This document shows positions 1 to 64,000 of a stretch of DNA of 64,000 nt, piece by piece. Below the pieces are notes generated by a model. It saw only the letters and a list, made by a program, of their open reading frames with translations, was not told where the DNA came from and searched no databases. The position numbers and the translations under genes were made by a program. Within the stretch, counting starts at the first letter, position 1. Each line of letters starts with the position of its first letter. Source of the DNA: Termitidicoccus mucosus. GTDB lineage: Bacteria > Verrucomicrobiota > Verrucomicrobiia > Opitutales > Opitutaceae. The DNA lies in contig NZ_CP109796.1 of NCBI RefSeq assembly GCF_038725785.1, forward strand, positions 2,294,001-2,358,000, written 5' to 3'.

Positions 1-813
1 GACGTAGCCGTTTTCGCCGAGCCAGCCTTCCTCGAAGGCGCGGCTGATCTCGTCGGAGCCGGGGCGGGGATCGTTCACGGTGCGCGTGACGACGGCGCAG
101 AAGAAGCCGCCGTCGTGATTGCGCGGATGGCTGCGCGCGACATGCACGGGCGCGAGCGGCGCGGCCACGGCGACGTTGCGCTGGTTGCGGTCGTGCTCCA
201 CCGGCACGGCGCCGGAAGCAGCCGGCGCGCTCCCCTGCCCCTTCGCCTTCTCCTCGGCTTCGTCGAGGCGGGACAGGATCTCGTCGTCATAGGTGAAGCT
301 CAGCCACTGGCCGTCGGGACTGTAAACATGCACATGCGACCCTCCGCGCAACGCGCCCGGCGTGAACGGCGGCGCGTAGTTCATCGCATCCATTGCGCGA
401 ATGCGCCCGGGCCGGCCGCCATCCACGATCACGCCGCGGCGGCGCGAGGCGCCGTAGCTCCAGTCGGCGGTCGGATTTGCCGGGCCAAGGATAAACACGA
501 CGCTGGCGATGACGGGATGAAACGTCACCACGCCGCATCCCGCGCCGTCGCGCGAGCGGTAGAGGACGCGCACGCGCCCCTCCTGTGTATCGACTATTTC
601 GATACTGGCGCCGTCGAACTTCGCGCCGCCCTCGGAGCGCGTGTCGTAGGCGAGCCAGCGTCCGTCGGGCGACCAGCAGTTGATGTTGGTGAGCACGTGG
701 TCATGCGCGGCGGTCGTAACCTGGCGCTCGGCGGCCGAGGCGGACAGATCGGAAAGCGCAGGGGGCGCGGCGAAGGCGATGGGGGAAAGCACGGCGGCAA
801 AAAGGATTCCCAA
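1..813 (-). CDS. DUF3748/YidR-like secreted protein, 3' end outside window
   Basis: The reading frame enters from the left edge and runs leftward, so the C-terminus is missing. The visible part contains 'HVLTNINCWSPDGRWLAYD', 'GVVTFHP', 'FILGPANPTADWSYG' and 'GGSHVHVYSPDGQW', which I recognise as the DUF3748 (E. coli YidR-like) pattern, a beta-propeller-like family of unknown biochemical role. A hydrophobic stretch ending in an AFA-A site suggests export. The start is uncertain. In this frame there is only a TTG at 813 and a GTG at 792. An ATG at 835 in another frame would give a better N-terminus (MRRSLRCLG) if one base were inserted or lost near 810. The gene follows the F5/8 domain gene on the same strand, separated by a repeat. 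Family recognition is from memory of conserved motifs. Confidence 0.72.
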   Translation of the reverse strand, partial: MGILFAAVLSPIAFAAPPALSDLSASAAERQVTTAAHDHVLTNINCWSPDGRWLAYDTRSEGGAKFDGASIEIVDTQEGRVRVLYRSRDGAGCGVVTFHPVIASVVFILGPANPTADWSYGASRRRGVIVDGGRPGRIRAMDAMNYAPPFTPGALRGGSHVHVYSPDGQWLSFTYDDEILSRLDEAEEKAKGQGSAPAASGAVPVEHDRNQRNVAVAAPLAPVHVARSHPRNHDGGFFCAVVTRTVNDPRPGSDEISRAFEEGWLGENGYV

Positions 814-847
814 GGCAGCGGAGAGAGCGGCGCATGGCTTGCTTGTA

Positions 848-963
848 GCGCAGGCATCCTGCCTGCCGTCGAAAATAAATGCGCGAAGCGCAGTGATTAA
901 AAAAGCACCAACTCTTCGCACCAGAAAAACGACGGCAGGCACGGGCTTCGCGGACGAAGCCCG
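848..963. repeat. Dispersed palindromic intergenic element, copy 1
   Basis: Perfect 12-bp arms at 860-871 and 930-941 (TGCCTGCCGTCG and its complement) enclose an A-rich core containing GCGCGAAGCGC. A second perfect 9-bp hairpin (942-950 with 955-963, CGGGCTTCG) abuts the end of the F5/8 domain gene and could act as its terminator. Related A-rich cores with GCGCGAAGCGC and 'aatgccgcg-cttcgcgcgac' occur at 22234-22372 and 24190-24318, so this is a dispersed element. Confidence 0.65.
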
Positions 964-970
964 CATATCA

Positions 971-2059
971 TCAGCGTCCGCCTTGCGCATAGACTTCCAC
1001 CTCGGTTGTGAAGCAGTAGGCGGGATCGAAGCGGTTTTTCCCGGCATGGTTGCCGAGGTAGGTCAAACGCACCTGCCGCGCGAGCACGGGCGCGAACTCG
1101 AAGAGGTGAGCCTCGGCCTTGCCATAGGAAAAATCATGGCGTCCGACCTCGGTGAAATTTTTGCCGTCGTAGCTCACCGAGACGGCAATCGTCTTGGTCG
1201 AGCCGAAGTTCGGCACGCCCACATGCACGTGCGTGAGCCTGGCGGAAGTGCGGAGATCGATGGTGACGTTTTTGGGGAATTTGTTGGTGCGGTTGGTGGC
1301 AAACGTGGAACCGCGGCGCATCGCCCAAAGCCCGTCGGTGAGGCCGGGATCCCAACTGCTCGGATTCTTGTCATCGCATTCGTAGGATTTCGCGAGCGCG
1401 AGGTTGGAACCGAGATTGGCCGGGATCTGGGCGCGGGGCAATTCGAGCTTGGGATCGACCGGCGCGGCGGCCGAGGCAGCCGGAGCCGCCGGGGTGCTTT
1501 TGCCGAGATTGCTCTGCGTCGGTCCGCCGGATGTCCCGAACACCTCCACCTCGGTGATGAAACAATATCCCGCGCCGAAGCGGTCCTGTTTCGCGTGATT
1601 GCCGGTGAAGGTGAGCCGCACGTAGCGCGCCGGCGCGGGCTTGAGACTGAAGAGGTGGTTGTCCGCTTTGCCCGGCAGAAAATCATTCGCACCGATGTCG
1701 GCGAATTGCCTGCCGTCCGTGCTGATCGAAACCGTGATGCTCTTGGTGGAGCCAATGGCGGGCGTGCCGACCAGCACATGCGCGATTTCCTGTGTTGCCT
1801 GGAGATCGATGGTGAGCGTCTTGGGAAACTTCTCGGCGTTGCCGGAGGCGAACGTGCTGCCTTTTGCGCCGGTCCAGGAACCATCGGTGACGCCGGAAGT
1901 CCAGCCGCTTTTGTTGGGTTCGCTGCATTCATAAGGTTTGTCGAGCGCGAGGTTCGGCCCGAGGTTTTTCGGCAGCTCGGCGGGAGTGATGGCGGCGGCA
2001 AACGAGCATGCAAGCACGGCGGAAATCGCAATCAGGGAGCGGGAGAGTTTATGGGTCAT
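971..2059 (-). CDS. Secreted protein with two F5/8 type C (discoidin-like) domains
   Basis: 362 residues. The ATG at 2059 is chosen because it begins a clear signal peptide (MTHKLSRSLIAISAVLACSFAAA); in-frame codons upstream encode no conserved sequence. Two homologous halves follow. Residues about 27-180 begin 'LPKNLGPNLALDKPYEC' and end 'YCFITEVEVFG'. Residues about 210-360 begin 'IPANLGSNLALAKSYEC' and end 'YCFTTEVEVYA'. This internal duplication, with the 'NLAL.K.YEC' opening and the closing beta strand, is typical of the F5/8 type C carbohydrate-binding fold. No catalytic domain is present, so it is probably a periplasmic or surface sugar-binding protein. It lies downstream of the two autotransporters on the same strand with a hairpin at 2215-2245 between, so it may be transcribed separately. 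The ligand is unknown. Confidence 0.8.
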   Translation of the reverse strand: MTHKLSRSLIAISAVLACSFAAAITPAELPKNLGPNLALDKPYECSEPNKSGWTSGVTDGSWTGAKGSTFASGNAEKFPKTLTIDLQATQEIAHVLVGTPAIGSTKSITVSISTDGRQFADIGANDFLPGKADNHLFSLKPAPARYVRLTFTGNHAKQDRFGAGYCFITEVEVFGTSGGPTQSNLGKSTPAAPAASAAAPVDPKLELPRAQIPANLGSNLALAKSYECDDKNPSSWDPGLTDGLWAMRRGSTFATNRTNKFPKNVTIDLRTSARLTHVHVGVPNFGSTKTIAVSVSYDGKNFTEVGRHDFSYGKAEAHLFEFAPVLARQVRLTYLGNHAGKNRFDPAYCFTTEVEVYAQGGR

Positions 2060-2214
2060 GACAAGGTTCGATGTGGGTATTTTTGATTTTGCGGGTTGAG
2101 AAGACACACGGCGGAAAGCCGGAGGGTGAGGCGGGAATATAGGAGTCGATCGCCGCACATGACAAACTCCGTTTGAGAGTACCTTGGAAAACATCGTGCT
2201 TCGCGGGAAAGATC

Positions 2215-2245
2215 CGCGCGGTCCGGTTCCCTGCCGGACCGCGCG
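2215..2245 (-). terminator. Perfect GC-rich hairpin after the autotransporter gene
   Basis: Arms 2215-2226 and 2234-2245 (CGCGCGGTCCGG and its complement) form a perfect 12-bp stem with a 7-nt loop, 10 bp past the stop of the upstream minus-strand gene. There is no strong T-run, so the terminator call rests on position and stem strength. Confidence 0.5.
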
Positions 2246-2254
2246 AAGGCGCGA

Positions 2255-5200
2255 TTACCACGACCAGCGCACGGTGCCATTCACGGTGTGGCGGCTGCGG
2301 TGGCTGGCGATTTCGAAGTCGTAGGCGAGCCCGAGCGAAAGCGAATCGTTCACGATGCTGCGAATGCCGCCGCCGATGCTGTGGCCGCCGCGAGCGTAAT
2401 CGCCGGCGCGGATCGCGTAGGGCGCCTGGGTCGTATCGGAAACGAAGCGCACGACGACATCGTCGGATTTTTCGGAGATGCCCTGACGCCACGCATAGGT
2501 GAGATCCGCCATGCTGGGCCAGCCCCACGGCGTGGTGAATTTCCAACTGGCCTGCACCGAGACGAGGCTTTGCAGGAGGTCCTGATCGACATCCGGATAA
2601 GCGATCGCGCTGTCGCCGCGTTCCTTGTAGGCGCCGAACTCGGCGTTCAGGTAATGCAGGCCGACGGCCGGCTTGAGGGTGAAGGTTTGGGTGGGATGGA
2701 AGACCAAGCCCGCCTCGACGCTGCCGCCATAGTAGTTGGCATTGCTGGTGCCTTCACTGACGCCGCCGTCCGCTTGATGGCGGGTGTTGTCAGACTTCGA
2801 CCAGCCGGCCATGCCGTCGATGCCGATATAGAACCTGCCCCACTTGGCCGCGCCGTAGAGGCCGGCAAATTGCTGGTCGGCCTCGCCTTTGGCATTGGCG
2901 TCGGTCTCCAAGGTGCTGCCGGCAAAGCCGCCGTAAACGCCCATCAGGTATTTGCGGTTCTTGGAGAGCGCGTCGAAACCGACGACCACGCCGTAGGTGT
3001 CCTCGGTGTGCCCGTATTGGTCGGCTGTCTCGTCGTATTCGGCCGAAGACGCGAAGCCGCGCATCCACAGCCCGTTGATCTTGGAGGAACGATTCGCCTC
3101 GATGACCGGGAGCAGGAAACTCTCGCTCATGCGATTATAGACGGCGGACATCGCGGCCGTCATGGCATCGAAAGTCATCGAGACCTGAACGGTGGGATCG
3201 AAGGAGAGCGTGATGAGCTCGATGTCGCCGTTGTCGGTCGCCCTCCACTGGACCATCTTGTTCGGTCCCTTGTCGAGGACCAGGGCGCCCTGCCGGTCGA
3301 TGGTGCCGAAGCCATCCTCCACGAGATCGTATATTCCATCCGCCACGCGACCGGCGAAACCGATCACCGCGCCATCCTCAAGCGTCAGCACCCCGCCGGT
3401 AAGGTCGAACTTGTTCACGGCTCCATTGAGCCCGTAGAGCAGCTTTCCTCCCGCAGCCACGGTCACACTACCGACGCGAAGCGCGTTGGTGGTCGTGCTG
3501 TGCCCGTAGGAAACATACAACGCGGACGTGGGATCGATGTATACATGCGAGGTGGTGCTGCCGAGGGCATGGACGCTCGAGGTCGGCAGCACGGTGGAAT
3601 TGATGAGGATGAACTCGGACAGACGGTTGCCGGAATTGCCGAAGGCAAAGTTGCTGTCGCGCACCGCCACAATGCCGCCGCCGGTGATGGCAGAGTTGTA
3701 GGTTCCGCTGGTGATGGTGTTGAACTCCAGAACCGCCGAGGACGACGAGAAGCTAACGACTCCCGAGCCCAGGGCGGAGAGGTTGTTCTTTATGATCAGG
3801 CGCCCTTCGCTGATGCCGGTCGTTCCGGTGCCGCGCGTGCTGACACCGGAAAGCGTGAGCGCGCCGCTGCCAGTCTTTATGATGTGGCCCGCGCCGGTGA
3901 GCGCGCCGGAGAACTCGGAGATGTAATGCTCCTCCGCCGTCAGCGTGAGCGTGGCGCCGCCGAGGTCGAGCGTGCCCGCGCCGTGGAGATGGCGGAGCGT
4001 CTGGTCCGCGCCGCCGGTCTCGAAGGTCGCGCCGGCGGAAATCGAGACACCTGCGCTGTCCTTGAAAATGTCGGCGCGCGCCGCGCGGGTGACGCCCGAC
4101 GCAAGCATGGTGATTCCCGTGTAGGTGTTGCTGCCGGAAAGAACGATGGTGCCGCTGGCCCGCACCCTCAGGCCGCCCGAGCCGCTGATGCCGATGGTGA
4201 AGGCATTGTCCACGCCGGGGGCGGAGTTATCGAGGATGAGCTGCTTGCCATCGTAAACGGAAATGGAGGTCAACGCGCTGCCGAGGTAAACGCCGTCGGA
4301 ACCGGTGACCAGCGCGGCGCTGTAGGTGGCGTCGGCGACGTTTTCCTTGAGCGTGCCACTACCGGGGACGTATTGCTCGATCACCGAGGTGATGGAACCG
4401 GCGACGGGATTGCCGTCGGTGCCGGTAAGCTTGAGCGTGCCCGCGCCGGTGATGGAGCCGGTGACCGCGATGACTTTTTCGCCGGTGGCGCTGCCGTTGT
4501 CGTGGTCGAGAATGTTGGTGGCGGGAGGCACCGCCGGGTTGAGCTGCGTGGAACTGCCGCCCGAACCCAGGTCCATCATGACGACAGTCTCGGCGCCCGC
4601 GCTGCCGGTGTTGAGCGTGCCCACGGTGAGGATGCCATCGGGCGAAATCCCGTTCACGGCGAATTGAATCGTGCCGCCATCGAGGGACAGCCCAGCGATG
4701 CTCATGTCGCCGGAGGCTTTGTTGATGTGACTGCCCGCGCCAACGCTGAGTGAAGCAGTGGACAGTTGGGCGGCGGAGCTTGCATCGAGCGTAAAGGAGG
4801 CACTCTCGATGGCCAATGTGCCGGAAAAACCGCCGGTTGAACCTGCGCCGAGCGAGAGGGTGTCGGCGATGCCGGTGAGTTTGACGGCGAGCATGCCGTC
4901 ACCTGTGAGTTGATTGGCGAAGGTGTAGGCGCCTGAAGTTGATTTCGAGAGGCGCAGGATGCCTTCGTCGATATTGAGAGCGATGGTGCCGGCAAGCTTG
5001 TCGGTCGCAATGTCAAGGACGTCCGTCCCCGTCTTGGCGAGGGTGCCGCTGCCCGTGAGGCCGGCCGCGCCGAGCGCTCCGGAAGTCGCGGCCACAAGCG
5101 TGCCGTTCTGGAGTTCAATGCCACCCTTGAAATCATTCGTGCCGGTGGGAGCGAGCGTGAGCGTGCCGGTGCCATTCATGACGAGCTTGCCAGTGGCGCC

Positions 5201-7573
5201 CGTGAGACTGGAGCCATTCACGCTGGCCGCATCGGTGGTAATGGCCCTGCTGGTGAAGCTGTAGTTGCCGGTGCCGCTGACAATCATATCGGACACGGTG
5301 ATGTCAGTCGCGAGCGTGATGTCGCGCCGATCGGTTGTGAGTGAGTCGTCAAAGACGACCGTGTCACCAAAAACAAAGGGGACTGCGCTGGAATCGCTTT
5401 CTTTTTTCCAATTGGTTCCGGAGAGGTTCCAGACTCCGTCGTTCTGTCCCGTCCAAATGACCTTGAGGCTCGAACCGGCGTCGAGTGTGAGCTGGAGATT
5501 GGTGCCTCCGATGATATCCAGGTCAGCGGACTGGCGTCCTCCTATGGACAGGCCGTCATATTTAACGACGGCATTGTCGAGCGAGGTGATGTTACCCAGG
5601 TCGTAGGTGCCGGAAATAAGCGCATTCAGATTGAGAACAATATCGGCGGCAGAGCCGGAAAGGAAGGTGACGGGATTGGTCACGTTGAGACTGCTGCTGG
5701 CGTTGCCAGCGTCGATATTGAAGCCGAGGATCGAGCCGGCATTGAGCTGGAGGGTATCGACGGTCAGCACGCCAGCCGCGGCGGTGCCGGGCTGGAGGAT
5801 ACCGCCGGAATTGAGCGCGACGGTGCCAGTGGCAGTCCCGAGGCCGCCGAGAATAGCGCCGTTTTCCACGGTGACGAGACCGCCGAGATTAGCGCCGGAT
5901 GCGAGCAACAGCGCGCCCTCGGAAACGAGGAAGCGGGCGGCATAGGCGGAATTGTCGCCGGCGAGAGCGAGGGTTTTTGCACCGTCCTTGACGTAGGTGC
6001 CTGACGTGCTGTAGGTGAGCGTCCCCGCAAAGGAGGTGTCCGCGAGGTCATTGCGCAAGGTAACCGTGGCATTGCCTCTGTTAATGGCACCATCGCCGGA
6101 AAGCTGACGGAGAATCTGCGGCACGCCGCCTGGATAGATCGTCGCGCCAGCCCGCACCTCGACGGCGCGGCTCGCGGCGATGGCGTCAGCGACGCCCAGC
6201 CTCATCGAGCCTGAGATGACGATGGTCGTGCCGGTATAGGTGTTCACTGCGTTGAGACCTAGGGTAGAGTTGGCGCCGAGTTTGACGAGGTTTCCGGAGC
6301 CGCTGATGACGGAAAGGATGTCCGCCCGTTTGCCCGGAATGGCCTCGGTGTTTATATAAGCGCCGCCCTCCGCGATGGCAACACGGTTGGTTTCACTGTT
6401 TTGGAAGCCGTTAATAAATGTGTTCAGATGATTGGTTGCCGCGCTGGCGGCGACCGAAAGCGTGCCTCCGTTGAATATAAACTCTGCCGTTTGACTGGCG
6501 GTGGCAGCGGAGTTGACCTGTATGTTTGTTGTTATCAATTCGCCACCGTTCAGATTGATGGTTCCGCCCGAGCCGGCCGTTCCTGAATCGAGATACCATA
6601 CTCCTGATGCCAGAGCCGAGGCGGAGGGATTGCCCAGCGCGCTGACCGTCCCGCTGTTTATATTAAGGACGGAGGGGGCCGTGGACGCATCGGCTATCAG
6701 CGAGCCGATGTGCAGGACTGAGCGGAGGGTCTGGCTGGTGGCGTTTCCTGACAGGGCAATGACCGAGCCGTCCACATTGACAATCGCATTGTCCAGCCAC
6801 AGGCGGGCGCCCTGAAGCAGAACACCGGGGCCGTCGAGGTCAAGGGTCGTCATGGCGGAGTCGGTCACCTCGCCGATCGAGATGCGCCCGTTGAGACTGC
6901 TACCGTGGTTTACGGTGACGCTTCCGCTCAGTGTGAAATGCCCTCCCCCTGCCAGTAATATGGTGTGACGGGCGCCGTTATTGGCGGGATTGTTGCCGCC
7001 CGACACATTGGCATTGGCTTGTATCGTTATGGGGTTGTCCGAGCCGTTTATATGAAGATGTTTTCCGGAATCAACAAACAGGCGGACCGAACTGTAGCTT
7101 CCGAGTGCCTCGATGACGGTGCCGTTGGCGGCGGCGGATGTCATTTCGTAGTCGCCCGAAAACCGGAATCCGAGAATCGTGAGATTGCTGCTGGTGGCGG
7201 CGGGTGATGTCGCCAGTGGCTTTTGAATCGTGTCCAAATCCAGCGTGAGCTTATAAGTGCCGGACTGCCCCAGGCCGCCGAAACGCAAGTCGCCGTAGTC
7301 TTTCACCGTGCCGGTTGTGCCGGAAACCCAGGTCAGCGAGGCGGGGCCGGACGCATTCCACCAGACATTCGTGTCCGACCAAGTGCCGCTGCCACCCAAT
7401 GTCGTGGAACCCGAAACCGACGGATCCCAATATAAGGTGCCGGTAAAGTCCTCGGCCTTCAGGCCTGCCATGACAGCCAGCGATGCCGACAACACCAGGA
7501 GGGCGCGGGCGGCGGCGGCGAAAATGATACCGCTGGCGGACGGAGCGGCGGCGATTTGCAATGTCTGTTTCAT
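2255..7573 (-). CDS. Autotransporter with PATR-type passenger repeats and beta-barrel (copy 1)
   Basis: 1,772 residues. The ATG at 7573 (MKQTLQIAAAPSASG) gives an extended signal sequence; earlier in-frame codons are AT-rich leader. The mature start has 'GTLYWDPSVSGSTTLGGSGTW', a motif found at the start of many PATR (autotransporter-associated beta-strand repeat) passengers. The passenger carries several repeats of the form 'L.KLG..TL.L...NTYTGTT...G.L', for example near 'GNLVKLGANSTLGL' and 'VLSGSNTYTGITML'. From about residue 1460 a barrel domain begins with 'SMTFDAMTAAM' and ends in '...VNGTVRWSW', an aromatic C-terminus as expected for outer-membrane insertion. Type V secretion puts the passenger outside the cell. 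It is a tandem paralogue of the next gene: the barrels share 'DQYGHTEDTYG' against 'EQYGHSEDTYG', 'GAAKWG' and 'DLLQSLV'. Passenger function is unknown; adhesion or glycan contact is an inference from the neighbours. Confidence 0.9.
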   Translation of the reverse strand: MKQTLQIAAAPSASGIIFAAAARALLVLSASLAVMAGLKAEDFTGTLYWDPSVSGSTTLGGSGTWSDTNVWWNASGPASLTWVSGTTGTVKDYGDLRFGGLGQSGTYKLTLDLDTIQKPLATSPAATSSNLTILGFRFSGDYEMTSAAANGTVIEALGSYSSVRLFVDSGKHLHINGSDNPITIQANANVSGGNNPANNGARHTILLAGGGHFTLSGSVTVNHGSSLNGRISIGEVTDSAMTTLDLDGPGVLLQGARLWLDNAIVNVDGSVIALSGNATSQTLRSVLHIGSLIADASTAPSVLNINSGTVSALGNPSASALASGVWYLDSGTAGSGGTINLNGGELITTNIQVNSAATASQTAEFIFNGGTLSVAASAATNHLNTFINGFQNSETNRVAIAEGGAYINTEAIPGKRADILSVISGSGNLVKLGANSTLGLNAVNTYTGTTIVISGSMRLGVADAIAASRAVEVRAGATIYPGGVPQILRQLSGDGAINRGNATVTLRNDLADTSFAGTLTYSTSGTYVKDGAKTLALAGDNSAYAARFLVSEGALLLASGANLGGLVTVENGAILGGLGTATGTVALNSGGILQPGTAAAGVLTVDTLQLNAGSILGFNIDAGNASSSLNVTNPVTFLSGSAADIVLNLNALISGTYDLGNITSLDNAVVKYDGLSIGGRQSADLDIIGGTNLQLTLDAGSSLKVIWTGQNDGVWNLSGTNWKKESDSSAVPFVFGDTVVFDDSLTTDRRDITLATDITVSDMIVSGTGNYSFTSRAITTDAASVNGSSLTGATGKLVMNGTGTLTLAPTGTNDFKGGIELQNGTLVAATSGALGAAGLTGSGTLAKTGTDVLDIATDKLAGTIALNIDEGILRLSKSTSGAYTFANQLTGDGMLAVKLTGIADTLSLGAGSTGGFSGTLAIESASFTLDASSAAQLSTASLSVGAGSHINKASGDMSIAGLSLDGGTIQFAVNGISPDGILTVGTLNTGSAGAETVVMMDLGSGGSSTQLNPAVPPATNILDHDNGSATGEKVIAVTGSITGAGTLKLTGTDGNPVAGSITSVIEQYVPGSGTLKENVADATYSAALVTGSDGVYLGSALTSISVYDGKQLILDNSAPGVDNAFTIGISGSGGLRVRASGTIVLSGSNTYTGITMLASGVTRAARADIFKDSAGVSISAGATFETGGADQTLRHLHGAGTLDLGGATLTLTAEEHYISEFSGALTGAGHIIKTGSGALTLSGVSTRGTGTTGISEGRLIIKNNLSALGSGVVSFSSSSAVLEFNTITSGTYNSAITGGGIVAVRDSNFAFGNSGNRLSEFILINSTVLPTSSVHALGSTTSHVYIDPTSALYVSYGHSTTTNALRVGSVTVAAGGKLLYGLNGAVNKFDLTGGVLTLEDGAVIGFAGRVADGIYDLVEDGFGTIDRQGALVLDKGPNKMVQWRATDNGDIELITLSFDPTVQVSMTFDAMTAAMSAVYNRMSESFLLPVIEANRSSKINGLWMRGFASSAEYDETADQYGHTEDTYGVVVGFDALSKNRKYLMGVYGGFAGSTLETDANAKGEADQQFAGLYGAAKWGRFYIGIDGMAGWSKSDNTRHQADGGVSEGTSNANYYGGSVEAGLVFHPTQTFTLKPAVGLHYLNAEFGAYKERGDSAIAYPDVDQDLLQSLVSVQASWKFTTPWGWPSMADLTYAWRQGISEKSDDVVVRFVSDTTQAPYAIRAGDYARGGHSIGGGIRSIVNDSLSLGLAYDFEIASHRSRHTVNGTVRWSW

Positions 7574-7662
7574 AGAAGGTTCGGGTTGGCGGTTTCGGTT
7601 GTGAGAATCGTTGTATAAATTATTGTATGAATTTTTATATAAAATATCAGTGCCGGCGCGGC

Positions 7663-10600
7663 TCACCAGGAGAGGCGCACATTGCCGGTGATGGTGTGGC
7701 GGCTGCGGCCGGCGGCGGTCTCGTAGTCGTAGCCGAGACCGAGGGTGGTCATCTTGCCGGCGGCGACGCGCAGGCCGAGGCCGACCATCTGGCCGCCGCG
7801 CGAATAGCCGCCGCTATGGACCGTCATGGGCAGGTCGGGGCGCTCGACAAAGAAGACGGTGATCTCGTCGTCGGAATCGGCGATATTCTGGCGCCAGCCG
7901 TAGCTCAGGTCGAGAAACGCGGGCCAGCCCCACGGCGTCGTGAAGTTCCAGCTTCCCTGCAACGCGACGAGGCTCTGGAGAAGATCCTGGGTGATGTCGG
8001 GATACTGCACGGCGGAGGTGCCGTATTCGCGGTAGGCGTCGAAGGCCACATTCATGTAGTGCAGCCCGATGGAGGGTTTCAGGGTAAACGTCCTCGACGG
8101 CGTGATGAGGCAGCCGATGTCAACGCTGGCGCCATACCACATCGCGTCGCTGGCTCCATTGGTGACAGGGCCGCCGGCATTGAGCGCGCGGGTGTTGTCG
8201 GACTGCGACCAGCCGGCGGCGATGTCGGCCCCGGCGTAGAATTTGCCCCATTTGGCCGCGCCATAAACGCCGAGGAACTGCTGGTCGGCGTCGGCCTTGG
8301 ACTGCGCCCCCTCGGAGTCGAGCTTGCTGTTGGCAAAACCGCCGTAAAGCCCGGCCATGCGCCGGCGGTCGCGGGTGAGCATGTCGTAGCCGACGATGAA
8401 TCCGTAGGTGTCCTCGGAATGGCCGTATTGCTCGGTTGTGTCGTCGTATTCGGCGAAGGTGGCGATGGCCTTCATCCAGAAATTGTCGCGCCGGGCGTTC
8501 CGCTCCGCCTCGGCAAACGGGAGCAGGAAGCTTTCGCTGATGCGGCCGTAAATGGTGTTCATGGCGGCGGTCATCGCGTCGAAGGTCATGGCGATGTCCT
8601 TGCGCGGGTCGGTGGTGAGCTTGGCGATGGCGAGGTCGCCGTCCTCGGTGATGATGAGCGAAACGCCTTTGTTCGCGCCGGCATAGACGTTCACCGCGCC
8701 GAGTTCGCTTTCGAACACCGTCGTGCCGGCGGCCAGGACCTCGTAAACACCGTCGCTGACCACGCCGGCGAGGCCGACGAACGAGCCGTCCTTCAGGGTG
8801 AGCACCCCGCTGGCGCCGAGGGAGAGTCGGTTGATGGAGCCGAACGCGCCGAACAGAAGCCGGCCCGTGTTTTCCACGGTCACATTCGCCGCGTTCATGT
8901 TGAGCGTCGCGCCGGGTGTGGTGGTGATGCTGAGCGTGGAGTTTGCCCCCACGTTGACGCTCACGCCGGTGCCGCCGAGCGCGTTGATGGTGCCGGCGGC
9001 GGTGACGGTGGAGTTGACGAGGTTGAGGTTGCGGATGCGGGTCGCGCTGTTGCGAAACTGGAGCGAGCTGTCCACCACGTCGACCGTCGCGGAACTGGCC
9101 AGAATCGCCAGGCTGTAGGTGCCGCCAATTATCCCGTTGAATTCGAGCGCGGCGTTGGCCGCGACATTGATGGTGCCGCTGGTGCCGAGTGACTGCGCGC
9201 CGCGCGCCACGAGGCGTCCGGCATTCACGTTGGTGATGCTGAGCGCCCCGCGCGCGTCGGCGGCGGAAAGGGTGAGCGTGCCGGAACCGTTCTTGGTCAG
9301 CATGCCCGTGCCCGAAAGCGTCGTGGTGAGAACGGTGTCGGACGCCGTGTTTAATATAAGCTCGCCGTTGGCGAGCTCCACTTTCCCGCTGCCCGTGAGC
9401 TGTTTGATATTCTGGACATATCCGCCAAGGTCGAAGACCGCGCCCGCGCCGATTTCCACGGAGGCGCTGTTCTTGAAAATGTCGCCGGTTCCCGCCCGGG
9501 CGACGCCCGAGGCGATCTGCGTGGCTCCCGTGTAGGTGTTGGCCCCGGCGATGACGGCGGTGCCGGTGGTCTGGATGCTCACCCCGCCCGCGCCGGTGAT
9601 GACGGCGGACAGGGTTTTGTCGGCGGCCTGGTCGGGATTGAGGACGAGTTGTTGTCCGGCATGCACGTCGATGGACTGGAGGCCGGCCCCGACATAGAGG
9701 CCATCGGGCTGGACGCCGGCCATGAAACCATAAACTCCGTCGGCTACCGTGGCGCCGTCCTGCGTGATGGCGACCGTGGAACTGCTGACGACCGCGTTGC
9801 CCGACAGATCGACGAGCCTGAGCGTGCCCGCACCGTCGATGTGGGCGGCGTCCACCGCCTTGATGCCGCCGGAGGCCGCGTCCTGATCGAACAGATTGTC
9901 GGGAGCCGGAGCGGGATTCGGCAATGTGCCGCTCACCGCGAGGATGGCGGGATCGACCATGATGTCGGTCGTCACTCCGGCCTCGCCGGTATGGAGCGTG
10001 TCCACGGTGAGCACGCCGTCCACCGAATCGGCGGTCGTGGCCAGTTTGAATGAGCCTCCATTGAGATGGAGTCCATGCATGGACATCGCGCCGGCGGCTT
10101 TGCCGACAACGCTGTTCCCACCGACGACGAGGGTGGCGTTGGCGAGTTGCACCGCGGCGGCGGCATCGAGCGTGAAGGACGCATCGCCTATGCTCAACGC
10201 GCCGGCAAAACCGGAAGCCACACCGGCGCCCAGCGTGAGCGTGTCCGAAACGCCGGAAAGGCGGATGTCCAGCATGCCGGCGCCGGTTAACTTGTTTACT
10301 ATATTGTAGGAGCCCGCGGCCGGCGGCACCAGGCGGATGACCCCCTCGCCAATATCCAGTCCCGCGATGGTGGCCAGCACGGCTCCATTTATCTGGAGGA
10401 CGCCTGAACCGAGTTTGCCCAGCGTGCCGCTGCCCGTGATGGCACCGGCCCACGCGGCATCATTGGCGCCCGTGTCGACAGCGATGGAGCCGGCGCCGAG
10501 ATCGAGGGCATTGTTGACGGTGTGACCGGCGAGATCGACGCGCAGCACCGGCACCGATGAGGCGGACGCGCCGGCGGTGACCGTGCCGGCGCCAAGCGCA

Positions 10601-13299
10601 TCGGCATGCGCAATCGCGAGCGTGCCGCCCGCCAGCGTGGTGGCGGCGTGGGTGTTGGCGGCGTCAAGGATGACGAGGCCGTCGCCGGTTTTCACGACAT
10701 TGCCGCCGGTGATGTTGCCGGACAGCGTCGCCGCGGTCGTGGCCGTGGCATCGAGCGTGAGCGTTTTCCCCGAGGCGATGGCAATGGTTCCGGAGGCGTC
10801 GAGCACGGCGGCATCGAAGATGAGCGCGGCGTTGTCGGTGACGTTGATGTTATTCGAGGCAAGCGCGCCCGCCGAGGCCGCGCGGAGGGCGCCGGACTGG
10901 AGTTCGATGCCGCCCGCGAACTCGTTGGCCCCGGAGTTGGCGAGGGTGAGCGTGCCGGTGCCTTGCATGAGGAGACGGCCCTGGGTGCCGGCCAGATCGG
11001 GATTCGCCTCGCCGGTGAGCGCGGCGCCGGAGAATGAGTAATTGCCGCTTCCGGTCACGGTCATGTCGGCCACGCGCACGTAAGTGCCGGCAATGGCGAT
11101 GTCGCGTTTGTCGGCGGGATCGGACACGCTGTCGAACGTCACGCTGTCGCCGTCGGCAAACGTGAGCGGAGCCGTGCCGCCCGAAACCTTCCAGTTTGTG
11201 CCGGTGCGATCCCAGACCGCGGCCGTGCCGCCCGTCCAAGTGATGCGCTCGGCGGCGGAGACCGCGGCGTCGAGCACGAGATTGGAGCCGTCCACCCGCA
11301 CAGTCGCCATCTGGCGCGGGCCGGCTGCGCCGCCGTTGATCTGGACGGATGCGCCGTTCAGCGCGGTGATGTTGCCCAGCGTGTAGGTGCCCGAAACCAG
11401 ACGCTCAAAATTCAGCGCGATATCGGAGGCCTGCGCGCCGCCACTCAGCACGGGCGCCGAGGCGAGGTTGATGAGCGTGTTGATATTGCCCGGGGCCACG
11501 GTGAAATCGATGACCGAGCCCGCCGCGAGACTCAGCGAGCCCAGCGAGAGCACCTCGGCCGTGGTCGCGCCAAAAGAGCCCACGCGCAGATGCGCGCCGG
11601 ATGCCAGGGTGACGGCGGTGGCATTGCCGGCCGCGCCCTGTCCTCCAAACGTCATCCCTGAACCAACAGTCACGGTGCCGCCGAGTTTGCCATTGGCGCC
11701 GAGCAGAAGCGCGCCTTCCGAAAGGGTGAGCGCCGTCGCGATGGCGGAGTTGTCGCCGTCGAGGGTCAGCACGCCGGCCCCCGCCTTTTCAAAGGCGCCG
11801 GCGCCGGAGAGAGTGCCTGCGAAAATGCTGTCGTCTTCGGTGATGGCCACCACCTTGCCGGACGAGCCGATGGCGAGTGTGCCCGCGCCGGAAAGATTGC
11901 GGACGGTCTGGGTGGTCGCGCCGGCGTCGAACACACCGCCCGCGCCGATGTCCAGCGCGGCGCTCGCGGCGAAGGCGTCGTTCACGCCCGCCGTGAGCGT
12001 GCCGCCGCTGACGAAGGTCGTGCCGGTGTAGGTGGATGCGGCGGCAAAACGCAGGGTGTTCGCACCGAGTTTCGTGAGATTGCCGGGACCGCTGATGACC
12101 GATGAAATGGTGGCGGTGCGCCCGCCGATCGCCCCGGTGTCGATAAAGGCGCCGCCCGTGTCGATCACCACTTTGCTTCGCTCGGTGTTGGCAAAGTTGG
12201 AGATAAATCCGCCGAGGTGATACTGGTTGTCATACATCGCCGCGCCATCGGTGATGCCCTCGGCCAGCGCGGCCAGCGTGCCCCCGTTGAACACAAAAAC
12301 CGCGGTGGTGTTGGCGTTGGCACTCGGGGAAACGTGAACGCTGGTCGCGGCGAGCACGCCGCCGTTGAGATTGAATGTGCCTCCGGGCGAGTTGGCGGCG
12401 TAGCCAAACATGACACCGCGCGCCGTGCCGGTGGTGCCGATCGCGCGAACCGTCCCGCTGTTCAGGTTGAACACCGCCGGCGTCCCGCCGGCCGCGGCCA
12501 GCCCGCCGATATGCAACGCCGAGCGGATGCCGGCGGCATCGGTGTTGGTGCCATTTTTGTCAATAGCGAGAAACGACCCGTTGACATTGACCTCGGCATT
12601 GTCCGCCCACACCCGGCTCGCGCTTACATTGGCCAGCGGACCGAGAAAGTTGATATGCGTCATGCTCGCATCGCCGATGTCGCCAAACGACACGCGGCCA
12701 TTCTTGTCGGTGTTGGAAAGCGTGACATTGCCCTGAAAATTGAAGGTTCCGCCACCCGCGAATTTGACGGACGGGTTGGTCGAATTATTGCCCTGGCTCG
12801 TAACGGTAATCCCGCCGCCGGAGCCATCCAGCGTGACTGTCCGCCCAGGATCGGCCAGCATGGTCACATAGGCGTATAACCCGTGCGTGCCGATAACCGT
12901 GCCCAGGCCGTGGGATGATTGAATGATATAATCCCCGGAAAAATTGAACTTAAAATAATAAAGATCGGAGCTTGCTATTGTCGGGGCCTGAATGCTGTCG
13001 AGCGCCAGCGTCAAGGCATACGGCGCGCCACCCGCCGTGCCGCCAAAATACAGGTCGGTGTAGGTCGTGACCGAGCCGGTCGTGCCGGAGATCCAGGTGT
13101 AGGGCGCGGCGCCCGTCCACCAGTTCGCCGTCGAGGCGTCCCATGTGCCCGCGCCGCCGGCGTCCGTGGAACCGGTGCCCAGCGGATCCCAGTAGAGTTT
13201 TCCCGTCGGCGCGGCGGACAGCGCGCAGACCGCCATCGTCACAATCGCCAGCAACGCTGCAATCCGGGCCGGGGTAATCGAAGAGGTTTCTTTTTTCAT
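7663..13299 (-). CDS. Autotransporter with PATR-type passenger repeats and beta-barrel (copy 2)
   Basis: 1,878 residues, starting MKKETSSITPARIAALLAIV with a signal peptide ending near 'ALSAAPTG'. The passenger opens with 'GKLYWDPLGTGST' and 'GTWDASTANWW'. It holds repeated PATR units such as 'LTKLGANTLRFAAASTYTGT', 'GVLTLDGDNSAIATALTLSE' and 'GTLTLSAADARGALSITN'. The barrel begins about residue 1560 ('AMTFDAMTAAMNTIYGRISE') and ends 'ITGNVRLSW'. It is the paralogue of the downstream gene, 89 bp away, and starts 53 bp after the TonB receptor gene stops, so receptor and autotransporters are probably one transcription unit. Family knowledge predicts Sec export, BAM-dependent barrel insertion and surface display of the passenger. 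No protease or lipase catalytic motif is visible in the passenger. The size and tandem arrangement suggest a duplication followed by strong passenger divergence. Confidence 0.9.
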   Translation of the reverse strand: MKKETSSITPARIAALLAIVTMAVCALSAAPTGKLYWDPLGTGSTDAGGAGTWDASTANWWTGAAPYTWISGTTGSVTTYTDLYFGGTAGGAPYALTLALDSIQAPTIASSDLYYFKFNFSGDYIIQSSHGLGTVIGTHGLYAYVTMLADPGRTVTLDGSGGGITVTSQGNNSTNPSVKFAGGGTFNFQGNVTLSNTDKNGRVSFGDIGDASMTHINFLGPLANVSASRVWADNAEVNVNGSFLAIDKNGTNTDAAGIRSALHIGGLAAAGGTPAVFNLNSGTVRAIGTTGTARGVMFGYAANSPGGTFNLNGGVLAATSVHVSPSANANTTAVFVFNGGTLAALAEGITDGAAMYDNQYHLGGFISNFANTERSKVVIDTGGAFIDTGAIGGRTATISSVISGPGNLTKLGANTLRFAAASTYTGTTFVSGGTLTAGVNDAFAASAALDIGAGGVFDAGATTQTVRNLSGAGTLAIGSSGKVVAITEDDSIFAGTLSGAGAFEKAGAGVLTLDGDNSAIATALTLSEGALLLGANGKLGGTVTVGSGMTFGGQGAAGNATAVTLASGAHLRVGSFGATTAEVLSLGSLSLAAGSVIDFTVAPGNINTLINLASAPVLSGGAQASDIALNFERLVSGTYTLGNITALNGASVQINGGAAGPRQMATVRVDGSNLVLDAAVSAAERITWTGGTAAVWDRTGTNWKVSGGTAPLTFADGDSVTFDSVSDPADKRDIAIAGTYVRVADMTVTGSGNYSFSGAALTGEANPDLAGTQGRLLMQGTGTLTLANSGANEFAGGIELQSGALRAASAGALASNNINVTDNAALIFDAAVLDASGTIAIASGKTLTLDATATTAATLSGNITGGNVVKTGDGLVILDAANTHAATTLAGGTLAIAHADALGAGTVTAGASASSVPVLRVDLAGHTVNNALDLGAGSIAVDTGANDAAWAGAITGSGTLGKLGSGVLQINGAVLATIAGLDIGEGVIRLVPPAAGSYNIVNKLTGAGMLDIRLSGVSDTLTLGAGVASGFAGALSIGDASFTLDAAAAVQLANATLVVGGNSVVGKAAGAMSMHGLHLNGGSFKLATTADSVDGVLTVDTLHTGEAGVTTDIMVDPAILAVSGTLPNPAPAPDNLFDQDAASGGIKAVDAAHIDGAGTLRLVDLSGNAVVSSSTVAITQDGATVADGVYGFMAGVQPDGLYVGAGLQSIDVHAGQQLVLNPDQAADKTLSAVITGAGGVSIQTTGTAVIAGANTYTGATQIASGVARAGTGDIFKNSASVEIGAGAVFDLGGYVQNIKQLTGSGKVELANGELILNTASDTVLTTTLSGTGMLTKNGSGTLTLSAADARGALSITNVNAGRLVARGAQSLGTSGTINVAANAALEFNGIIGGTYSLAILASSATVDVVDSSLQFRNSATRIRNLNLVNSTVTAAGTINALGGTGVSVNVGANSTLSITTTPGATLNMNAANVTVENTGRLLFGAFGSINRLSLGASGVLTLKDGSFVGLAGVVSDGVYEVLAAGTTVFESELGAVNVYAGANKGVSLIITEDGDLAIAKLTTDPRKDIAMTFDAMTAAMNTIYGRISESFLLPFAEAERNARRDNFWMKAIATFAEYDDTTEQYGHSEDTYGFIVGYDMLTRDRRRMAGLYGGFANSKLDSEGAQSKADADQQFLGVYGAAKWGKFYAGADIAAGWSQSDNTRALNAGGPVTNGASDAMWYGASVDIGCLITPSRTFTLKPSIGLHYMNVAFDAYREYGTSAVQYPDITQDLLQSLVALQGSWNFTTPWGWPAFLDLSYGWRQNIADSDDEITVFFVERPDLPMTVHSGGYSRGGQMVGLGLRVAAGKMTTLGLGYDYETAAGRSRHTITGNVRLSW

Positions 13300-13352
13300 G
13301 ATATTAAATTATATGAGTCAACGATGGCAGTTTGCTGGATTCGCCTTTCCGC

Positions 13353-16295
13353 TTAAAACCGGCCGTTCAATCCGACTGTCACGAAGGGGCCGTTGTAAGT
13401 GGTGGTAAGCAGGTCGCCGGTCACGTGGTGGACGCGACGTTGCGGTTCATCGAGGATATTGTTGGCCGTCACCGACAGGGTCGCATAGCGCCCCAGTTTG
13501 TATGACACACCAACATTGAACACGCTGCGATCCAGCACATCTATCCGTCGCTGCGGTTTTGTGTCATAGGTGCCGGTGAGTGCCTCGGAACCTCCCGAAC
13601 CATAGTCGCCCGAAGTCTTCAACCATGTGTAATTGGCCGAAAGCGAAAGCCCGCTAAAGTAACTCGGCAGGAAAGTGAATTGCTGCTCCCACGCAACCTC
13701 CACGCCCCGCACCCGGCCTTTCCCGCCGTTTTCATAACGAAAGAAATCGTAGTCGGGATAAAGCGCCTCGAGGTCCTCGTCCGTTATCTGCTCCGCATAC
13801 ATGAAGTCCGTCAGGTCCTTTTGAAACGCCCCCAGGGTAAACATGCCCATCGGCTTGTAATATTGTTCGACCGACACATCGTAGGAGGTGGCGTATTGCG
13901 GCTTGAGGGCAGGATTGCCGATGGTGACACGCATGGTGTCGGAGTTGTCCGTCGCGCCCGGCATGATGCGGCTGAGCTGCGGGCGCCCCATCGCCGTGGA
14001 CCAGCTGGCGCGCACGATGGTGTCGCGGGCCAGGGCGTAGCGCAGGTGCAGGGAGGGAAAATAATCGGTGTAGGAATTGGTTCCGTTTATCTGGCCGTAT
14101 TCCGCGGCGACGCGCCGCTGGGCGGACTCGGGCGTCACCCAGTCCTGTGCATCCGTCTCGCTCAGGTCAGGCCGGGATTTCAGTTTCATCCAGGCGCTGG
14201 TGTCGACGTCCGTCGTTTCCATGCGCACGCCGGTGATGATCCCAAGGCGCCCGATATGCGTCTGGGCCTGGACAAACGCGGCCCACGAGGTTTCCTCGGC
14301 GGACCTTATGCCTTCGAGACGGGCGGATGCCTCATTGTAGGCGTTCACCCGCCAGAGATGCGGGTCGTTTCTGATCGAGGACTCGGCGGCCTTGATATCA
14401 AAAACGGGGACATCGCCCATCTCCAGCCGGGCATCCTTGCGCGCCCACGTCTGGAAAAGGGCAAAGTTGTCGTCATTCAATCCCGTGACCGGATTGGTCC
14501 CGCGCACTCCATCCTCGCCGACATAGTAGAATGTCGTGCCGTGGCGGTTCTCGTCATACTTGCTGCGCGCGGCGACGCCGCCGGTGCTCAGCTTCACGGG
14601 CAGACCCAGCAGCGTCACGGTGCGGGCAATGTTGATATCGGCCGAGCCCAGTTCGTTTTTCGAGTCGCCGTGGCTGCCCGAGGCGTTTCCATAGGTGTAG
14701 CTGTTGATGTCGTAAATGCTCTGGCCCTCGGTTTGCGTGAACTTGGGGAACACGTCCGATTGCCGGCGATCGATGGTCCAGCCAATATTATATACATACG
14801 CGTTGACGTTGCTGATCATCACACGGTCGTAATCCTCCCCTCCCCCGCCGACCTTGCGGGTGGAGCGCGAGTAGTTGATGTTGTAATCGATCTCCCACGA
14901 TCCCGGGCGGTGATTGCCGGCAAAGCGCAGGGAGTTGGTTTCGTCCGAGGCGATAAAAACCGACGAGTAAGAGCGGAAATAGGTGCGGTTATTGGTCGCC
15001 GCATTGACTTTGGTGAACTCCAGCGTGGACGAGGGCGCGATGAAGCCGGCGGTGGTCTCCGAGGTGCCGTAGGTCCGATTAAGCGCGTTGATATAGGCGT
15101 AGGTATAGATATTGAAATGATCGGGATTGTCGAAATTCTGGTCCTGCAACTTCCACTCGTAGCTGAACGTGAAGCGCGACCGGGATGAAAGCTTGTAGTC
15201 GAAGCGAATGCTGCCGACCGTCAGCTCGCGGTCCTGCATGTTGTTATAGCGGTAATAATTGGTGCTGAAGCGCGGGGTGTTGGTGCCGTCGGTGTTCAGC
15301 ACGTCGAGATAAGTGTAGGGCTGGACGCGCTGGGTGCCGTTTTCCAGATAGGAGAAATTCAGCACGACGCCGAGGTTGCGTTTTTCCCCGAGCACGTCGA
15401 ACAGGCCGCGATAGCCGAACGTGAGGTTGGGCACGAAGGGCGGCGTGGCGCGGCGGGTGCTGTAGTCAAAGAACCCCGGCCACCATTTGCCGCCCACGCG
15501 GTAGGTGAATTCATGGCCGGCCCGCTTCATGGTGAGCGCCGACTTGGTTTTGAAATTGATGCGGCCGCTGATCGAGTCGGCGGGCTGGTCGGGGCGGTTG
15601 GCCTTGGTGACCTCGATCTCGTCGTAGGCGCTGGCCACGATGTTGGTGAAGACCGGGCTGCGGGTCATGCCGATGCCGGAGGCCATCGCCCCGCCGTCGG
15701 TCGTGACGGCGTTCATCTCCCCGCTCATGCCGCGGATGGTGGGACGGTCGCTGTTGCCTTCTGCGGAGGGCAGCGAATAAATGCCGGGCATGCGGGTGAG
15801 AATCTCGGCGGGGTTGTCGTTGGCGAGCATGCCGAGCGCGTCGGTCGCGATGACGTTGGTGAGATTGTCGGCGTTTTTCTGGCGGACCTGCGAGGCGGCG
15901 TTGCCCTCGCGCTCCTCCGCCACCACGAAGGCCTCGAGCTGGATGACATCCTGGTCAAGCAGCTCGGCGGATAATTCGGTGTTTCGCCCGGGGGCAATGG
16001 TGACGGTGTAAGTGCGATCCGTCAGGCCGACATAGGAGACTCTCACGGTATGCTCGCCGGGCGGCACGCCGGTGAACACCGCCACTCCGAGCTCGTCGGT
16101 ATTCTCGACCCGGTTTGTGCCGCGGATCTCAACCCGGGCTTTTTGCAGGTATTCATTGGTCCCCTGATTGCTGACACTGACGGAAAGGGTGCCGCCGGAC
16201 TGCGCAAAAACGGAAAGGCATGCGACGAGGAACAAGCCGATGGCGATGATCGGACGCAGGCTGCAGGAACACGAAAATAAAGGGATGCGTGGCAT
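13353..16295 (-). CDS. TonB-dependent outer-membrane receptor with N-terminal carboxypeptidase-regulatory-like domain
   Basis: 980 residues. The ATG at 16295 begins a signal peptide (MPRIPLFSCSCSLRPIIAIG) cleaved near 'VFAQSGG'; upstream codons are non-coding leader. Residues about 35-120 form a CarboxypepD_reg-like fold ('VFTGVPPGEHTVRVSYVGL'). A boundary segment 'VIQLEAFVVAEEREGNAASQ' follows, then the plug ('MLANDNPAEILTRMPGIYSL', 'PTIRGMSGEMNAVTTDGG') and a long barrel ending '...TTYNGPFVTVGLNGRF' with C-terminal Phe. These receptors import large ligands, often oligosaccharides, across the outer membrane using TonB/ExbBD. It heads the run of autotransporter genes. A LacI-type operator with a TTGACT box lies about 190 bp upstream, implying substrate-dependent control by the regulator at 20360. 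No SusD partner is present. The transported substrate cannot be read from the sequence. Confidence 0.92.
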   Translation of the reverse strand: MPRIPLFSCSCSLRPIIAIGLFLVACLSVFAQSGGTLSVSVSNQGTNEYLQKARVEIRGTNRVENTDELGVAVFTGVPPGEHTVRVSYVGLTDRTYTVTIAPGRNTELSAELLDQDVIQLEAFVVAEEREGNAASQVRQKNADNLTNVIATDALGMLANDNPAEILTRMPGIYSLPSAEGNSDRPTIRGMSGEMNAVTTDGGAMASGIGMTRSPVFTNIVASAYDEIEVTKANRPDQPADSISGRINFKTKSALTMKRAGHEFTYRVGGKWWPGFFDYSTRRATPPFVPNLTFGYRGLFDVLGEKRNLGVVLNFSYLENGTQRVQPYTYLDVLNTDGTNTPRFSTNYYRYNNMQDRELTVGSIRFDYKLSSRSRFTFSYEWKLQDQNFDNPDHFNIYTYAYINALNRTYGTSETTAGFIAPSSTLEFTKVNAATNNRTYFRSYSSVFIASDETNSLRFAGNHRPGSWEIDYNINYSRSTRKVGGGGEDYDRVMISNVNAYVYNIGWTIDRRQSDVFPKFTQTEGQSIYDINSYTYGNASGSHGDSKNELGSADINIARTVTLLGLPVKLSTGGVAARSKYDENRHGTTFYYVGEDGVRGTNPVTGLNDDNFALFQTWARKDARLEMGDVPVFDIKAAESSIRNDPHLWRVNAYNEASARLEGIRSAEETSWAAFVQAQTHIGRLGIITGVRMETTDVDTSAWMKLKSRPDLSETDAQDWVTPESAQRRVAAEYGQINGTNSYTDYFPSLHLRYALARDTIVRASWSTAMGRPQLSRIMPGATDNSDTMRVTIGNPALKPQYATSYDVSVEQYYKPMGMFTLGAFQKDLTDFMYAEQITDEDLEALYPDYDFFRYENGGKGRVRGVEVAWEQQFTFLPSYFSGLSLSANYTWLKTSGDYGSGGSEALTGTYDTKPQRRIDVLDRSVFNVGVSYKLGRYATLSVTANNILDEPQRRVHHVTGDLLTTTYNGPFVTVGLNGRF

Positions 16296-16487
16296 GGGTG
16301 TGTTATTGTTGAAAATTATCGGAGGCGGACAGAGGAAACCCGGTGGATGATTTGTCGTTATAAAAAGATAACATCCCATCATGCTGAATCGCGTTAGCAT
16401 CGCGATTGGGAGCCAAATTGACAGATCTGATTAGGCAGGGCATAAACTGGGGAGAAAGCGTGTGTTCGAAGAATCTGGCCGCGATTG

Positions 16488-16512
16488 GCTAAAATGATTT
16501 AGCAGAAGTCAA
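16488..16512 (-). promoter_or_regulatory. LacI-type operator O1 with -35-like box, upstream of the TonB receptor gene
   Basis: GCTAAAATGATTTAGC at 16488-16503 is a perfect 6-bp inverted repeat with a 4-bp centre, the shape of LacI-family operators. On the minus strand TTGACT (16507-16512) precedes it by 3 nt. The same 6-mer, 3-nt gap and operator geometry recurs at 20219-20243. A -10 element is not convincing. The long distance to the receptor start (about 190 bp) implies a long leader. Confidence 0.75.
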
Positions 16513-16567
16513 GCATTTCTTTCACTGTTTTGCTTCTGCAACCCATAATCGGTTCTGATCCGGAGGT

Positions 16568-19500
16568 TCAGCGGCGCCACACATGCCGGTACCGCACCGC
16601 CGCTGCCACTATCATCATCATGAAAAAACAGGCGGAATGCGCCCCGCCGCCACCGCCCGCGGTCTCACCGCCGGAATCGGGGGGCGCAGGCGGAACGGCC
16701 GCGGACGAGGGTGTGAGCGTGGAAACGACGGCTTGGCCGCCGTCATCGAATGCGATTCTGCGGATGGCGGCATTGCCGGTGTCGGCGACGTAAAGGTCGC
16801 CGTTTGCGGCGATGGCAATGTCCAAGGGCGAATCAAGCATGGCTGCCGTGCCGGTGCCATCCCGATAGCCGGGGACGCCCGCGCCTCCATCGGTCCCCAA
16901 ACGCCCGGCAATGGTCCGCACGGTGCCGCTGATGAGTTCGCGGATGAGGGAGTTTCCCGTGTCGGCAATGTAGAGGCTGCCGTCGCGCGCGCCGCTGCAA
17001 AGCACGCCGTCGACCACCAGGCCGCCGGGGGATCGGAAGCGGGCGCTGGAGGCCGGGCCATCGGTGCCGCCCGCCGTGCCGGAAGCCCCGGCGAGCAGCG
17101 TGACTTCGCGCGTGCCGGGCGCGATGGCGCGGATCGTGTGCCGCCCGGTGTCGGCCACGTAGAGCCAGCCCGCCGCATCCACGGCAATTCCGGAGGGGGC
17201 GCTGAAACCCGCACCCGCATCGGCAATCACGGAGACGGTCCCATCGGGCGCAACCATGCGGATGCGGCTGTCAACCGCGTCGGCGACATAGGTGTTCCCA
17301 TCGTTGTCGATGGCGATGGCCCTCGGACTGGCGAGACCGGCGGAGGTGCCGGTCAGGGTGGTGACGACGCCAGCGGCGGTGACACGCCGGATGGATTTGT
17401 TTGTCGCATCGGCAACATGGATGCCGCCGTCGCGCGGGCTGATCTTGATGCCCTGCGGCCGGTCGAAACGCGCGCCGGTGCCGGTGCCGTCGCCAGTCCC
17501 TGCTTGGTCCGAAAGTCCGGCCAGAATGGAAACCTCGTTGTGACGGGATGAAATTTTTTGAATCGTATGCGAGATGGCGTCGGCCACATAAATGGTTCCC
17601 GAGGCATCGAGGACCAGCCCTGTGGGATATGGAAATGCATCGGGCGCGACGGTGAGCGTGGCCGCGGCACTGATGGCGGGATCGCCGAAGCCGTTGCTGG
17701 CGATGTAGCGATACTGCCAGCCGTTCATGCTGAAGACAGGGTTGGTGATGGTCAGCACTGCGGTGGTCATGCCGCTGTGCCGGGCGGCGTCGGCGGCGGT
17801 GAGATTTTGCCAGGCACCGCCGGGCTTGAGCACTTGCCACTGGTAGGCCGGCGCGGGACTGCCTTGGGCGGAGGCGGTCATCGTGACAACGCCCGCATGA
17901 TGTCCCTCGGTCATGGCGGCATTCGACGGGGCGGCCGGATTGGCGGGCGTGCTGGCGAGCGTGATGGAGAGGGTGTTGTTCGCGAATGCATGGGTGACGG
18001 GCAGATTGGCGCTGACCGCGAAATCGGCGGCGGCGAGGTTATGGCCGCCCGTGATGGTGATGATTTTTGTACCGGCCGGCATGGCCGCGGTGATGCCGGT
18101 CAGATTGATTCTTATGAGGGCGCCCGCTCCGTTTTTCGTGGCCGCCTTGATGGTGAGCGGCGCGCTGGCCGGCGCGGTTGCGCCGAAGGCAATATCGAGA
18201 TTGATCGATGCCTGGAAGACGAGGGTGTGGTCAATGGTCAGCGCGGAATCGGCCGCGATGGACAGATCGCTCTCCACGGGCAGCGTGAGGGGAACGGCGA
18301 GCGTGTGGCGGCCCTGACGCACGGCAAGCGCGGGCCGTCCGGAGACGGCCTTCAGCGTGATCGCGCCGATGCCGTAGGTGGCGGTGCCATCGGAGCTTTT
18401 GAGCGAGCCTTGGGCGATGGTGTAGGCATGCGGACTGCGGAAATGGAGCGCGCCCAAGGTGTATGGCTGGACCAGTGTGACGGTCGCGGCGGCGGTTATC
18501 GACGTGCCAAAAGTGGCCGCCTCCAGCTCGGTGTCGGGACGGTTCCAGTAATACCAGTTGCGCGGGTCATACCAATCGCCCCCGGCGGCGGACGTCCAGT
18601 TGCGCGAACCGGAAGGCGGCTGGAAAATCGCAAGCGTCTCCGTGCCCGGGCCGGTGAAAACAACTCCCGCAGGGAGAGCGGGAACCTGCCCGAGAACATT
18701 GCCGTGCGCATCGAAAGACTTGATGATTCCGCCGCTGCTTTCACGGACATATACGGTGCCGTCGGCGGCCTGAGCAAGGCCGTTGGGTGTGCCGGCGAAG
18801 GCATGCCCGACGGCGAAACGCAGCGCGTCTTCGTGCGTCGTCGATTGACGTGGCGCGATAAAGTTTTCGAGCCGGTGAAAAGTAAGCAGGTTGGAATCGT
18901 GGCCGCGCGGCGGTTTATATTGATCGTCGGCAGTCTTGAACGCGGTGCGCGATGCGATGGCCAGGTCGTTCCCGTCGACGATAAAAGTAAAATACTGCCA
19001 TGCGGTGTGCTCGGCGTCGCGGGCATGAATGAATATCTTCTCGACATCCCAATGATACAAGTCCCCGGAAGAGATCAGCGTGGCGGTGTTGCGGATGAGT
19101 TCGTGCTTCACCCGCTGGCTGTTGGGATCGATCACATCCTTGTCGGCAGGAAGGACGGTGTTGGTGAGCGCGTAATACCGGCCGGAATCCGGATCGTAGG
19201 TGGCGCCGAATTTTTTCTGGGTCCCCGTGAGCGGCGCGAAATCCTTCGCCGGGTCGAAGGCCATCGTTTTGCCGTCGGCGCTGATATGAAACAGCGCGAT
19301 ATGCGGAACCGCGTCGGGCGAATTGAACTGGATTTTGGGCATGACCGTGACGCCATGCGCCGGCGAGGCGACGATCTGCGCCTCCGACCACACTCCCGCC
19401 GTGCCCCCGAAATACAGGGAAACCGGCGCAGGCCATTTGGCTATCGCCGCCTCGGTCTTCGCCGCCGTCGGCGCGCTGCGCGTCCACGACGACGCCTTCA

Positions 19501-20086
19501 TCAAATCCGATGAAAGCGCCGCCGAATACGCCCGGTCCGTGCCGAGGGAAATCCAGACGCGGTTATTATATATTTGGGGCGTCTTCGTCGTGCCGGTGTT
19601 GCCAGAAATGAGCATTCCATTGTTGGCGTCCGTGGGCGTGCTCCATGTCGCGCCGTTGTCGGTGGATTTCAGGATGGCGACACTAAAACTGCCGTTTCCA
19701 TTGGGAGTATAACTGCCGATGAGATAAAGCACATTGTCATGAACAAAAAAGGAGCCGCGCTGGAAGCCATTGAGCTGCTTCATAAGCGCCCAGGTCTTTC
19801 CGTCGTCGGTGGAGCGGAAAATTTTCGACACCGGCGAGTCCTCGTTTGTGCCGGCGCCGAACAGGCTGTGGGCCATGACATAGTCGCCGTTGGCCAGTTT
19901 CTCGATCGCGGGATCGGCGACGTAGATTTCCTGCCCGCTCCGCTTTATCTTTATGCCTCCGACATAAACAATATCGGGCGACGGCGTGTGGCTCACCTGC
20001 ACGCCCGCGCCGGTCGGGTCGGCCGCGGCGGAGCGGCCAAAGAACGAAAATAACAGGAAAACAATCAGGGCGGTATTTCGTTTCAT
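16568..20086 (-). CDS. Secreted BNR/sialidase-like and NHL-repeat chimera with C-terminal membrane anchor
   Basis: 1,172 residues from the ATG at 20086, with a signal peptide MKRNTALIVFLLFSFFGRSAAA. Residues about 30-430 are a sialidase-type propeller with Asp-box repeats ('IFRSTDDGKTW', 'ILKSTDNGATW'). A middle part has 'NWTSAAGGDWYDPRNWYYWN' followed by beta-rich sequence. An Ig-like segment ('APAYQWQVLKPGGAW') comes next. Then NHL-type repeats each carry 'IYVADA', 'IHVADA' or 'LYVADTGN' and finish near residue 1120. The tail is a Gly run, then 'HSACFFMMMIVAAAV', then Arg-rich 'RYRHVWRR', which has the Gly-rich/hydrophobic/basic layout of CTERM sorting signals. It may be a surface-retained glycan hydrolase or binder. 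I could not identify the full catalytic set (Arg triad, Tyr/Glu), so enzymatic sialidase activity is not claimed. A LacI-type operator lies 133 bp upstream. Confidence 0.82.
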   Translation of the reverse strand: MKRNTALIVFLLFSFFGRSAAADPTGAGVQVSHTPSPDIVYVGGIKIKRSGQEIYVADPAIEKLANGDYVMAHSLFGAGTNEDSPVSKIFRSTDDGKTWALMKQLNGFQRGSFFVHDNVLYLIGSYTPNGNGSFSVAILKSTDNGATWSTPTDANNGMLISGNTGTTKTPQIYNNRVWISLGTDRAYSAALSSDLMKASSWTRSAPTAAKTEAAIAKWPAPVSLYFGGTAGVWSEAQIVASPAHGVTVMPKIQFNSPDAVPHIALFHISADGKTMAFDPAKDFAPLTGTQKKFGATYDPDSGRYYALTNTVLPADKDVIDPNSQRVKHELIRNTATLISSGDLYHWDVEKIFIHARDAEHTAWQYFTFIVDGNDLAIASRTAFKTADDQYKPPRGHDSNLLTFHRLENFIAPRQSTTHEDALRFAVGHAFAGTPNGLAQAADGTVYVRESSGGIIKSFDAHGNVLGQVPALPAGVVFTGPGTETLAIFQPPSGSRNWTSAAGGDWYDPRNWYYWNRPDTELEAATFGTSITAAATVTLVQPYTLGALHFRSPHAYTIAQGSLKSSDGTATYGIGAITLKAVSGRPALAVRQGRHTLAVPLTLPVESDLSIAADSALTIDHTLVFQASINLDIAFGATAPASAPLTIKAATKNGAGALIRINLTGITAAMPAGTKIITITGGHNLAAADFAVSANLPVTHAFANNTLSITLASTPANPAAPSNAAMTEGHHAGVVTMTASAQGSPAPAYQWQVLKPGGAWQNLTAADAARHSGMTTAVLTITNPVFSMNGWQYRYIASNGFGDPAISAAATLTVAPDAFPYPTGLVLDASGTIYVADAISHTIQKISSRHNEVSILAGLSDQAGTGDGTGTGARFDRPQGIKISPRDGGIHVADATNKSIRRVTAAGVVTTLTGTSAGLASPRAIAIDNDGNTYVADAVDSRIRMVAPDGTVSVIADAGAGFSAPSGIAVDAAGWLYVADTGRHTIRAIAPGTREVTLLAGASGTAGGTDGPASSARFRSPGGLVVDGVLCSGARDGSLYIADTGNSLIRELISGTVRTIAGRLGTDGGAGVPGYRDGTGTAAMLDSPLDIAIAANGDLYVADTGNAAIRRIAFDDGGQAVVSTLTPSSAAVPPAPPDSGGETAGGGGGAHSACFFMMMIVAAAVRYRHVWRR

Positions 20087-20218
20087 GGGATTGAGGCAGG
20101 GGTTACGCAAACAAGGAATGCTAAATCGAATTTATTGGGATGGAAAATGAGCCATGGAATTTCTGCTGAAAATCGCTGGAGCGGCGGGCGGGGTTGTGAA
20201 AATATTGCACCCATTCTT

Positions 20219-20243
20219 GCTAAACTGATTTAGCCAATGTCAA
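20219..20243 (-). promoter_or_regulatory. LacI-type operator O2 with -35 box, in the divergent promoter region
   Basis: GCTAAACTGATTTAGC at 20219-20234 is a perfect 6-bp inverted repeat with a 4-bp centre. On the minus strand a consensus TTGACA (20238-20243) precedes it by exactly 3 nt, as at O1, so the operator would sit between the -35 and -10 regions of the minus-strand gene starting at 20086. A weaker related site (GCTAAA-TCGAA-TTTATT) begins at 20120. Confidence 0.78.
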
Positions 20244-20317
20244 CTCTTTTCCATGTATTGACCGCTCCGATGGCGACAGGACGCAGTCACAGTCAAAAAA
20301 CTGTTCGACATTTTCCC

Positions 20318-20338
20318 TGCTAAAGTTTGGTTTTAGCA
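20318..20338 (+). promoter_or_regulatory. LacI-type operator O3, likely autoregulatory
   Basis: TGCTAAA (20318-20324) and TTTAGCA (20332-20338) are perfect 7-bp inverted arms with a 7-bp centre, three bases wider than O1 and O2. The site ends 21 bp before the ATG of the LacI-family gene, where bound repressor would block transcription or initiation. The altered spacing could mean weaker binding. Confidence 0.65.
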
Positions 20339-20359
20339 AAACCTGTTTTTCCGAGATAT

Positions 20360-21415
20360 ATGAAAACAAACGACAACCGGCCTGCCGTCACCATTTATGA
20401 AATCGCGCAGCACGTGGGCGTGTCGCCGGCCGCGGTGTCATCCGTGTTGTCAAACCGCCATGTCGAGCGGCGCATCTCCGCCGCCACGGTGAAGCGCGTG
20501 CGCGAGGCCATCCAGGAGCTCGGCTACGTGCCCAACATGGCCGGGCGCCGCCTGCGCTCGCACCGCCCCTCCACCCGGCAGTTCGACCTCGCCATCCTCA
20601 CGTCGTTCGAGGCCCCGCTGCCGCTCGTCGGGCAGGCGCTGCACGCGCTCCAGGCCGAGGTGGACGCGCGCTCCACGCAGCACACGCGCTACGCCGTCGC
20701 CATCGAGATGTTTCACGCCGGGCGCCTTTCCGAAAAACCGGGGCTGCTCGACGCGGACCGCTACCATGGCGTCATCATCACCAACACGCTCCCCGCCGAT
20801 GACGAATTTCTCGCCAAGGCCAGACTCCCCTACGCCACCGTCGTGCTCGGCCGCCGCATCCCCGGTTATTTCTGCGTGCTGGAAGTGCCCGACTTCGTGG
20901 GGCGCCGCTCGGCGGAGGTCCTGCTTGACGCGGGCTGCAAGAAACCCGCGATCATTCACGGCCAGTCCCTCACACAGGCGACCTCGGAGCGCGTGGCCGC
21001 TTTTCACCGGACCATCAAGGCGCGCCGCAAGCAACCGCCCGCCGCCATCGTGAGCGACGGCCTCCAGCCGCGCAACGCCATCGCCGCGCTCGACAAATTC
21101 CTCGCAGACGGCGGCAGGTGCGACGGGCTCTTTGCCGTGACGGACAGCCTCGCGGTGGGCGCGTATCGCGCGTTCCAGCAACACAACCTCGCCATCCCCG
21201 GCGACGTGGCGGTGGTCGGCGTGGGCGACCATGAGCTGGCGGAGTTTTTCACGCCGCCGCTCTCGACCCTCGCCGGCGCGAACGACGCCATGGTGGCCGA
21301 GGCGGTCCCGCTGCTCTTCCACCAGCTTGGCGGCTCCGACGACCGCCCCCGCGAAATCCTGGTCGTGCCGCCCGTTTACCTGCGCGGCTCCACGCAACGC
21401 GACCGCCGCGCCTAG
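20360..21415 (+). CDS. LacI/GalR-family transcriptional regulator
   Basis: 351 residues. The ATG at 20360 is chosen because the helix-turn-helix begins at once: 'TIYEIAQHVGVSPAAVSSVL' (residues 11-30), then the hinge region 'ELGYVPNMAGRRLRS'. The remainder is a periplasmic-binding-protein-like sensor domain, with 'CDGLFAVTDSLAVGAYRAFQ', 'IPGDVAVVGVGDHELAEFF' and 'PPLSTLAG' as in family members. LacI proteins dimerise on palindromic operators and release them when a sugar binds. Three GCTAAA-type palindromes in this region are the likely targets, including one right before this gene. It is divergent from the BNR/NHL chimera. The stop codon TAG lies inside the CTAG target duplication of an IS element, so the insertion did not shorten the protein. 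Confidence 0.93.
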   Translation: MKTNDNRPAVTIYEIAQHVGVSPAAVSSVLSNRHVERRISAATVKRVREAIQELGYVPNMAGRRLRSHRPSTRQFDLAILTSFEAPLPLVGQALHALQAEVDARSTQHTRYAVAIEMFHAGRLSEKPGLLDADRYHGVIITNTLPADDEFLAKARLPYATVVLGRRIPGYFCVLEVPDFVGRRSAEVLLDAGCKKPAIIHGQSLTQATSERVAAFHRTIKARRKQPPAAIVSDGLQPRNAIAALDKFLADGGRCDGLFAVTDSLAVGAYRAFQQHNLAIPGDVAVVGVGDHELAEFFTPPLSTLAGANDAMVAEAVPLLFHQLGGSDDRPREILVVPPVYLRGSTQRDRRA

Positions 21416-22176
21416 GACCTGTTAGCACTATTGAGGAGTAGCCAAGAGAGAGCGAAGGAGACGAAAGAGCGGAAGAGGACATCGAGCTTGTCGTAGCGGG
21501 TGAAGACGCGACGGAAGCCCTTGATGCGGCGGAAGAGGCGCTCGACGTGGTTGCGCTGGCGGTAAAGTGCCTGGTTGAGTTTCCAGGGTTTTCGACGCAA
21601 CGGGTTGGGCGGGACGACAGGCTTGAAGCCGAGCAGGCAGGCCAAGCCGCGGGTTTCGTTGCCTTCGTAGGCCATGTCCATGGCGGGGCGCATCCATGCC
21701 TCGGCATCCCAACTCGCCAATCAGCTCGCGTCCCTCGGTCCGTCGCCGTTCTGCCCGGGCGGAGGCGGAAGCCGAGGGCATGGACATCATTCGCGGCAGC
21801 CAGATGAATCTTGGTGTTCCGGCCTCCTCGTGATTTGCCGATCGCCTGAGGCCCGTTTTTCTCCGCCCCGGTCCCATCGGTGGACCTTCCTGCTGGTACT
21901 GTCCAGCGACACCACCTTCAGCTCCAGATGCACCAGCCCTTCCTTCTGCAGCCGCTCGAACACCCGGTCCCATACTCCGCTTTTGCTCCAGCGATTCATC
22001 CGCGTGTAGATCGTGTGCCAGTTCCCAAACCTCTCCGGCAATCTCCTCCATTTGCACCCGTTCTCCGCCACATACAGCACCCCGTTTAGAAAGCTCAGCA
22101 CATCAATGCTCACATTGCCCCGCTCCACCGGCAGGCTGTCCTTGATTCTCTCCAGGTGTTCCTTCGTCAGTTCCAT
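21412..22176 (-). pseudogene. Decayed IS5-family (IS427-like) transposase
   Basis: The N-terminal part starts MELTKEHLERIKDSL and includes 'GCKWRRLPERFGNWHTIYTR' and 'VSLDSTS.KVH'. It then loses frame near 21870. The expected continuation 'DGTGAEKNGPQAIGKSRGG' is in the next frame, 'GRELIGELG' in a third frame, and the C-terminal 'MDMAYEGNETRGLACLLGF...VERLFRRIKGFRRVFTRYDKLD' is back in the first frame. Some IS427-type elements use one programmed frameshift, but three frame changes indicate inactivation. The DDE residues are therefore spread over three frames. The stop codon of the last frame lies in the CTAG target duplication. An intact copy elsewhere could still mobilise this one through its ends. 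Confidence 0.88.
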
Positions 22177-22229
22177 TCCCCTCCTCATACGCATAAATCA
22201 CCGTCAAGTGCAATTAATGTTAACACGCC
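21416..22229 (-). mobile_element. IS5-family insertion sequence (814 bp) with terminal inverted repeats
   Basis: The left end GACCTGTTAGCACTATTGA and the complement of the right end GGCGTGTTAACATTAATTG match at most positions (GxCxTGTTAxCAxTAxT). Both ends are flanked by CTAG (21412-21415 and 22230-22233), the short target duplication usual for the IS427 group. Length and ends are complete; only the transposase is broken. It inserted exactly at the stop codon of the LacI-family gene. Confidence 0.88.
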
Positions 22230-22233
22230 CTAG

Positions 22234-22372
22234 CGCGAGCCCCCCTGCCCGCCGTCGAGATGATGGCGGGCTCTCCTTTCAGAAAAAGAATGCCGCGCTT
22301 CGCGCGACGATCCGAGGAAGGCAGCCCAAGGATGCCCGCGCCACGGATTCACCGGTCACCGGGCGAAGAACG
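22234..22372. repeat. Dispersed palindromic intergenic element, copy 2
   Basis: The GC-rich segment reads 'aatgccgcg-cttcgcgcgac' followed by a pair of short 'gcccgcg' arms. The copy at 24190-24318 has a nearly identical core. It fills the gap between the IS element and the MBL-fold gene and covers the last codons of that gene. Confidence 0.5.
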
Positions 22373-23180
22373 GGTTGTTTTTCTTTTCCTGCGCCACGGT
22401 CGTGATCGGGCCGTGGCCGCAGGCGAGGACCGTGTTGTTCGGCAGCGGAAGGATTTTTTTGAAATTGTTGTCCAATGCCGCCGCATAGGCGCTCCGGCTG
22501 CCGCCCATCGAGCACGAAAAAAGCGAATCGCCCACGATCGCGAGCGAATGCGACAGGCCCGTGATGTAATAGGTCGTGCCGCCGGGCGAGTGGCCCCAGG
22601 TGAAGAGCGTCTTGATCGTGAGCGCGCCGAGATGGAAGTGCGTGTTTTCCCCAAACGTGCGCGCGCCAGGGAACCCGGACGGCTCGCGCTCGGACGCCCA
22701 CACGCCGGCCCTGGTTTCGCCGGCGAGGCGCGGCAGGTCGGCGATGTGGTCCTCGTGCGTGTGGGTAAGAAAAATGTAGTGCAGCGCGAGGCGTTCCGCG
22801 CGGAGAAATTCCAGCATCTCCCCGCAATCCGCGCCGGTGTCGAATGCGGCGGCGTGACGCGAGCGCGCGTCCCACACGAGATAGCTGTTCACCGTCATGT
22901 CTCCGTAGGCGGTGTTGAACGCGGCGAAACCGGCCGGGAAAACGGGCTGCGCGGGATACCATGTTTTTTTCGCGAGCTGGACGAGCGAGTCGGGGTGGAG
23001 CTTGAGGTGGCGGGCGACACGGCGGGCGACGGCTTCGTTGAACGCGCCCGACTTCAGCGCGGCAAGGTCCTCCGCCGAAACCTCGGCGCGGCGCGCGAGA
23101 TCCTCGTCGGAGATGCCGAGGCCGCGCTGGGCCTTGTTGACGACATCGTCGTAGTTGTCCTCGAGCGGGATGCGGGCCAT
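22356..23180 (-). CDS. MBL-fold metallohydrolase with N-terminal helical (HTH-like) domain
   Basis: 274 residues from the ATG at 23180. Residues about 20-70 ('ISDEDLARRAEVSAEDLAAL', 'AVARRVARHLKLHPDSLVQL') look like an XRE-type helical bundle. The metallo-beta-lactamase fold follows. The metal motif is H140-x-H142-x-D144-H145 ('THTHEDHIADL'), with further likely ligands H197 ('TWGHSPGGT'), D218 ('IVGDSLFSCSMGG') and H256 ('ACGHGP'). The arrangement resembles glyoxalase II-like thioesterases. The 'GHSPGG' and 'ACGHGPITTVAQEKKNNPFF' features suggest a hydroxyacylglutathione-hydrolase-like enzyme, but the substrate is unknown. The fusion to a helix-turn-helix-like segment is less usual. It is divergent from the SDR gene, with a 196-bp AT-richer promoter region between them. 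Confidence 0.83.
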   Translation of the reverse strand: MARIPLEDNYDDVVNKAQRGLGISDEDLARRAEVSAEDLAALKSGAFNEAVARRVARHLKLHPDSLVQLAKKTWYPAQPVFPAGFAAFNTAYGDMTVNSYLVWDARSRHAAAFDTGADCGEMLEFLRAERLALHYIFLTHTHEDHIADLPRLAGETRAGVWASEREPSGFPGARTFGENTHFHLGALTIKTLFTWGHSPGGTTYYITGLSHSLAIVGDSLFSCSMGGSRSAYAAALDNNFKKILPLPNNTVLACGHGPITTVAQEKKNNPFFAR

Positions 23181-23376
23181 GCGGGTGAAACGGGAGTTAA
23201 GGTTAAAAGTCAGGATCGGGAATATAAAAGACACATATGGGAAATGCCACAAGTCCCCAGCATAATTTTCCATTTGGCGCGCCGGTCGCGCGCCCGGCGC
23301 GCATAAATTCGGACACGTGGAACAAAGGACTTGCGCGGATTTCCGGATGCTGGTTCGATGCACCTTAATCCTCCCC

Positions 23377-24162
23377 ATGAACACACCCGAATATCTCAAT
23401 TCACTCTATTCCCTGGCCGGCAAAGTCGCGGTCGTCATCGGCGGCACCGGCGAACTTTGCGGCGCGATGGCCGAGGGGCTCGCGGGCGCGGGCGCCGAAG
23501 TGGTGCTCGTCGGCCGCAGCCAGGAGAAAGCCAATGCGCGTCTCGCGAAAATCGAGGCGGCCGGCGGCAAGGCGTGGTTCCAGTCCGCCGAGGCGGGCAG
23601 CAAGGCCGAGTTGCAAAAACTGCTCGATGCGGTGGTCGCGCGTTCGGGCCGGGCGGACATCGTCGTCAACGGCGCGGGCGTGAATTCCGCGACGCCGTTT
23701 CTCGACATCGCGGAGGACGAATTTGACCGCATCATGGGCATCAACCTCAAGGGTGTGTTTCTCGGCTGCCAGGTTTTTGGCAAATACCTCGTCGAGCGCG
23801 GGCAGGGCGGCTCGATCATCAACCTCGGCTCCATGTCCGGCCTCATCCCGCTTTCGCGTGTGTTTACCTACTCGGCGAGCAAGGCGGCGGTGCACAATCT
23901 TTCCAAAAACCTCGCGCGCGAGTGGGCGACGGCCAGGGTGCGGGTCAACACGCTCGTCCCCGGCTTTTTCCCCGCGGAGCAAAACCGCAAGGTGCTCACG
24001 CCCGAACGCGTGGCCAGCATCATGGGGCACACGCCGATGAAACGCTTCGGCGAGGCCAGGGAGCTTATCGGCGCGACGCTGTTGCTCGCGAGCGACGCGG
24101 GCTCGTTCATCACCGGCTCCGAAATCGTGATCGACGGCGGTTATCACGCGATGACGATTTGA
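23377..24162 (+). CDS. SDR-family oxidoreductase, possibly D-mannonate oxidoreductase-like
   Basis: 261 residues from the ATG at 23377. The Rossmann nucleotide motif '[20 protein letters not shown]' (about residues 20-39) is a TGxxxGxG variant. 'NGAG' is at about residue 98, and the catalytic set is S152, Y165 and K169 ('TYSASKAA'). The C-terminus '[20 protein letters not shown]' is the classical SDR end. The [11 protein letters not shown] wording resembles SDR proteins annotated as D-mannonate oxidoreductase (glucuronate pathway) in Verrucomicrobia, which would fit with the pectate lyase in this window. That substrate is an inference; the SDR class is clear. NAD(P)H-dependent, cytosolic. Confidence 0.85.
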
Positions 24163-24189
24163 GCGGGACAGGGGTTCGGGTTGGAAAAT

Positions 24190-24318
24190 GTGGCGCGGGC
24201 AACCGCGCCCGCCATCAAAAACGAAGGCGCGAAGCGCCGTTGATTTTTTCTTCCCTCGAAAAAATGCCGCGGCTTCGCGCGACCTTTTGGGATCGCAGGC
24301 AAAAATGCCTGCGCCATG
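24190..24318. repeat. Dispersed palindromic intergenic element, copy 3
   Basis: Each end is itself a hairpin (GGCGCGGGC with GCGCCCGCC on the left; GCGCAGGCA-TT-TTGCCTGCG on the right), with the outer 'atgtggcgc' matched by 'gcgccatgt'. The core holds GCGCGAAGCGC and an A/T-rich run. The rest of the gap up to 24450 shows no gene. Confidence 0.6.
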
Positions 24319-24450
24319 TGCTCCCGCGCCCTCCTTGCCGGCAACCTCAAGGGCGCCGATTTGAACTTCCTGTCACCCTCCCCATCCCGCACCCAACTTT
24401 TGCTTTGCTCCGCCGCGCATTTGCGGCGATTGAAGTGCGGCAATCCGCCC

Positions 24451-25425
24451 ATGCTCTCGGTTCTCGAAATTCTGAAAAAAACCACCGACTTTTTCGCGGC
24501 GAAGGGAATCGACAACGCGCGCCTCAACGCCGAGCTGATCATCGGCCATTCGCTCGGCCTCAAGCGCATGCAGCTCTACCTTCAGTTCGAGCGACTGCTC
24601 ACCGAGACGGAACTCGAAAAACTGCGTCCGCTCGTCCGGCGTCGCGCGCAACGCGAACCGCTCCAATACGTGACCGGCGAAGTGGAATGGGGCGGGCTGC
24701 GCCTGAAGACCGACCGCCGCGCGCTCATCCCGCGCGTCGAGACCGAACTTCTGCTGGAAATCATCCCCGGGGCATTCGCGAGCGCGGTCGCGGGTCGGAC
24801 CGGAGCGGCGGCGCCCACGCCGTCGGACACGCATGACGCGCCCCGGGCCACCGATTCGATTTCTCCGCCCGACGGCACGGATGTACCCGTCCCGCCAGGC
24901 CCGCGCGCGATCCTTGATCTCGGCACCGGCAGCGGCGCGCTCGCGCTCGGGCTGGCAACTGTTTTCCCGGACGCCCGTGTCACCGCGCTCGACGTCAGCG
25001 CCGACGCGCTCGCGCTCGCCCGCGAAAACGCCGCCCTCGCCGGCCTCGATGAGCGGGTGCGGTTCGCGCGCTCGGACTGGTTTGCCGCATTGCGCGACGG
25101 CACGGTCAATGCATCCGGCGGCTTCGATGTGATTGTGGCCAACCCGCCCTACCTAAGCGCCGCCGAGGTGGCGGAGTCCGCGCCGGAGGTGCGCGAATTC
25201 GAGCCGCGCACGGCGCTCGCATCTGCGGACGAAGGCAAGGCCGACCTCGCCAAAATCATCGCGGGCGCGCCGGAATTTTTGCGCGAGGGCGGATTGCTGG
25301 CCTTGGAAACTGGAATCGCGCAACATCCCGCCCTGCTCGCGCTGTGCGAGGCGGCGGGCTTCGCGCGGAGCGAATCCCGCAAGGACCTGGCCGGGCGGGA
25401 ACGCTTTGTGCTGGCGTGGCGTTGA
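24451..25425 (+). CDS. prmC: Release factor glutamine methyltransferase (PrmC/HemK)
   Basis: 324 residues from the ATG at 24451 (MLSVLEILKKTTDFFAAKGI). The N-terminal helical domain ('NARLNAELIIGHSLGLKRMQLY', 'RRRAQREPLQYVTGE', with 'ALIPRVETELLLE') and the SAM-binding motif 'ILDLGTGSGALALGLA' are typical. The catalytic NPPY is present ('DVIVANPPYLSAAEV'). PrmC methylates the Gln of the GGQ loop of peptide chain release factors. An unusual Pro/Ala/Thr-rich insert of about 45 residues ('GAFASAVAGRTGAAAPTP' onward) separates the helical domain from the SAM motif; family members usually have a short linker here. It stands alone between repeats and a poorly conserved 260-bp gap. Confidence 0.95.
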   Translation: MLSVLEILKKTTDFFAAKGIDNARLNAELIIGHSLGLKRMQLYLQFERLLTETELEKLRPLVRRRAQREPLQYVTGEVEWGGLRLKTDRRALIPRVETELLLEIIPGAFASAVAGRTGAAAPTPSDTHDAPRATDSISPPDGTDVPVPPGPRAILDLGTGSGALALGLATVFPDARVTALDVSADALALARENAALAGLDERVRFARSDWFAALRDGTVNASGGFDVIVANPPYLSAAEVAESAPEVREFEPRTALASADEGKADLAKIIAGAPEFLREGGLLALETGIAQHPALLALCEAAGFARSESRKDLAGRERFVLAWR

Positions 25426-25685
25426 GACGGCTTCCCGCGGCGCGGGGACCTGTTTTCGACAACCATGCAAAATCGCGCGCAGCCGTTTGCGGAATCCCGA
25501 TCCCGGGGCCTGGACCAGATTGGCGCCTTCACGCCGTCCCGTGGTGACGCGGCGCGGAGCATGATGAGAAATGCCGGAATCCTCCTGAAAGATTTTTTGC
25601 TGGCCCGGGAGTCTTGTCTGTTTTTCCGCATTGGGCATTCGCGACAGGCGCCGGACCGGCGCACGGCGTCAGACATTGTTTTCCT

Positions 25686-26681
25686 ATGAAGGCGCGCAAC
25701 CACACGATTGATTATCTGCGGGGGCTGGCGGCGCTGATGGTCTGCCTGGTGCATTTCCGGCATGTGTTTCCGGCGGCATGGCGCCCGGCCATTTTCGAGC
25801 TGAGAGTGGGCGTGGAGATTTTTTTTGTCATCTCCGGTTTCATCATTCCGTTCAGCCTGCACCGGGCGGGTTACCGGGCGGGCGACGCCTGGCGGTTTCT
25901 GCTGAAACGGCTGGCGAGGTTGCAGCCCCCATTGATGGCCGCGCTGCTGGTCACGTTCGCCCTGTCGCATGGCGCGGCATGGTACAAAGGCGAAACGGCG
26001 CTGATGGACTTCGGCAACTTTGCGCGGGCGATGTGTTATCTCGGCGTGCCCGATGAAAATCCGGTCGTGTGGACGCTCATCGTGGAGATGAAATACTACA
26101 TTTTTGTCGCGCTGCTGTATCCGCTGTTCTTTTCGCGGGACGCACGCGTGCGGCGCGTCACCTTTGTCGCGGCGGCGGCGATCGCGGCGGCGGGGCAAGG
26201 CTGGCCGGGCGCGGGCGATTTGCGTTACCTGCCTTTGTTCCTGATGGGATTCGCCGCGTGCCAGAAAGCGGTCGGGATGACATGCGCGCGCGAAGCCGCG
26301 ACGCTGGCCGCGCTGGCGGCCGCCGCCGGGGTGCCGGGCCTCACGCCCCTGCAAATCATCGCGGGCGCGGCGACGGCGGTGATGGTCCTCATTCCGCTTC
26401 GCGCAAAATTCCGCCCCGGGTTATTTTTCGGGGAGATATCCTACTCGCTTTATCTGCTGCATTTTCCCATCGGCGTGAAACTGCTCAACTACGCGCTGCC
26501 GCGCACGTCGTGGCATTTTGACATTCCGCTGCTGCTGGCGGCGTTCGCAGTGTCGGTGGGGGCCGCGTGGCTGCTATGCAAGTGGCTCGAAAAGCCTGCG
26601 AGCGACTGGTCGCAGCATATCCCGTTGCACGGTGGCGGCCCTCCCGATCGCAAACTCGCCGGCGAGATGGCCCGGGGGTGA
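25686..26681 (+). CDS. Acyltransferase-3 family membrane protein
   Basis: 331 residues from the ATG at 25686. It opens 'NHTIDYLRGLAALMVCLVHF', the Acyl_transf_3 signature with the catalytic-type His ('VHFRHVFP'), then 'GVEIFFVISGFIIPFSL' and a series of hydrophobic helices. The end has 'ISYSLYLLHFPIGVKLLNY', also typical. Such proteins O-acetylate or otherwise acylate cell-surface sugars using cytosolic acyl-CoA. There is no C-terminal SGNH domain. It is flanked by a 260-bp gap without a recognisable gene (25426-25685) and a convergent hypothetical gene, so no substrate can be inferred. Confidence 0.88.
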   Translation: MKARNHTIDYLRGLAALMVCLVHFRHVFPAAWRPAIFELRVGVEIFFVISGFIIPFSLHRAGYRAGDAWRFLLKRLARLQPPLMAALLVTFALSHGAAWYKGETALMDFGNFARAMCYLGVPDENPVVWTLIVEMKYYIFVALLYPLFFSRDARVRRVTFVAAAAIAAAGQGWPGAGDLRYLPLFLMGFAACQKAVGMTCAREAATLAALAAAAGVPGLTPLQIIAGAATAVMVLIPLRAKFRPGLFFGEISYSLYLLHFPIGVKLLNYALPRTSWHFDIPLLLAAFAVSVGAAWLLCKWLEKPASDWSQHIPLHGGGPPDRKLAGEMARG

Positions 26682-26724
26682 AGGCGGATGGCAAAACGGC
26701 CATGCGAACGGCGCGGCGGCCTCG

Positions 26725-27303
26725 TCAGAGCGCGATGCCTTTGGCATTGAGGCGGGTTCTGATTTCCCCGGTGTTTTGCTCAAATGCGGGGATCACATCC
26801 TTCTCCATGTGCGTGAGAATCTCTTCCATCAATTCGGTGCCCTTCTGCACGCTGTAGTCGCCGATGGCGATCTTGTCGTAAAGCTCCATCACACGGCGGT
26901 GGAAATCGTTGTTTTCACGCAAAAGCCCGGAGGGCATCTCCAGCGTGTAAGAGGAGTTTTTCATGCAATCCCACACGAAACGCTCCAGCTTGAAGGGCGC
27001 CTTGCGGTCGGCAATGCCGCCGCGCGCGATGCGCTTGAGGTAGCCGCGGGTGAGATCGATGTTGGCCGCAAGCTCGTGCTGGAGCGACTTGCGGAGATGG
27101 TAGTTGTTCTTGTCGCTCTGGATATCGCCATAGGCGATGGCCTGCTTGAAGCCTTGGTGCGCGGCGAGATACACCCCGAGCACCGTGGCGATGATGATGC
27201 ATAGCTGGCTGATCCAGAAACTGGGCTTCGACACCTCGGAAGTGTCGAACATGCGGCGTTTTTCCTGTGCGGCGACAGGGGCGGAGACATCTGTGGGTTT
27301 CAT
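26725..27303 (-). CDS. Hypothetical protein with one N-terminal membrane helix
   Basis: 192 residues from the ATG at 27303 (MKPTDVSAPVAAQEKRRMFD). A short cytosolic N-terminus precedes one hydrophobic segment ('FWISQLCIIIATVLGVYLAA'). The rest is mainly helical and charged ('HLRKSLQHELAANIDLTRGY', 'FHRRVMELYDKIAIGDYSVQ'), ending 'IRTRLNAKGIAL'. I do not recognise a family. The topology suggests a membrane-anchored helical domain, possibly periplasmic. It is convergent with the acyltransferase gene (43 bp between stops), so the two are not in one operon. Confidence 0.7.
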   Translation of the reverse strand: MKPTDVSAPVAAQEKRRMFDTSEVSKPSFWISQLCIIIATVLGVYLAAHQGFKQAIAYGDIQSDKNNYHLRKSLQHELAANIDLTRGYLKRIARGGIADRKAPFKLERFVWDCMKNSSYTLEMPSGLLRENNDFHRRVMELYDKIAIGDYSVQKGTELMEEILTHMEKDVIPAFEQNTGEIRTRLNAKGIAL

Positions 27304-27447
27304 GGCGGGTTTTCGAAAGCCACATTTGGTGGCGAATCGCCGCACTTTGCCAATAATGAAAATAGTTGCAATAAAGCATCCGACCCTGCTTCCGCCAAGA
27401 GGCATGCCGGTCGCCAACTCCCGCAGCGGATGATCTTCGTTCGCCGG

Positions 27448-27879
27448 TCAGGCCATGGCATCGGCGGTACCGGCGGCCCGGTAACGGAATTCCATTTCCA
27501 CCTGGGATGCGGCATGGGCGCGATCATGGCGGAAACGCTCCATCACTTGCTGGCAATAGCTCTCCAAGTCCTCGCCGGACAAATTCAGGGGGAAACATTC
27601 CAGCAGCGCGCGATTGAGCGGCGCGGGCCGGATATCGTGTGCGACGATTTCGATGTTCCGCTCCAGCCACGCGCGAAGTTTTTCCAAACGTTCGGGTTCG
27701 GATGCGGCGGCCGATAGCTCAAAGAAACAACGCACGCACGCGCCGGGATGCTTTCGCTCCAACGCCGCCTGACGAATGTCGAGAATCAAATCGGCCTGCC
27801 GCGGCAGGGCCTGCGCAACCGGACCCAATACAGTGTCAATTTCCAATCGATGGCAGTCTGAATCCGGCATGTGTCCCAT
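27448..27879 (-). CDS. Hypothetical cytosolic protein
   Basis: 143 residues starting at the ATG at 27879; a second ATG at 27870 is equally possible. No signal peptide or membrane segment. It contains 'VLGPVAQALPRQADLILDIRQ', 'CVRCFFELSAAASEPERL', 'DIRPAPLNRALLECFPLNLS' and 'ESYCQQVMERFRHDRAHAAS'. I do not recognise a family. The coding pattern (amphipathic helices, third-position GC bias) supports a real gene, and the opposite-strand open frame here has no such features. It lies 144 bp upstream of the membrane-anchored hypothetical gene on the same strand and could share its transcript. Confidence 0.6.
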   Translation of the reverse strand: MGHMPDSDCHRLEIDTVLGPVAQALPRQADLILDIRQAALERKHPGACVRCFFELSAAASEPERLEKLRAWLERNIEIVAHDIRPAPLNRALLECFPLNLSGEDLESYCQQVMERFRHDRAHAASQVEMEFRYRAAGTADAMA

Positions 27880-27929
27880 AAAGCTAATTGAAAGTGACTG
27901 AGACCTATTCTCCTCGCCCAGTCAAAAGA

Positions 27930-27957
27930 AAAACAGGGTTTCGAAAAACCCTGTTTT
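27930..27957 (-). terminator. Rho-independent terminator of the small Cys-rich gene
   Basis: AAAACAGGGTTT (27930-27941) pairs perfectly with AAACCCTGTTTT (27946-27957) around a 4-nt loop. On the minus strand the stem is followed by a T-rich run (TTTTTCTTTT), which is the classical arrangement. It lies 44 bp past the stop codon at 28001. Confidence 0.85.
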
Positions 27958-28000
27958 CAAGCGGAGGAACCGCGTGTCACAACTCCTTGCGGGAGTTTGG

Positions 28001-28195
28001 CTAACTGGTCTTGCCGGTGTAGTCGCCGCACCAGTCATCAGCTTTCGTGATGGGAAATTTAGCCTCATACTTTACCCCGGACTCGACCTTAAAGACGATC
28101 GATTGGGGCGCGTGACGGCGGCATTCTCCCTTGGTGCCGGAAGACTTCCAGTGGGCGCACATTGCGCAGGACTTTGTGGCTGTGGTTGTGCTCAT
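28001..28195 (-). CDS. Small Cys-rich (putative zinc-binding) protein
   Basis: 64 residues from the ATG at 28195. The pattern is 'CAMCAHW' (C10, C13), 'GECRRHAP' (C25, H28) and a terminal 'ADDWCGDY' (C56). This CxxC...CRRHAP...DWCG(E/D)(F/Y) layout recurs in short bacterial proteins of unknown function and could bind a metal. AAAGGAG (28205-28211) lies 9 nt from the start, one of the few strong ribosome-binding sites in the window. A TTGACA box upstream and a strong terminator downstream make it a self-contained single-gene unit. Function unknown. Confidence 0.85.
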   Translation of the reverse strand: MSTTTATKSCAMCAHWKSSGTKGECRRHAPQSIVFKVESGVKYEAKFPITKADDWCGDYTGKTS

Positions 28196-28220
28196 AATAA
28201 TGGTCTCCTTTCCGTCTCAA

Positions 28221-28248
28221 AACATGAGAGGACGATTCTCAATGTCAA
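28221..28248 (-). promoter_or_regulatory. Putative sigma-70 promoter of the small Cys-rich gene
   Basis: On the minus strand TTGACA (28243-28248) is followed after 16 nt by CATGTT (28221-28226). The surrounding DNA is distinctly AT-rich. The -35 is consensus and the -10 is weak. Confidence 0.5.
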
Positions 28249-28763
28249 CATAACTTATTCATTTTTATAAGATTGCTGATGCGTCACAATCTCAATAATT
28301 AGGATTTTGACATTTTACATTCTCAATAAGTACTTTAAGCAGGGCCTCGGCAAAGTCCTCCGCGCCACGCACCTCAGCCAATCGACGCCCCTCCGCTGAC
28401 GGCGGCAACTGCGGTTGCAGCCAAAGACTCCGCCTGCCTTTTTGAGGGCGGAGGCCGTTACGAAAAATCTCACCTCCCCGTCCGGGGCAGGATCGCCTGC
28501 GCGCGTGCGGATTTTATCCGCATTGCATCGCCCGCGGCCGGCGGCCATCCATGCGGGCGGGATTTGTATCCAAATCAAACTACGCCCCTTCCCTTTCCGC
28601 CCCGGAGGATTCGTCTTTCTGCGCTGTATCCAAGATCACGATTACTTGCCGTAATAATGTGAACTTTGACGTTGCGAGAAACACAGTTATGGCTCCATTT
28701 CTTCATGGCCCCGCAACCCGTATCACCTGCCTGCTGAATCCGTCTGCGCAAATCACATCTACC
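28249..28763. other. Gene-free interval
   Basis: About 515 bp without a supported gene. The left 80 bp are AT-rich and serve the promoter of the Cys-rich gene. The middle (about 28330-28600) is GC-rich and shows only weak short inverted repeats. The right end before 28764 is again AT-richer and should hold the promoter of the ribbon-helix-helix gene. An open frame continues upstream of 28764, but its sequence has no conserved pattern. Confidence 0.6.
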
Positions 28764-29087
28764 ATGACAAAGAAAAAAAGCACTGTATCCGCGCCCCTCA
28801 CCTTTGATCTGCCTTTGTCGCTGATCGAGAAACTGGGCACCATCCAAAAAAAAGCCGGACTGGGCTCCGCCAGCGAAACCGTTCGCGAAGCGATTGATCA
28901 GTTCGATTTTGAACGCTACGCGAGTTCCAATGAAGAACACCGCCAAATCTCCGTCCGCCTTCCCGTCGAGTTGAAGGCAAAGCTGGCCAAATACGCGAAA
29001 AAGAAAAAAACCAGCGTGGGCGCGCTGCTGCGCGAGGCACTGGGAGCCTTCGAGGCCAAGTCGGCCAAAAAAGGCGGACGCAAATAA
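28764..29087 (+). CDS. Tandem ribbon-helix-helix (CopG/MetJ-Arc-like) protein
   Basis: 107 residues from the ATG at 28764 (MTKKKSTVSAPLTFDLPLSL). Residues about 13-52 ('LTFDLPLSLIEKLGTIQKKA' then 'SASETVREAIDQFDFERYA') have one RHH layout: a strand, then two helices with an 'ETVREAI' second helix. Residues about 58-98 repeat it ('RQISVRLPVELKAKLAKYAK' then 'TSVGALLREALGAFE'). RHH proteins bind DNA as dimers of single units, so two units on one chain would form a pseudo-dimer. No toxin gene is adjacent: the next gene, an aminotransferase, starts 136 bp later. It may be a stand-alone regulator or a solitary antitoxin-like protein. Confidence 0.75.
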   Translation: MTKKKSTVSAPLTFDLPLSLIEKLGTIQKKAGLGSASETVREAIDQFDFERYASSNEEHRQISVRLPVELKAKLAKYAKKKKTSVGALLREALGAFEAKSAKKGGRK

Positions 29088-29223
29088 TCCGCCCCACACC
29101 CGGGCCAACGCCGCCCGCGGATTTTGTCTTTTGTAAAACACCGCGCGCCGTAAAAGGCGCGCTTGCGCTTTGGTGTGCCCAAAACTTCACTTCACCCCCT
29201 TTCGCCAAGCCAGAACCAAACCA

Positions 29224-30417
29224 ATGAGCAACCAACCAAGCCCCCTCTCAACCTGGGCCCAAAACATCGCGCCTTCGCCGACACTCGCCGTTGACGCCAA
29301 GGCCAAGGCTCTCCTCGCTGCGGGCGAGGATGTCTGCGGATTCGCCGCCGGCGAACCCGACTTCGATACGCCCGATCACATCAAGGAGGCCGCCGCCGCC
29401 GCGCTCAAGTCCGGCAAGACGAAATACGCCCCCACCCCGGGCATCCAGCCGCTGCGCGAAGCCATCGCGGAGGACTACGCCGCCCGCCTCGGGCTCAAGG
29501 TCGCCCCCGCGCAGGTCATCGTTTCGCCCGGCGGAAAATTCTCCTGTTATCTTTCGATTCTCGCCGTCTGCTCGCCCGGCGACGAGGTCATCATTCCCGC
29601 GCCCTACTGGGTCAGCTATCCCGAGATGGTGAAACTCGCCGGCGCCACGCCGAAGTTTGTCCTCGCCGACGACACCACCGGCTTCCGCCTCACGCCCGCG
29701 CAGCTCGAGGCCGCCATCACCCCGAGGACCAAGCTCCTCATCCTCAACTCGCCGTCCAATCCGACCGGCGCCGTCTATACCCGCGCCGAACTCGAGGCCA
29801 TCGTGGAAGTCGCGCTCCGGCACAACCTCTACATCATGTCGGACGAAATCTACGAGCACCTGCTCTACGATGGCGCGAAACACGTCTCGCCCGCCACCTT
29901 CTCGAAGGAGGCCGGGGCGCGCACCATCATCGTCTCCGGCTTCTCCAAAACCTACTCGATGACCGGCTGGCGCCTCGGCACGACCGTCGCCCCCGCGTCC
30001 ATCGCGAAAGCCGTGGCCGAGCTGCAAAGCCAGACCTCGTCCAACGCCACCACCTTCGCGCAATACGGCGCGCTCGCCGCGCTCAAGGAAAAGGAAAAAA
30101 CCAAGGCCGCGCTCGACGCGATGCTGGTCGCCTTCGACCGCCGCCGCAAGTTCCTGCACGCCGAACTCAACAAGATCGCCGGCGTGAAATGCCTGCTCGC
30201 CCAAGGCGCGTTTTACCTGTTTCCGAACATCTCCAGCTTCGGCCTGAACTCGTCCGAATTCTGCGACAGGCTGCTCGACCAGCAGAGAGTCGCGGCGGTG
30301 TTCGGCAGCGCGTTCGGCGCCGATGGCTACCTGCGCCTCAGCTACGCGACGAGCGACGAAATCATCAAGAAAGGCGTCGAACGCCTCGCCTCGTTCTGTG
30401 CGAACTTGAAAAAGTAG
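29224..30417 (+). CDS. Class I aminotransferase (aspartate aminotransferase-like, PLP-dependent)
   Basis: 397 residues from the ATG at 29224. The fold-type I landmarks are all present: '[18 protein letters not shown]' near the N-terminus, '[17 protein letters not shown]', '[16 protein letters not shown]' (the PLP-contacting Asn), '[14 protein letters not shown]' (Asp/Tyr), '[15 protein letters not shown]' with Schiff-base lysine K242, and 'YLRLSYATS' with the carboxylate-binding Arg. This profile matches the aspartate/prephenate aminotransferase group (AAT subfamily I-gamma), which transfers amino groups between Asp or Glu and 2-oxo acids. It is monocistronic and convergent with the exosortase gene. 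Confidence 0.93.
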
Positions 30418-30448
30418 GACCGTGTGACGGTGGACGCGCGGCTTTCGG

Positions 30449-31939
30449 TTATTCCGGCAGCGCCACCGTCACCGCCCACCACGGGCCGCCCGCGTCGTCC
30501 CGCGCCGCCGCCCAATACCACGCCGACACATCCGTCCACGCACCGCCGTGGTCGTCGCGCCAGTGCTCGCGCACCCGCCAGCGTTCGCCGTCGCCCCGCA
30601 CCGCCGTGAATTCCGCCCAGAGCACTCCCGCCTCGTCGCGTACCAACCCGCCCGGCGTCACCGCGTAGCCGCCCGCGCGAAAACAGTCCGCCGCCGGATG
30701 CACCCCGCGCGAGGCCGAGCGTATCCATCGCATCACTACGATTCGTCCGTCCTGCTCAAACACCCCCGTTTTCCCGGGAAACCCGGTGGCAAACGCCGCC
30801 GCCTCGCGCGCCCGCGTCCTCCGTATCAAAGGCCGCCCCTCGAACATTTCCGGCCAGCCCGGGAACTCCGCCGTGTCCGCCGCCGCCACGCCGCCCGGCG
30901 CTCCCCGCCCGGCGGCCAGTCCCGTCAGCGGCCACAACGCGGCCAATACGCACATGGCCGCCACGCCGCCCAAAACCGTGCCCGTTCTCGGACTCGTTCC
31001 CTCATTCACCCTCTCCGAATGCGTTTCCCGTTCCGCCTCCGTCGTGTTTTTCGGGACGAGAGAACAAGAACGAGTAAGAGAACGAGAACGGTTTTTTGGG
31101 GCCAGCCACTGCGCGAACCGCCACACACCCGCCGCCAGCGCGCCAAACACCGCCAGCCCGATCCCCTCATGCGCCCATCCCGGCGCGGGCCACAAACCCG
31201 ATTCGGTGAAAAACAACACCGCCGCCCGCACCGTGTTGCCCAGCAGAATCGCCAGCAGCGCCGCAGCCCCCAGCGCCAGTGTCCGCGCCGCGCCAAGCCG
31301 CAGCCACGCCGCCAGCGCGCAGGCCAGCACGCCGCCCGTCCAAAGCATGTGCACTCCGCTGCACGGCGCGTCCACCACCACCATCCCGCCCGACCACGTC
31401 AGCACGACCCCCGCCCGTTCCGTCGCCACGCCGAGCAACGCGATCAACGACCGCCCCGCCTCCGCCGTCAGCACGCGCAGCGGATATCCCGCGTAAAACT
31501 GCAAAGTCGCCATCACCGGCAGCGACAACACCAGCAAGCCCGCCCGCCCCAGCGCCCCGCCCGAAACATTCGTTGGAGGCCGTCCCTCCAACGCCACGCC
31601 GAGCGCCGCCGCCAGCAACATCGCGCGCGCCAGCATCGGCAGCCATCCCGAGGCCAGCGCCGCCGCCAGCGCCAGCGCGCCCGAAGCCAGCGCCGCCGTA
31701 TTCGAAATCTCACTACGCCACGCCGCGCGCGGCGTCAGCGCGAGCGCGAGGCCCAGCGCGAGCAATCCCAGCGGCTCGTCGCCCCCGTCGCCCATCCGCG
31801 CCGCGTGCCACCGCAACACCGGCCAGTCCGCCGCCAGCAGCAACACGCAGAAAAACCAGCGTGATGAAATCCAGCGGCGCGCGGCCTCCCGCGTCGCGGA
31901 CGGCGCGGGGCATCCGCAAACTGGCCCTGTCGGTTTCAT
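30449..31939 (-). CDS. Exosortase-family protease/transpeptidase with fused EpsI-like C-terminal domain
   Basis: 496 residues from the ATG at 31939. It is a multi-pass membrane protein with the exosortase catalytic triad: Cys193 in 'VVDAPCSGVHMLW', Arg238 in 'LLGNTVRAAVLFF' and His257 in 'GWAHEGIGLAVF'. Exosortases recognise PEP-CTERM-type tails and transfer the protein to an envelope component. After the last helix a hydrophilic linker (about residues 281-315, Arg/Ser-rich 'NRSRSLTRSCSL') is encoded by an inverted hexamer-repeat element, so the linker is probably inserted DNA. A C-terminal domain (about 330-496) has 'RGVHPAADCFRAGGYAVTPG', resembling the HxPxxC of EpsI-like partners. Its likely substrate is the VIT/VWA protein encoded upstream on the same strand (32321-34519). 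Confidence 0.85.
   Translation of the reverse strand: MKPTGPVCGCPAPSATREAARRWISSRWFFCVLLLAADWPVLRWHAARMGDGGDEPLGLLALGLALALTPRAAWRSEISNTAALASGALALAAALASGWLPMLARAMLLAAALGVALEGRPPTNVSGGALGRAGLLVLSLPVMATLQFYAGYPLRVLTAEAGRSLIALLGVATERAGVVLTWSGGMVVVDAPCSGVHMLWTGGVLACALAAWLRLGAARTLALGAAALLAILLGNTVRAAVLFFTESGLWPAPGWAHEGIGLAVFGALAAGVWRFAQWLAPKNRSRSLTRSCSLVPKNTTEAERETHSERVNEGTSPRTGTVLGGVAAMCVLAALWPLTGLAAGRGAPGGVAAADTAEFPGWPEMFEGRPLIRRTRAREAAAFATGFPGKTGVFEQDGRIVVMRWIRSASRGVHPAADCFRAGGYAVTPGGLVRDEAGVLWAEFTAVRGDGERWRVREHWRDDHGGAWTDVSAWYWAAARDDAGGPWWAVTVALPE
30979..31103 (-). repeat. Hexamer-repeat inverted element B1, inside the exosortase gene
   Basis: In the gene's sense the left arm reads AAAAAACCGTTCTCGTTCTC and continues in CGTTCT-type hexamers. 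The right arm (toward 30979) is a degenerate complement (AACGGG, AACGAG, GAGAACGG). The left arm is nearly identical to that of element B2 at 36233-36330. The whole element is translated in frame as the Arg/Ser-rich linker. Confidence 0.75.
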
Positions 31940-31996
31940 GCGCAAAATTGTATTTTCCCCGCGCCGCCGCGCCGCCAGCATCGGCAAATCTCCCTC

Positions 31997-32293
31997 ATGG
32001 CCGCGCCAAACCACAACCAGCCCATTTCGATCAAATACTGGATGCTGGCGATATTCATATCGGCGTTCCCGTTTTTGAATTTAGTCTTGGTTCCCATTTT
32101 CGCGCTGGTCGGATCGGATAGGTCGAAAAAGAATTTTTTCAAGGCGCACATCGCGTGGTTTTTGATATTCATCGGGCTGCAGCTTGTCCTGGGGATTGTC
32201 CTGTTTGCCACGGGTCTTCTGGATGTTATTATAAAAATACTGGCGCCCATGCTTGCGGATTATTTTTCCTCGCTGGGCCAAGGCATGCGCTGA
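31997..32293 (+). CDS. Small membrane protein, two predicted helices
   Basis: 98 residues starting MAAPNHNQPISIKYWMLAIF. Two hydrophobic segments ('YWMLAIFISAFPFLNLVLVPIF' region and 'AWFLIFIGLQLVLGIVLFATG') are joined by a basic loop 'SDRSKKNFFKAH', and the C-terminus is 'MLADYFSSLGQGMR'. The local DNA is less GC-rich than its surroundings. It resembles small DUF4870-like membrane proteins in topology, but I cannot assign a family firmly. It sits on the opposite strand between the exosortase gene and the VIT/VWA gene, so it does not share their transcript. Confidence 0.7.
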   Translation: MAAPNHNQPISIKYWMLAIFISAFPFLNLVLVPIFALVGSDRSKKNFFKAHIAWFLIFIGLQLVLGIVLFATGLLDVIIKILAPMLADYFSSLGQGMR

Positions 32294-32320
32294 GGGACGT
32301 CCCGACGCCGCCTGCCATCC

Positions 32321-34519
32321 TCAGCCACCGTTGGCTTCCGCCCGCGTGCCGCGCCGCTTGCGCCACACGCTCCAGCCGACGATCAGGGCCGCGACAATCA
32401 TCAGGCTCACCGTTCCCGGCTCCGGCGACGTCGGAACCTCGCCGCCGGCGGGCGCGCGCTCGCTCACGCCCGCCGGAAGCGGATTGGGCTGCGTGACTTT
32501 TTCCGCGCGCTCCCGCACCTCGCGCGGCGTGGTGTCCACCGCGACGAACGAGGTGAACCTCGTCAGCAGGTTGTATTTCAACCCCAGGCGCACGATCTCC
32601 GCCTTCTGCCTGTCCGCCTCGAAACGAATCGCGTGCAAGTCCTCCAGCCCGGTCAGCCGCTCGCGCGCCCACAGGTGCGCCAGCGCCCCGCTCCCGTCCA
32701 GCCGCACCGCGTCCGCCACGTCGATTTCCGCGTTCCATGCGCCGGCGCCCGTCAGCCCTGACAGGCGCACCTTGCCCGTCGCGGCCCCGTGCCATTTTCC
32801 GACCATCATGACCGGGCGTTGCGCCAGCACGTCGGGCTGCGCGGCGGGAATGAGTTCTCCCGTGGAAAAACCCTCGAATGCCGTTCGCACATGCGTGAGC
32901 ACGGGGGCCTCGATCATCCGGCGGAATTTCGCCGCCGCCGCCGCCGCGCGGTCCTTGCCGTCCACCACCGCCGGTTCCGAGCGGCCCGCCCGCGCGAGCC
33001 GCTCGATCAACTCGCGATTCACCGCCGCGCCGATGCCAAACGCGAACAGGTTCGCCTCGCCCAGCCGCGCCCGCACCAGCGCGTAGGCCTCGGCCTCCAC
33101 GTCCACGTAACCGTCCGTGACGACCACGATGCTGCGCGACACGCCCGGACGCGCCGGCAGGGACAATACGCGCTCCAGCGCGGGCAGCAGTTCGGTCGCC
33201 CCGCCGTAGTCGCCGTATTTGCGCCCGGCCTCGAACAGCGCCAGCGCCGCCGCGATGTTTTCCGGCGTCGCCGCCACCGGCCCGTCGAAAAGCATGCGGC
33301 TCGACCCGGAAAAGAGCTGCACGTTGAACGTGTCGGCCTCGTGCAACGACACCAGCAATTCCTCCAGCAGGCGCGTCGAGACATCCAGCGGGAAACCCCA
33401 CATCGAGCCCGACACATCCATCACGAACACATAGTCGCGCGGCGGCACCAGCGCCGGCGTCACGCGCGCCGGAGGCTGCACCGTGAGGAGGAAAAATTTT
33501 TCGCCATTCCATTCGTCGATCATCAATCCTCCGGCCAGCGCGTCACCCGTCAGCCGGTAGCGCAGGATGAAATCGCGGTTCATCACCGGCGCGCCGTCCC
33601 CGCCCGGCGGCAGCGTCACCCGCACGCGCCCTCCCGCCCCGTCCGCCCCGCCTTCCCCGCTTGTCCGCACGCAGTGCGAAACGCACTCCACGGCGCGGAC
33701 CGGCACCGGTGCGACGATCTCTGCGTTCAGCGCAAACACTGGCTCGTATTCAGCCCCGCCGCGTGATGGGGGATTTTCGATTCTCGATTTTCGATTTTCG
33801 ATTGGGGAGCTTCCGCTCCCATTTGCATCCGGCGCGGCAGCGCCTTCAATCGAAAATCGAGAATCGAAAATCGAAAATTCACCGCCGCGCGTGTAGCGCG
33901 GGCCGACCACGGTCGGGAAAACCCATTCGTATTCGCCATCCGCCGGCACGAGCAGCTCATTGTAGCGCAGTTCCACCCGCACCGTGTCGCCGGGCAGGAT
34001 GTTGGCGACGTTCATTTCAAACACATTGCTGCGGCTCGACTCCAGCAGCGACGCGGTTTTCCCCTCGCGCTTCGCGACCTCGTAAGTCTTGCGTGCCTCC
34101 TCCTTTTCCTTGACCTGCGCCTCGATGCGGCGCCCGCCGACGGTCATTGTCATCCCGTGCACCGCCGCGCGCGTCGAGCCGGGGAAAATGTAACGCGCCT
34201 CCAGCGGAGTCCCGCCCTCGTTCTGGTAGGTCTGCACCACGCGCACCTCGGCGATCACGCCCGCGAGCGTGGCGTCCACCTCGGTGCTCTTGAGCGGCAG
34301 GGCGTCCACGCCGGGCTCCGCGCCCCGCACCTGGAAATAGGGCGAGAGCGGTTCGTCCCCCGCGCCGCGTCCGCCGTCATTCGCGCGCGCGGACACGGCT
34401 GCGAACACCACCGCCGCAACCGCCGCCACGAGCCAGAACCCAAAATCCCGCGACACCGCGCAATCGCGCGAGCCGCCGGACGATTTCACCGCGATCTTGA
34501 CCGGAGAGTGTGTTTCCAT
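32321..34519 (-). CDS. VIT and VWA domain protein with PEP-CTERM sorting signal
   Basis: 732 residues. One N-terminal hydrophobic segment (about residues 28-45) serves as signal. A VIT domain (about 70-205) contains 'EVRVVQTYQNEGGTPLEARYIFPG' features and 'KEKEEARKTYEVAKREGK'. A VWA domain starts at about 362 with the MIDAS motif D368-x-S370-x-S372 ('FVMDVSGSMWG'). The C-terminus is 'SPEPGTVSLMIVAALIVG', hydrophobic, then 'WRKRRGTRAEANGG', a PEP-CTERM tripartite tail. Residues 213-251 ('[18 protein letters not shown]' to 'IENRKSRIENPP') are encoded by inverted heptamer element A1 and look like an in-frame insertion between VIT and VWA. It lies directly upstream of an exosortase gene, so it is the likely dedicated substrate. 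Bacteroidetes XrtN systems pair an exosortase with a VIT protein in a similar way. Ligand unknown. Confidence 0.9.
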   Translation of the reverse strand: METHSPVKIAVKSSGGSRDCAVSRDFGFWLVAAVAAVVFAAVSARANDGGRGAGDEPLSPYFQVRGAEPGVDALPLKSTEVDATLAGVIAEVRVVQTYQNEGGTPLEARYIFPGSTRAAVHGMTMTVGGRRIEAQVKEKEEARKTYEVAKREGKTASLLESSRSNVFEMNVANILPGDTVRVELRYNELLVPADGEYEWVFPTVVGPRYTRGGEFSIFDSRFSIEGAAAPDANGSGSSPIENRKSRIENPPSRGGAEYEPVFALNAEIVAPVPVRAVECVSHCVRTSGEGGADGAGGRVRVTLPPGGDGAPVMNRDFILRYRLTGDALAGGLMIDEWNGEKFFLLTVQPPARVTPALVPPRDYVFVMDVSGSMWGFPLDVSTRLLEELLVSLHEADTFNVQLFSGSSRMLFDGPVAATPENIAAALALFEAGRKYGDYGGATELLPALERVLSLPARPGVSRSIVVVTDGYVDVEAEAYALVRARLGEANLFAFGIGAAVNRELIERLARAGRSEPAVVDGKDRAAAAAAKFRRMIEAPVLTHVRTAFEGFSTGELIPAAQPDVLAQRPVMMVGKWHGAATGKVRLSGLTGAGAWNAEIDVADAVRLDGSGALAHLWARERLTGLEDLHAIRFEADRQKAEIVRLGLKYNLLTRFTSFVAVDTTPREVRERAEKVTQPNPLPAGVSERAPAGGEVPTSPEPGTVSLMIVAALIVGWSVWRKRRGTRAEANGG
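33771..33880 (-). repeat. Heptamer-repeat inverted element A1, in frame inside the VIT/VWA gene
   Basis: The left arm (33771-33805) is built of CGATTYT heptamers; the right arm (33846-33880) is the near-complement. The centre, read in gene sense, is GCGCTGCCGCGCC, then a variable part, then GGAGCGGAAGCTCC, matching the cores of A2 (37347-37388) and D (59553-59594). An 8-nt CCGCCGCG occurs on both flanks and could be a target duplication, though the context is GC-rich. Confidence 0.85.
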
Positions 34520-34601
34520 GCCGCCATCCTGCCACGCGTGCGTGAAGCCAGTATGAAGCGGGCATGAAGTCGCGGTGAAAACGCGGGCGCCGCCGCCATC
34601 G

Positions 34602-36179
34602 TCACGTCTTTTTCGTGGAGACTTCGATCACGTCGTGCGGCGCGGCTTCTTTCTGGCCGGCGTGGCTCACGCGGATGTAGCGCGCGCGCGCGCGCAAATC
34701 GGGGAGGGTCTTCGCGCCGAGGTAGCCCATGCCGCTTTGCACGCCGCCGAGCAGGTTGCCGAGCACGTCGGCGGCGTAACCGGAGACTTCCTTCAGCGCC
34801 TCGATGCCTTCCGCGGTCAGCTTGCGCGTCGTGTCATTCTTGTCGTGGCCGTAGCGCGCCGCGCTGCCGTCCTTCATCGCGGCGATGCTGCCCATGCCGC
34901 GATATTGTTTATAGAGCTTTCCGTTGATCTCCATGATTTCGCCGGGCGCCTCGCGGCAGCCGGCCAGCAGGCCGCCGAGGATGACCGCGTCGGCCAGGGT
35001 GAGCGCCTTCACGATGTCGCCGGACTTGGTGATGCCGCCGTCGGCGATGATGCGCACGCCCGCGTCCTTCGCGGCGCGCGAGGCCACGTAAAGCGCGGTG
35101 AGCTGCGGGATGCCCACGCCGGCCACCATGCGCGTGGTGCAGATGGAGCCGGGGCCCTGGCCGATCTTGATCGCGCTGGCGCCGCATTCGGCGAGCCAAG
35201 TCACGCCGGCGGCGGTCGTGACGTTACCGGCGATGATCGTGAGCCCCGGAAACGCGTCGCGCACGAGGCGCACCACCTCGCCCACGCCGGCCGTGTGGCC
35301 GTGGGCGGTGGAGACGGCGATGGCGTCCACGTTTTCCGCGACGAGGGCGCCGACGTGCTCGGTGATCTTGTCGCGGTCGAGCGAGCCGTCGGGCTTGCGC
35401 ACGGGCGAAAGCGCGGCGCCGACGACGAGGCGGAAGTCGTCGTCGCGGGCGGGTTTGCGCAGGGCCTTTGACTCGGTGGTGATGCGCTCGACGTCGGAGC
35501 TGGTCACGAGGCCGCGCAGACGGTCGTCATTGTCCACGACGAGCATTTTATTGATGCCCACGTGGAGGGAAAAGAAGGCGTCGGCGGCCTTGATCGGGTC
35601 CTTGGCCACGGCGCGTTTGTTTTCGACGATGAGGTGCGCGCGGGGCGTCATCACCTCGGCGATTTTTTTTGTCTTATAGCGTTCCTTGAGAACGTTGCCG
35701 GAGACGAGGCCGATGAGCTTCCCGTCGGCGTCGGCGACGGGGAAGGTGGAAAAGGCGTATTTCTTCTGCTCGATGCGGGCGAGCAGGTCGCCGACGAGCA
35801 CATCCGGCGTGGTCGTGATGGGGTCCTGGATGAGGCCGTGGATGTGGCGTTTCACGCGCGCCACCTCGCGCACCTGGTCGCGCGGGGGCATGTTGTAGTG
35901 GATGAGGCCGAGGCCGCCGTTGAGCGCCATGACGATGGCCATGCGCGACTCGGTCACGGTGTCCATGTCGGACGAGATGATGGGGATGTGGAGCCGGAGC
36001 GTGTCGGAGAGCGCGGTGGCGGTGTCGGCGTCGCGCGGAAGAATTTCCGAGTAAAGCGTGGCGAGCGACACGTCGTCGAAGGTGAGGGCGACAGGCAGGC
36101 TGGCGCGGAAGAATGCGTCGGCGGATTGATAAAATTCCGCATCGAGCGCGGAGGAGGATTTTTGAGCAACCTTGGTCAT
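34602..36179 (-). CDS. guaB: Inosine-5'-monophosphate dehydrogenase
   Basis: 525 residues from the ATG at 36179 ([20 protein letters not shown]). The (beta/alpha)8 barrel starts 'LTFDDVSLA'. A pair of CBS domains occupies about residues 115-235, the barrel resumes with 'VVGAALSP', and the active-site loop '[17 protein letters not shown]' carries catalytic Cys347. '[10 protein letters not shown]' and the flap residues ('SAARYG') follow. The enzyme oxidises IMP to XMP with NAD+, the committed step of GMP synthesis. An in-frame extension upstream of 36179 is not conserved and runs antisense through menC, so it is rejected as start. The 180-bp gap upstream contains element B2, which would lie in the 5' leader. 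Confidence 0.97.
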
Positions 36180-36232
36180 GGTTGCCTCGGGTGAATTAAC
36201 CGTTCGCACGGAAAGAGCAAGGGGCATTTTTT

Positions 36233-36330
36233 CCAAAAATCGTTCTCGTTCCTCATTCTCTCGTTCTTGAAACGCCACGAAGAAAAAAGAGAGAACAAGA
36301 ACGAGCAAGAGAACGAGAACGATTTTTTGG
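36233..36330. repeat. Hexamer-repeat inverted element B2, between guaB and menC
   Basis: The right arm (36293-36330) on the minus strand reads CCAAAAAATCGTTCTCGTTC and continues with CTTGCTCGTTCTTGTTC. The left arm (36233-36269) is the near-complement. The minus-strand sequence matches the left arm of B1 inside the exosortase gene at nearly every position, but here the element is intergenic, in the divergent promoter region. Confidence 0.8.
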
Positions 36331-36359
36331 GGTGACGGGCAAGGCGGCGCGGTGGCACG

Positions 36360-37556
36360 ATGCGGAGGATGAGCGCCGAGATTTACTCCATGACGTTTCG
36401 CCGTTACTCGCTGCCTTTCCGGCAGCCGGTGCGGACGGCACACGGCGCATGGACGCGGCGCGAGGGCGTGATTGTGCGGCTGTCCAACGAACGCGGCTCG
36501 ACGGGATTGGGCGAGGCGGCGCCGATTCCGTGGTTCGGAACGGAAACCGCGGACGAGGCGGCGGCGGCATGCGAGCGGCTGGGCGCGCGGGTGAGCCGGG
36601 AGCAGATCGAAGCGATCCCGGAACGGCTGGGATGCCTGAAGTTCGCGCTGGCGTCGGCCCGGGCGGAATGCGCGGCGGCGGACGGCGTGGATGCTGGGCC
36701 TGACGACTACCTGACGGTCGCCGCGCTCCTGCCGGCGGGCCGGGCGGCGCTGGAAGTCGCGGCTCAACGGGCGGAGGCGGGATTTCGCACGTTCAAGTGG
36801 AAGGTCGGCGTGGCGGACGCCCTCGATGAATTGGTGCTCCTCGACGACTTGCTGGCCGCGCTGCCGGCAGGGGCGCGGCTGCGCCTGGATGCAAACGGAG
36901 CCTGGGACCGGCGGACGGCGGAACGCTGGCTGGGCCGGTGCGCGGATTTGCCCATGGTGGAATTTATCGAGCAGCCGGTCGCGGCGGCGACCCCGGACCG
37001 CGAAACCGATGCAAGGGCGCGGTCGAATGCGATGGATCTGCTGCTGGGGCTGGCCGGGGATTTTCCGGTGCCGCTGGCGCTCGATGAATCGGTCGCGAGT
37101 TCGCGCGACGTGGCCCACTGGCTGGATGCGGGATGGCCGGGATTGTTTGTGCTGAAACCCTCGTTGCTCGGCGACGCGGCCGGCACGCTCGGACGGCTGC
37201 GGGCGGCGGGAGGCGACGCGCAAGACGGCGGAAGAGTCGTGTTTTCATCGGCCCTGGAAACAGCCGTGGGCGCGCGCGCGGCGCTCGAATGGGCGTTGCG
37301 GTGGAAGGCGGAAAATTTTCGATTTTCGATTCTCGATTCTCGATTGGGCGCTGCCGCGCCGGATTCCCAAATGGAGCGGCAGCTCCATCAATCGAGAATC
37401 GAGAATCGAAAATCGAAAATTTTCCGCGCCGCCGGTTTCGGCGTGTGGCCTTTGTTTGAGGATGCGCGGTTCAACGGACCGGAAGCCGCGCCGTTTGTGC
37501 GCGCGCGGGACATCCGGCTTCTGGACGGGGAGGCGGCATGGAACGCCCTGAGCTGA
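36360..37556 (+). CDS. menC: o-Succinylbenzoate synthase-like enolase-superfamily enzyme
   Basis: 398 residues; the ATG at 36360 is used, with 36369 as an alternative. The enolase-superfamily catalytic residues are present in order: K146 and K148 ('FKWKVG'), metal ligands D177 ('LDANGAW'), E204 ('EQP') and D242 ('LDES'), and K266 ('FVLKPS'). MenC dehydrates SHCHC to o-succinylbenzoate in menaquinone synthesis. The assignment is supported by the overlapping downstream menE-like gene (19 bp overlap, so translational coupling is likely). Residues about 318-356 ('[18 protein letters not shown]' to '[11 protein letters not shown]') are encoded by heptamer element A2 inserted in frame just before the last barrel segment ('[15 protein letters not shown]'). 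No stop or frameshift results, so the enzyme may still be active. Confidence 0.88.
37308..37427. repeat. Heptamer-repeat inverted element A2, in frame inside menC
   Basis: The arms 37308-37346 and 37389-37427 are a perfect 39-bp inverted repeat composed of CGATTTT/CGATTCT heptamers after an AAAATTTT start. The 42-nt centre begins GGCGCTGCCGCGCC and ends GGAGCGGCAGCTCCAT, matching A1 and D. The total of 120 nt equals 40 codons, open in the menC frame. Confidence 0.92.
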
Positions 37557-38752
37557 GACGGCTGGCCCTCGAAACAGGCCGCGCGGTGGAGCGGGGGGAT
37601 TTTGTGTTTTTGTGCGACCCGGAATGGGGCGCGGCCGAGCGGGCGGAGTTTGGGCAAGTGGCGCGGGAGGCCGGGGGCATCGCCGCAAAGCGCGGATGGC
37701 TGTGCCTCTCGACCGGCGGGACGAGCGGGCGGGTGCGGTTTGCGCGGCATGACGAGGAGACGCTGGGCGCGGCGGCGCGGGGATTCTGCGGGCATTTCGG
37801 GCTGGAGCGGGTGAACGCGGTGGATGTGTTGCCCGCGCATCACGTGAGCGGATTCATGGCGCGGGTGCGCTGCGCGGCCACGGGCGGCATCCATCTGCCC
37901 TGGGCATGGAAACGACTGGAAGCGGGGGATTGCCCTGAGCCGCCCTCGACGGACGGCTGGGTGCTCTCGCTGGTGCCCACCCAATTGCAACGGCTGCTCG
38001 GCGACGCGGACGCGGCACGGCGCGGGCGCGCGGCGGACTGGCTGCGCCGCTTCGAGGTGATTTTTCTCGGCGGGGGCCCGGTGTGGCCTTCGCTTGCGGA
38101 TGCGGCCGCCCGGGAAGGGCTGCGGATATCGCTCAGCTACGGCATGACCGAAACCGCCGCGATGGTGACGGCGCTGCGTCCCGGCGAGTTTGCGGAAGGC
38201 GCGAGAAGCTGCGGGACGGCGCTGCCGCACGCACGGGTGGAACTGGTGGACGAGGAGACCGGCGATGTGTATCCAAAATCAAGATACGAAGGCCGCGTCG
38301 GGCGGGTGCGCATCGCCGGCCCGAGCGTGTTTCGCGGCTACCTGCCGGCAAGCGCCGGCGCGGCCGGGCCTGACGGCGTCCTGATGACCGAGGACCTGGC
38401 GTTCCTCGATGCGCGCGGCGGTCTCAACATCGCGGGACGCCGCGACGCGGTCATCATCACGGGCGGCAAAAAAGTGCTGCCGGGGGAGGTCGAGGCGGTG
38501 CTGCGGTCGAGCGGCGAATTTTCCGATGTCGCGGTGGTGGGCGTGCCGGACGCGGAATGGGGCGAGCGCGTGGTGGCGTGCTATCCCGGAGGAGACCCCG
38601 AGCCCGACTGGGAGGCGGTCGGGCGGGCCATGCATTCATTGTCGGGCTACAAACGCCCCGCACGCTTCATCCCGATGACGCCCTGGCCGCGCAACGCGCA
38701 GGGCAAGGTCAGCCGCGCGCGCCTGCGCGCCCTCGCCGCCGCCCCGGAATGA
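37538..38752 (+). CDS. menE: AMP-dependent ligase, o-succinylbenzoate-CoA ligase-like
   Basis: 404 residues, shorter than most acyl-CoA synthetases, as some MenE proteins are. Adenylate-forming motifs are clear: P-loop 'LSTGGTSGRVRF' (about residue 57), 'SLSYGMTETAAMV' (A5-type), 'MTEDLAFLDARGGLNIAGRR' with the conserved Asp, and the C-terminal lysine loop 'PRNAQGKVSR'. It would activate o-succinylbenzoate with ATP and CoA for ring closure by MenB. It starts 19 bp inside menC and reads in the same direction, giving an operon with a consecutive menaquinone step. Without menC the family call would be weaker, because the substrate pocket cannot be read here. Confidence 0.87.
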   Translation: MERPELRRLALETGRAVERGDFVFLCDPEWGAAERAEFGQVAREAGGIAAKRGWLCLSTGGTSGRVRFARHDEETLGAAARGFCGHFGLERVNAVDVLPAHHVSGFMARVRCAATGGIHLPWAWKRLEAGDCPEPPSTDGWVLSLVPTQLQRLLGDADAARRGRAADWLRRFEVIFLGGGPVWPSLADAAAREGLRISLSYGMTETAAMVTALRPGEFAEGARSCGTALPHARVELVDEETGDVYPKSRYEGRVGRVRIAGPSVFRGYLPASAGAAGPDGVLMTEDLAFLDARGGLNIAGRRDAVIITGGKKVLPGEVEAVLRSSGEFSDVAVVGVPDAEWGERVVACYPGGDPEPDWEAVGRAMHSLSGYKRPARFIPMTPWPRNAQGKVSRARLRALAAAPE

Positions 38753-38765
38753 GAGGCCGCGCGGC

Positions 38766-41033
38766 TTACTTTGTTTCCATGGTAAAGATCCCGTTCCAGT
38801 CGGGCGGCGGCGGATTTGCCTTCATCCACATGCAGCGCTGCATGAACAGGCGCGAAGGCGTGAGTTGTCCCTCGATCAGCGTCTGCGTGCACTCGAGCCG
38901 GCTCGCCTGCATGAAAAGCGCCGCGGCCCGGTCCCAATCCTGCCGGCGGTAAAGCTCCAGTCCCTCGCCGAAGAGCCCCCGGCACTCCAGAGCCATCGGA
39001 GGCAGCTCCTCCGCCAGCCCCATCACCTCGAAGACGTCCACCGGCTGCGAGCGCCCCTTCACCACCACGGTGTCGAGCAGGCGAAACACGCACGGGCAGC
39101 CGGCGCGCTCGGCCTCGGCGCGCGTGCTGCCGGCGACCAGCGTATCCACGCCATAGATACGGGACACCGCCTCCAGGCGCGAGGCCAGGTTCACCGTGTC
39201 GCCCATCATGGTGTAATTGAAGCGCGAGCGGGAGCCCATGTTGCCCACGACGGCGACGCCGGTGTTCAGCCCGATGCGGGTGCACATGCGCCACACCCCG
39301 CCCCAGCGCGCCCCGAAGTCCAGCATCCACTGCTTGCGCAATTCCCCGAGCCGCTGGTGCACGCGGCAGGCGGCCACGCAGGCCCGGGAGGCGTGATCGG
39401 CCTGCGCCACCGGCGCGCCAAACATCGCCACCACGGCGTCCCCGATGTATTTGTCGAGCGCCCCGCCCTTCTGGGTGATGGCGTCGGTGCAGACGGAAAG
39501 ATACTGGTTCATCCATTCCACCAGTTCCACCGGCGAGAGGGATTCCGCCGTCTGCGTGAAGTTTTGAATGTCGCTGAAATACGCGGTGATCGGCACCTCC
39601 GATCCGCCGAGTTTCGGCTCCTCGCCGGATTCCACCATCTGGTTCACCAGTTCGGGGGAGATATAGGTGCCAAACATTCCCTTGATCCGGCGCTTCTGTC
39701 CCTCCTCCTCGACGAGTTGCATGACGATGGCGGCGAAGCACGTGGTAAACGACGCGCCCAGCGGCGCGATGACGGGGAGTATCCAGTGCCCGTGGCCAAA
39801 CGCCTCGAAGGAAATCCACACGTAACCGACCATCAGCAACATCGCCACGCCTTTCCAGATCACCCCGCGCGCCCCGCCGGCCAGCGACATGGCGCAGACG
39901 ACGGCGGTCGTCCCGAGGATGATCAGAAACGAAAACACGGGGGCCGGATGCCGCAGGAATTTTTTGGAAAAAATCGTCTTCAACAAATTCCCATGGATGC
40001 CCACCCTCGGCACCGGATAGTCGTCCAGACTGGTCGGCGCGGTGTCGAACAACAAGGGGTCCACGGGACCGATCAGCACGATCGCGCCCTCCATCACGCC
40101 GAGCAGCCTGGCGGCCGCCTGGCGATCCTCCGGTATTTCCGATTTCAACATCCGCGCCGCCACCAGCACGTTGGTGAAGCTCATGCGCAGGTTGTGCGGC
40201 GATTCCCATTTGGAAAACCAGTTCACCTCCAGGTCCTGCCCGTCCCGCAACGGAATCTCCGCGAGCCTCGCGCCGTCTCCGCCGACCAAGACGATGCGCC
40301 CGTCCTCCAGCCGGATGGCCGAGGGCGGCAGCTTCCAGTAGAGCCGCGCGATTTCCAGCGACATGTGCCACCATGTCATCGGGCCGACCTGGGCAAACAT
40401 CGGCACCTCGCGCGTGCTGCCGGCCATCGTGTCGATCAACCCCACGTTGGGCGCGTTATAGATGCGGTTGCCCACGCGAAACTCGGGCAGCTCCGGCGGT
40501 TCGGGCTCCGCTTCCGGGGGATCGAGCACGCGCGGAAACTGGCGCACGATGGGCATGCCGTTGATGTCCCGGTCATCCGCCGCGGCATAGCTGGCCGCCA
40601 CGACCACGGGCGGCTCGGGTTGCTGAAAGAGATACTGCGCCAGCCGCCACGTGCCGCGCTGGAAACGCTCCATGTCCGCCACCTCGGGCCGGCCGCGCTC
40701 GGAAAATATATAGTCGATCCCGACCACCCGCGCCCTGCCCTCGCCCAGCACCGCCTCGCACACATCGGCGAAATACGCCCGGTCCCACGGCAGGTTGCCG
40801 ATGTCCGTGATCGATTTGGAATCGATGTCCACATACACCACCTTCAACGGAGGCGGCAGCTCACCGCGCCATTTGAAGCGCCAGTCAACCGTGAAATTCT
40901 CCAGAAACGCCAGCCTGCCCGTGTAGTGCAGCATGCACCACAGCGCCGGAATCGGCAGAATGAGGAGCAGGCGCAGGAGCAAAGCCTTGGACGGGCGTGG
41001 CACGGAATGGAAACGTAGGCCGGCGGCATGCAT
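38766..41033 (-). CDS. CHASE2-domain class III adenylate/guanylate cyclase
   Basis: 755 residues. One N-terminal membrane helix ('ALLLRLLLILPIPALWCML') precedes a periplasmic CHASE2 domain (about 45-340, with 'VVYVDIDSKSITDIGNLPWDR', 'GIDYIFSERGRP' and 'LIGPVDPLLFDTAPT'). Three closely spaced helices follow (about 355-440), then a cyclase domain (about 470-650) with metal Asp 'TAYFSDIQNFT', 'DKYIGDAVVAMFGAP', 'RIGLNTGVAVVGNMG' and 'MMGDTVNLASRLE'. It senses an unknown periplasmic signal and makes a cyclic nucleotide. The stop is 14 bp from the convergent menE stop. A FecR-domain protein is encoded 49 bp upstream on the same strand, a common pairing for CHASE2 cyclases. Confidence 0.93.
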   Translation of the reverse strand: MHAAGLRFHSVPRPSKALLLRLLLILPIPALWCMLHYTGRLAFLENFTVDWRFKWRGELPPPLKVVYVDIDSKSITDIGNLPWDRAYFADVCEAVLGEGRARVVGIDYIFSERGRPEVADMERFQRGTWRLAQYLFQQPEPPVVVAASYAAADDRDINGMPIVRQFPRVLDPPEAEPEPPELPEFRVGNRIYNAPNVGLIDTMAGSTREVPMFAQVGPMTWWHMSLEIARLYWKLPPSAIRLEDGRIVLVGGDGARLAEIPLRDGQDLEVNWFSKWESPHNLRMSFTNVLVAARMLKSEIPEDRQAAARLLGVMEGAIVLIGPVDPLLFDTAPTSLDDYPVPRVGIHGNLLKTIFSKKFLRHPAPVFSFLIILGTTAVVCAMSLAGGARGVIWKGVAMLLMVGYVWISFEAFGHGHWILPVIAPLGASFTTCFAAIVMQLVEEEGQKRRIKGMFGTYISPELVNQMVESGEEPKLGGSEVPITAYFSDIQNFTQTAESLSPVELVEWMNQYLSVCTDAITQKGGALDKYIGDAVVAMFGAPVAQADHASRACVAACRVHQRLGELRKQWMLDFGARWGGVWRMCTRIGLNTGVAVVGNMGSRSRFNYTMMGDTVNLASRLEAVSRIYGVDTLVAGSTRAEAERAGCPCVFRLLDTVVVKGRSQPVDVFEVMGLAEELPPMALECRGLFGEGLELYRRQDWDRAAALFMQASRLECTQTLIEGQLTPSRLFMQRCMWMKANPPPPDWNGIFTMETK

Positions 41034-41082
41034 CGCGCCAGCCTGGAATCACTTGGAAAGCGGAAACTTGCGGGCTTCCCGG

Positions 41083-42096
41083 CTATTCGCCGTCCGTCGG
41101 CGAAAGACGCGGCGGCGGCACCTGCGCCCCGGGCGCCGACGGCAGCGGCGCCATGCCGGGACCGGCGCTGGCGGCGGAATCGCCGCCCGGGTCCTGCCCC
41201 CCTTCCCCGCCATGCGATATGATTGCGGAAGCCGCCGCCGCAAGCATGTCCTGCACCGCCTGCCTGAGCGCGGCCAGATCGGCGGCCGAGGCGTTCCGCA
41301 CCATCGGGCTCGCGAAGCTGGCCGCGTCCACCCCGCCGGTGCCGCTGTCAAAATGGATGTTGTCGATGCGGAGTTGTTTTTCTCCGGGCACGGAGGTCGG
41401 CGCGGCGCGCCCCTCGACCTGCGTTTCGATTTCACCCTCAAGCATGACAAGGTCGAACGTCATCATCCGCTTTTTCGCGCCGGCGCCCGACGCGCTGCTC
41501 TGCGCGACATGGCCATAGCGCCTCGGGCCGAGCGGCTGCGCCTCCCGCGCCTCGCGGAATCCCAGCCGGAACGCCGTGCCGCGAATGCCGGCCACACCGA
41601 CCGGGGTCTTGATGCTGAAACTGGAGCCGTCTTCCGTGTTGAGCTTCTTCACGTCTGAGATGATCTCGCCCCGCTTCAGGTGCAGGCGCGTGGTCGAGGC
41701 GGTCGGCTCCCGTGAAATCTCCGTCACGCGAAACGTGCCGGCAAAGGGCTGCTGCGAGAACTCTTCGACCGCCAGTTCCGAACCGCCGGCAATCGTCAGG
41801 GTGGCGCCGTTCGAAAGAACGAGCATCACGCTTGCGTTTTTGTCGGTGATGATGGTTTGCCCGGCGACCACGCGGGCGCCCTTGGCCAACGGCGTGCGCG
41901 CGGCACCGCCCGGTCCCGTCGCATAAGCCACGCCTGTCACCCGAATGACAAGGATGGCCCCGTCGTTTTTTTCAGACGGAGCCGGGGACTTTTTGACCGC
42001 CGGGGTGTGCGCCGGCCCGGCGGCGGCGCATTGCAAGGCTGCGGTAATCAAAAATAACCGTGCGATCCAGGTTAGTGTGCAGGAGATACGGGACAT
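41083..42096 (-). CDS. Secreted FecR-domain protein
   Basis: 337 residues starting MSRISCTLTWIARLFLITAA, with a signal peptide cleaved near 'QCAAAGPAH'. The FecR-type beta domain spans about residues 48-185: 'GVAYATGPGG', 'LAKGARVVAGQTIITDKNAS', 'LSNGATLTIAGGSELAVEEF', 'LKRGEIISDVKKLN' and 'SIKTPVGVAGIRGTAFRLGF'. The last motif (TPxGxAxIRGT) is diagnostic. The C-terminal third is low-complexity (Ala/Gly/Pro). There is no N-terminal anti-sigma region, so this is not a classical FecR regulator but a periplasmic FecR-fold protein of the kind found with CHASE2 cyclases. It lies 23 bp after the O-antigen-ligase-like gene and 49 bp before the cyclase, suggesting one operon. Confidence 0.88.
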   Translation of the reverse strand: MSRISCTLTWIARLFLITAALQCAAAGPAHTPAVKKSPAPSEKNDGAILVIRVTGVAYATGPGGAARTPLAKGARVVAGQTIITDKNASVMLVLSNGATLTIAGGSELAVEEFSQQPFAGTFRVTEISREPTASTTRLHLKRGEIISDVKKLNTEDGSSFSIKTPVGVAGIRGTAFRLGFREAREAQPLGPRRYGHVAQSSASGAGAKKRMMTFDLVMLEGEIETQVEGRAAPTSVPGEKQLRIDNIHFDSGTGGVDAASFASPMVRNASAADLAALRQAVQDMLAAAASAIISHGGEGGQDPGGDSAASAGPGMAPLPSAPGAQVPPPRLSPTDGE

Positions 42097-42119
42097 GTTT
42101 TGCCCAAGTTGATGAATTT

Positions 42120-44057
42120 CTAAGGGTTTGCGCGTAAGTACGCGAGCAGGACTCTGGCGGCTTCATAACCGGGGTCAAGACGCAAACATGTTTCAACAGA
42201 GGTGGTGGCCTGAGAATTCGCGGATGGATTCAACGCCATATGATAGGCCTGATGATACCATGCGAGGGCGCTGGCCGGCGCCAGCTCCAGCGCGCGAGCG
42301 AACGCTTCGCCGGCCTCGATCCAGCGTTCCTGCACATCGAGCGCGACTCCGAGGCGTATCCAAAATTCATATACGACATCGGATTGGGCGAGGGCCGCGC
42401 GGGCCGCAAGCTCAGCCTCGCGGCCATAGACTTGCGCGTTGTCCGGCTCCAGTCTCGACCAAAGCGCATTGGCGTAGGCGATGTCCGCGCACGCCTGCGG
42501 ATTGTCGGGCAGTCCGGACGAGAGTCCGAAGAGCAAGCCCTCCGCCCGCGCCAGGATGGCGCGCTGATCCTCCTCCGATATATCCGGCTTCGCCAGCGAA
42601 TCGATCAGCGCCCTCCCCTCGCGCCGCGCCGCCTCTTCGTAGTATAGCGGCATCACCGCGCCCGCCACCGACCACACGACCACGAGGGCGGCGAGCGCGC
42701 AGGCCGCGCGCCGCGCACGGTTCACGCGGACGGATTCCGTTTTTTTGCCCGGCGCATCCCCCGTTCCCGCGCCTTCCACCCGCCGCCAGCCCTCCGCCGC
42801 GAGAACCGCCGCCAGCATCGCGACCGCCGGGATTTTCAGGTGAAAATCCGCCAGGCAGGCCAGCCCCAGCGCCAGCAAACCGACGCCGATGGCGCGCGTG
42901 ATTTCCGGCGCCCGCCAATCATCGTATCCATAAAACAAATACCCATTGCCATCCGCTTCCCGTCGCGCGCGCAGCAGCCGCCATGTCACCGCGCCCGCCG
43001 CGCCGAAGAACAGCAGGAACCCGGCCGCGCCATGATCGCCGAGCGTGTTGAGAAAATCGTTGTGCGCCCATTGCGGCTCGTCGCGAAAACCCTCCGGGCG
43101 CTCCCGCTCGAACAACACATTAAAACTCCCCGCCCCTGTGCCGAACACCGGCGCCGTCGCCGCCAGCCGCAGCGAGGCCATCCACAGGATCGGGCGCGAC
43201 CGCTCGCCATGATCCGCCACGAATTTGTCCACGCGCGCCCTTGCCGCGGGCGAGGCCACGTAGAGCCCGCCGCCGGCGAACGCGAACGCGGCCAGCACCG
43301 CGCCGCACCGCCAGAGCCGGCCGCGCCATTTCCGCCCGTGCACAAACAACGGCCAGGCCGCAAACGCCGCCGCCAGCGCCAGCCAGCCGCCGCGGCTGAG
43401 CGTCAGCATCCAGCCGAACAGCATCGCCGCCGCCGCGTAGCCGCAGGCCAGCCGCCGGCCCGCGCCCGCGCCGCGCTGCCAGGTGAGAGCGAGCATCGGC
43501 GGGATGAGCAGCATAAAAAACGCCGCCATGCTGTTGGGATTGCCCAAAAAACCGCTGGCCCGCCCGACGTATTGCGCCGCCTGCGCGCGCCCCATCATGA
43601 GCCAGCCGGGATGGACGAACTTCTGATACGCGCAAAGCACCACCGCCGCCAGCCCGAGCATGACCGCGACGCCGAGCAGCAGCCCGCGCGGCCCCTCGCG
43701 CCGCAACCCCCGCCACGCCATCCAGAAGACCGCGATCATCTGCGCCCAGGCCAGCCAGTCGCGCACGCCCAGCCAGCGCACCGGCGTGACAAAGCGGACA
43801 TTCGCCGCCGCGCAAACCAGAAACGCCGCGAGCAGAACGCCCACCCCGCTCCGGCGCGGACGTTCGCCGGAAAACGCCGCGAGCAACAAATGCAGCGCCA
43901 GCGCCGCGCCCGTGAGCAGCCAGCTCGCCGCCATCGTCTCGGCCCGCACGCCGCCGAGGTGCAGCGAGGTCCACGCCAGATTGCCCGCCAGCAACACCGC
44001 CAGCGCCCATTCGCCGGCGGAAAGCACGCGGGAGGTGATGACGGGAGATAACTTCAT
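42120..44057 (-). CDS. O-antigen ligase/polymerase-like membrane protein with C-terminal TPR region
   Basis: 645 residues from the ATG at 44057 (MKLSPVITSRVLSAGEWALA). There are about a dozen hydrophobic segments. The Wzy_C/WaaL-type core includes 'ASGFLGNPNSMAAFFMLLIP', 'GWMLTLSRGGWLALAAAFAA', 'PVFGTGAGSFNVLFERERPE' and 'PQWAHNDFLNTLGDHGAAGF', the last with the family's conserved His. Residues about 500-645 are soluble, with TPR-like helices ('RLGVALDVQERWIEAGEAFA', 'LAPASALAWYHQAYHMALNP'). Such proteins join or polymerise lipid-linked glycans on the periplasmic face. It heads the FecR-cyclase cluster. Element A3 lies immediately upstream. Confidence 0.88.
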   Translation of the reverse strand: MKLSPVITSRVLSAGEWALAVLLAGNLAWTSLHLGGVRAETMAASWLLTGAALALHLLLAAFSGERPRRSGVGVLLAAFLVCAAANVRFVTPVRWLGVRDWLAWAQMIAVFWMAWRGLRREGPRGLLLGVAVMLGLAAVVLCAYQKFVHPGWLMMGRAQAAQYVGRASGFLGNPNSMAAFFMLLIPPMLALTWQRGAGAGRRLACGYAAAAMLFGWMLTLSRGGWLALAAAFAAWPLFVHGRKWRGRLWRCGAVLAAFAFAGGGLYVASPAARARVDKFVADHGERSRPILWMASLRLAATAPVFGTGAGSFNVLFERERPEGFRDEPQWAHNDFLNTLGDHGAAGFLLFFGAAGAVTWRLLRARREADGNGYLFYGYDDWRAPEITRAIGVGLLALGLACLADFHLKIPAVAMLAAVLAAEGWRRVEGAGTGDAPGKKTESVRVNRARRAACALAALVVVWSVAGAVMPLYYEEAARREGRALIDSLAKPDISEEDQRAILARAEGLLFGLSSGLPDNPQACADIAYANALWSRLEPDNAQVYGREAELAARAALAQSDVVYEFWIRLGVALDVQERWIEAGEAFARALELAPASALAWYHQAYHMALNPSANSQATTSVETCLRLDPGYEAARVLLAYLRANP

Positions 44058-44065
44058 AGGAAAAA

Positions 44066-44158
44066 TTAAGAAATTTTTGACTCTCGATTTCCGATTGGCG
44101 GAGGAGCCGCTCTGTTTGGAATCCGGCATGGAAGCACCCGATCTAAAATCAAAAAGTC
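44066..44158 (-). repeat. Degenerate heptamer-repeat inverted element A3
   Basis: The left part (44070-44098) reads GACTCTCGATTTCCGATTGG; the right part (44139-44158) reads CGATCTAAAATCAAAAAGTC, the imperfect complement. The centre GGAGCCGCTCTGTTTGGAAT-CCGGC corresponds to the A1 core. Its orientation follows transcription of the flanking minus-strand genes. It appears older than A1 and A2. Confidence 0.6.
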
Positions 44159-45526
44159 TCAGGCGGCCCGCGCCGCGATAAACGCCTTGATCGCGTCGGG
44201 GGTGGCCTCGATTTTGTGTTTGTCCAACGGACGGGCCTTGAGCGCCTCCAGCGACGGATGCCGGGGCTCCACGCCGACCGCCTCGCGAATCGTGTCGGGA
44301 AACTTCGCCGGGCTCGCCGTCGCCAGCACCACGCTCGGGCGGCCCGGGTCCGGGTCCTTGAGGGCGCAGGCCGTGTGCGGATCGACGATGTATCCGTATT
44401 TCTCATACACGCGCCTGATGATGCCGGGGATCTCGGCGTCGTCGCAGCGCGAGGCGCTGAACGTGTCGCGGTTGAAGTTCTCGAACACGTAGCGGCCGGC
44501 GGCCTTGAAGGTCCGCATGACCTCGCGCACGCGGGCGGCGTCGCGGCCGAGGCTGTAGTAGAGGAAGCGCTCGAAGTTGCTCGACACCTGGATGTCCATC
44601 GACGGCGCGAGGCTCGGGCGCACGCCGGTCACGCGGTATTCGCCGGTCGTGAAGAGGCGGTGCAGGATGTCGTTCTGGTTGGTGGCGACCTTGAAACCGC
44701 GCAGCGGCACGCCCATTTTCTGGAGCATCCAGCCCGCGAGCACGTTGCCGAAATTGCCCGTCGGCACGACAAACTCCGCCCCGGCGCGCGCGTCCGGCGG
44801 CAGGCGCAGCCATGCGGACAAATAATAAACGCATTGCGCGAGGATGCGCGCGAGGTTGATGGAGTTGACCGCGGACAGGTGGTGGCGCGCGCGGAACGAC
44901 TGGTCGCCAAACACGTCCTTCAGCGCCGCCTGCGCGTCGTCGAAGGTGCCGTCGATGGCGAGCGCGAAGACATTTTCCGCGCCGGTGCACGCCATCTGGC
45001 GCTCCTGCAACGGCGAGGTGCGCCCGTCCGGGTAAAGGATGAAAATCGCGGTGCCGGGCTTGCCGAGCAAGCCGTGGATGGCGGCCGAGCCGGTGTCGCC
45101 GGAGGTCGCCCCGAGGACATTGATGGACTCGCCGCGCACGGCGCACTGGTGCTCGTAGAGGTTGCCGAGAAGCTGGAGCGCGAAGTCCTTGAACGCGAGC
45201 GTGGGGCCGTGGAACAATTCGAGCACGTGCAGGCGGTCGTCGAGTTTGCGCAGCGGCGCGATGTCGGGCGCGTCGAAACGCGTGTAGGACTTTTGTATGA
45301 TGGCGCGCAGCGTGTCGGCGGGAATGTCGGTCGCGAAATGCCGCAGGAACTCGAAACAAAGCCCGGCGTAGTCGTTTTTCAGCGCCTCGAACCGCGCGAG
45401 CGCCCCGGCATCAAACGCGGGAAGCGTCTCGGGCACGAACAACCCGCCGTCCGGCGCGAGGCCGACGGCGACGGCATCCGAAAACGAGTGGGGCGCGGTC
45501 TGCCCGCGGGTGGAGATGAAACGCAT
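44159..45526 (-). CDS. thrC: Threonine synthase
   Basis: 455 residues, starting MRFISTRGQTAPHSFSDAVA and followed by 'GLAPDGGLFVPE', the usual threonine synthase N-terminus. The PLP lysine is K113 in 'FHGPTLAFKDFALQLL'. 'GATSGDTGSAAIHG' binds the phosphate and 'VPTGNFGNVLAGW' is also conserved. The enzyme converts O-phosphohomoserine to threonine. Length and motif set match the longer (E. coli/fungal-like) ThrC class. The last codons abut element A3. No other thr gene is near, so it is monocistronic here. Confidence 0.97.
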   Translation of the reverse strand: MRFISTRGQTAPHSFSDAVAVGLAPDGGLFVPETLPAFDAGALARFEALKNDYAGLCFEFLRHFATDIPADTLRAIIQKSYTRFDAPDIAPLRKLDDRLHVLELFHGPTLAFKDFALQLLGNLYEHQCAVRGESINVLGATSGDTGSAAIHGLLGKPGTAIFILYPDGRTSPLQERQMACTGAENVFALAIDGTFDDAQAALKDVFGDQSFRARHHLSAVNSINLARILAQCVYYLSAWLRLPPDARAGAEFVVPTGNFGNVLAGWMLQKMGVPLRGFKVATNQNDILHRLFTTGEYRVTGVRPSLAPSMDIQVSSNFERFLYYSLGRDAARVREVMRTFKAAGRYVFENFNRDTFSASRCDDAEIPGIIRRVYEKYGYIVDPHTACALKDPDPGRPSVVLATASPAKFPDTIREAVGVEPRHPSLEALKARPLDKHKIEATPDAIKAFIAARAA

Positions 45527-45589
45527 GGGAAAACAAAAGCATCTAGCGGGCGAACCGCCAAGGGTGAAGGAAATTTAAAAACTGATGTT

Positions 45590-45701
45590 GCGTGGCCCGG
45601 CGGGTTGCGTGGCACGGGCGTCCCGCCCGTGCTTCGCGGTGCCACCCCCCGGAAAACATGGGCGGGACGCCCATGCCACACAATCCCGCGGGCCGCCCGA
45701 G
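45590..45701. repeat. GC-rich inverted element H between thrC and the histidine kinase gene
   Basis: The left arm (45590-45631) ends in ACGGGCGTCCCGCCCGTG and the right arm (45658-45701) begins CATGGGCGGGACGCCCATG. The outer parts (TGGCCCGGCGGGTTGCGTGGC against its near-complement) also pair. Each arm contains its own GGGCGTCCCGCCC palindrome. The arms are about four-fifths identical. Confidence 0.8.
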
Positions 45702-45723
45702 GGAGAGCAGTTCTCAATCTCCC

Positions 45724-46920
45724 CTACTTCAGCATCCGCACGCGGCGGTCTTTTCTGGGGAATTGCAGCGTCACGGTGGTGCCGACGCCCTCGGTGCTTT
45801 CGATGCCGATCTGGCCGCCGTGATCGCGCATGATGCGCTGCACCACCATCAGGCCGAGGCCGTTGCCGCCGGCTTTCGTGGTGTGATACGGCTGGAAGAG
45901 TTTCACCAGGTCGCCCTGGCGGATGCCGCTGCCGGTGTCACCGAAAATCAAATACACGCCCTCGTCGTCGGTGCGCGTCTTGATGCGGAGCACTCCGCCG
46001 GGCTGCATCGCCTCCATCGCGTTTTTGATGATGTTGAAGAACACCTGTTTCACCTGGTTGCGGTCTGCCATCACGGCGGGCAGCGCGGTCGTGAGCTCGG
46101 CCTCGACGGCGATGTCGCGGTTCTCCAGTTCGCGCTGGTGGAATTGCAGCACCTCGGCGAGCACCTCCTCCAGGCGTGTCTCGGCGAGGTCGGGCGGGCG
46201 CGGGCGGATGGCATCGAGGAAATTCGTGATGATGCCGTCGAGCCGCACGACTTCCTCCTGGCAGACCCGGATGGAGTCGGCGAGCGCGTCGGTGTCCTTC
46301 GCGGCCTTCAGCTTCTTCAGGCGGCGCTCGATGAGCTGGAGGTGGATGGTGAGGGAGTTGAGGGGATTGCCGAGTTCGTGCGCCACGCCGGCGGCGAGCA
46401 GCAGCACCGACGAGGTGCGTTCGTCCTCGATGCGCGCCTCGGTGGTCTCGCGGTCGCGCGTGATGTCGCTCAGGATGACTGCGAAACGCCGCGCGGCGGC
46501 GCGCCCTTCCCCGTGGAACGGCACCATGTAGAGCCGCACGAGGCGCAGTTCGGGATAGGTGAGTTCAAACTCGCGCGTCACCACCGTCGGCGGCGTTTTT
46601 TCGTCCATCACCGTCTCACCCTCGTCGCCGGCGAAGGCCCCTTCGAGCGATGCGCGCAGGCCCGGCACGAGCCGCCAGAGCGTGGCCTTGCCGAGCGCGT
46701 CGCCGCGCAGCCCGATGAGACGCTGCGCGGACTGGTTGGCATACTCGACCAGCCCGTCCGCGCCGATGACGAGCACGCCTTCCTGCAACGTCTCGAAGAT
46801 GCCCTCGAACAGCGCCCGCTCGCGCGCAAGCCGTTGCACGAGATTGGAGAGGTTGACCGTGTCGAGCGAGTCCAGCCGCCCGAGCACGCGGTCCAGCGAG
46901 GTGTGTTTTTTTCCGGACAT
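45724..46920 (-). CDS. PAS-domain sensor histidine kinase (NtrB-like), soluble
   Basis: 398 residues from the ATG at 46920 (MSGKKHTSLDRVLGRLDSLD). A PAS domain spans about residues 35-155 ('FETLQEGVLVIGADGLVEYA'). The HisKA motif is 'AAGVAHELGNPLNSL' with phospho-acceptor H181. The HATPase_c N, G1 and G2 boxes are 'NIIKNAMEAM', 'FGDTGSGI' and 'GGNGLGLMVVQRIM'. There are no membrane helices, so it senses a cytosolic signal. The phosphotransfer helix resembles NtrB/PAS kinases that act on sigma-54 activators; no response regulator is adjacent. An open frame continues upstream of 46920 only because it reads through element E. Confidence 0.92.
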   Translation of the reverse strand: MSGKKHTSLDRVLGRLDSLDTVNLSNLVQRLARERALFEGIFETLQEGVLVIGADGLVEYANQSAQRLIGLRGDALGKATLWRLVPGLRASLEGAFAGDEGETVMDEKTPPTVVTREFELTYPELRLVRLYMVPFHGEGRAAARRFAVILSDITRDRETTEARIEDERTSSVLLLAAGVAHELGNPLNSLTIHLQLIERRLKKLKAAKDTDALADSIRVCQEEVVRLDGIITNFLDAIRPRPPDLAETRLEEVLAEVLQFHQRELENRDIAVEAELTTALPAVMADRNQVKQVFFNIIKNAMEAMQPGGVLRIKTRTDDEGVYLIFGDTGSGIRQGDLVKLFQPYHTTKAGGNGLGLMVVQRIMRDHGGQIGIESTEGVGTTVTLQFPRKDRRVRMLK

Positions 46921-46929
46921 GTTGGAAGA

Positions 46930-47054
46930 AAGTAACAAGTGACAAGTAACAAGTAGCAAGAGGCAAGGGGCAAAGGGCGGAAATGCAGAAGGCGCGCCGC
47001 GCGCGCCGTCGGTCTGCTTCTTGTCACTTGATACTTGTCACTTGATACTTGTCT
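46930..47054. repeat. Heptamer-repeat inverted element E, overlapping the end of rnhB
   Basis: The left arm is a clean series of heptamers (GTAACAA, GTGACAA, GTAACAA, GTAGCAA, GAGGCAA, GGGGCAA). The right arm (47019-47054) is the complement type (TTGTCAC, TTGATAC, TTGTCAC, TTGATAC, TTGTCTC). The spacer contains GGCGCGCCGCGCGCGCC. The right arm encodes the last residues of RNase HII (DKYQVTSIK) and its stop codon. Confidence 0.85.
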
Positions 47055-47833
47055 CCTGCCACTTCTTCAAACAGCACCGTCTGCGCGGGATCGACGCGGG
47101 AGGCGAGCAGCTTCCGCAGAAACACGTCGCGGTGCTCCACGCAGCGCCCGAGACGCAGCACCGCCTCGCGGTGCTCCTCGGTCCCGTAGCCTTTGTGCCG
47201 CGCGAAACCGTAACCGGGGTGGCAGGCATCGAGTTTGCCCATCAGCCGGTCGCGCGTCACTTTCGCGATGATCGAGGCCATCGCGATGCAGAGCGAGCGG
47301 GCGTCGCCCTTCACGATGCCGGTGTGCGGATACGGGAATGGCTTGAGCGGCAGTCCGTCCACGATGATGCGGCAGCCCGCGTCCTCCGTCCGGAGGCGGC
47401 CCGGTTGCGCGGCGCCGCAATCAGCGGGCGGGAAGAACAGGTCCGGCTCGCGCTCCTGCGAAAACATCGACGGGGGATAAATCGCCTCGAGCGCGCGGCG
47501 CATGGCGAGCTTGGTCGCGCCGAGGATGTTGAGCTGCTCGATCTCCGCGGCCGACGCGACGCCGGGGCTGGCGTGGATTTTGCCCTGGAGCGCCAGTTGC
47601 TCGAATTCAGCCATGAGCGTCTCGCGTTCGCCGGCGTCGAGCTGCTTGGAATCGTTCACCCGCCCGCCGTTTTTGCGCGCCCAATGGCCTTCGAGAAACC
47701 CGCGCTCGACCAGCACCGCCGCCGCGACCACCGGCCCGGCCAATGCGCCGCGCCCCGCCTCGTCGACACCGATAAGGCGGGCGAATCCGTTGATCTGGCG
47801 GAGGTCGAACCCGCGCAATTGACGGCGCTTCAT
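47024..47833 (-). CDS. rnhB: Ribonuclease HII
   Basis: 269 residues from the ATG at 47833 (MKRRQLRGFDLRQINGFARL). The catalytic signature 'LIGVDEAGRGALAGPVVAAA' carries the first Asp-Glu pair. 'RVNDSKQLDAGERE', 'IIVDGLPLK' and 'IAMASIIAKVTRDRLM' complete the set, and 'GYGFARHKGYGTEEHREA' is the conserved C-terminal block. It cleaves the RNA strand of RNA-DNA hybrids and removes misincorporated ribonucleotides. An insert of about 25 residues ('FSQEREPDLFFPPADCGAAQ') precedes the VDG motif. The extreme C-terminus ('AGDKYQVTSIK') is supplied by the heptamer repeats of element E, so the native end was probably lost or extended. Confidence 0.95.
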   Translation of the reverse strand: MKRRQLRGFDLRQINGFARLIGVDEAGRGALAGPVVAAAVLVERGFLEGHWARKNGGRVNDSKQLDAGERETLMAEFEQLALQGKIHASPGVASAAEIEQLNILGATKLAMRRALEAIYPPSMFSQEREPDLFFPPADCGAAQPGRLRTEDAGCRIIVDGLPLKPFPYPHTGIVKGDARSLCIAMASIIAKVTRDRLMGKLDACHPGYGFARHKGYGTEEHREAVLRLGRCVEHRDVFLRKLLASRVDPAQTVLFEEVAGDKYQVTSIK

Positions 47834-47961
47834 CCTGTCGGTTGTAAAGCCCGCGCCCCGTCGCGCAAGCCTGCGGATGCGTGATCGTTGCCCCGCCCGG
47901 GCAGGCGCGGATTGCCTTCGTCCTCCCGATGCGCATGCTGCGCCGGAGAATCCATCGCGCC

Positions 47962-48441
47962 ATGAACACAATCGAGCTGTTCGAATTCCTGAGCTACGTC
48001 GTCACGGTGATCGGCCTGCCGTTTGCCATCATTGTCTTCATCATGGAGCAAAACAAGGGGCGGCAAAACGAGGAGGAGGAAATTTTCCAGCGGCTCTCCG
48101 ACGAATATCGCGAATTTCTCAAGCTGGTGCTCGACAACTCCGATCTCCAACTGCTGCGACGCGAGGGCGCGAAGGCGGAGTTCAGCGAGGAGCAAAAGGA
48201 GCGGCGGCTGGCGATCTTCGGCATCCTGATCTCGCTTTTCGAGCGCGCCTATCTGCTCGTTTACGAGGACAATCTCGCCGGCAAGGCGCTCCGCCGCTGG
48301 AAAGCGTGGGAGGATTACATGCGCGAATGGGCGCGCCGCGCCGACTTTCGCGATGTGCTCCCGGTGCTGCTCGAGGGCGAGGACGAGGAATTCACGAGGC
48401 ACATCCTGAAGCTGGCCGAGGAGGAAATGGCCAGGCGCTGA
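47962..48441 (+). CDS. Hypothetical membrane-anchored helical protein
   Basis: 159 residues from the ATG at 47962 (MNTIELFEFLSYVVTVIGLP). One N-terminal membrane helix ('LSYVVTVIGLPFAIIVFIME') is followed by a charged helical cytosolic domain ('EEEEIFQRLSDEYREFLKLV', 'EEQKERRLAIFGILISLFER', 'WEDYMREWARRADFRDVLPV'). It resembles DUF4760-like proteins in layout, but I cannot assign a family firmly. It is divergent from rnhB (128 bp) and convergent with rny, with a terminator hairpin right after its stop. Confidence 0.75.
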   Translation: MNTIELFEFLSYVVTVIGLPFAIIVFIMEQNKGRQNEEEEIFQRLSDEYREFLKLVLDNSDLQLLRREGAKAEFSEEQKERRLAIFGILISLFERAYLLVYEDNLAGKALRRWKAWEDYMREWARRADFRDVLPVLLEGEDEEFTRHILKLAEEEMARR

Positions 48442-48446
48442 AAAAG

Positions 48447-48477
48447 GCGCGGGCAGGAATGCCCGCGCTCCTGTTTT
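48447..48477 (+). terminator. Terminator hairpin between the 159-residue protein gene and rny
   Basis: GCGCGGGCA (48447-48455) pairs perfectly with TGCCCGCGC (48460-48468) around a 4-nt loop and is followed by TCCTGTTTT on the plus strand. It begins 6 nt after the stop codon. Confidence 0.7.
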
Positions 48478-48505
48478 CCGCCGCCTGGAGCATATTTCCC
48501 GCCGC

Positions 48506-50038
48506 CTACACCGCCACCTCCGTGAAACGCGATTCGCGGATCACGGTGATTTTGATGGTGCTCGGGTATTGCAGCTCCTCCTCGATGCGCCGGCGCAGCG
48601 CCTTGGCCAGCTCGCGCGCCTGCTCGTCGGTGACGTGCTGCGGCGAAACCACCACGCGGATCTCGCGGCCGGCCTGGATGGCGTAGGCCTGCTGCACGCC
48701 CTCGAGTTCGCCGGCGAGCTTTTCGAGGCGGTCGAGACGCTGGATGTAACTCGTCATCGCCTCGGCGCGCGCGCCGGGGCGGATGGCGGAAATCGTGTCG
48801 GCCAGGATCACCAGCCCCGCGTAAAGCGTCTCCGGCTTCACCTCCTCGTGGTGCGCGGCGATGGCGTTGACCACGATCGGCGTCTCGCCGTGGCGCTTCA
48901 CGAAATCCGCGCCGATGCTCGCATGGCTGCCCTCGTATTCGCCATCGACGGCCTTGCCGATGTCGTGCAGGAGGCCGGCGCGTTTCGCGAGGTTGGGGTC
49001 GAGCCCGAGCTCGCTCGCGATCATCGAGCAGAGGAAGCCGACCTCGATGGAATGATCGAGGACGTTTTGCGTGTAGGAGAAGCGGTATTTCAGCTTGCCC
49101 AGCAGCTCGATGATGTCCGGATGCAGGCCGTTGATGCCGAGGCGCTGCACGGCGTCCTCGCCGGCCTGCTGCACGTTCAGGTCCACTTCCTCGCCCGCGC
49201 GGGCGACGGCCTCCTCGATGCTCGCGGGATGGATGCGCCCGTCCTTCACGAGGCTTTCGAGCGCGATGCGGGCGATCTCGCGGCGCACCGGGTCGAAGGA
49301 TGAGATCAACACCATCTGCGGCGTCTCGTCGATGAGGAGCGTCACGCCGGTGGAGGCCTCGAACGCCTTGATGTTGCGCCCCTCGCGGCCGATGATGCGC
49401 CCCTTCATTTCCTCGTTGGGCAACTGCACGATGGTGGCGGTGATGTCGGCGTTGGGCTTCGAGGCCAGGCGCTGCATCGTGGCGATGAGCACGCGGCGCG
49501 CCTGCGTCTGCAAGTCCTGCTCCGAGCGCTCCAGCATCTCGCGCTTCAAGGCGCGCAGTTCGTCCTGGCACTCCAGCATCACCTCGTCGCGCAACGTCTG
49601 CTTGATTTCGTCGGGATTCATCTGCGACACGCCTTCGATGCGCTGGCGCATGGTCTTCGAGAGATCGCGGATGGAGTCGCGCGCCTGCTGCATGGCGGCG
49701 GTCTCGCGGGCGAGGCGGTCCTGCTTTTGCTCGAGCTGATAATCGAGCAGCGCGAGCGACTCCTCGTGCGCGCGGATTTCGCGCAGCTTGATGTCGGTCT
49801 CGATTTCGCGCCGGTCAAATTCCCGGTTCAGGTCCGCCCGCTTGTCCTTGATTTCCTCCTCCGCCTTCTGGCGGATTTCGTTCGCCGCCACCGCCGCTTC
49901 CCGTTTCGCCACCTCCAGCAATTGTTCCGCCTGCTGCGCCACCGCCCGGCGCAAGTATCGCGTGACCAGCCATGAGATCGTCATGCCCAGAAGGACGCCG
50001 ACGATGGCCGCCACGGCGAAAAACCAGATCGGTTCCAT
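48506..50038 (-). CDS. rny: Ribonuclease Y
   Basis: 510 residues from the ATG at 50038 (MEPIWFFAVAAIVGVLLGMT), where the single N-terminal membrane helix begins. A long coiled coil follows (about 30-190, 'AEQLLEVAKREAAVAANEIR', 'EQKQDRLARETAAMQQARDS'). The KH domain comes next ('EEMKGRIIGREGRNIKAFEA' with the GxxG loop), then the HD domain ('HSIEVGFLCSMIASELGLDP', 'LLHDIGKAVDGEYEGSHASI') with metal-binding His-Asp. RNase Y is a membrane-anchored endoribonuclease that initiates mRNA decay. Length and order match the family exactly. An in-frame extension upstream of 50038 is unconserved. Confidence 0.97.
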   Translation of the reverse strand: MEPIWFFAVAAIVGVLLGMTISWLVTRYLRRAVAQQAEQLLEVAKREAAVAANEIRQKAEEEIKDKRADLNREFDRREIETDIKLREIRAHEESLALLDYQLEQKQDRLARETAAMQQARDSIRDLSKTMRQRIEGVSQMNPDEIKQTLRDEVMLECQDELRALKREMLERSEQDLQTQARRVLIATMQRLASKPNADITATIVQLPNEEMKGRIIGREGRNIKAFEASTGVTLLIDETPQMVLISSFDPVRREIARIALESLVKDGRIHPASIEEAVARAGEEVDLNVQQAGEDAVQRLGINGLHPDIIELLGKLKYRFSYTQNVLDHSIEVGFLCSMIASELGLDPNLAKRAGLLHDIGKAVDGEYEGSHASIGADFVKRHGETPIVVNAIAAHHEEVKPETLYAGLVILADTISAIRPGARAEAMTSYIQRLDRLEKLAGELEGVQQAYAIQAGREIRVVVSPQHVTDEQARELAKALRRRIEEELQYPSTIKITVIRESRFTEVAV

Positions 50039-50192
50039 TTCGCCCTGGGCCACGATAAACGCAAAGTCGGCTGTGACGCTGGCTAGGTTCAAGGCGGGCG
50101 AAGCTAGGACTCGAGCGGCAAAATTCAATTCTTTCTTGAACGCAGCACGGCTTTTGCGCGTCTTTGATGAATCGGCCGCACGCGCCCAAACT

Positions 50193-51905
<1,713 letters not shown>

Positions 51906-51952
51906 CTACACGTTTCCGGTCACAAAACAAACCCCAAGCCGCGGGCGTCCCG

Positions 51953-52060
51953 TTCTCTTTATTCTTTCCTCTTTATCTTTCTTCTTTCTCTTCCGTTTCC
52001 ACGCCCTGCGGCTCTCTTCCTGACGAAAGAAGAAAGATAAAGAGGAAAGAATAAAGAGAA
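51953..52060. repeat. Heptamer-repeat inverted element C1
   Basis: Arms 51953-51988 and 52025-52060 are a perfect 36-bp inverted repeat of pyrimidine heptamers (TCTTTAT, TCTTTCC, TCTTTAT and so on). The 36-nt spacer holds CGTTTCCACGCCCTGCGG. It lies between two minus-strand genes, the MFS gene and the exosortase gene downstream of it. Confidence 0.9.
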
Positions 52061-52074
52061 ACATCCGAACCGCC

Positions 52075-53268
52075 CTACCCCGCCGCGTTCACGCCGTTTG
52101 TCCGCCGCATCCACAACACCAGCGGCAGCATCAACGCCGGCGCGGCGGCGGCCACCACCAGGCCCCAGTGCAGGTCGAGCAAATCCGCCACCCAGCCCAC
52201 CAGCCACGGCATGAAAATCCCGCCGGCGTTGCCCAGCGCCGCCAGCGCGCCAAACATGCTCGCGCCGCCGTTCGGGTAGCGATCCGCCGTCACCGCCAGC
52301 AGCGTCGGCCACAGGCAGCTCCCCGTGAAACCCGCCAGCACGCACGCGCCCAGCGCCACCGCGCGCATCGGGAAAAACGACCCCGCGACGAACAACACCA
52401 CCGTCGCGCCGCAACCCCACGCCATCATCGCAAACGGACTCATCCGCCCGCCCGCCGCTCCCACCGCCATGCGCCCCAGCGCCATTGCCACCGAGAACAC
52501 CAGCAACGCCATGCCCCCCATCCACACCGGATAACCGAGCGACTTTTCCGCGTAGGCCGGCAGCCACTGCGCCAGGCCCGCCTCCGTCGCCCCGCCGAGA
52601 AAAATCGCCGCCATCGCCGCCACGAACCACACCTCGCGCGCCAGCACGCGCATCCGCGTGCGTTTCCCGTCCGCCGACAACGCGGGGAACTTGAGCGCCG
52701 CCATCGCCACCGCCAGTCCCGCCGGCAGCGCGACCAGCAGCAGGCACGCCGCGCGCCACCCGCCGCCCGCGCCCAGCACCAGCGTGCCCAGGCCGATCGT
52801 CACCACCGCGCCCACGCAATAAAACGAATGCAGCCAGTTGAGCGCCCGCGTGCGCCGCTCCGGATTCAACGCCGCCACCACCGGGCTCAGCACCATGTCG
52901 AGCATGCCCGCGCCCAGCCCGAGCCAGAACAGCAGCGCGCACATCCCGCCATAGGTCGGGCACCACGCCAGCCCGACCAGGCTCGCCGCCATGACCACGT
53001 TTCCGCCCACGGCAAACAGCTTCGCCCCCCGGCGGTCCGCCAGCGGCCCCGTGATCAAAATCCCGATGACCAGCCCCGCGAATCCCGACGCGCCCAGCCG
53101 CCCGAGTTGCTCGTTGGACAGTCCCGCCTCGCCGCCGAACCGCGCGCTCAACGTCGTGAGAAACACCGGCAGCAGATTCAGCCCGATGGCGAGGCTCATC
53201 ATCGCGCCATAGCTGAGCGCGGTGAGCAATTTCGGACGGACGACGGAGACATGAAGCGACGCGGACAT
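52075..53268 (-). CDS. MFS transporter, sugar type
   Basis: 397 residues from the ATG at 53268 (MSASLHVSVVRPKLLTALSY). Twelve hydrophobic segments. The MFS A-motif-like loop between helices 2 and 3 is 'GPLADRRGAKLFAVGG', and the N-terminal half has 'GLNLLPVFLTTLSARFGGEA'. The profile resembles the FucP/GlcP-like group of proton- or sodium-coupled sugar transporters. It is divergent from the pectate lyase gene, with only 121 bp between starts, so uptake of a pectin-derived sugar is a reasonable inference. Element C1 begins 15 bp past the stop. Confidence 0.88.
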   Translation of the reverse strand: MSASLHVSVVRPKLLTALSYGAMMSLAIGLNLLPVFLTTLSARFGGEAGLSNEQLGRLGASGFAGLVIGILITGPLADRRGAKLFAVGGNVVMAASLVGLAWCPTYGGMCALLFWLGLGAGMLDMVLSPVVAALNPERRTRALNWLHSFYCVGAVVTIGLGTLVLGAGGGWRAACLLLVALPAGLAVAMAALKFPALSADGKRTRMRVLAREVWFVAAMAAIFLGGATEAGLAQWLPAYAEKSLGYPVWMGGMALLVFSVAMALGRMAVGAAGGRMSPFAMMAWGCGATVVLFVAGSFFPMRAVALGACVLAGFTGSCLWPTLLAVTADRYPNGGASMFGALAALGNAGGIFMPWLVGWVADLLDLHWGLVVAAAAPALMLPLVLWMRRTNGVNAAG

Positions 53269-53389
53269 CCGCCCACTCGACCAGCGCGTTGGCCAAAAAG
53301 CAATCGTTGCTCCACGGCCTGATCGGGTGCAACGCCTTGCAGAAGCCGGGCATTGCACTGGCGCGCCTTGTGTTTCCAGTCATGGGATC

Positions 53390-54583
53390 ATGCTCCTCAA
53401 AAGACTCCTCATGGCGGTCGCGGCCTTCATTGCGGCGCCCGCCGTCCTGCCCGCCCTGCCGGGCGGCTCGAATGACTCCATCCAGGAAAACGCGGCCCCG
53501 CATCCGGAAATCAGCGTTGATGCGTTCGGTGACAGCGCCGGCCACTGGCGGCACATCACGAATCCGCATGCTGTCATCCAGCCGCGCCCGGACTGCCCGG
53601 TTTATCCGCCCGCCAGCATCCGCGAAATTGCCGCCAACATCCTGCTTTTCCAACGCAGCAACGGCGGCTGGCCCAAAAACTACGACATGCGCGCCGTCCT
53701 CACCGAGGAGGAGAAGGCGTCCGTGCGCGCAACGCGCGACGCCCGCGACACGACCTTTGACAACGAAACCACCCACGCACACGTCGCCTATCTGGCCAAG
53801 GCCAGCACTCTGCTCTGCGAGCCCGGCTACCGGGCTGCCGTCGAACGCGGAATCGATTTCATTCTGTCCGCGCAGATGCCCAACGGCGGCTGGCCGCAAT
53901 CGTGGCCCGCCCCGGAGGGTTTTGCCGCGTTCATCACTTTCAACGACCGTGTGATGGCCGGCAATCTCACGGTCCTGCGCGACGCCGCCAACGGCGCCAA
54001 CGGCTTCGCATGGCTCGACACCGCGCGCCGGGAAAAATGCCGCGATGCCGTCGCGCGCGGGATTGCCTGCGTTCTCGCCTGCCAGTATCGCACCGCCGAT
54101 GGAAAGCTCACCGGCTGGGGACAGCAGCACAACCCGCAAACCCTGCGGCCCGACCACGCGCGCAGCTTCGAGCCGCCCTGTATTTGCTCCGAGGATACGG
54201 CCGGGATTGTCCGTTTTCTCATGAAAATCGAAAAGCCTTCGCCCGGGATCATCCATGCCGTCAAGTCGGCCGCGGCCTGGCTCGACGCGGTCAAAATCGC
54301 CGGCCGGCGTGTCGAAACCTCCACTTCCACGCCCGCCGTGTTTCCCTGGCACAAGACCGACCAGGACAAGCGCATCGTGGACGATCCTTCCGCGCCGCCG
54401 CTGTGGGCGCGCATGTATGAAATGGAAACCAACCGTCCGTTCTTCTGCGGCGTCGACGGCGTGAAAGTCTATACGTTTGCCGAAGTCGATCGCGACCGCA
54501 GGACCGGCTACAATTGGCATGGGTACTGGCCTGCGGAAGTTCTTGGGCAAGATTATCCCGCATGGCTGAAAGCCCATCCTTGA
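53390..54583 (+). CDS. Pectate lyase, polysaccharide lyase family 10
   Basis: 397 residues from the ATG at 53390, with signal peptide MLLKRLLMAVAAFIAAPAVL. PL10 (Pel10A-like) motifs are visible: 'LLFQRSNGGWPKNYDMRAVL', 'TTFDNETTHAHVAYLAKAS', 'QMPNGGWPQSWPAPEGFAAF' with 'ITFNDRVM', 'LTGWGQQHNPQTLRPDHARS' and 'YEMETNRPFFCGVDGVKVY' at the C-terminus. The family cleaves polygalacturonate by beta-elimination, with Ca2+ and a catalytic Arg. The enzyme is exported, and with the divergent MFS gene it forms a small pectin-use unit. No carbohydrate-binding module is attached. Confidence 0.92.
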   Translation: MLLKRLLMAVAAFIAAPAVLPALPGGSNDSIQENAAPHPEISVDAFGDSAGHWRHITNPHAVIQPRPDCPVYPPASIREIAANILLFQRSNGGWPKNYDMRAVLTEEEKASVRATRDARDTTFDNETTHAHVAYLAKASTLLCEPGYRAAVERGIDFILSAQMPNGGWPQSWPAPEGFAAFITFNDRVMAGNLTVLRDAANGANGFAWLDTARREKCRDAVARGIACVLACQYRTADGKLTGWGQQHNPQTLRPDHARSFEPPCICSEDTAGIVRFLMKIEKPSPGIIHAVKSAAAWLDAVKIAGRRVETSTSTPAVFPWHKTDQDKRIVDDPSAPPLWARMYEMETNRPFFCGVDGVKVYTFAEVDRDRRTGYNWHGYWPAEVLGQDYPAWLKAHP

Positions 54584-54809
54584 AAAAACAAAGGGCTCCC
54601 AACCGGCGGGGGCGTGTTGTTCTCCGCCTTTGACGGCCGGCCTCCGCGTGGTTTTTCTTTTCCGATGCGAGCGCCGCAAACAAAATTCCCCGCATTGCAC
54701 CTCCCCGCCCTGACGCCCATGTTCCCCTTGACCACCGCGCGCCCATGCCGGTGAGTCCTCTTTTTTTCCTTGATCACGGGGCCCGCTCGCCAAGCGATCA
54801 TCAGAAGCC

Positions 54810-55943
54810 ATGATTCCCAAAAAACTCCTTTTCCTCAGCGTATCGGCCGGGGCCGGACACGTCCGCGCCGCCGAGGCGCTTCACGCCTGGGGCGCGGCCG
54901 CGTTCGGCGGGCGCATCGAGTCGCGCCACCTCGATGTCATGGACTACGTCCCCTCCAGCTTCCGCAGGATGTATGTCAGCGGCTACCTGAAGGTCATCCA
55001 GCACCTCCCCACCATGTGGGGCCTGCTCTACCGCGCCGCCGACAAAACCTCGCCCGACGCCATCTCGCAAAAACTCCGTCGCGCCGTCGAACGCCTCGGC
55101 ACGCGCGCGCTCACCAGGGCCATCGCCGACTTCGCGCCCGACGCCATCGTCAGCACGCATTTTCTCCCCGCCGAACTGCTCGCCGGCAAAACCAGGCGCG
55201 GCAAACTCAATCTCCCGCTCTGGGTGCTCGTCACCGATTTCGACCTGCACCGCATGTGGGTCCAGCCGCATGTGACCGGCTACTTCGCGGCCAACGACGA
55301 GGTGAAATTCCGCCTGCAATCCCACGGCATCGACCCCGCGCGCGTCCACGTGACCGGCATTCCCATCATGCCCGCGTTCTCGCAAAAACTCCCGCGCGCG
55401 GCCTGCGCGGCCGAGGCCGGCCTCGCGCCCGACCGCACTACCGTGCTCCTCATGGGCGGCGGCGCCGGCGTCGGCAGGCTCGACGAGGTGGCCGCGTGCC
55501 TGCTCGCTCTCCCGCGCGATTTCCAGCTCATCGTGCTCGCGGGCAAAAACCAAAAGGCGCTCGCCGCGCTCCAGCGCCTCGCCGCCAGGCATCCCGGGCG
55601 CCTTTTCCCGCAAGGCTTCACCGGCCAGGTCGAGCGCCTCATGGCCTGCGCCGACGTGGTCATCACCAAGCCCGGCGGCCTCACCACGTCCGAATGCCTC
55701 GCGCTCGGCCTGCCGATGATTGTCCACTCCCCGATCCCCGGCCAGGAGGAGCACAACGCCGACTACCTGCTTGAGGAAGGCGCCGCGGCAAAGGCCATCG
55801 ACGAAACCGGCATGGAATACCGCCTGGACAGGCTCCTCGCCTCGCCGAAAACCCTCGCCGCCATGCGCGCCCGCGCCAAATCCCTGGGCCGCCCCCAGGC
55901 CGGCCGTGACGTGCTCCACATCGTGCTTGGCGGCGCATCCTGA
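54810..55943 (+). CDS. Family 28-type glycosyltransferase, monogalactosyldiacylglycerol-synthase-like
   Basis: 377 residues starting MIPKKLLFLSVSAGAGHVRAA. The N-terminal 'SAGAGHVRAAEAL' is the MGDG_synth signature. 'HLDVMDYVPSSFRRMYVSGY' and 'IVSTHFLPAELLAG' follow, and the donor-binding half has 'LLMGGGAGVGRLDEVAACLL', 'FTGQVERLMACADVVITKPG' and 'GGLTTSECLALGLPMIVHSP'. Such enzymes transfer a sugar from a nucleotide donor to diacylglycerol at the cytosolic membrane face, giving glycolipids that can replace phospholipids. The donor sugar cannot be read. The start is 226 bp from the pectate lyase stop, so an operon is unlikely. Confidence 0.9.
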   Translation: MIPKKLLFLSVSAGAGHVRAAEALHAWGAAAFGGRIESRHLDVMDYVPSSFRRMYVSGYLKVIQHLPTMWGLLYRAADKTSPDAISQKLRRAVERLGTRALTRAIADFAPDAIVSTHFLPAELLAGKTRRGKLNLPLWVLVTDFDLHRMWVQPHVTGYFAANDEVKFRLQSHGIDPARVHVTGIPIMPAFSQKLPRAACAAEAGLAPDRTTVLLMGGGAGVGRLDEVAACLLALPRDFQLIVLAGKNQKALAALQRLAARHPGRLFPQGFTGQVERLMACADVVITKPGGLTTSECLALGLPMIVHSPIPGQEEHNADYLLEEGAAAKAIDETGMEYRLDRLLASPKTLAAMRARAKSLGRPQAGRDVLHIVLGGAS

Positions 55944-56018
55944 GCCGCCGCGAAACAACTTTCCGATCTCGCCGCCGTCTCGCATCACCGCCGCCGCCCC
56001 CTTTCTTCACAATTCGCA

Positions 56019-57398
56019 ATGATCCGACGTCACTTCCTTAAAACCCTCGCGACCACCTCCGCCGCCGCGGTCACATTTCCCTCCATCGTGCGCGCGCAAA
56101 CGCTCGGCCTCGGCGGCGGCGTCTCCCCCGCCAATCGCCTCAACCTCGGCATCATCGGCGCCGGACTCCAAGGCCGCGTCATCATGACCAGCGCGATGGC
56201 CAACGCCGCCGCCCGCATCGTCGCCGTCTGCGACGTGGACAAACAACACCGCGCGCAAACCCGCCAGTTTGTCGAGGAAACCTACGCCAGCGAGACCGAC
56301 TCCGGCACGTACCGCGGCTGCGACGAATACGGCGACATGCGCGAGCTCCTCGCCCGCCCCGACATCGACGCCGTGCTCATCGCCTCGCCCGAGCACTGGC
56401 ATGCGCTCCACGTCATTCATGCCGCCCGCGCCGGAAAACACATTTATTGTGAAAAGCCCTCCGGCGCCTCCATCCCCGAGACCCGCGCCATGCTCGATGC
56501 CGTGCGCGCCTCCGGCGTCGTCTGCCAGATCGGCAGCCAGCAGCGATCCATGGTGAATTACCTGCGCGTCATCGATCTCGCCCGCGGCGGCTACCTCGGC
56601 GGCATCACCCGCGTCCGCGTCGGCTTGCCCCGCTACATGAACGTCCGCCCCGCCGGCGGCGCCGGCCTCGCCGCCAGCCTCGGCGGCTACTCCGACGAGC
56701 CCCCGCCACGCTCCGGTGCCCCCGAGCCTGTCCCGCCTGGGCTCGACTACGAGACCTGGCTCGGCCCCGCCGAGCCGCTGCCCTATTGCAAGGCCCGCGT
56801 CCACTACCACTGGCGCTGGAACTACGCCTTTGGCGGCGGCCGCATCACCGACTGGGTCGGCCACCACTACGACTCCGCCGCCCTCGTCCTCCGCGTCAAC
56901 GACCGCATGCCCGTCGCCATCCGCAACGCCACCGCCCGCTTCCTCGACGACACCCCGCTCTACAACACCGCCTCCGACTACGCATTCGAGGCGCACTACG
57001 ACAACGACGCCGTCATCGAGGTCTCCTCCGCCCTGCGCGAAGGCGTGCATGTCGACGGCACCGAGGGCTCCGTGTTCGTCAACCGCTCCGCCCTCGAGTA
57101 CACCGACCCGCGCCTCCGCCGCGTGCAAATCCCCTCGCACCGCGCGCTCTTCCGGCTGGACGGCGCGCGCGGCCACATGGACGACTTCATCGCCTGCGCG
57201 CTCAAGGGGGCGACCCCGCGCGCCCCGATGTCCGACGCCCACTGCGTGACCGCCGCCGCGCACCTCGCCAACATCGCCTTCCGAGCCGGCCGCCGCGAAC
57301 TGCGCTTCGATCCCGTCGCCGAGCAGCTTGTCGACGCGCCCGACGCTGTCCGTTACTTCCAGCGCGTCATGCGCGCGCCATGGACGCTCCCCGCGTGA
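56019..57398 (+). CDS. Tat-exported Gfo/Idh/MocA family oxidoreductase (first)
   Basis: 459 residues starting MIRRHFLKTLATTSAAAVTF, a Tat signal (RRHFLK). The Rossmann domain begins 'LNLGIIGAGLQGRVIMTSAM' and contains 'DIDAVLIASPEHWHALHVIH' and the family's 'KHIYCEKPSG' (EKP). The C-terminal alpha/beta domain includes 'HYHWRWNYAFGGGRITDWVG' with the conserved His pair 'VGHHYDSA'. Exported members of this family act on sugars or cyclitols with tightly bound NAD(P). Substrate unknown. The genes at 57539 (HEAT) and 59646 (second Gfo/Idh) follow in the same direction and may form a functional set, although inverted elements separate them. Confidence 0.92.
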   Translation: MIRRHFLKTLATTSAAAVTFPSIVRAQTLGLGGGVSPANRLNLGIIGAGLQGRVIMTSAMANAAARIVAVCDVDKQHRAQTRQFVEETYASETDSGTYRGCDEYGDMRELLARPDIDAVLIASPEHWHALHVIHAARAGKHIYCEKPSGASIPETRAMLDAVRASGVVCQIGSQQRSMVNYLRVIDLARGGYLGGITRVRVGLPRYMNVRPAGGAGLAASLGGYSDEPPPRSGAPEPVPPGLDYETWLGPAEPLPYCKARVHYHWRWNYAFGGGRITDWVGHHYDSAALVLRVNDRMPVAIRNATARFLDDTPLYNTASDYAFEAHYDNDAVIEVSSALREGVHVDGTEGSVFVNRSALEYTDPRLRRVQIPSHRALFRLDGARGHMDDFIACALKGATPRAPMSDAHCVTAAAHLANIAFRAGRRELRFDPVAEQLVDAPDAVRYFQRVMRAPWTLPA

Positions 57399-57431
57399 AC
57401 CCCAAAATACATATAAAATGACAAAACTGCC

Positions 57432-57524
57432 CTTCTTTCCTCTTTATTCTTTATCTTTCTCTTTCGTCAGGACCGAAACGGGGAGAAAGAGGAAAGAGAA
57501 AGAATAAAGAGGAAAGAGAAAGCA
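57432..57524. repeat. Heptamer-repeat inverted element C2
   Basis: The left arm (57432-57469) is CTTTCCTCTTTATTCTTTAT-type pyrimidine sequence; the right arm (57483-57524) is its near-complement. The spacer is short (GGACCGAAACGGG). The same arm vocabulary as C1 (TCTTTAT, TCTTTCC), but with imperfect pairing. It lies in the 140-bp gap upstream of the HEAT gene. Confidence 0.8.
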
Positions 57525-57538
57525 TAAAAACACCCGCC

Positions 57539-59476
57539 ATGCGTGCCATCCCGCATTACCTACTCGCCGCCGCCCTTTTATTTGCCACCTCCCGGCTCCA
57601 TGCATCCGCGCCCGCCCTCGCGCCGCTCGCCGCCTATGATTACGGCCAGCCGCTCGCGCCGCTGATTGATTATGAAAACCGGCTCCACGCCGCCACGCCC
57701 GCCGAGCGCGCCGCCGTCGGGGACGAGCTGCTCGCGCTGCTTGACGCCCCCGGCGCCACCACCGCCGCGAAACGCGTCTTCATCGACTGGCTCGGCGTGG
57801 CCGGCACCGGGAAATGCGCCCCCGCGCTCGCCCGCCTCGCCGCCAATCCTGACTACACTTTCAACGCCGCCCGCTCGCTCGCCGCGATTCCCGGCGAGGA
57901 AGCCGAAAAAGCGCTCGTCGGTCTGCTCGACCACGATTCCAACACCGTTCGCATCGCCGCCGCCAACGCCCTCGGCCAGCGCCGCGCGGAAAGCGCGATA
58001 CCCTCGCTGGCACGGCTCCTCGCTCCCGGCTCCCAAGTCGCCGCCGACGTCCGCGCCGCCGCGCTGGACGCGCTTGCGCAAATCGGCACCACCGCGGCCG
58101 TTCGCGCGCTGCAACCCCTCCGCGATAGCCGTCCCTTCGGCCCGGAAGATTTGCCCCGCGTCCGCGCCCTCGCCGCCGCCGCGGCTAACACCGTGCGCCA
58201 CGCGCCGCCGGCGGAAAAAAACGCCGCGCAAGAATACGCGAAAAAAATTCTCCTCGCCGACCTGCACGGTGCCACCGCCGAAATAAAAGTCGAAATCGTC
58301 AACACCCTCTTCACGCCCGCCCCCGCCGCCCCGGGTTGTAACCTAATGGGTTACAATCCCGACGCCGCCGACCTCCGTCCGCTTCTCGCCGCCCCCGAGC
58401 CGCGCCTGCGCGCCGCCGTCGCGCGCGGCCTCGCCGCGTCCTCCGACCCGGCGGCCGTGGAAATCCTGCGCGACCAGTTCCCCTCGCTCCCGCCCGACAC
58501 CCAACTCGCCGCGCTCAACGCCGTCGCCTCCAGCCGCAACGCCACCGCGCTCCCCATCATCGAAACCGCCCTCGCTGCCGACTCGCCCGCGCTTCGCGAA
58601 GCCGCCATCCACGCCGCCGGGGCCTGCGGGGCCGGCTCACAACTCGCCGCGCTCGTCCGCGCGCTCGGCGACAGCGAAAACGCCCTCGCCGCCGCCGCGC
58701 AGACCGCGCTCCAACGCTTCCCCTCGGAAACCGCCAGCGCCTTCCTGCTCAACCAACTCACCACCACCGCCACCGGCGACAACACGCTCCGCATCCGCCT
58801 GCTTGACGTGCTGGCCGCGCGCCAGGAACGCGCCGTCTTCGCGCAATCCGCCGCGTGGACGTCCGATTCCGACGCGCCGCTCCGCGCCGCCGCCTTCGCC
58901 ACCGTGGCCCGGCTTGTCCGCCCCGGCGATTTGTCCGCCGTGCTTTCGCTCGCCGCCAACATCAAGGCCGGCGCCGACCATCGCGAGTGGACGCGGGCGC
59001 TCTTCGATTCCGTCGCGCTCGAACCCGACGCCGCATCCGCGGCGCGGCTCCTTTCCGCCCAACTCGCCCGCTCCGGCGCGCGCGAGCGGGCCGCCCTCAT
59101 CGGCGCGCTCACCCTCGTGAACGCGCCCGGCGCTTCCGACACCCTGCAATCCCTGCTTGCCGCGCCCGACACCGCCGTCCGCAAGGAAACCATCCGCGCG
59201 CTCTCCGCGGCCCAGACGCCGGATGCCTGCAAGCTCCTGCTTGCCACCGCGCGGAACGGCCTCGCCGCCGACGAGCGAACCCTCTCCCTCATCGGAGCCA
59301 TCGCCACCCTGGAGAGGCTGGACATCCCCGCCGCAGCCAAGGTCGGCGAATACCGCGCCGCCTGGTCCCTCGCCTCCCGCGACGAGGAACGGCAGTCCAT
59401 CATCGCCGCCGTGAAAAAAATCCGCGCCCCGGCGGCGGCTTCATTCCTCAAGGAAATCATACCTGCCGACAAGTAA
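57539..59476 (+). CDS. Secreted HEAT-repeat protein
   Basis: 645 residues from the ATG at 57539 (MRAIPHYLLAAALLFATSRL), with a signal peptide ending near 'HASAPA'. The rest is a solenoid of about 12-14 HEAT-like repeats, for example 'NTVRIAAANALGQRRAESAI', 'VAADVRAAALDALAQIGTTA', 'PRLRAAVARGLAASSDPAAV' and 'TAVRKETIRALSAAQTPDAC'. Such solenoids are protein-protein scaffolds. Planctomycete and verrucomicrobial homologues often accompany exported Gfo/Idh oxidoreductases and sugar hydrolases, as here. A small palindrome (58333-58360) is translated in frame as 'GCNLMGYNP' between repeats. Confidence 0.85.
   Translation: MRAIPHYLLAAALLFATSRLHASAPALAPLAAYDYGQPLAPLIDYENRLHAATPAERAAVGDELLALLDAPGATTAAKRVFIDWLGVAGTGKCAPALARLAANPDYTFNAARSLAAIPGEEAEKALVGLLDHDSNTVRIAAANALGQRRAESAIPSLARLLAPGSQVAADVRAAALDALAQIGTTAAVRALQPLRDSRPFGPEDLPRVRALAAAAANTVRHAPPAEKNAAQEYAKKILLADLHGATAEIKVEIVNTLFTPAPAAPGCNLMGYNPDAADLRPLLAAPEPRLRAAVARGLAASSDPAAVEILRDQFPSLPPDTQLAALNAVASSRNATALPIIETALAADSPALREAAIHAAGACGAGSQLAALVRALGDSENALAAAAQTALQRFPSETASAFLLNQLTTTATGDNTLRIRLLDVLAARQERAVFAQSAAWTSDSDAPLRAAAFATVARLVRPGDLSAVLSLAANIKAGADHREWTRALFDSVALEPDAASAARLLSAQLARSGARERAALIGALTLVNAPGASDTLQSLLAAPDTAVRKETIRALSAAQTPDACKLLLATARNGLAADERTLSLIGAIATLERLDIPAAAKVGEYRAAWSLASRDEERQSIIAAVKKIRAPAAASFLKEIIPADK
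58333..58360. repeat. Short palindrome inside the HEAT-repeat gene
   Basis: GGGTTGTAACC, then TAATG, then GGTTACAATCCC: TTGTAACC and GGTTACAA pair perfectly and the outer GGG/CCC pair with one bulged A. The AT-rich stretch stands out in a very GC-rich gene and is in frame. Confidence 0.55.
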
Positions 59477-59505
59477 TCTGTCTGTCCGATTGACAGACGG
59501 GTTGA

Positions 59506-59641
59506 GGGAGGGGGAGGAATTAATAATTAAGAATTAGAAATTAAGAATTGGGGCGCTGCTGCGCCAGCTTGGATGAAGGAGTGGAGCGGCACCTCCCAAT
59601 TCTTAATTTCTAATTCTTAATTATTAATTCCTCCCCCTCCC
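59506..59641. repeat. Heptamer-repeat inverted element D
   Basis: Arms 59506-59552 and 59595-59641 are a perfect 47-bp inverted repeat. Inside a GGGAGGGGGAGG end lie the heptamers AATTAAT, AATTAAG, AATTAGA, AATTAAG and AATTGGG. The 42-nt spacer (GCGCTGCTGCGCC ... GGAGCGGCACCT) has the same length and ends as the A2 spacer although the arms are unrelated. It ends 5 bp before the ATG of the next gene. Confidence 0.95.
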
Positions 59642-59645
59642 ACCC

Positions 59646-61259
59646 ATGCACTCCCCGTCCCAAAATCCACTCGATACTCCTCCCTGCGGTGTTGCCGGCA
59701 TCGACCGGCGCACTTTCGTGAAAACGGCCTCCACCGCCGCGTTCGGCCTGGCCGTCGGCGGCGCGGGTTTGCGCGCGGCCTCCGCTTCCGCCGACGCGCC
59801 CGCCGTTGCCGCCGGACGCCGCCGACGCTATGCCATCGTCGGCTGCGGCAGCCGGCACCGCATGTATTTCAACGCCATCCTCGGAAACTACCGCCAGGTC
59901 GCCGAACTCGTCGGCGTGTGCGACATGAACGAAGGCCGCGCCAAGAACGCGCAAAAACTCGCCGCGGACGCCGGCGTCGCGATCAAGGCCTATTATCCCT
60001 CCGCGCCCAACCCACGGACGCCGGACTTCGACCGCATCATCCCGGAATTCGAAACCATGATCCGGGAGGCCAAACCCGACATCGTCATCGTCACCACGGT
60101 GGACGCCGCGCACGACCGCTACCTCGTCCGCGCCATGGAGCTGGGCTGCGACACCATCACGGAAAAGCCGATGACCATCACCGCCGAGAAATGCCAGCGC
60201 ATCCTCGACACGCAAAAACGCACCGGCAAAAAAGTCCGCGTCACCTTCAACTACCGCTACTCCCCGCCGCGCACCCAGGTGAAGGACATCCTCATGTCCG
60301 GCGAGATCGGCGAGATCCTCTCCGTCGATTTCCAATGGCTGCTCAACACCCGCCACGGCACCGACTATTTCCGCCGCTGGCACAGCAACAAGAAAAACTC
60401 CGGCGGCCTCATGCTGCACAAGGCCACGCACCATTTCGACCTCGTCAACTGGTGGCTCAGCGCCTCGCCCGTCTCGGTCACCGCCGTCGGCAAGCGCGAA
60501 TTCTACACGCCCGAAATGATCCGGCGCATGGGGCTGAGTGGTCCGCACGAGCGCTGCATGACCTGCCCCGAGGGGAAACAATGCGGGTTCCACATCGACC
60601 TGGCCGGCACCCCCGGCCTGCGCGCCCTCTATCTCGACAACGAAAGCCACGACGGCTACATGCGCGACCGCTGTGTGTTCCGGCCCGACATCGACATCGA
60701 GGACACGATGAACGTCGTCGTGAAATACGACACCGGCCCCACGCTCAACTACACGCTCAACGCCTTCAACGCATGGGAGGGCTACCAGATCGCCTTCAAC
60801 GGCACGCAGGGCCGGCTCGAGCATTCCATCGTCGAGCAAATCTACGTGAACGGGGCCGACGGCGACGCCGCGCAGGGCGCGATCAAGGCCGGCGGCACGA
60901 AAATCCGCGTCATCCCGCTCCGCGGCGAGGCGCGCGACCACACGCCGTGGACCGGCACCGGCAGCCACGGCGGCGGTGATGTCGTCATGCTCGACGACAT
61001 TTTCCTGCCGAATCCCTCCGCCGACAAATACCAGCGCGATTCCGACGAACGCGGCGGCGCGGCCTCCATCCTCATCGGCGCGGCGGCCAACATCAGCTTC
61101 AAGACCGGGGAAACCGTCCGGATCGCCGACATGGTGAAGGGCTTCAACCGCCCCGACTACCCGCCGATGCCCTCGCACACGGGGCCGGTGAAGATGCCGC
61201 GCCGGCTCGCCGGCAATGTCCTCGACCGCAAACGGTCCGGGTCAAAAACCCCAGCCTGA
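59646..61259 (+). CDS. Tat-exported Gfo/Idh/MocA family oxidoreductase (second)
   Basis: 537 residues starting MHSPSQNPLDTPPCGVAGID. The Tat motif 'DRRTFVKTASTAAFGLAVGG' follows. The nucleotide fold is 'YAIVGCGSRHRMYFNAILGN', the EKP equivalent is 'DTITEKPMTITAEKCQRILD', and the catalytic-domain landmark is 'SGGLMLHKATHHFDLVNWWL'. A Cys cluster ('RCMTCPEGKQCGFH', 'DRCVFR') lies in an insertion near residue 300. The ATG lies 5 bp after the perfect hairpin D, so the ribosome-binding region would be inside its right arm. Expression could depend on that structure, or a downstream start before the Tat motif may be used. Substrate unknown. Confidence 0.9.
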   Translation: MHSPSQNPLDTPPCGVAGIDRRTFVKTASTAAFGLAVGGAGLRAASASADAPAVAAGRRRRYAIVGCGSRHRMYFNAILGNYRQVAELVGVCDMNEGRAKNAQKLAADAGVAIKAYYPSAPNPRTPDFDRIIPEFETMIREAKPDIVIVTTVDAAHDRYLVRAMELGCDTITEKPMTITAEKCQRILDTQKRTGKKVRVTFNYRYSPPRTQVKDILMSGEIGEILSVDFQWLLNTRHGTDYFRRWHSNKKNSGGLMLHKATHHFDLVNWWLSASPVSVTAVGKREFYTPEMIRRMGLSGPHERCMTCPEGKQCGFHIDLAGTPGLRALYLDNESHDGYMRDRCVFRPDIDIEDTMNVVVKYDTGPTLNYTLNAFNAWEGYQIAFNGTQGRLEHSIVEQIYVNGADGDAAQGAIKAGGTKIRVIPLRGEARDHTPWTGTGSHGGGDVVMLDDIFLPNPSADKYQRDSDERGGAASILIGAAANISFKTGETVRIADMVKGFNRPDYPPMPSHTGPVKMPRRLAGNVLDRKRSGSKTPA

Positions 61260-61289
61260 TACCATTTCCGAACGAGATATAATCCTTAC

Positions 61290-61368
61290 GGAGGGCCGAG
61301 CTCCCGCGAGGCCGTCGCAGGGAAACGTTGCCTGTGACCGCGACGGCCTCGCGGGAGCTCGGCCCTCC
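61290..61368. repeat. Perfect 29-bp inverted repeat F
   Basis: GGAGGGCCGAGCTCCCGCGA... (61290-61318) pairs perfectly with 61340-61368 around 21 nt. 'GATACCATTTCC' lies just outside the left end, as next to element G. The 317-bp gap 61260-61576 contains only this element and the smaller hairpin at 61387-61428. Confidence 0.88.
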
Positions 61369-61386
61369 ACCCAAAGTCTCATTTTG

Positions 61387-61428
61387 CCTCTGTGCCGTCC
61401 TTCTGTCACGAAGCGGACGGCACAGAGG
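61387..61428. terminator. Perfect 14-bp hairpin, terminator-like
   Basis: CCTCTGTGCCGTCC (61387-61400) pairs perfectly with GGACGGCACAGAGG (61415-61428) around 14 nt, in the gap between convergent genes. There is no T-run, so it may instead be a further repeat. Confidence 0.4.
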
Positions 61429-61576
61429 TCCTCCCTGCTCCAAAAAACAGGGGCCGCTAATGTCTAAAGATGGTTAGGAAATGGCATGAGGCCCGGAATC
61501 GCCTGCGCAAAGTCCGGCAAAATTGCGTGCATGCAAGCGGCATGATTCGCCCTTGATGGCGGCCGACCGCGGCCGG

Positions 61577-62671
61577 TCACGAGGCGTTCCGGTATTCCAC
61601 GATCAATGAGTGCCAGCCGGTGCGGTAGGTCTCATAGCCGGGCGAAAGCGCATGCGCGATCAGGGCGGGGCGGCCGAAAACCGTGCCGACCATGCTGGTC
61701 TTTTCCCGGGAGAAGATCTCCTCGGCGTCGGCCGTCTCGAAGCTCTTGCCGAGCAGGGCCTCGTCCGTCGCCGCCAGAATCCGCCGCTCGTCATCCACGA
61801 TTGCGATCAGGGTCTTTGCCCTCGACTCGGGGTCGATGGGCGTGGCGTTGACGATGGTCTGGGCGAGCGCATCCCAACGAAACACCACGCCCAAGACGCC
61901 AATCGTCTCGCGGTCGGCGCGTCCGCCTCTGCCCACTTTGCAGGAGTAGATGAGCGCGCGCTGCTGGGCGGCCAAGGCCGAGGCATGAACCGACTGAAAA
62001 CCGAAATCATCGCCCGAGGCCTTGCCCATCGCGGTCACAAACCATGGCTCGGAGGAACAATCGAGACCCTTTACCTTGTAGAGGCCCGGATGCCCGTTGG
62101 CCACGATGCGTCCCTTGGTGTCGGCGACGACAATGTCGAAATACACGGTATAGGCCTTGAGGATCACCGCGAGCCGCTCTTCGGAGGAAGCCACGACGGA
62201 CGCATCCCCGTGGCCGCCCTCGAGGACCGAAACCACCGCGCCATCCGTCGCCCACCAGCGGCAGTCGCACGAACGCTCATACAAGTTGCGGTCGATCAGC
62301 TCGATGTTGGTATAGGCAAGATCGGCCAGGCGGGTGCCCCGCACGGAGGTGGCAAGCTCCCGGCTGATCGCCGCGAGTTCCCCCGCCAGTGACTCCGATT
62401 CCTTGGCAATCGTGGAGGTCGCCTGCTGGATGCTTTCCGCGAGCTTGACCATTTCGCCGCTGACGACGTTGAAGGAAATCCCGGCCACTCCCGCCCTGGC
62501 GGCCTCGATCTGGGCATTGAAGGCGAGGAGGCGCGTATTGAGGTTGATCCGCTCTATCTCTGTGACGGTCGCCTTGATGCGGCTCTGGAGCAAACCCGAG
62601 AGCTCGCTGATGCGCTCGGGCGTTGCGGCGACGCCATGTGGTTCGCTGGTCATAGCTGGGGTGGTGATCAT
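61577..62671 (-). CDS. Soluble chemoreceptor-like protein: MCP tip followed by Cache-type sensor
   Basis: 364 residues starting MITTPAMTSEPHGVAATPER, without a membrane helix. Residues about 20-100 carry the MCP signalling-tip sequence ('IERINLNTRLLAFNAQIEAA', then 'GISFNVVSGEMVKLAESIQQ'). After a helical stretch comes 'RNLYERSCDCRWWATDGAVV' (about 130-150) and then a Cache-like domain ('YTVYFDIVVADTKGRIVANG', 'EPWFVTAMGKASGDDFGFQS', 'GVLGVVFRWDALAQTIV'). The order is inverted compared with membrane chemoreceptors: signalling part first, sensor last. It probably binds CheA/CheW and senses a cytosolic ligand. No che genes are in the window. The next gene upstream is hflX, beyond element G. Confidence 0.85.
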   Translation of the reverse strand: MITTPAMTSEPHGVAATPERISELSGLLQSRIKATVTEIERINLNTRLLAFNAQIEAARAGVAGISFNVVSGEMVKLAESIQQATSTIAKESESLAGELAAISRELATSVRGTRLADLAYTNIELIDRNLYERSCDCRWWATDGAVVSVLEGGHGDASVVASSEERLAVILKAYTVYFDIVVADTKGRIVANGHPGLYKVKGLDCSSEPWFVTAMGKASGDDFGFQSVHASALAAQQRALIYSCKVGRGGRADRETIGVLGVVFRWDALAQTIVNATPIDPESRAKTLIAIVDDERRILAATDEALLGKSFETADAEEIFSREKTSMVGTVFGRPALIAHALSPGYETYRTGWHSLIVEYRNAS

Positions 62672-62757
62672 GAAAAAGCACTCGAAGTGCCGTCTAGGCG
62701 GTCGTCACAAAATTGCCCTCATGAAATAAGCCGAAAAAATAATATTTATTTGTTTTT

Positions 62758-62889
62758 ATTATACCATCTCCGACAAAATTTAACATTCAGGTAGGGCGAG
62801 GCGTCCCGCCGAGCCGCAAGCCGCCAACGGCTCGGCGGGACGCCTCGCCCTACCTTGATAAGTCTATAAATTACTGGGAAATGGTATAC
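62758..62889. mobile_element. MITE-like element G with terminal TATACCAT(C/T)TCC repeats and a perfect 27-bp hairpin
   Basis: The inner arms 62790-62816 and 62828-62854 (GGTAGGGCGAGGCGTCCCGC...) are a perfect 27-bp inverted repeat with an 11-nt loop. A/T-rich flanks follow, and the outer ends are TATACCATCTCC (62758 on) and, inverted, TATACCATTTCC (ending 62889). It carries no gene. It fills the gap between the chemoreceptor-like gene and hflX. Confidence 0.75.
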
Positions 62890-62952
62890 AAGTTTGGCCG
62901 TTCGGACTGTTCCTGCCCTTGGGTCCCATGCCTCGTGATTTGCCCCGTTTTT

Positions 62953-64000
62953 TTATTTCCCGACCACAAACGGCGCGTAGAGGACGTGCTGCGAGGGCGG
63001 AAAACGCCCGTGAATGCGGACGCCTTCGTCGAGCTGTTCCTCCTGCTGCACGTGGCCGAGCGCGTGAAGTTTGGCGACCACGTCGTAACGCGCGTGCGGG
63101 ATGAGCAGCTCGACCGACCCGAACTTGTCCGCGATGAGTTCGGAGCAGCGCGCGAGGAGCGCGGGAACGCCATCGCCGGTGCGCGCGCTGATGAAACACG
63201 CGTCGGACGCCAGATGGCGGGCGCGGGTGCGGACGTCCTCGGGCGCGAGATCGGTCTTGTTGAACGCGGTGATGATAGTCTTCCCGGCGGCGCCGAGTTC
63301 GTCGAGGACGGAGAGCGTGGTGGCGTGGTGTTTCTCGAAATTCGGATTCGAGAGATCGACGAGGTGAATGAGAAAATCGGCGACAATGACCTCCTCCAGC
63401 GTGGCCTTGAAGGACTCGACGAGGCGGTGCGGGAGGCGCCGGATGAAACCGACGGTGTCGGTGAGCAGAATTTTCTGGTGATTGGGCAGCAGAAGCTGGC
63501 GCGTGGTGGGGTCGAGCGTGGCGAAAAGTTTGTTTTCGGCGAGGACGCCGGAGCCGGTGAGGTGGTTGAGGAGCGTGGACTTGCCGGCGTTGGTGTAGCC
63601 GACGATGGACGCGGTGGGCACGGGCACCCGCATGCGGCGATTGCGCTGCACGCCGCGCTGGCGGACGACCTCGGCGAGTTCGTGGCGCAGGTGCGTGATG
63701 CGGTCGCGGACGATGCGGCGGTCCTGCTCGAGCTGCGTCTCGCCCTCGCCGCCGAGCTTGCCGGCGCCGCGCTGGCGCGAGAGGTGCGTCCACGCGCGGG
63801 TGAGGCGCGGCAGCGAGTATTCCATGCGGGCGAGCGCGACTTGGAGCACGGCCTCGCGGGTGCGGGCGCGGTCGGCGAAAATGTCGAGGATGACCTCCTC
63901 GCGGTCGATGACGGCAATGTTCGATTCCTCCTCCCAGTTGCGCTGCTGCGCGGGGGTGAGGGTTTCGTCGATGACGATGAGGTCGGAGTCGATGGCGCGC
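62953..64000 (-). CDS. hflX: GTPase HflX, 5' end outside window
   Basis: About 349 residues are visible; the N-terminus lies past the right edge. The HflX-specific region 'DETLTPAQQRNWEEE' and 'FADRARTREAVLQVALARME' is followed by 'RQRGAGKLGGEGETQLEQDR', the family's Gly-rich block. The G domain follows: G1 'IVGYTNAGKSTLLNHL', G3 'LLTDTVGFIRRLP', G4 'FNKTDL' and G5-like 'ISARTGDG'. A C-terminal domain ends 'HVLYAPFVVGK'. HflX binds the 50S subunit and splits stalled or idle ribosomes under stress. The strand and position (last gene, leaving the window) give no operon information. Confidence 0.95.
   Translation of the reverse strand, partial: RAIDSDLIVIDETLTPAQQRNWEEESNIAVIDREEVILDIFADRARTREAVLQVALARMEYSLPRLTRAWTHLSRQRGAGKLGGEGETQLEQDRRIVRDRITHLRHELAEVVRQRGVQRNRRMRVPVPTASIVGYTNAGKSTLLNHLTGSGVLAENKLFATLDPTTRQLLLPNHQKILLTDTVGFIRRLPHRLVESFKATLEEVIVADFLIHLVDLSNPNFEKHHATTLSVLDELGAAGKTIITAFNKTDLAPEDVRTRARHLASDACFISARTGDGVPALLARCSELIADKFGSVELLIPHARYDVVAKLHALGHVQQEEQLDEGVRIHGRFPPSQHVLYAPFVVGK

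Follow-up and report, generated by a model that had tools for sequence, protein, structure and literature searches.

An in-frame, probably translated palindromic element with heptamer-repeat arms in the menC gene of Termitidicoccus mucosus

We have found that the menC gene of Termitidicoccus mucosus contains a palindromic element, A2, inserted in frame close to its 3' end, and that related elements recur throughout the genome. We consider it very likely that A2 is one copy of a family of non-autonomous mobile palindromes, that it is translated within menC and tolerated by the fold of the enzyme, and that copies elsewhere have behaved in the same way under the filter of selection. The family unit would comprise two arms built of tandem heptamers around a core of one or two GC hairpins. 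An in-frame palindrome is in itself a known phenomenon; what is new is the type of element and its heptamer-based reading-frame behavior. The least certain part of this explanation is how the copies spread. Coordinates refer to the window, by which we mean the whole 64,000-nucleotide stretch analyzed (positions 2,294,001 to 2,358,000 of contig NZ_CP109796.1), and are collected in Table 1.

Table 1. Positions of A2, its host gene and related features (window coordinates except for the last row).
Feature	Position	Strand	Details and basis
menC, o-succinylbenzoate synthase	36360-37556	+	398 codons, A2 in frame; ORF, NCBIfam, Pfam, catalytic residues
Palindromic element A2	37308-37427	.	Heptamer-repeat arms (ATTTTCG/ATTCTCG units); arm complementarity, blastn, RNA fold
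A2 left arm	37308-37346	+	Outermost 7 nt (GCGGAAA) outside the family's shared end; arm pairing, flank extension
A2 right arm	37389-37427	+	Inverted copy of left arm
A2 inner hairpin 1	37347-37360	.	GGCGC-TGCC-GCGCC; core of A2
A2 inner hairpin 2	37373-37386	.	GGAGC-GGCA-GCTCC; core of A2
menE, o-succinylbenzoate-CoA ligase	37538-38752	+	ORF; Pfam AMP-binding; NCBIfam best match NF005660
Heptamer-like palindrome upstream of menC	36238-36334	.	Between guaB-like gene and menC; 27 blastn matches in genome
Element A1, second copy, read through in frame	33772-33878	.	Paired arms; in VIT/VWA gene
VIT/VWA-domain protein gene holding A1	32321-34411	-	Gene call; Pfam VIT + VWA
Related palindrome, ATTAAGA-type arms with stops	59506-59641	.	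Core hairpin GGCGCTGCTGCGCC; 47/47 arms; intergenic
leuS element of the T. mucosus genome (G000)	G000:C1:7224789-7224901 (L160 3291-3403)	-	Splits leuS into two frames

The arms of A2 are complementary at 39 of 39 positions and are separated by a 42-nt core, so that its first-pass annotation as a perfect 120-nt inverted repeat holds for the arms and not for the whole 120 nt. The RNA of this region (37300-37435) is predicted to fold with an energy of -97.5 kcal/mol (z -13.1 against 200 shuffles). The two-hairpin core of the family can be written as GGCGCTGCCGCGCC ... GGAGCGGCAGCTCC.

When A2 was used as a blastn query against its own genome, at least 94 matches on both strands were obtained, corresponding to at least 40 places after merging at 300 nt; the match counts are a lower bound because 40 of 110 candidates were scored. 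Matches to A2 were found in 14 of the 57 genomes searched, the T. mucosus genome included. A survey of the stretches around matches to four elements, together with the window, covered 623,567 distinct bases of the 7.82-Mb contig, and in these 624 kb there are 74 inverted repeats with 7-periodic arms, which are not a random sample, the stretches having been picked by their similarity to the four elements. The heptamer words of the arms vary (ATTTTCG, GCGGAAT, AATTACG, ATTAAGA, the purine-rich AAAGAAT and others), and elements with at least three of these words share the core hairpin. A GG.G. hairpin lies in the interior of 16 of the 22 elements of the AAAATCG class, as against 1 percent of random windows; the core hairpin is absent from the AAAGAAT, AAAGAAG and AAAGAGG classes. 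Scanning with the core pattern GGMGYTNCCRCKCC proved too unspecific for counting copies (69 + 81 among the matches listed, against 62 + 46 for the backward control) and was used for positions only. In other genomes a paired element was seen at eight loci, and at four of these one or two reading frames stay open over a long distance on both sides. Several of these four, judged by eye, are the opposite strand of a gene; only L167, in genome G004, appears convincing, and all were left uncounted.

The window also contains repeats of other kinds. Purine/pyrimidine-rich, heptamer-like palindromes that lack the GC core hairpin lie between genes at 51953-52060 and 57434-57517, and other short, GC-rich, REP-like palindromes without heptamer arms are present at 45609-45679, 61290-61368 and 62789-62855. 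Long direct repeats about 5.4 kb apart (~2257-4224 and 7665-9635) suggest two related large genes side by side.

The leuS gene provides an occupied and an empty site for the same element in sister genomes. Between identical anchors, the distance is 158 nt in G001, 32 nt in G002 and 151 nt in G000, the T. mucosus genome. G002 is thus the empty site, and in G001 the element adds exactly 126 nt within a single 934-codon open frame. In G000 it adds 119 nt, one heptamer less than in G001, and a profile search of this genome found a single leuS, split over two frames. This arrangement reflects either an assembly error, or a gene broken in this lineage, or two cooperating pieces; a split LeuS occurs in Aquifex. 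No target duplication is visible when occupied and empty sequences are compared by eye at this one site.

These observations bear on the origin of the palindromes. One alternative is that there is no mobile element and that each palindrome arises locally, by copying errors at quasi-palindromes. Seven of the 23 paired copies, that in menC included, do have a palindrome that runs 4 to 12 nt past the shared end of the family into copy-specific flank, as if this flank had been inversely copied (permuted pairing gives a mean of 1.1 such copies and a maximum of 5 in 5,000 trials). We nevertheless judge a local origin improbable, since arms and core recur at no fewer than 40 merged places and in other genomes, and since leuS offers a full element opposite an empty site. 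For the core, local copying error is refuted by the shared sequence; growth of the arms could fit it. The extension into the flank suggests either insertion at dyad-symmetric sites or copying of the flank.

If the family is mobile, the most likely route of spread, which we hold with about even confidence, would be the movement of a single-stranded DNA hairpin by an enzyme encoded elsewhere, and copying by template switching would be a distinctly less probable alternative. Spread driven by a RAYT from an adjoining gene was rejected, because none of the seven Y1 transposase (PF01797) matches in the genome has heptamer arms within 1.5 kb; a RAYT acting in trans would still be compatible with this result. 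Correction between the two arms of a palindrome, which would leave shared variants in both, was also rejected: the arms have a similarity of 0.927 within a copy and 0.916 between copies (p 0.07), and in the 23 paired elements 9 arm deviations are mirrored and 42 are one-sided.

The host gene is identified as menC by homology. Two models of o-succinylbenzoate synthase, NF002739 and TIGR01927, match its product with scores that exceed their curated cut-offs, and the product has the Pfam domains MenC_N and MR_MLE_C, in keeping with the earlier view of an otherwise complete synthase. The catalytic residues K146, K148, D177, E204, D242 and K266 are all invariant in an alignment of 49 rows, and the residues downstream of the insert match those of relatives, as expected if the end of the barrel follows it. 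The 398-codon reading frame stays open throughout A2. The insert occupies residues 317-356, placing it in the last fifth of the protein and not, as first annotated, in the last third. Of the 40 added codons claimed for it, none is a stop. Measured against the commonest relative, the protein has a net gain of about 36 residues, since a portion of the 120 nt corresponds in the alignment to residues present in relatives too. ATTTTCG and its complement are stop-free in every frame and the insertion is a multiple of three, so the ribosome would be expected to read through A2, and on the basis of its sequence we infer that MenC with the A2-encoded peptide is probably made by the cell and that the enzyme is still active.

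It is quite improbable that menC is instead a pseudogene, or encodes an inactive enzyme on which nothing depends and in which the insert is tolerated for that reason. Codon usage both before and after the insert is only weakly gene-like (scores of +6 and +3, for 80 or 43 codons), so that the case for menC rests on homology. Set against this, the frame is open, all catalytic residues are kept, the predicted model is well folded, and the gene is present in a single copy, this being the one menC match found in the genome. The gene also overlaps a complete menE, the ATG of which lies 19 nt inside the end of menC; the best NCBIfam match of menE (NF005660) scores 385 bits, under the cut-off of 525.

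We sought to place the insertion in the context of MenC relatives and of a structural model. An alignment of 86 MenC rows, 81 of them distinct since five genomes were fetched twice, contains no comparable insert of A2 residues in any of the 81 distinct relatives, which bears out the expectation of an uninterrupted gene in relatives. The loop concerned has 50 residues here and 14 in 46 of the 81 distinct relatives. It is no longer than 22 residues in 72 of the distinct rows, this shorter group spanning 11 to 22 residues, and long loops of 30, 32, 33, 36, 50 and 55 residues are found in one row each. Those of other Opitutae hold other inserts, and short motifs from the insert matched four cyanobacterial rows, all outside the 14 rows with loops of 20 residues or more. 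Since loop lengths vary in this way between relatives, the site tolerates changes in length. The sister genome G001 gave no menC match in the search, and the G002 contig stops at the MenC insertion site, making G002 uninformative about an empty site. MenC proteins also have inserts elsewhere: G002 MenC (L031, ~700-830) has an in-frame insert of another repeat-like kind in the linker that joins its N-terminal domain to the barrel; in-frame, hairpin-forming inserts occupy the same linker in the MenC of another Opitutaceae MAG (L060 168-1331); and a cyanobacterial MenC (L103 3001-4023) has a hairpin-forming insert, likewise in frame and in the linker before the barrel.

An AlphaFold2 model of MenC built on 49 rows has a mean pLDDT of 91 and a pTM of 0.89, and among solved structures the o-succinylbenzoate synthase 3h7v matches it best (TM-score 0.82 by target). 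The predicted barrel is retained, and the insert appears as a lower-confidence addition: ten-residue pLDDT means are 54, 76 and 75 over residues 321-350 and 83 over 351-360, in a region flanked by values of 91-97. In the model the insert lies between a helix at 302-319 and a strand at 358-361, and itself includes short predicted helices (324-327 and 337-350). In barrels of the MenC kind, the stretch leading from a helix into the next strand is on the face away from the active site. A2 would have landed in a length-variable loop that connects the last long helix to the final strand of the barrel, and the resulting MenC would have about 36 extra residues that its fold tolerates.

A hairpin this stable, located about 110 nt before the menE start, might conceivably have been kept because it is useful, for instance if its RNA form adjusts how much menE is made or if its peptide has a role. 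We think this very unlikely, given that the hairpin is missing from the relatives examined and that other copies lie in unrelated genes without a common context.

Using gene calls from our own codon-usage caller (coding fraction 0.857), 19 of the 74 palindromes are inside called genes and 55 outside. All but two of the 19 are internal and read through, and these 17 copies are distributed over 14 genes; in-gene copies are not all independent, three genes containing two each. The exceptions are a copy close to the end of a BatA-like gene, after which two codons remain, and the leuS copy, which is out of frame and shows that a copy in a gene need not be readable. Arms that are open in all six frames are found more often in genes: 16 of 31 such elements are in genes, compared with 3 of the 43 with other arms (Fisher p 2.2e-5). 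A 59-nt-arm palindrome with the heptamer AAAGATG (L197 4727-4875) is read through in a U32 peptidase gene, yet its arms are not open in all frames. The codon scores flanking the in-gene inserts are clearly positive for most and weak for menC and the A1 host (+32 on one side, +4 downstream). Some encoded peptides recur across copies, for example one of 10 and one of 11 residues. The copies outside genes are often a few bases from a stop codon. In each of the 10 flanking gene pairs tested (10/10) the two genes belong to different, unrelated families, so the copies at these places are not broken genes. We infer from the distribution of copies a filtering role for selection, which would remove from genes those that shift the frame or end translation.

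The same distribution argues against an intron- or bypass-like process in which the message loses A2 or the ribosome jumps over it, leaving an enzyme without the peptide. Skipping could be favored by so stable a hairpin in the message (-97.5 kcal/mol), the out-of-frame leuS copy would need such a fix, and passages of PMC6649704 describe palindromes in yeast mitochondria that are transcribed but skipped. Removal or skipping has no need of an open frame, however, and we regard it as highly improbable, since 17 of the 19 copies in genes are internal with a frame that runs through them and since genes seldom contain arms with stops.

If A2 is translated, it would probably share this fate with copies in a range of host proteins. 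Scoring over the NCBIfam cut-offs are Mfd, ValS, GcvP, UvrA, HrpB and Mpl, and under their cut-offs a SNF2 helicase, a PcrA/UvrD-like protein, a histidine kinase and a GalA-like protein; Pfam adds the U32 peptidase, an amine oxidase, a second UvrA-like protein, a rhamnosidase, the VIT/VWA protein and LeuS. The ValS insert is composite, combining one element with a short piece of host and a further half-element, and lies between the positions of residues 204 and 210 of Thermus ValRS (1gax). It is absent from all 40 ValS rows examined from 35 genomes, in which this region has 19 to 46 residues, compared with 93 here. In GcvP the insert maps between residues 466 and 487 of 4lgl. In Mfd, the loop before VTETELFG contains a family element in T. 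mucosus, an insert in G001 that reads as another heptamer, AAATCCC (as read from the peptide), and a different insert in G002; in G004 there is none of that kind.

Seven is not divisible by three, and an array that gains or loses a heptamer unit shifts the frame of the host. It is therefore conceivable, although we think it rather unlikely to hold in all its parts, that these palindromes are an undescribed mobile class with a shared double-hairpin core and interchangeable heptamer arms, that stop-free versions colonize genes and are translated, and that the arrays act as frame switches, with leuS as a live case. That case would be the T. mucosus leuS, split between its editing half and its KMSKS half, and LeuS would then function either as an enzyme of two pieces or in a fraction of the population.

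Rickettsia is the best-known source of palindromes translated within housekeeping genes. The large genome studied here belongs to another phylum and has a distinct kind of palindrome in high number, in ValS, GcvP, Mfd and UvrA and, in a sister genome, in LeuS. Since the sister genomes provide occupied and empty sites, the uptake by a gene of a random segment of 35-45 residues becomes testable, as does a heptamer array inside a gene as a frame switch. For annotation, odd inserts in these host proteins should be read as repeat DNA and not as domains.

A search of the open-licence literature on heptamers and Verrucomicrobia found no prior description of this element, and several known systems resemble it in part. 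Perfect inverted repeats in the translated genes of Nematomorpha mitochondria, presented in sections of PMC6649704 as distinct from insertion elements and actively kept perfect, share with A2 their position in genes (translation being probable here), whereas the present family is dispersed and gives no sign of arm correction. The P6b repeats of the Nostoc tRNA-Leu intron form, according to extracts of PMC4476775, a stem of degenerate heptamers, TDNGATT, and 80 of the 141 NNNGATT heptamers found here fit this motif, alongside other heptamer words; those repeats sit in the intron of an RNA gene, and the present ones in proteins and intergenic sites. The target site duplication used to recognize a MITE was not seen at leuS, the one site compared by eye. 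A REPIN is a larger hairpin built from a pair of inversely oriented hairpins. The family likewise has two short inverse hairpins, but differs from the REPINs outlined in parts of PMC3116915 by having neither a consistent tag nor a nearby Y1 transposase, none of the seven PF01797 loci being a Y1 gene flanked by the repeat. Intragenic GTAG/CGTC REPs are characterized in portions of PMC3733652 as short tagged stem-loops that mostly encode 20-30 residues, with Opitutus terrae, a member of the Verrucomicrobia, richest in intragenic GTAG repeats, both uvrA genes, DNA ligase and RNA helicases among the hosts and repair genes frequent. UvrA, Mfd, UvrD-like and helicase genes are hosts here too; the arms, in contrast, are long heptamer arrays without a consistent tag, GTAG occurring anywhere in 3, CTAC in 4, CGTC in 2 and GACG in 7 of 32 A2-type elements.

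The parallel with Rickettsia palindromic elements (RPEs) that was drawn at the outset is apt in behavior: both are copy families, partly in genes, in frame and in loops. The tests made here, which compare behavior, do not place A2 in a known RPE family; the phylum is another and the arms are tandem heptamers. RPEs, described by Ogata in 2000 and later, are, as far as the available text of PMC2229807 and PMC6649704 goes, a palindrome family of ~105-146 bp, found in intergenic DNA and also, in frame, in genes for conserved proteins, and activity was kept in the sole enzyme tested, guanylate kinase. The present family is divided in the same manner, with 19 of its 74 members inside called genes and 55 outside.
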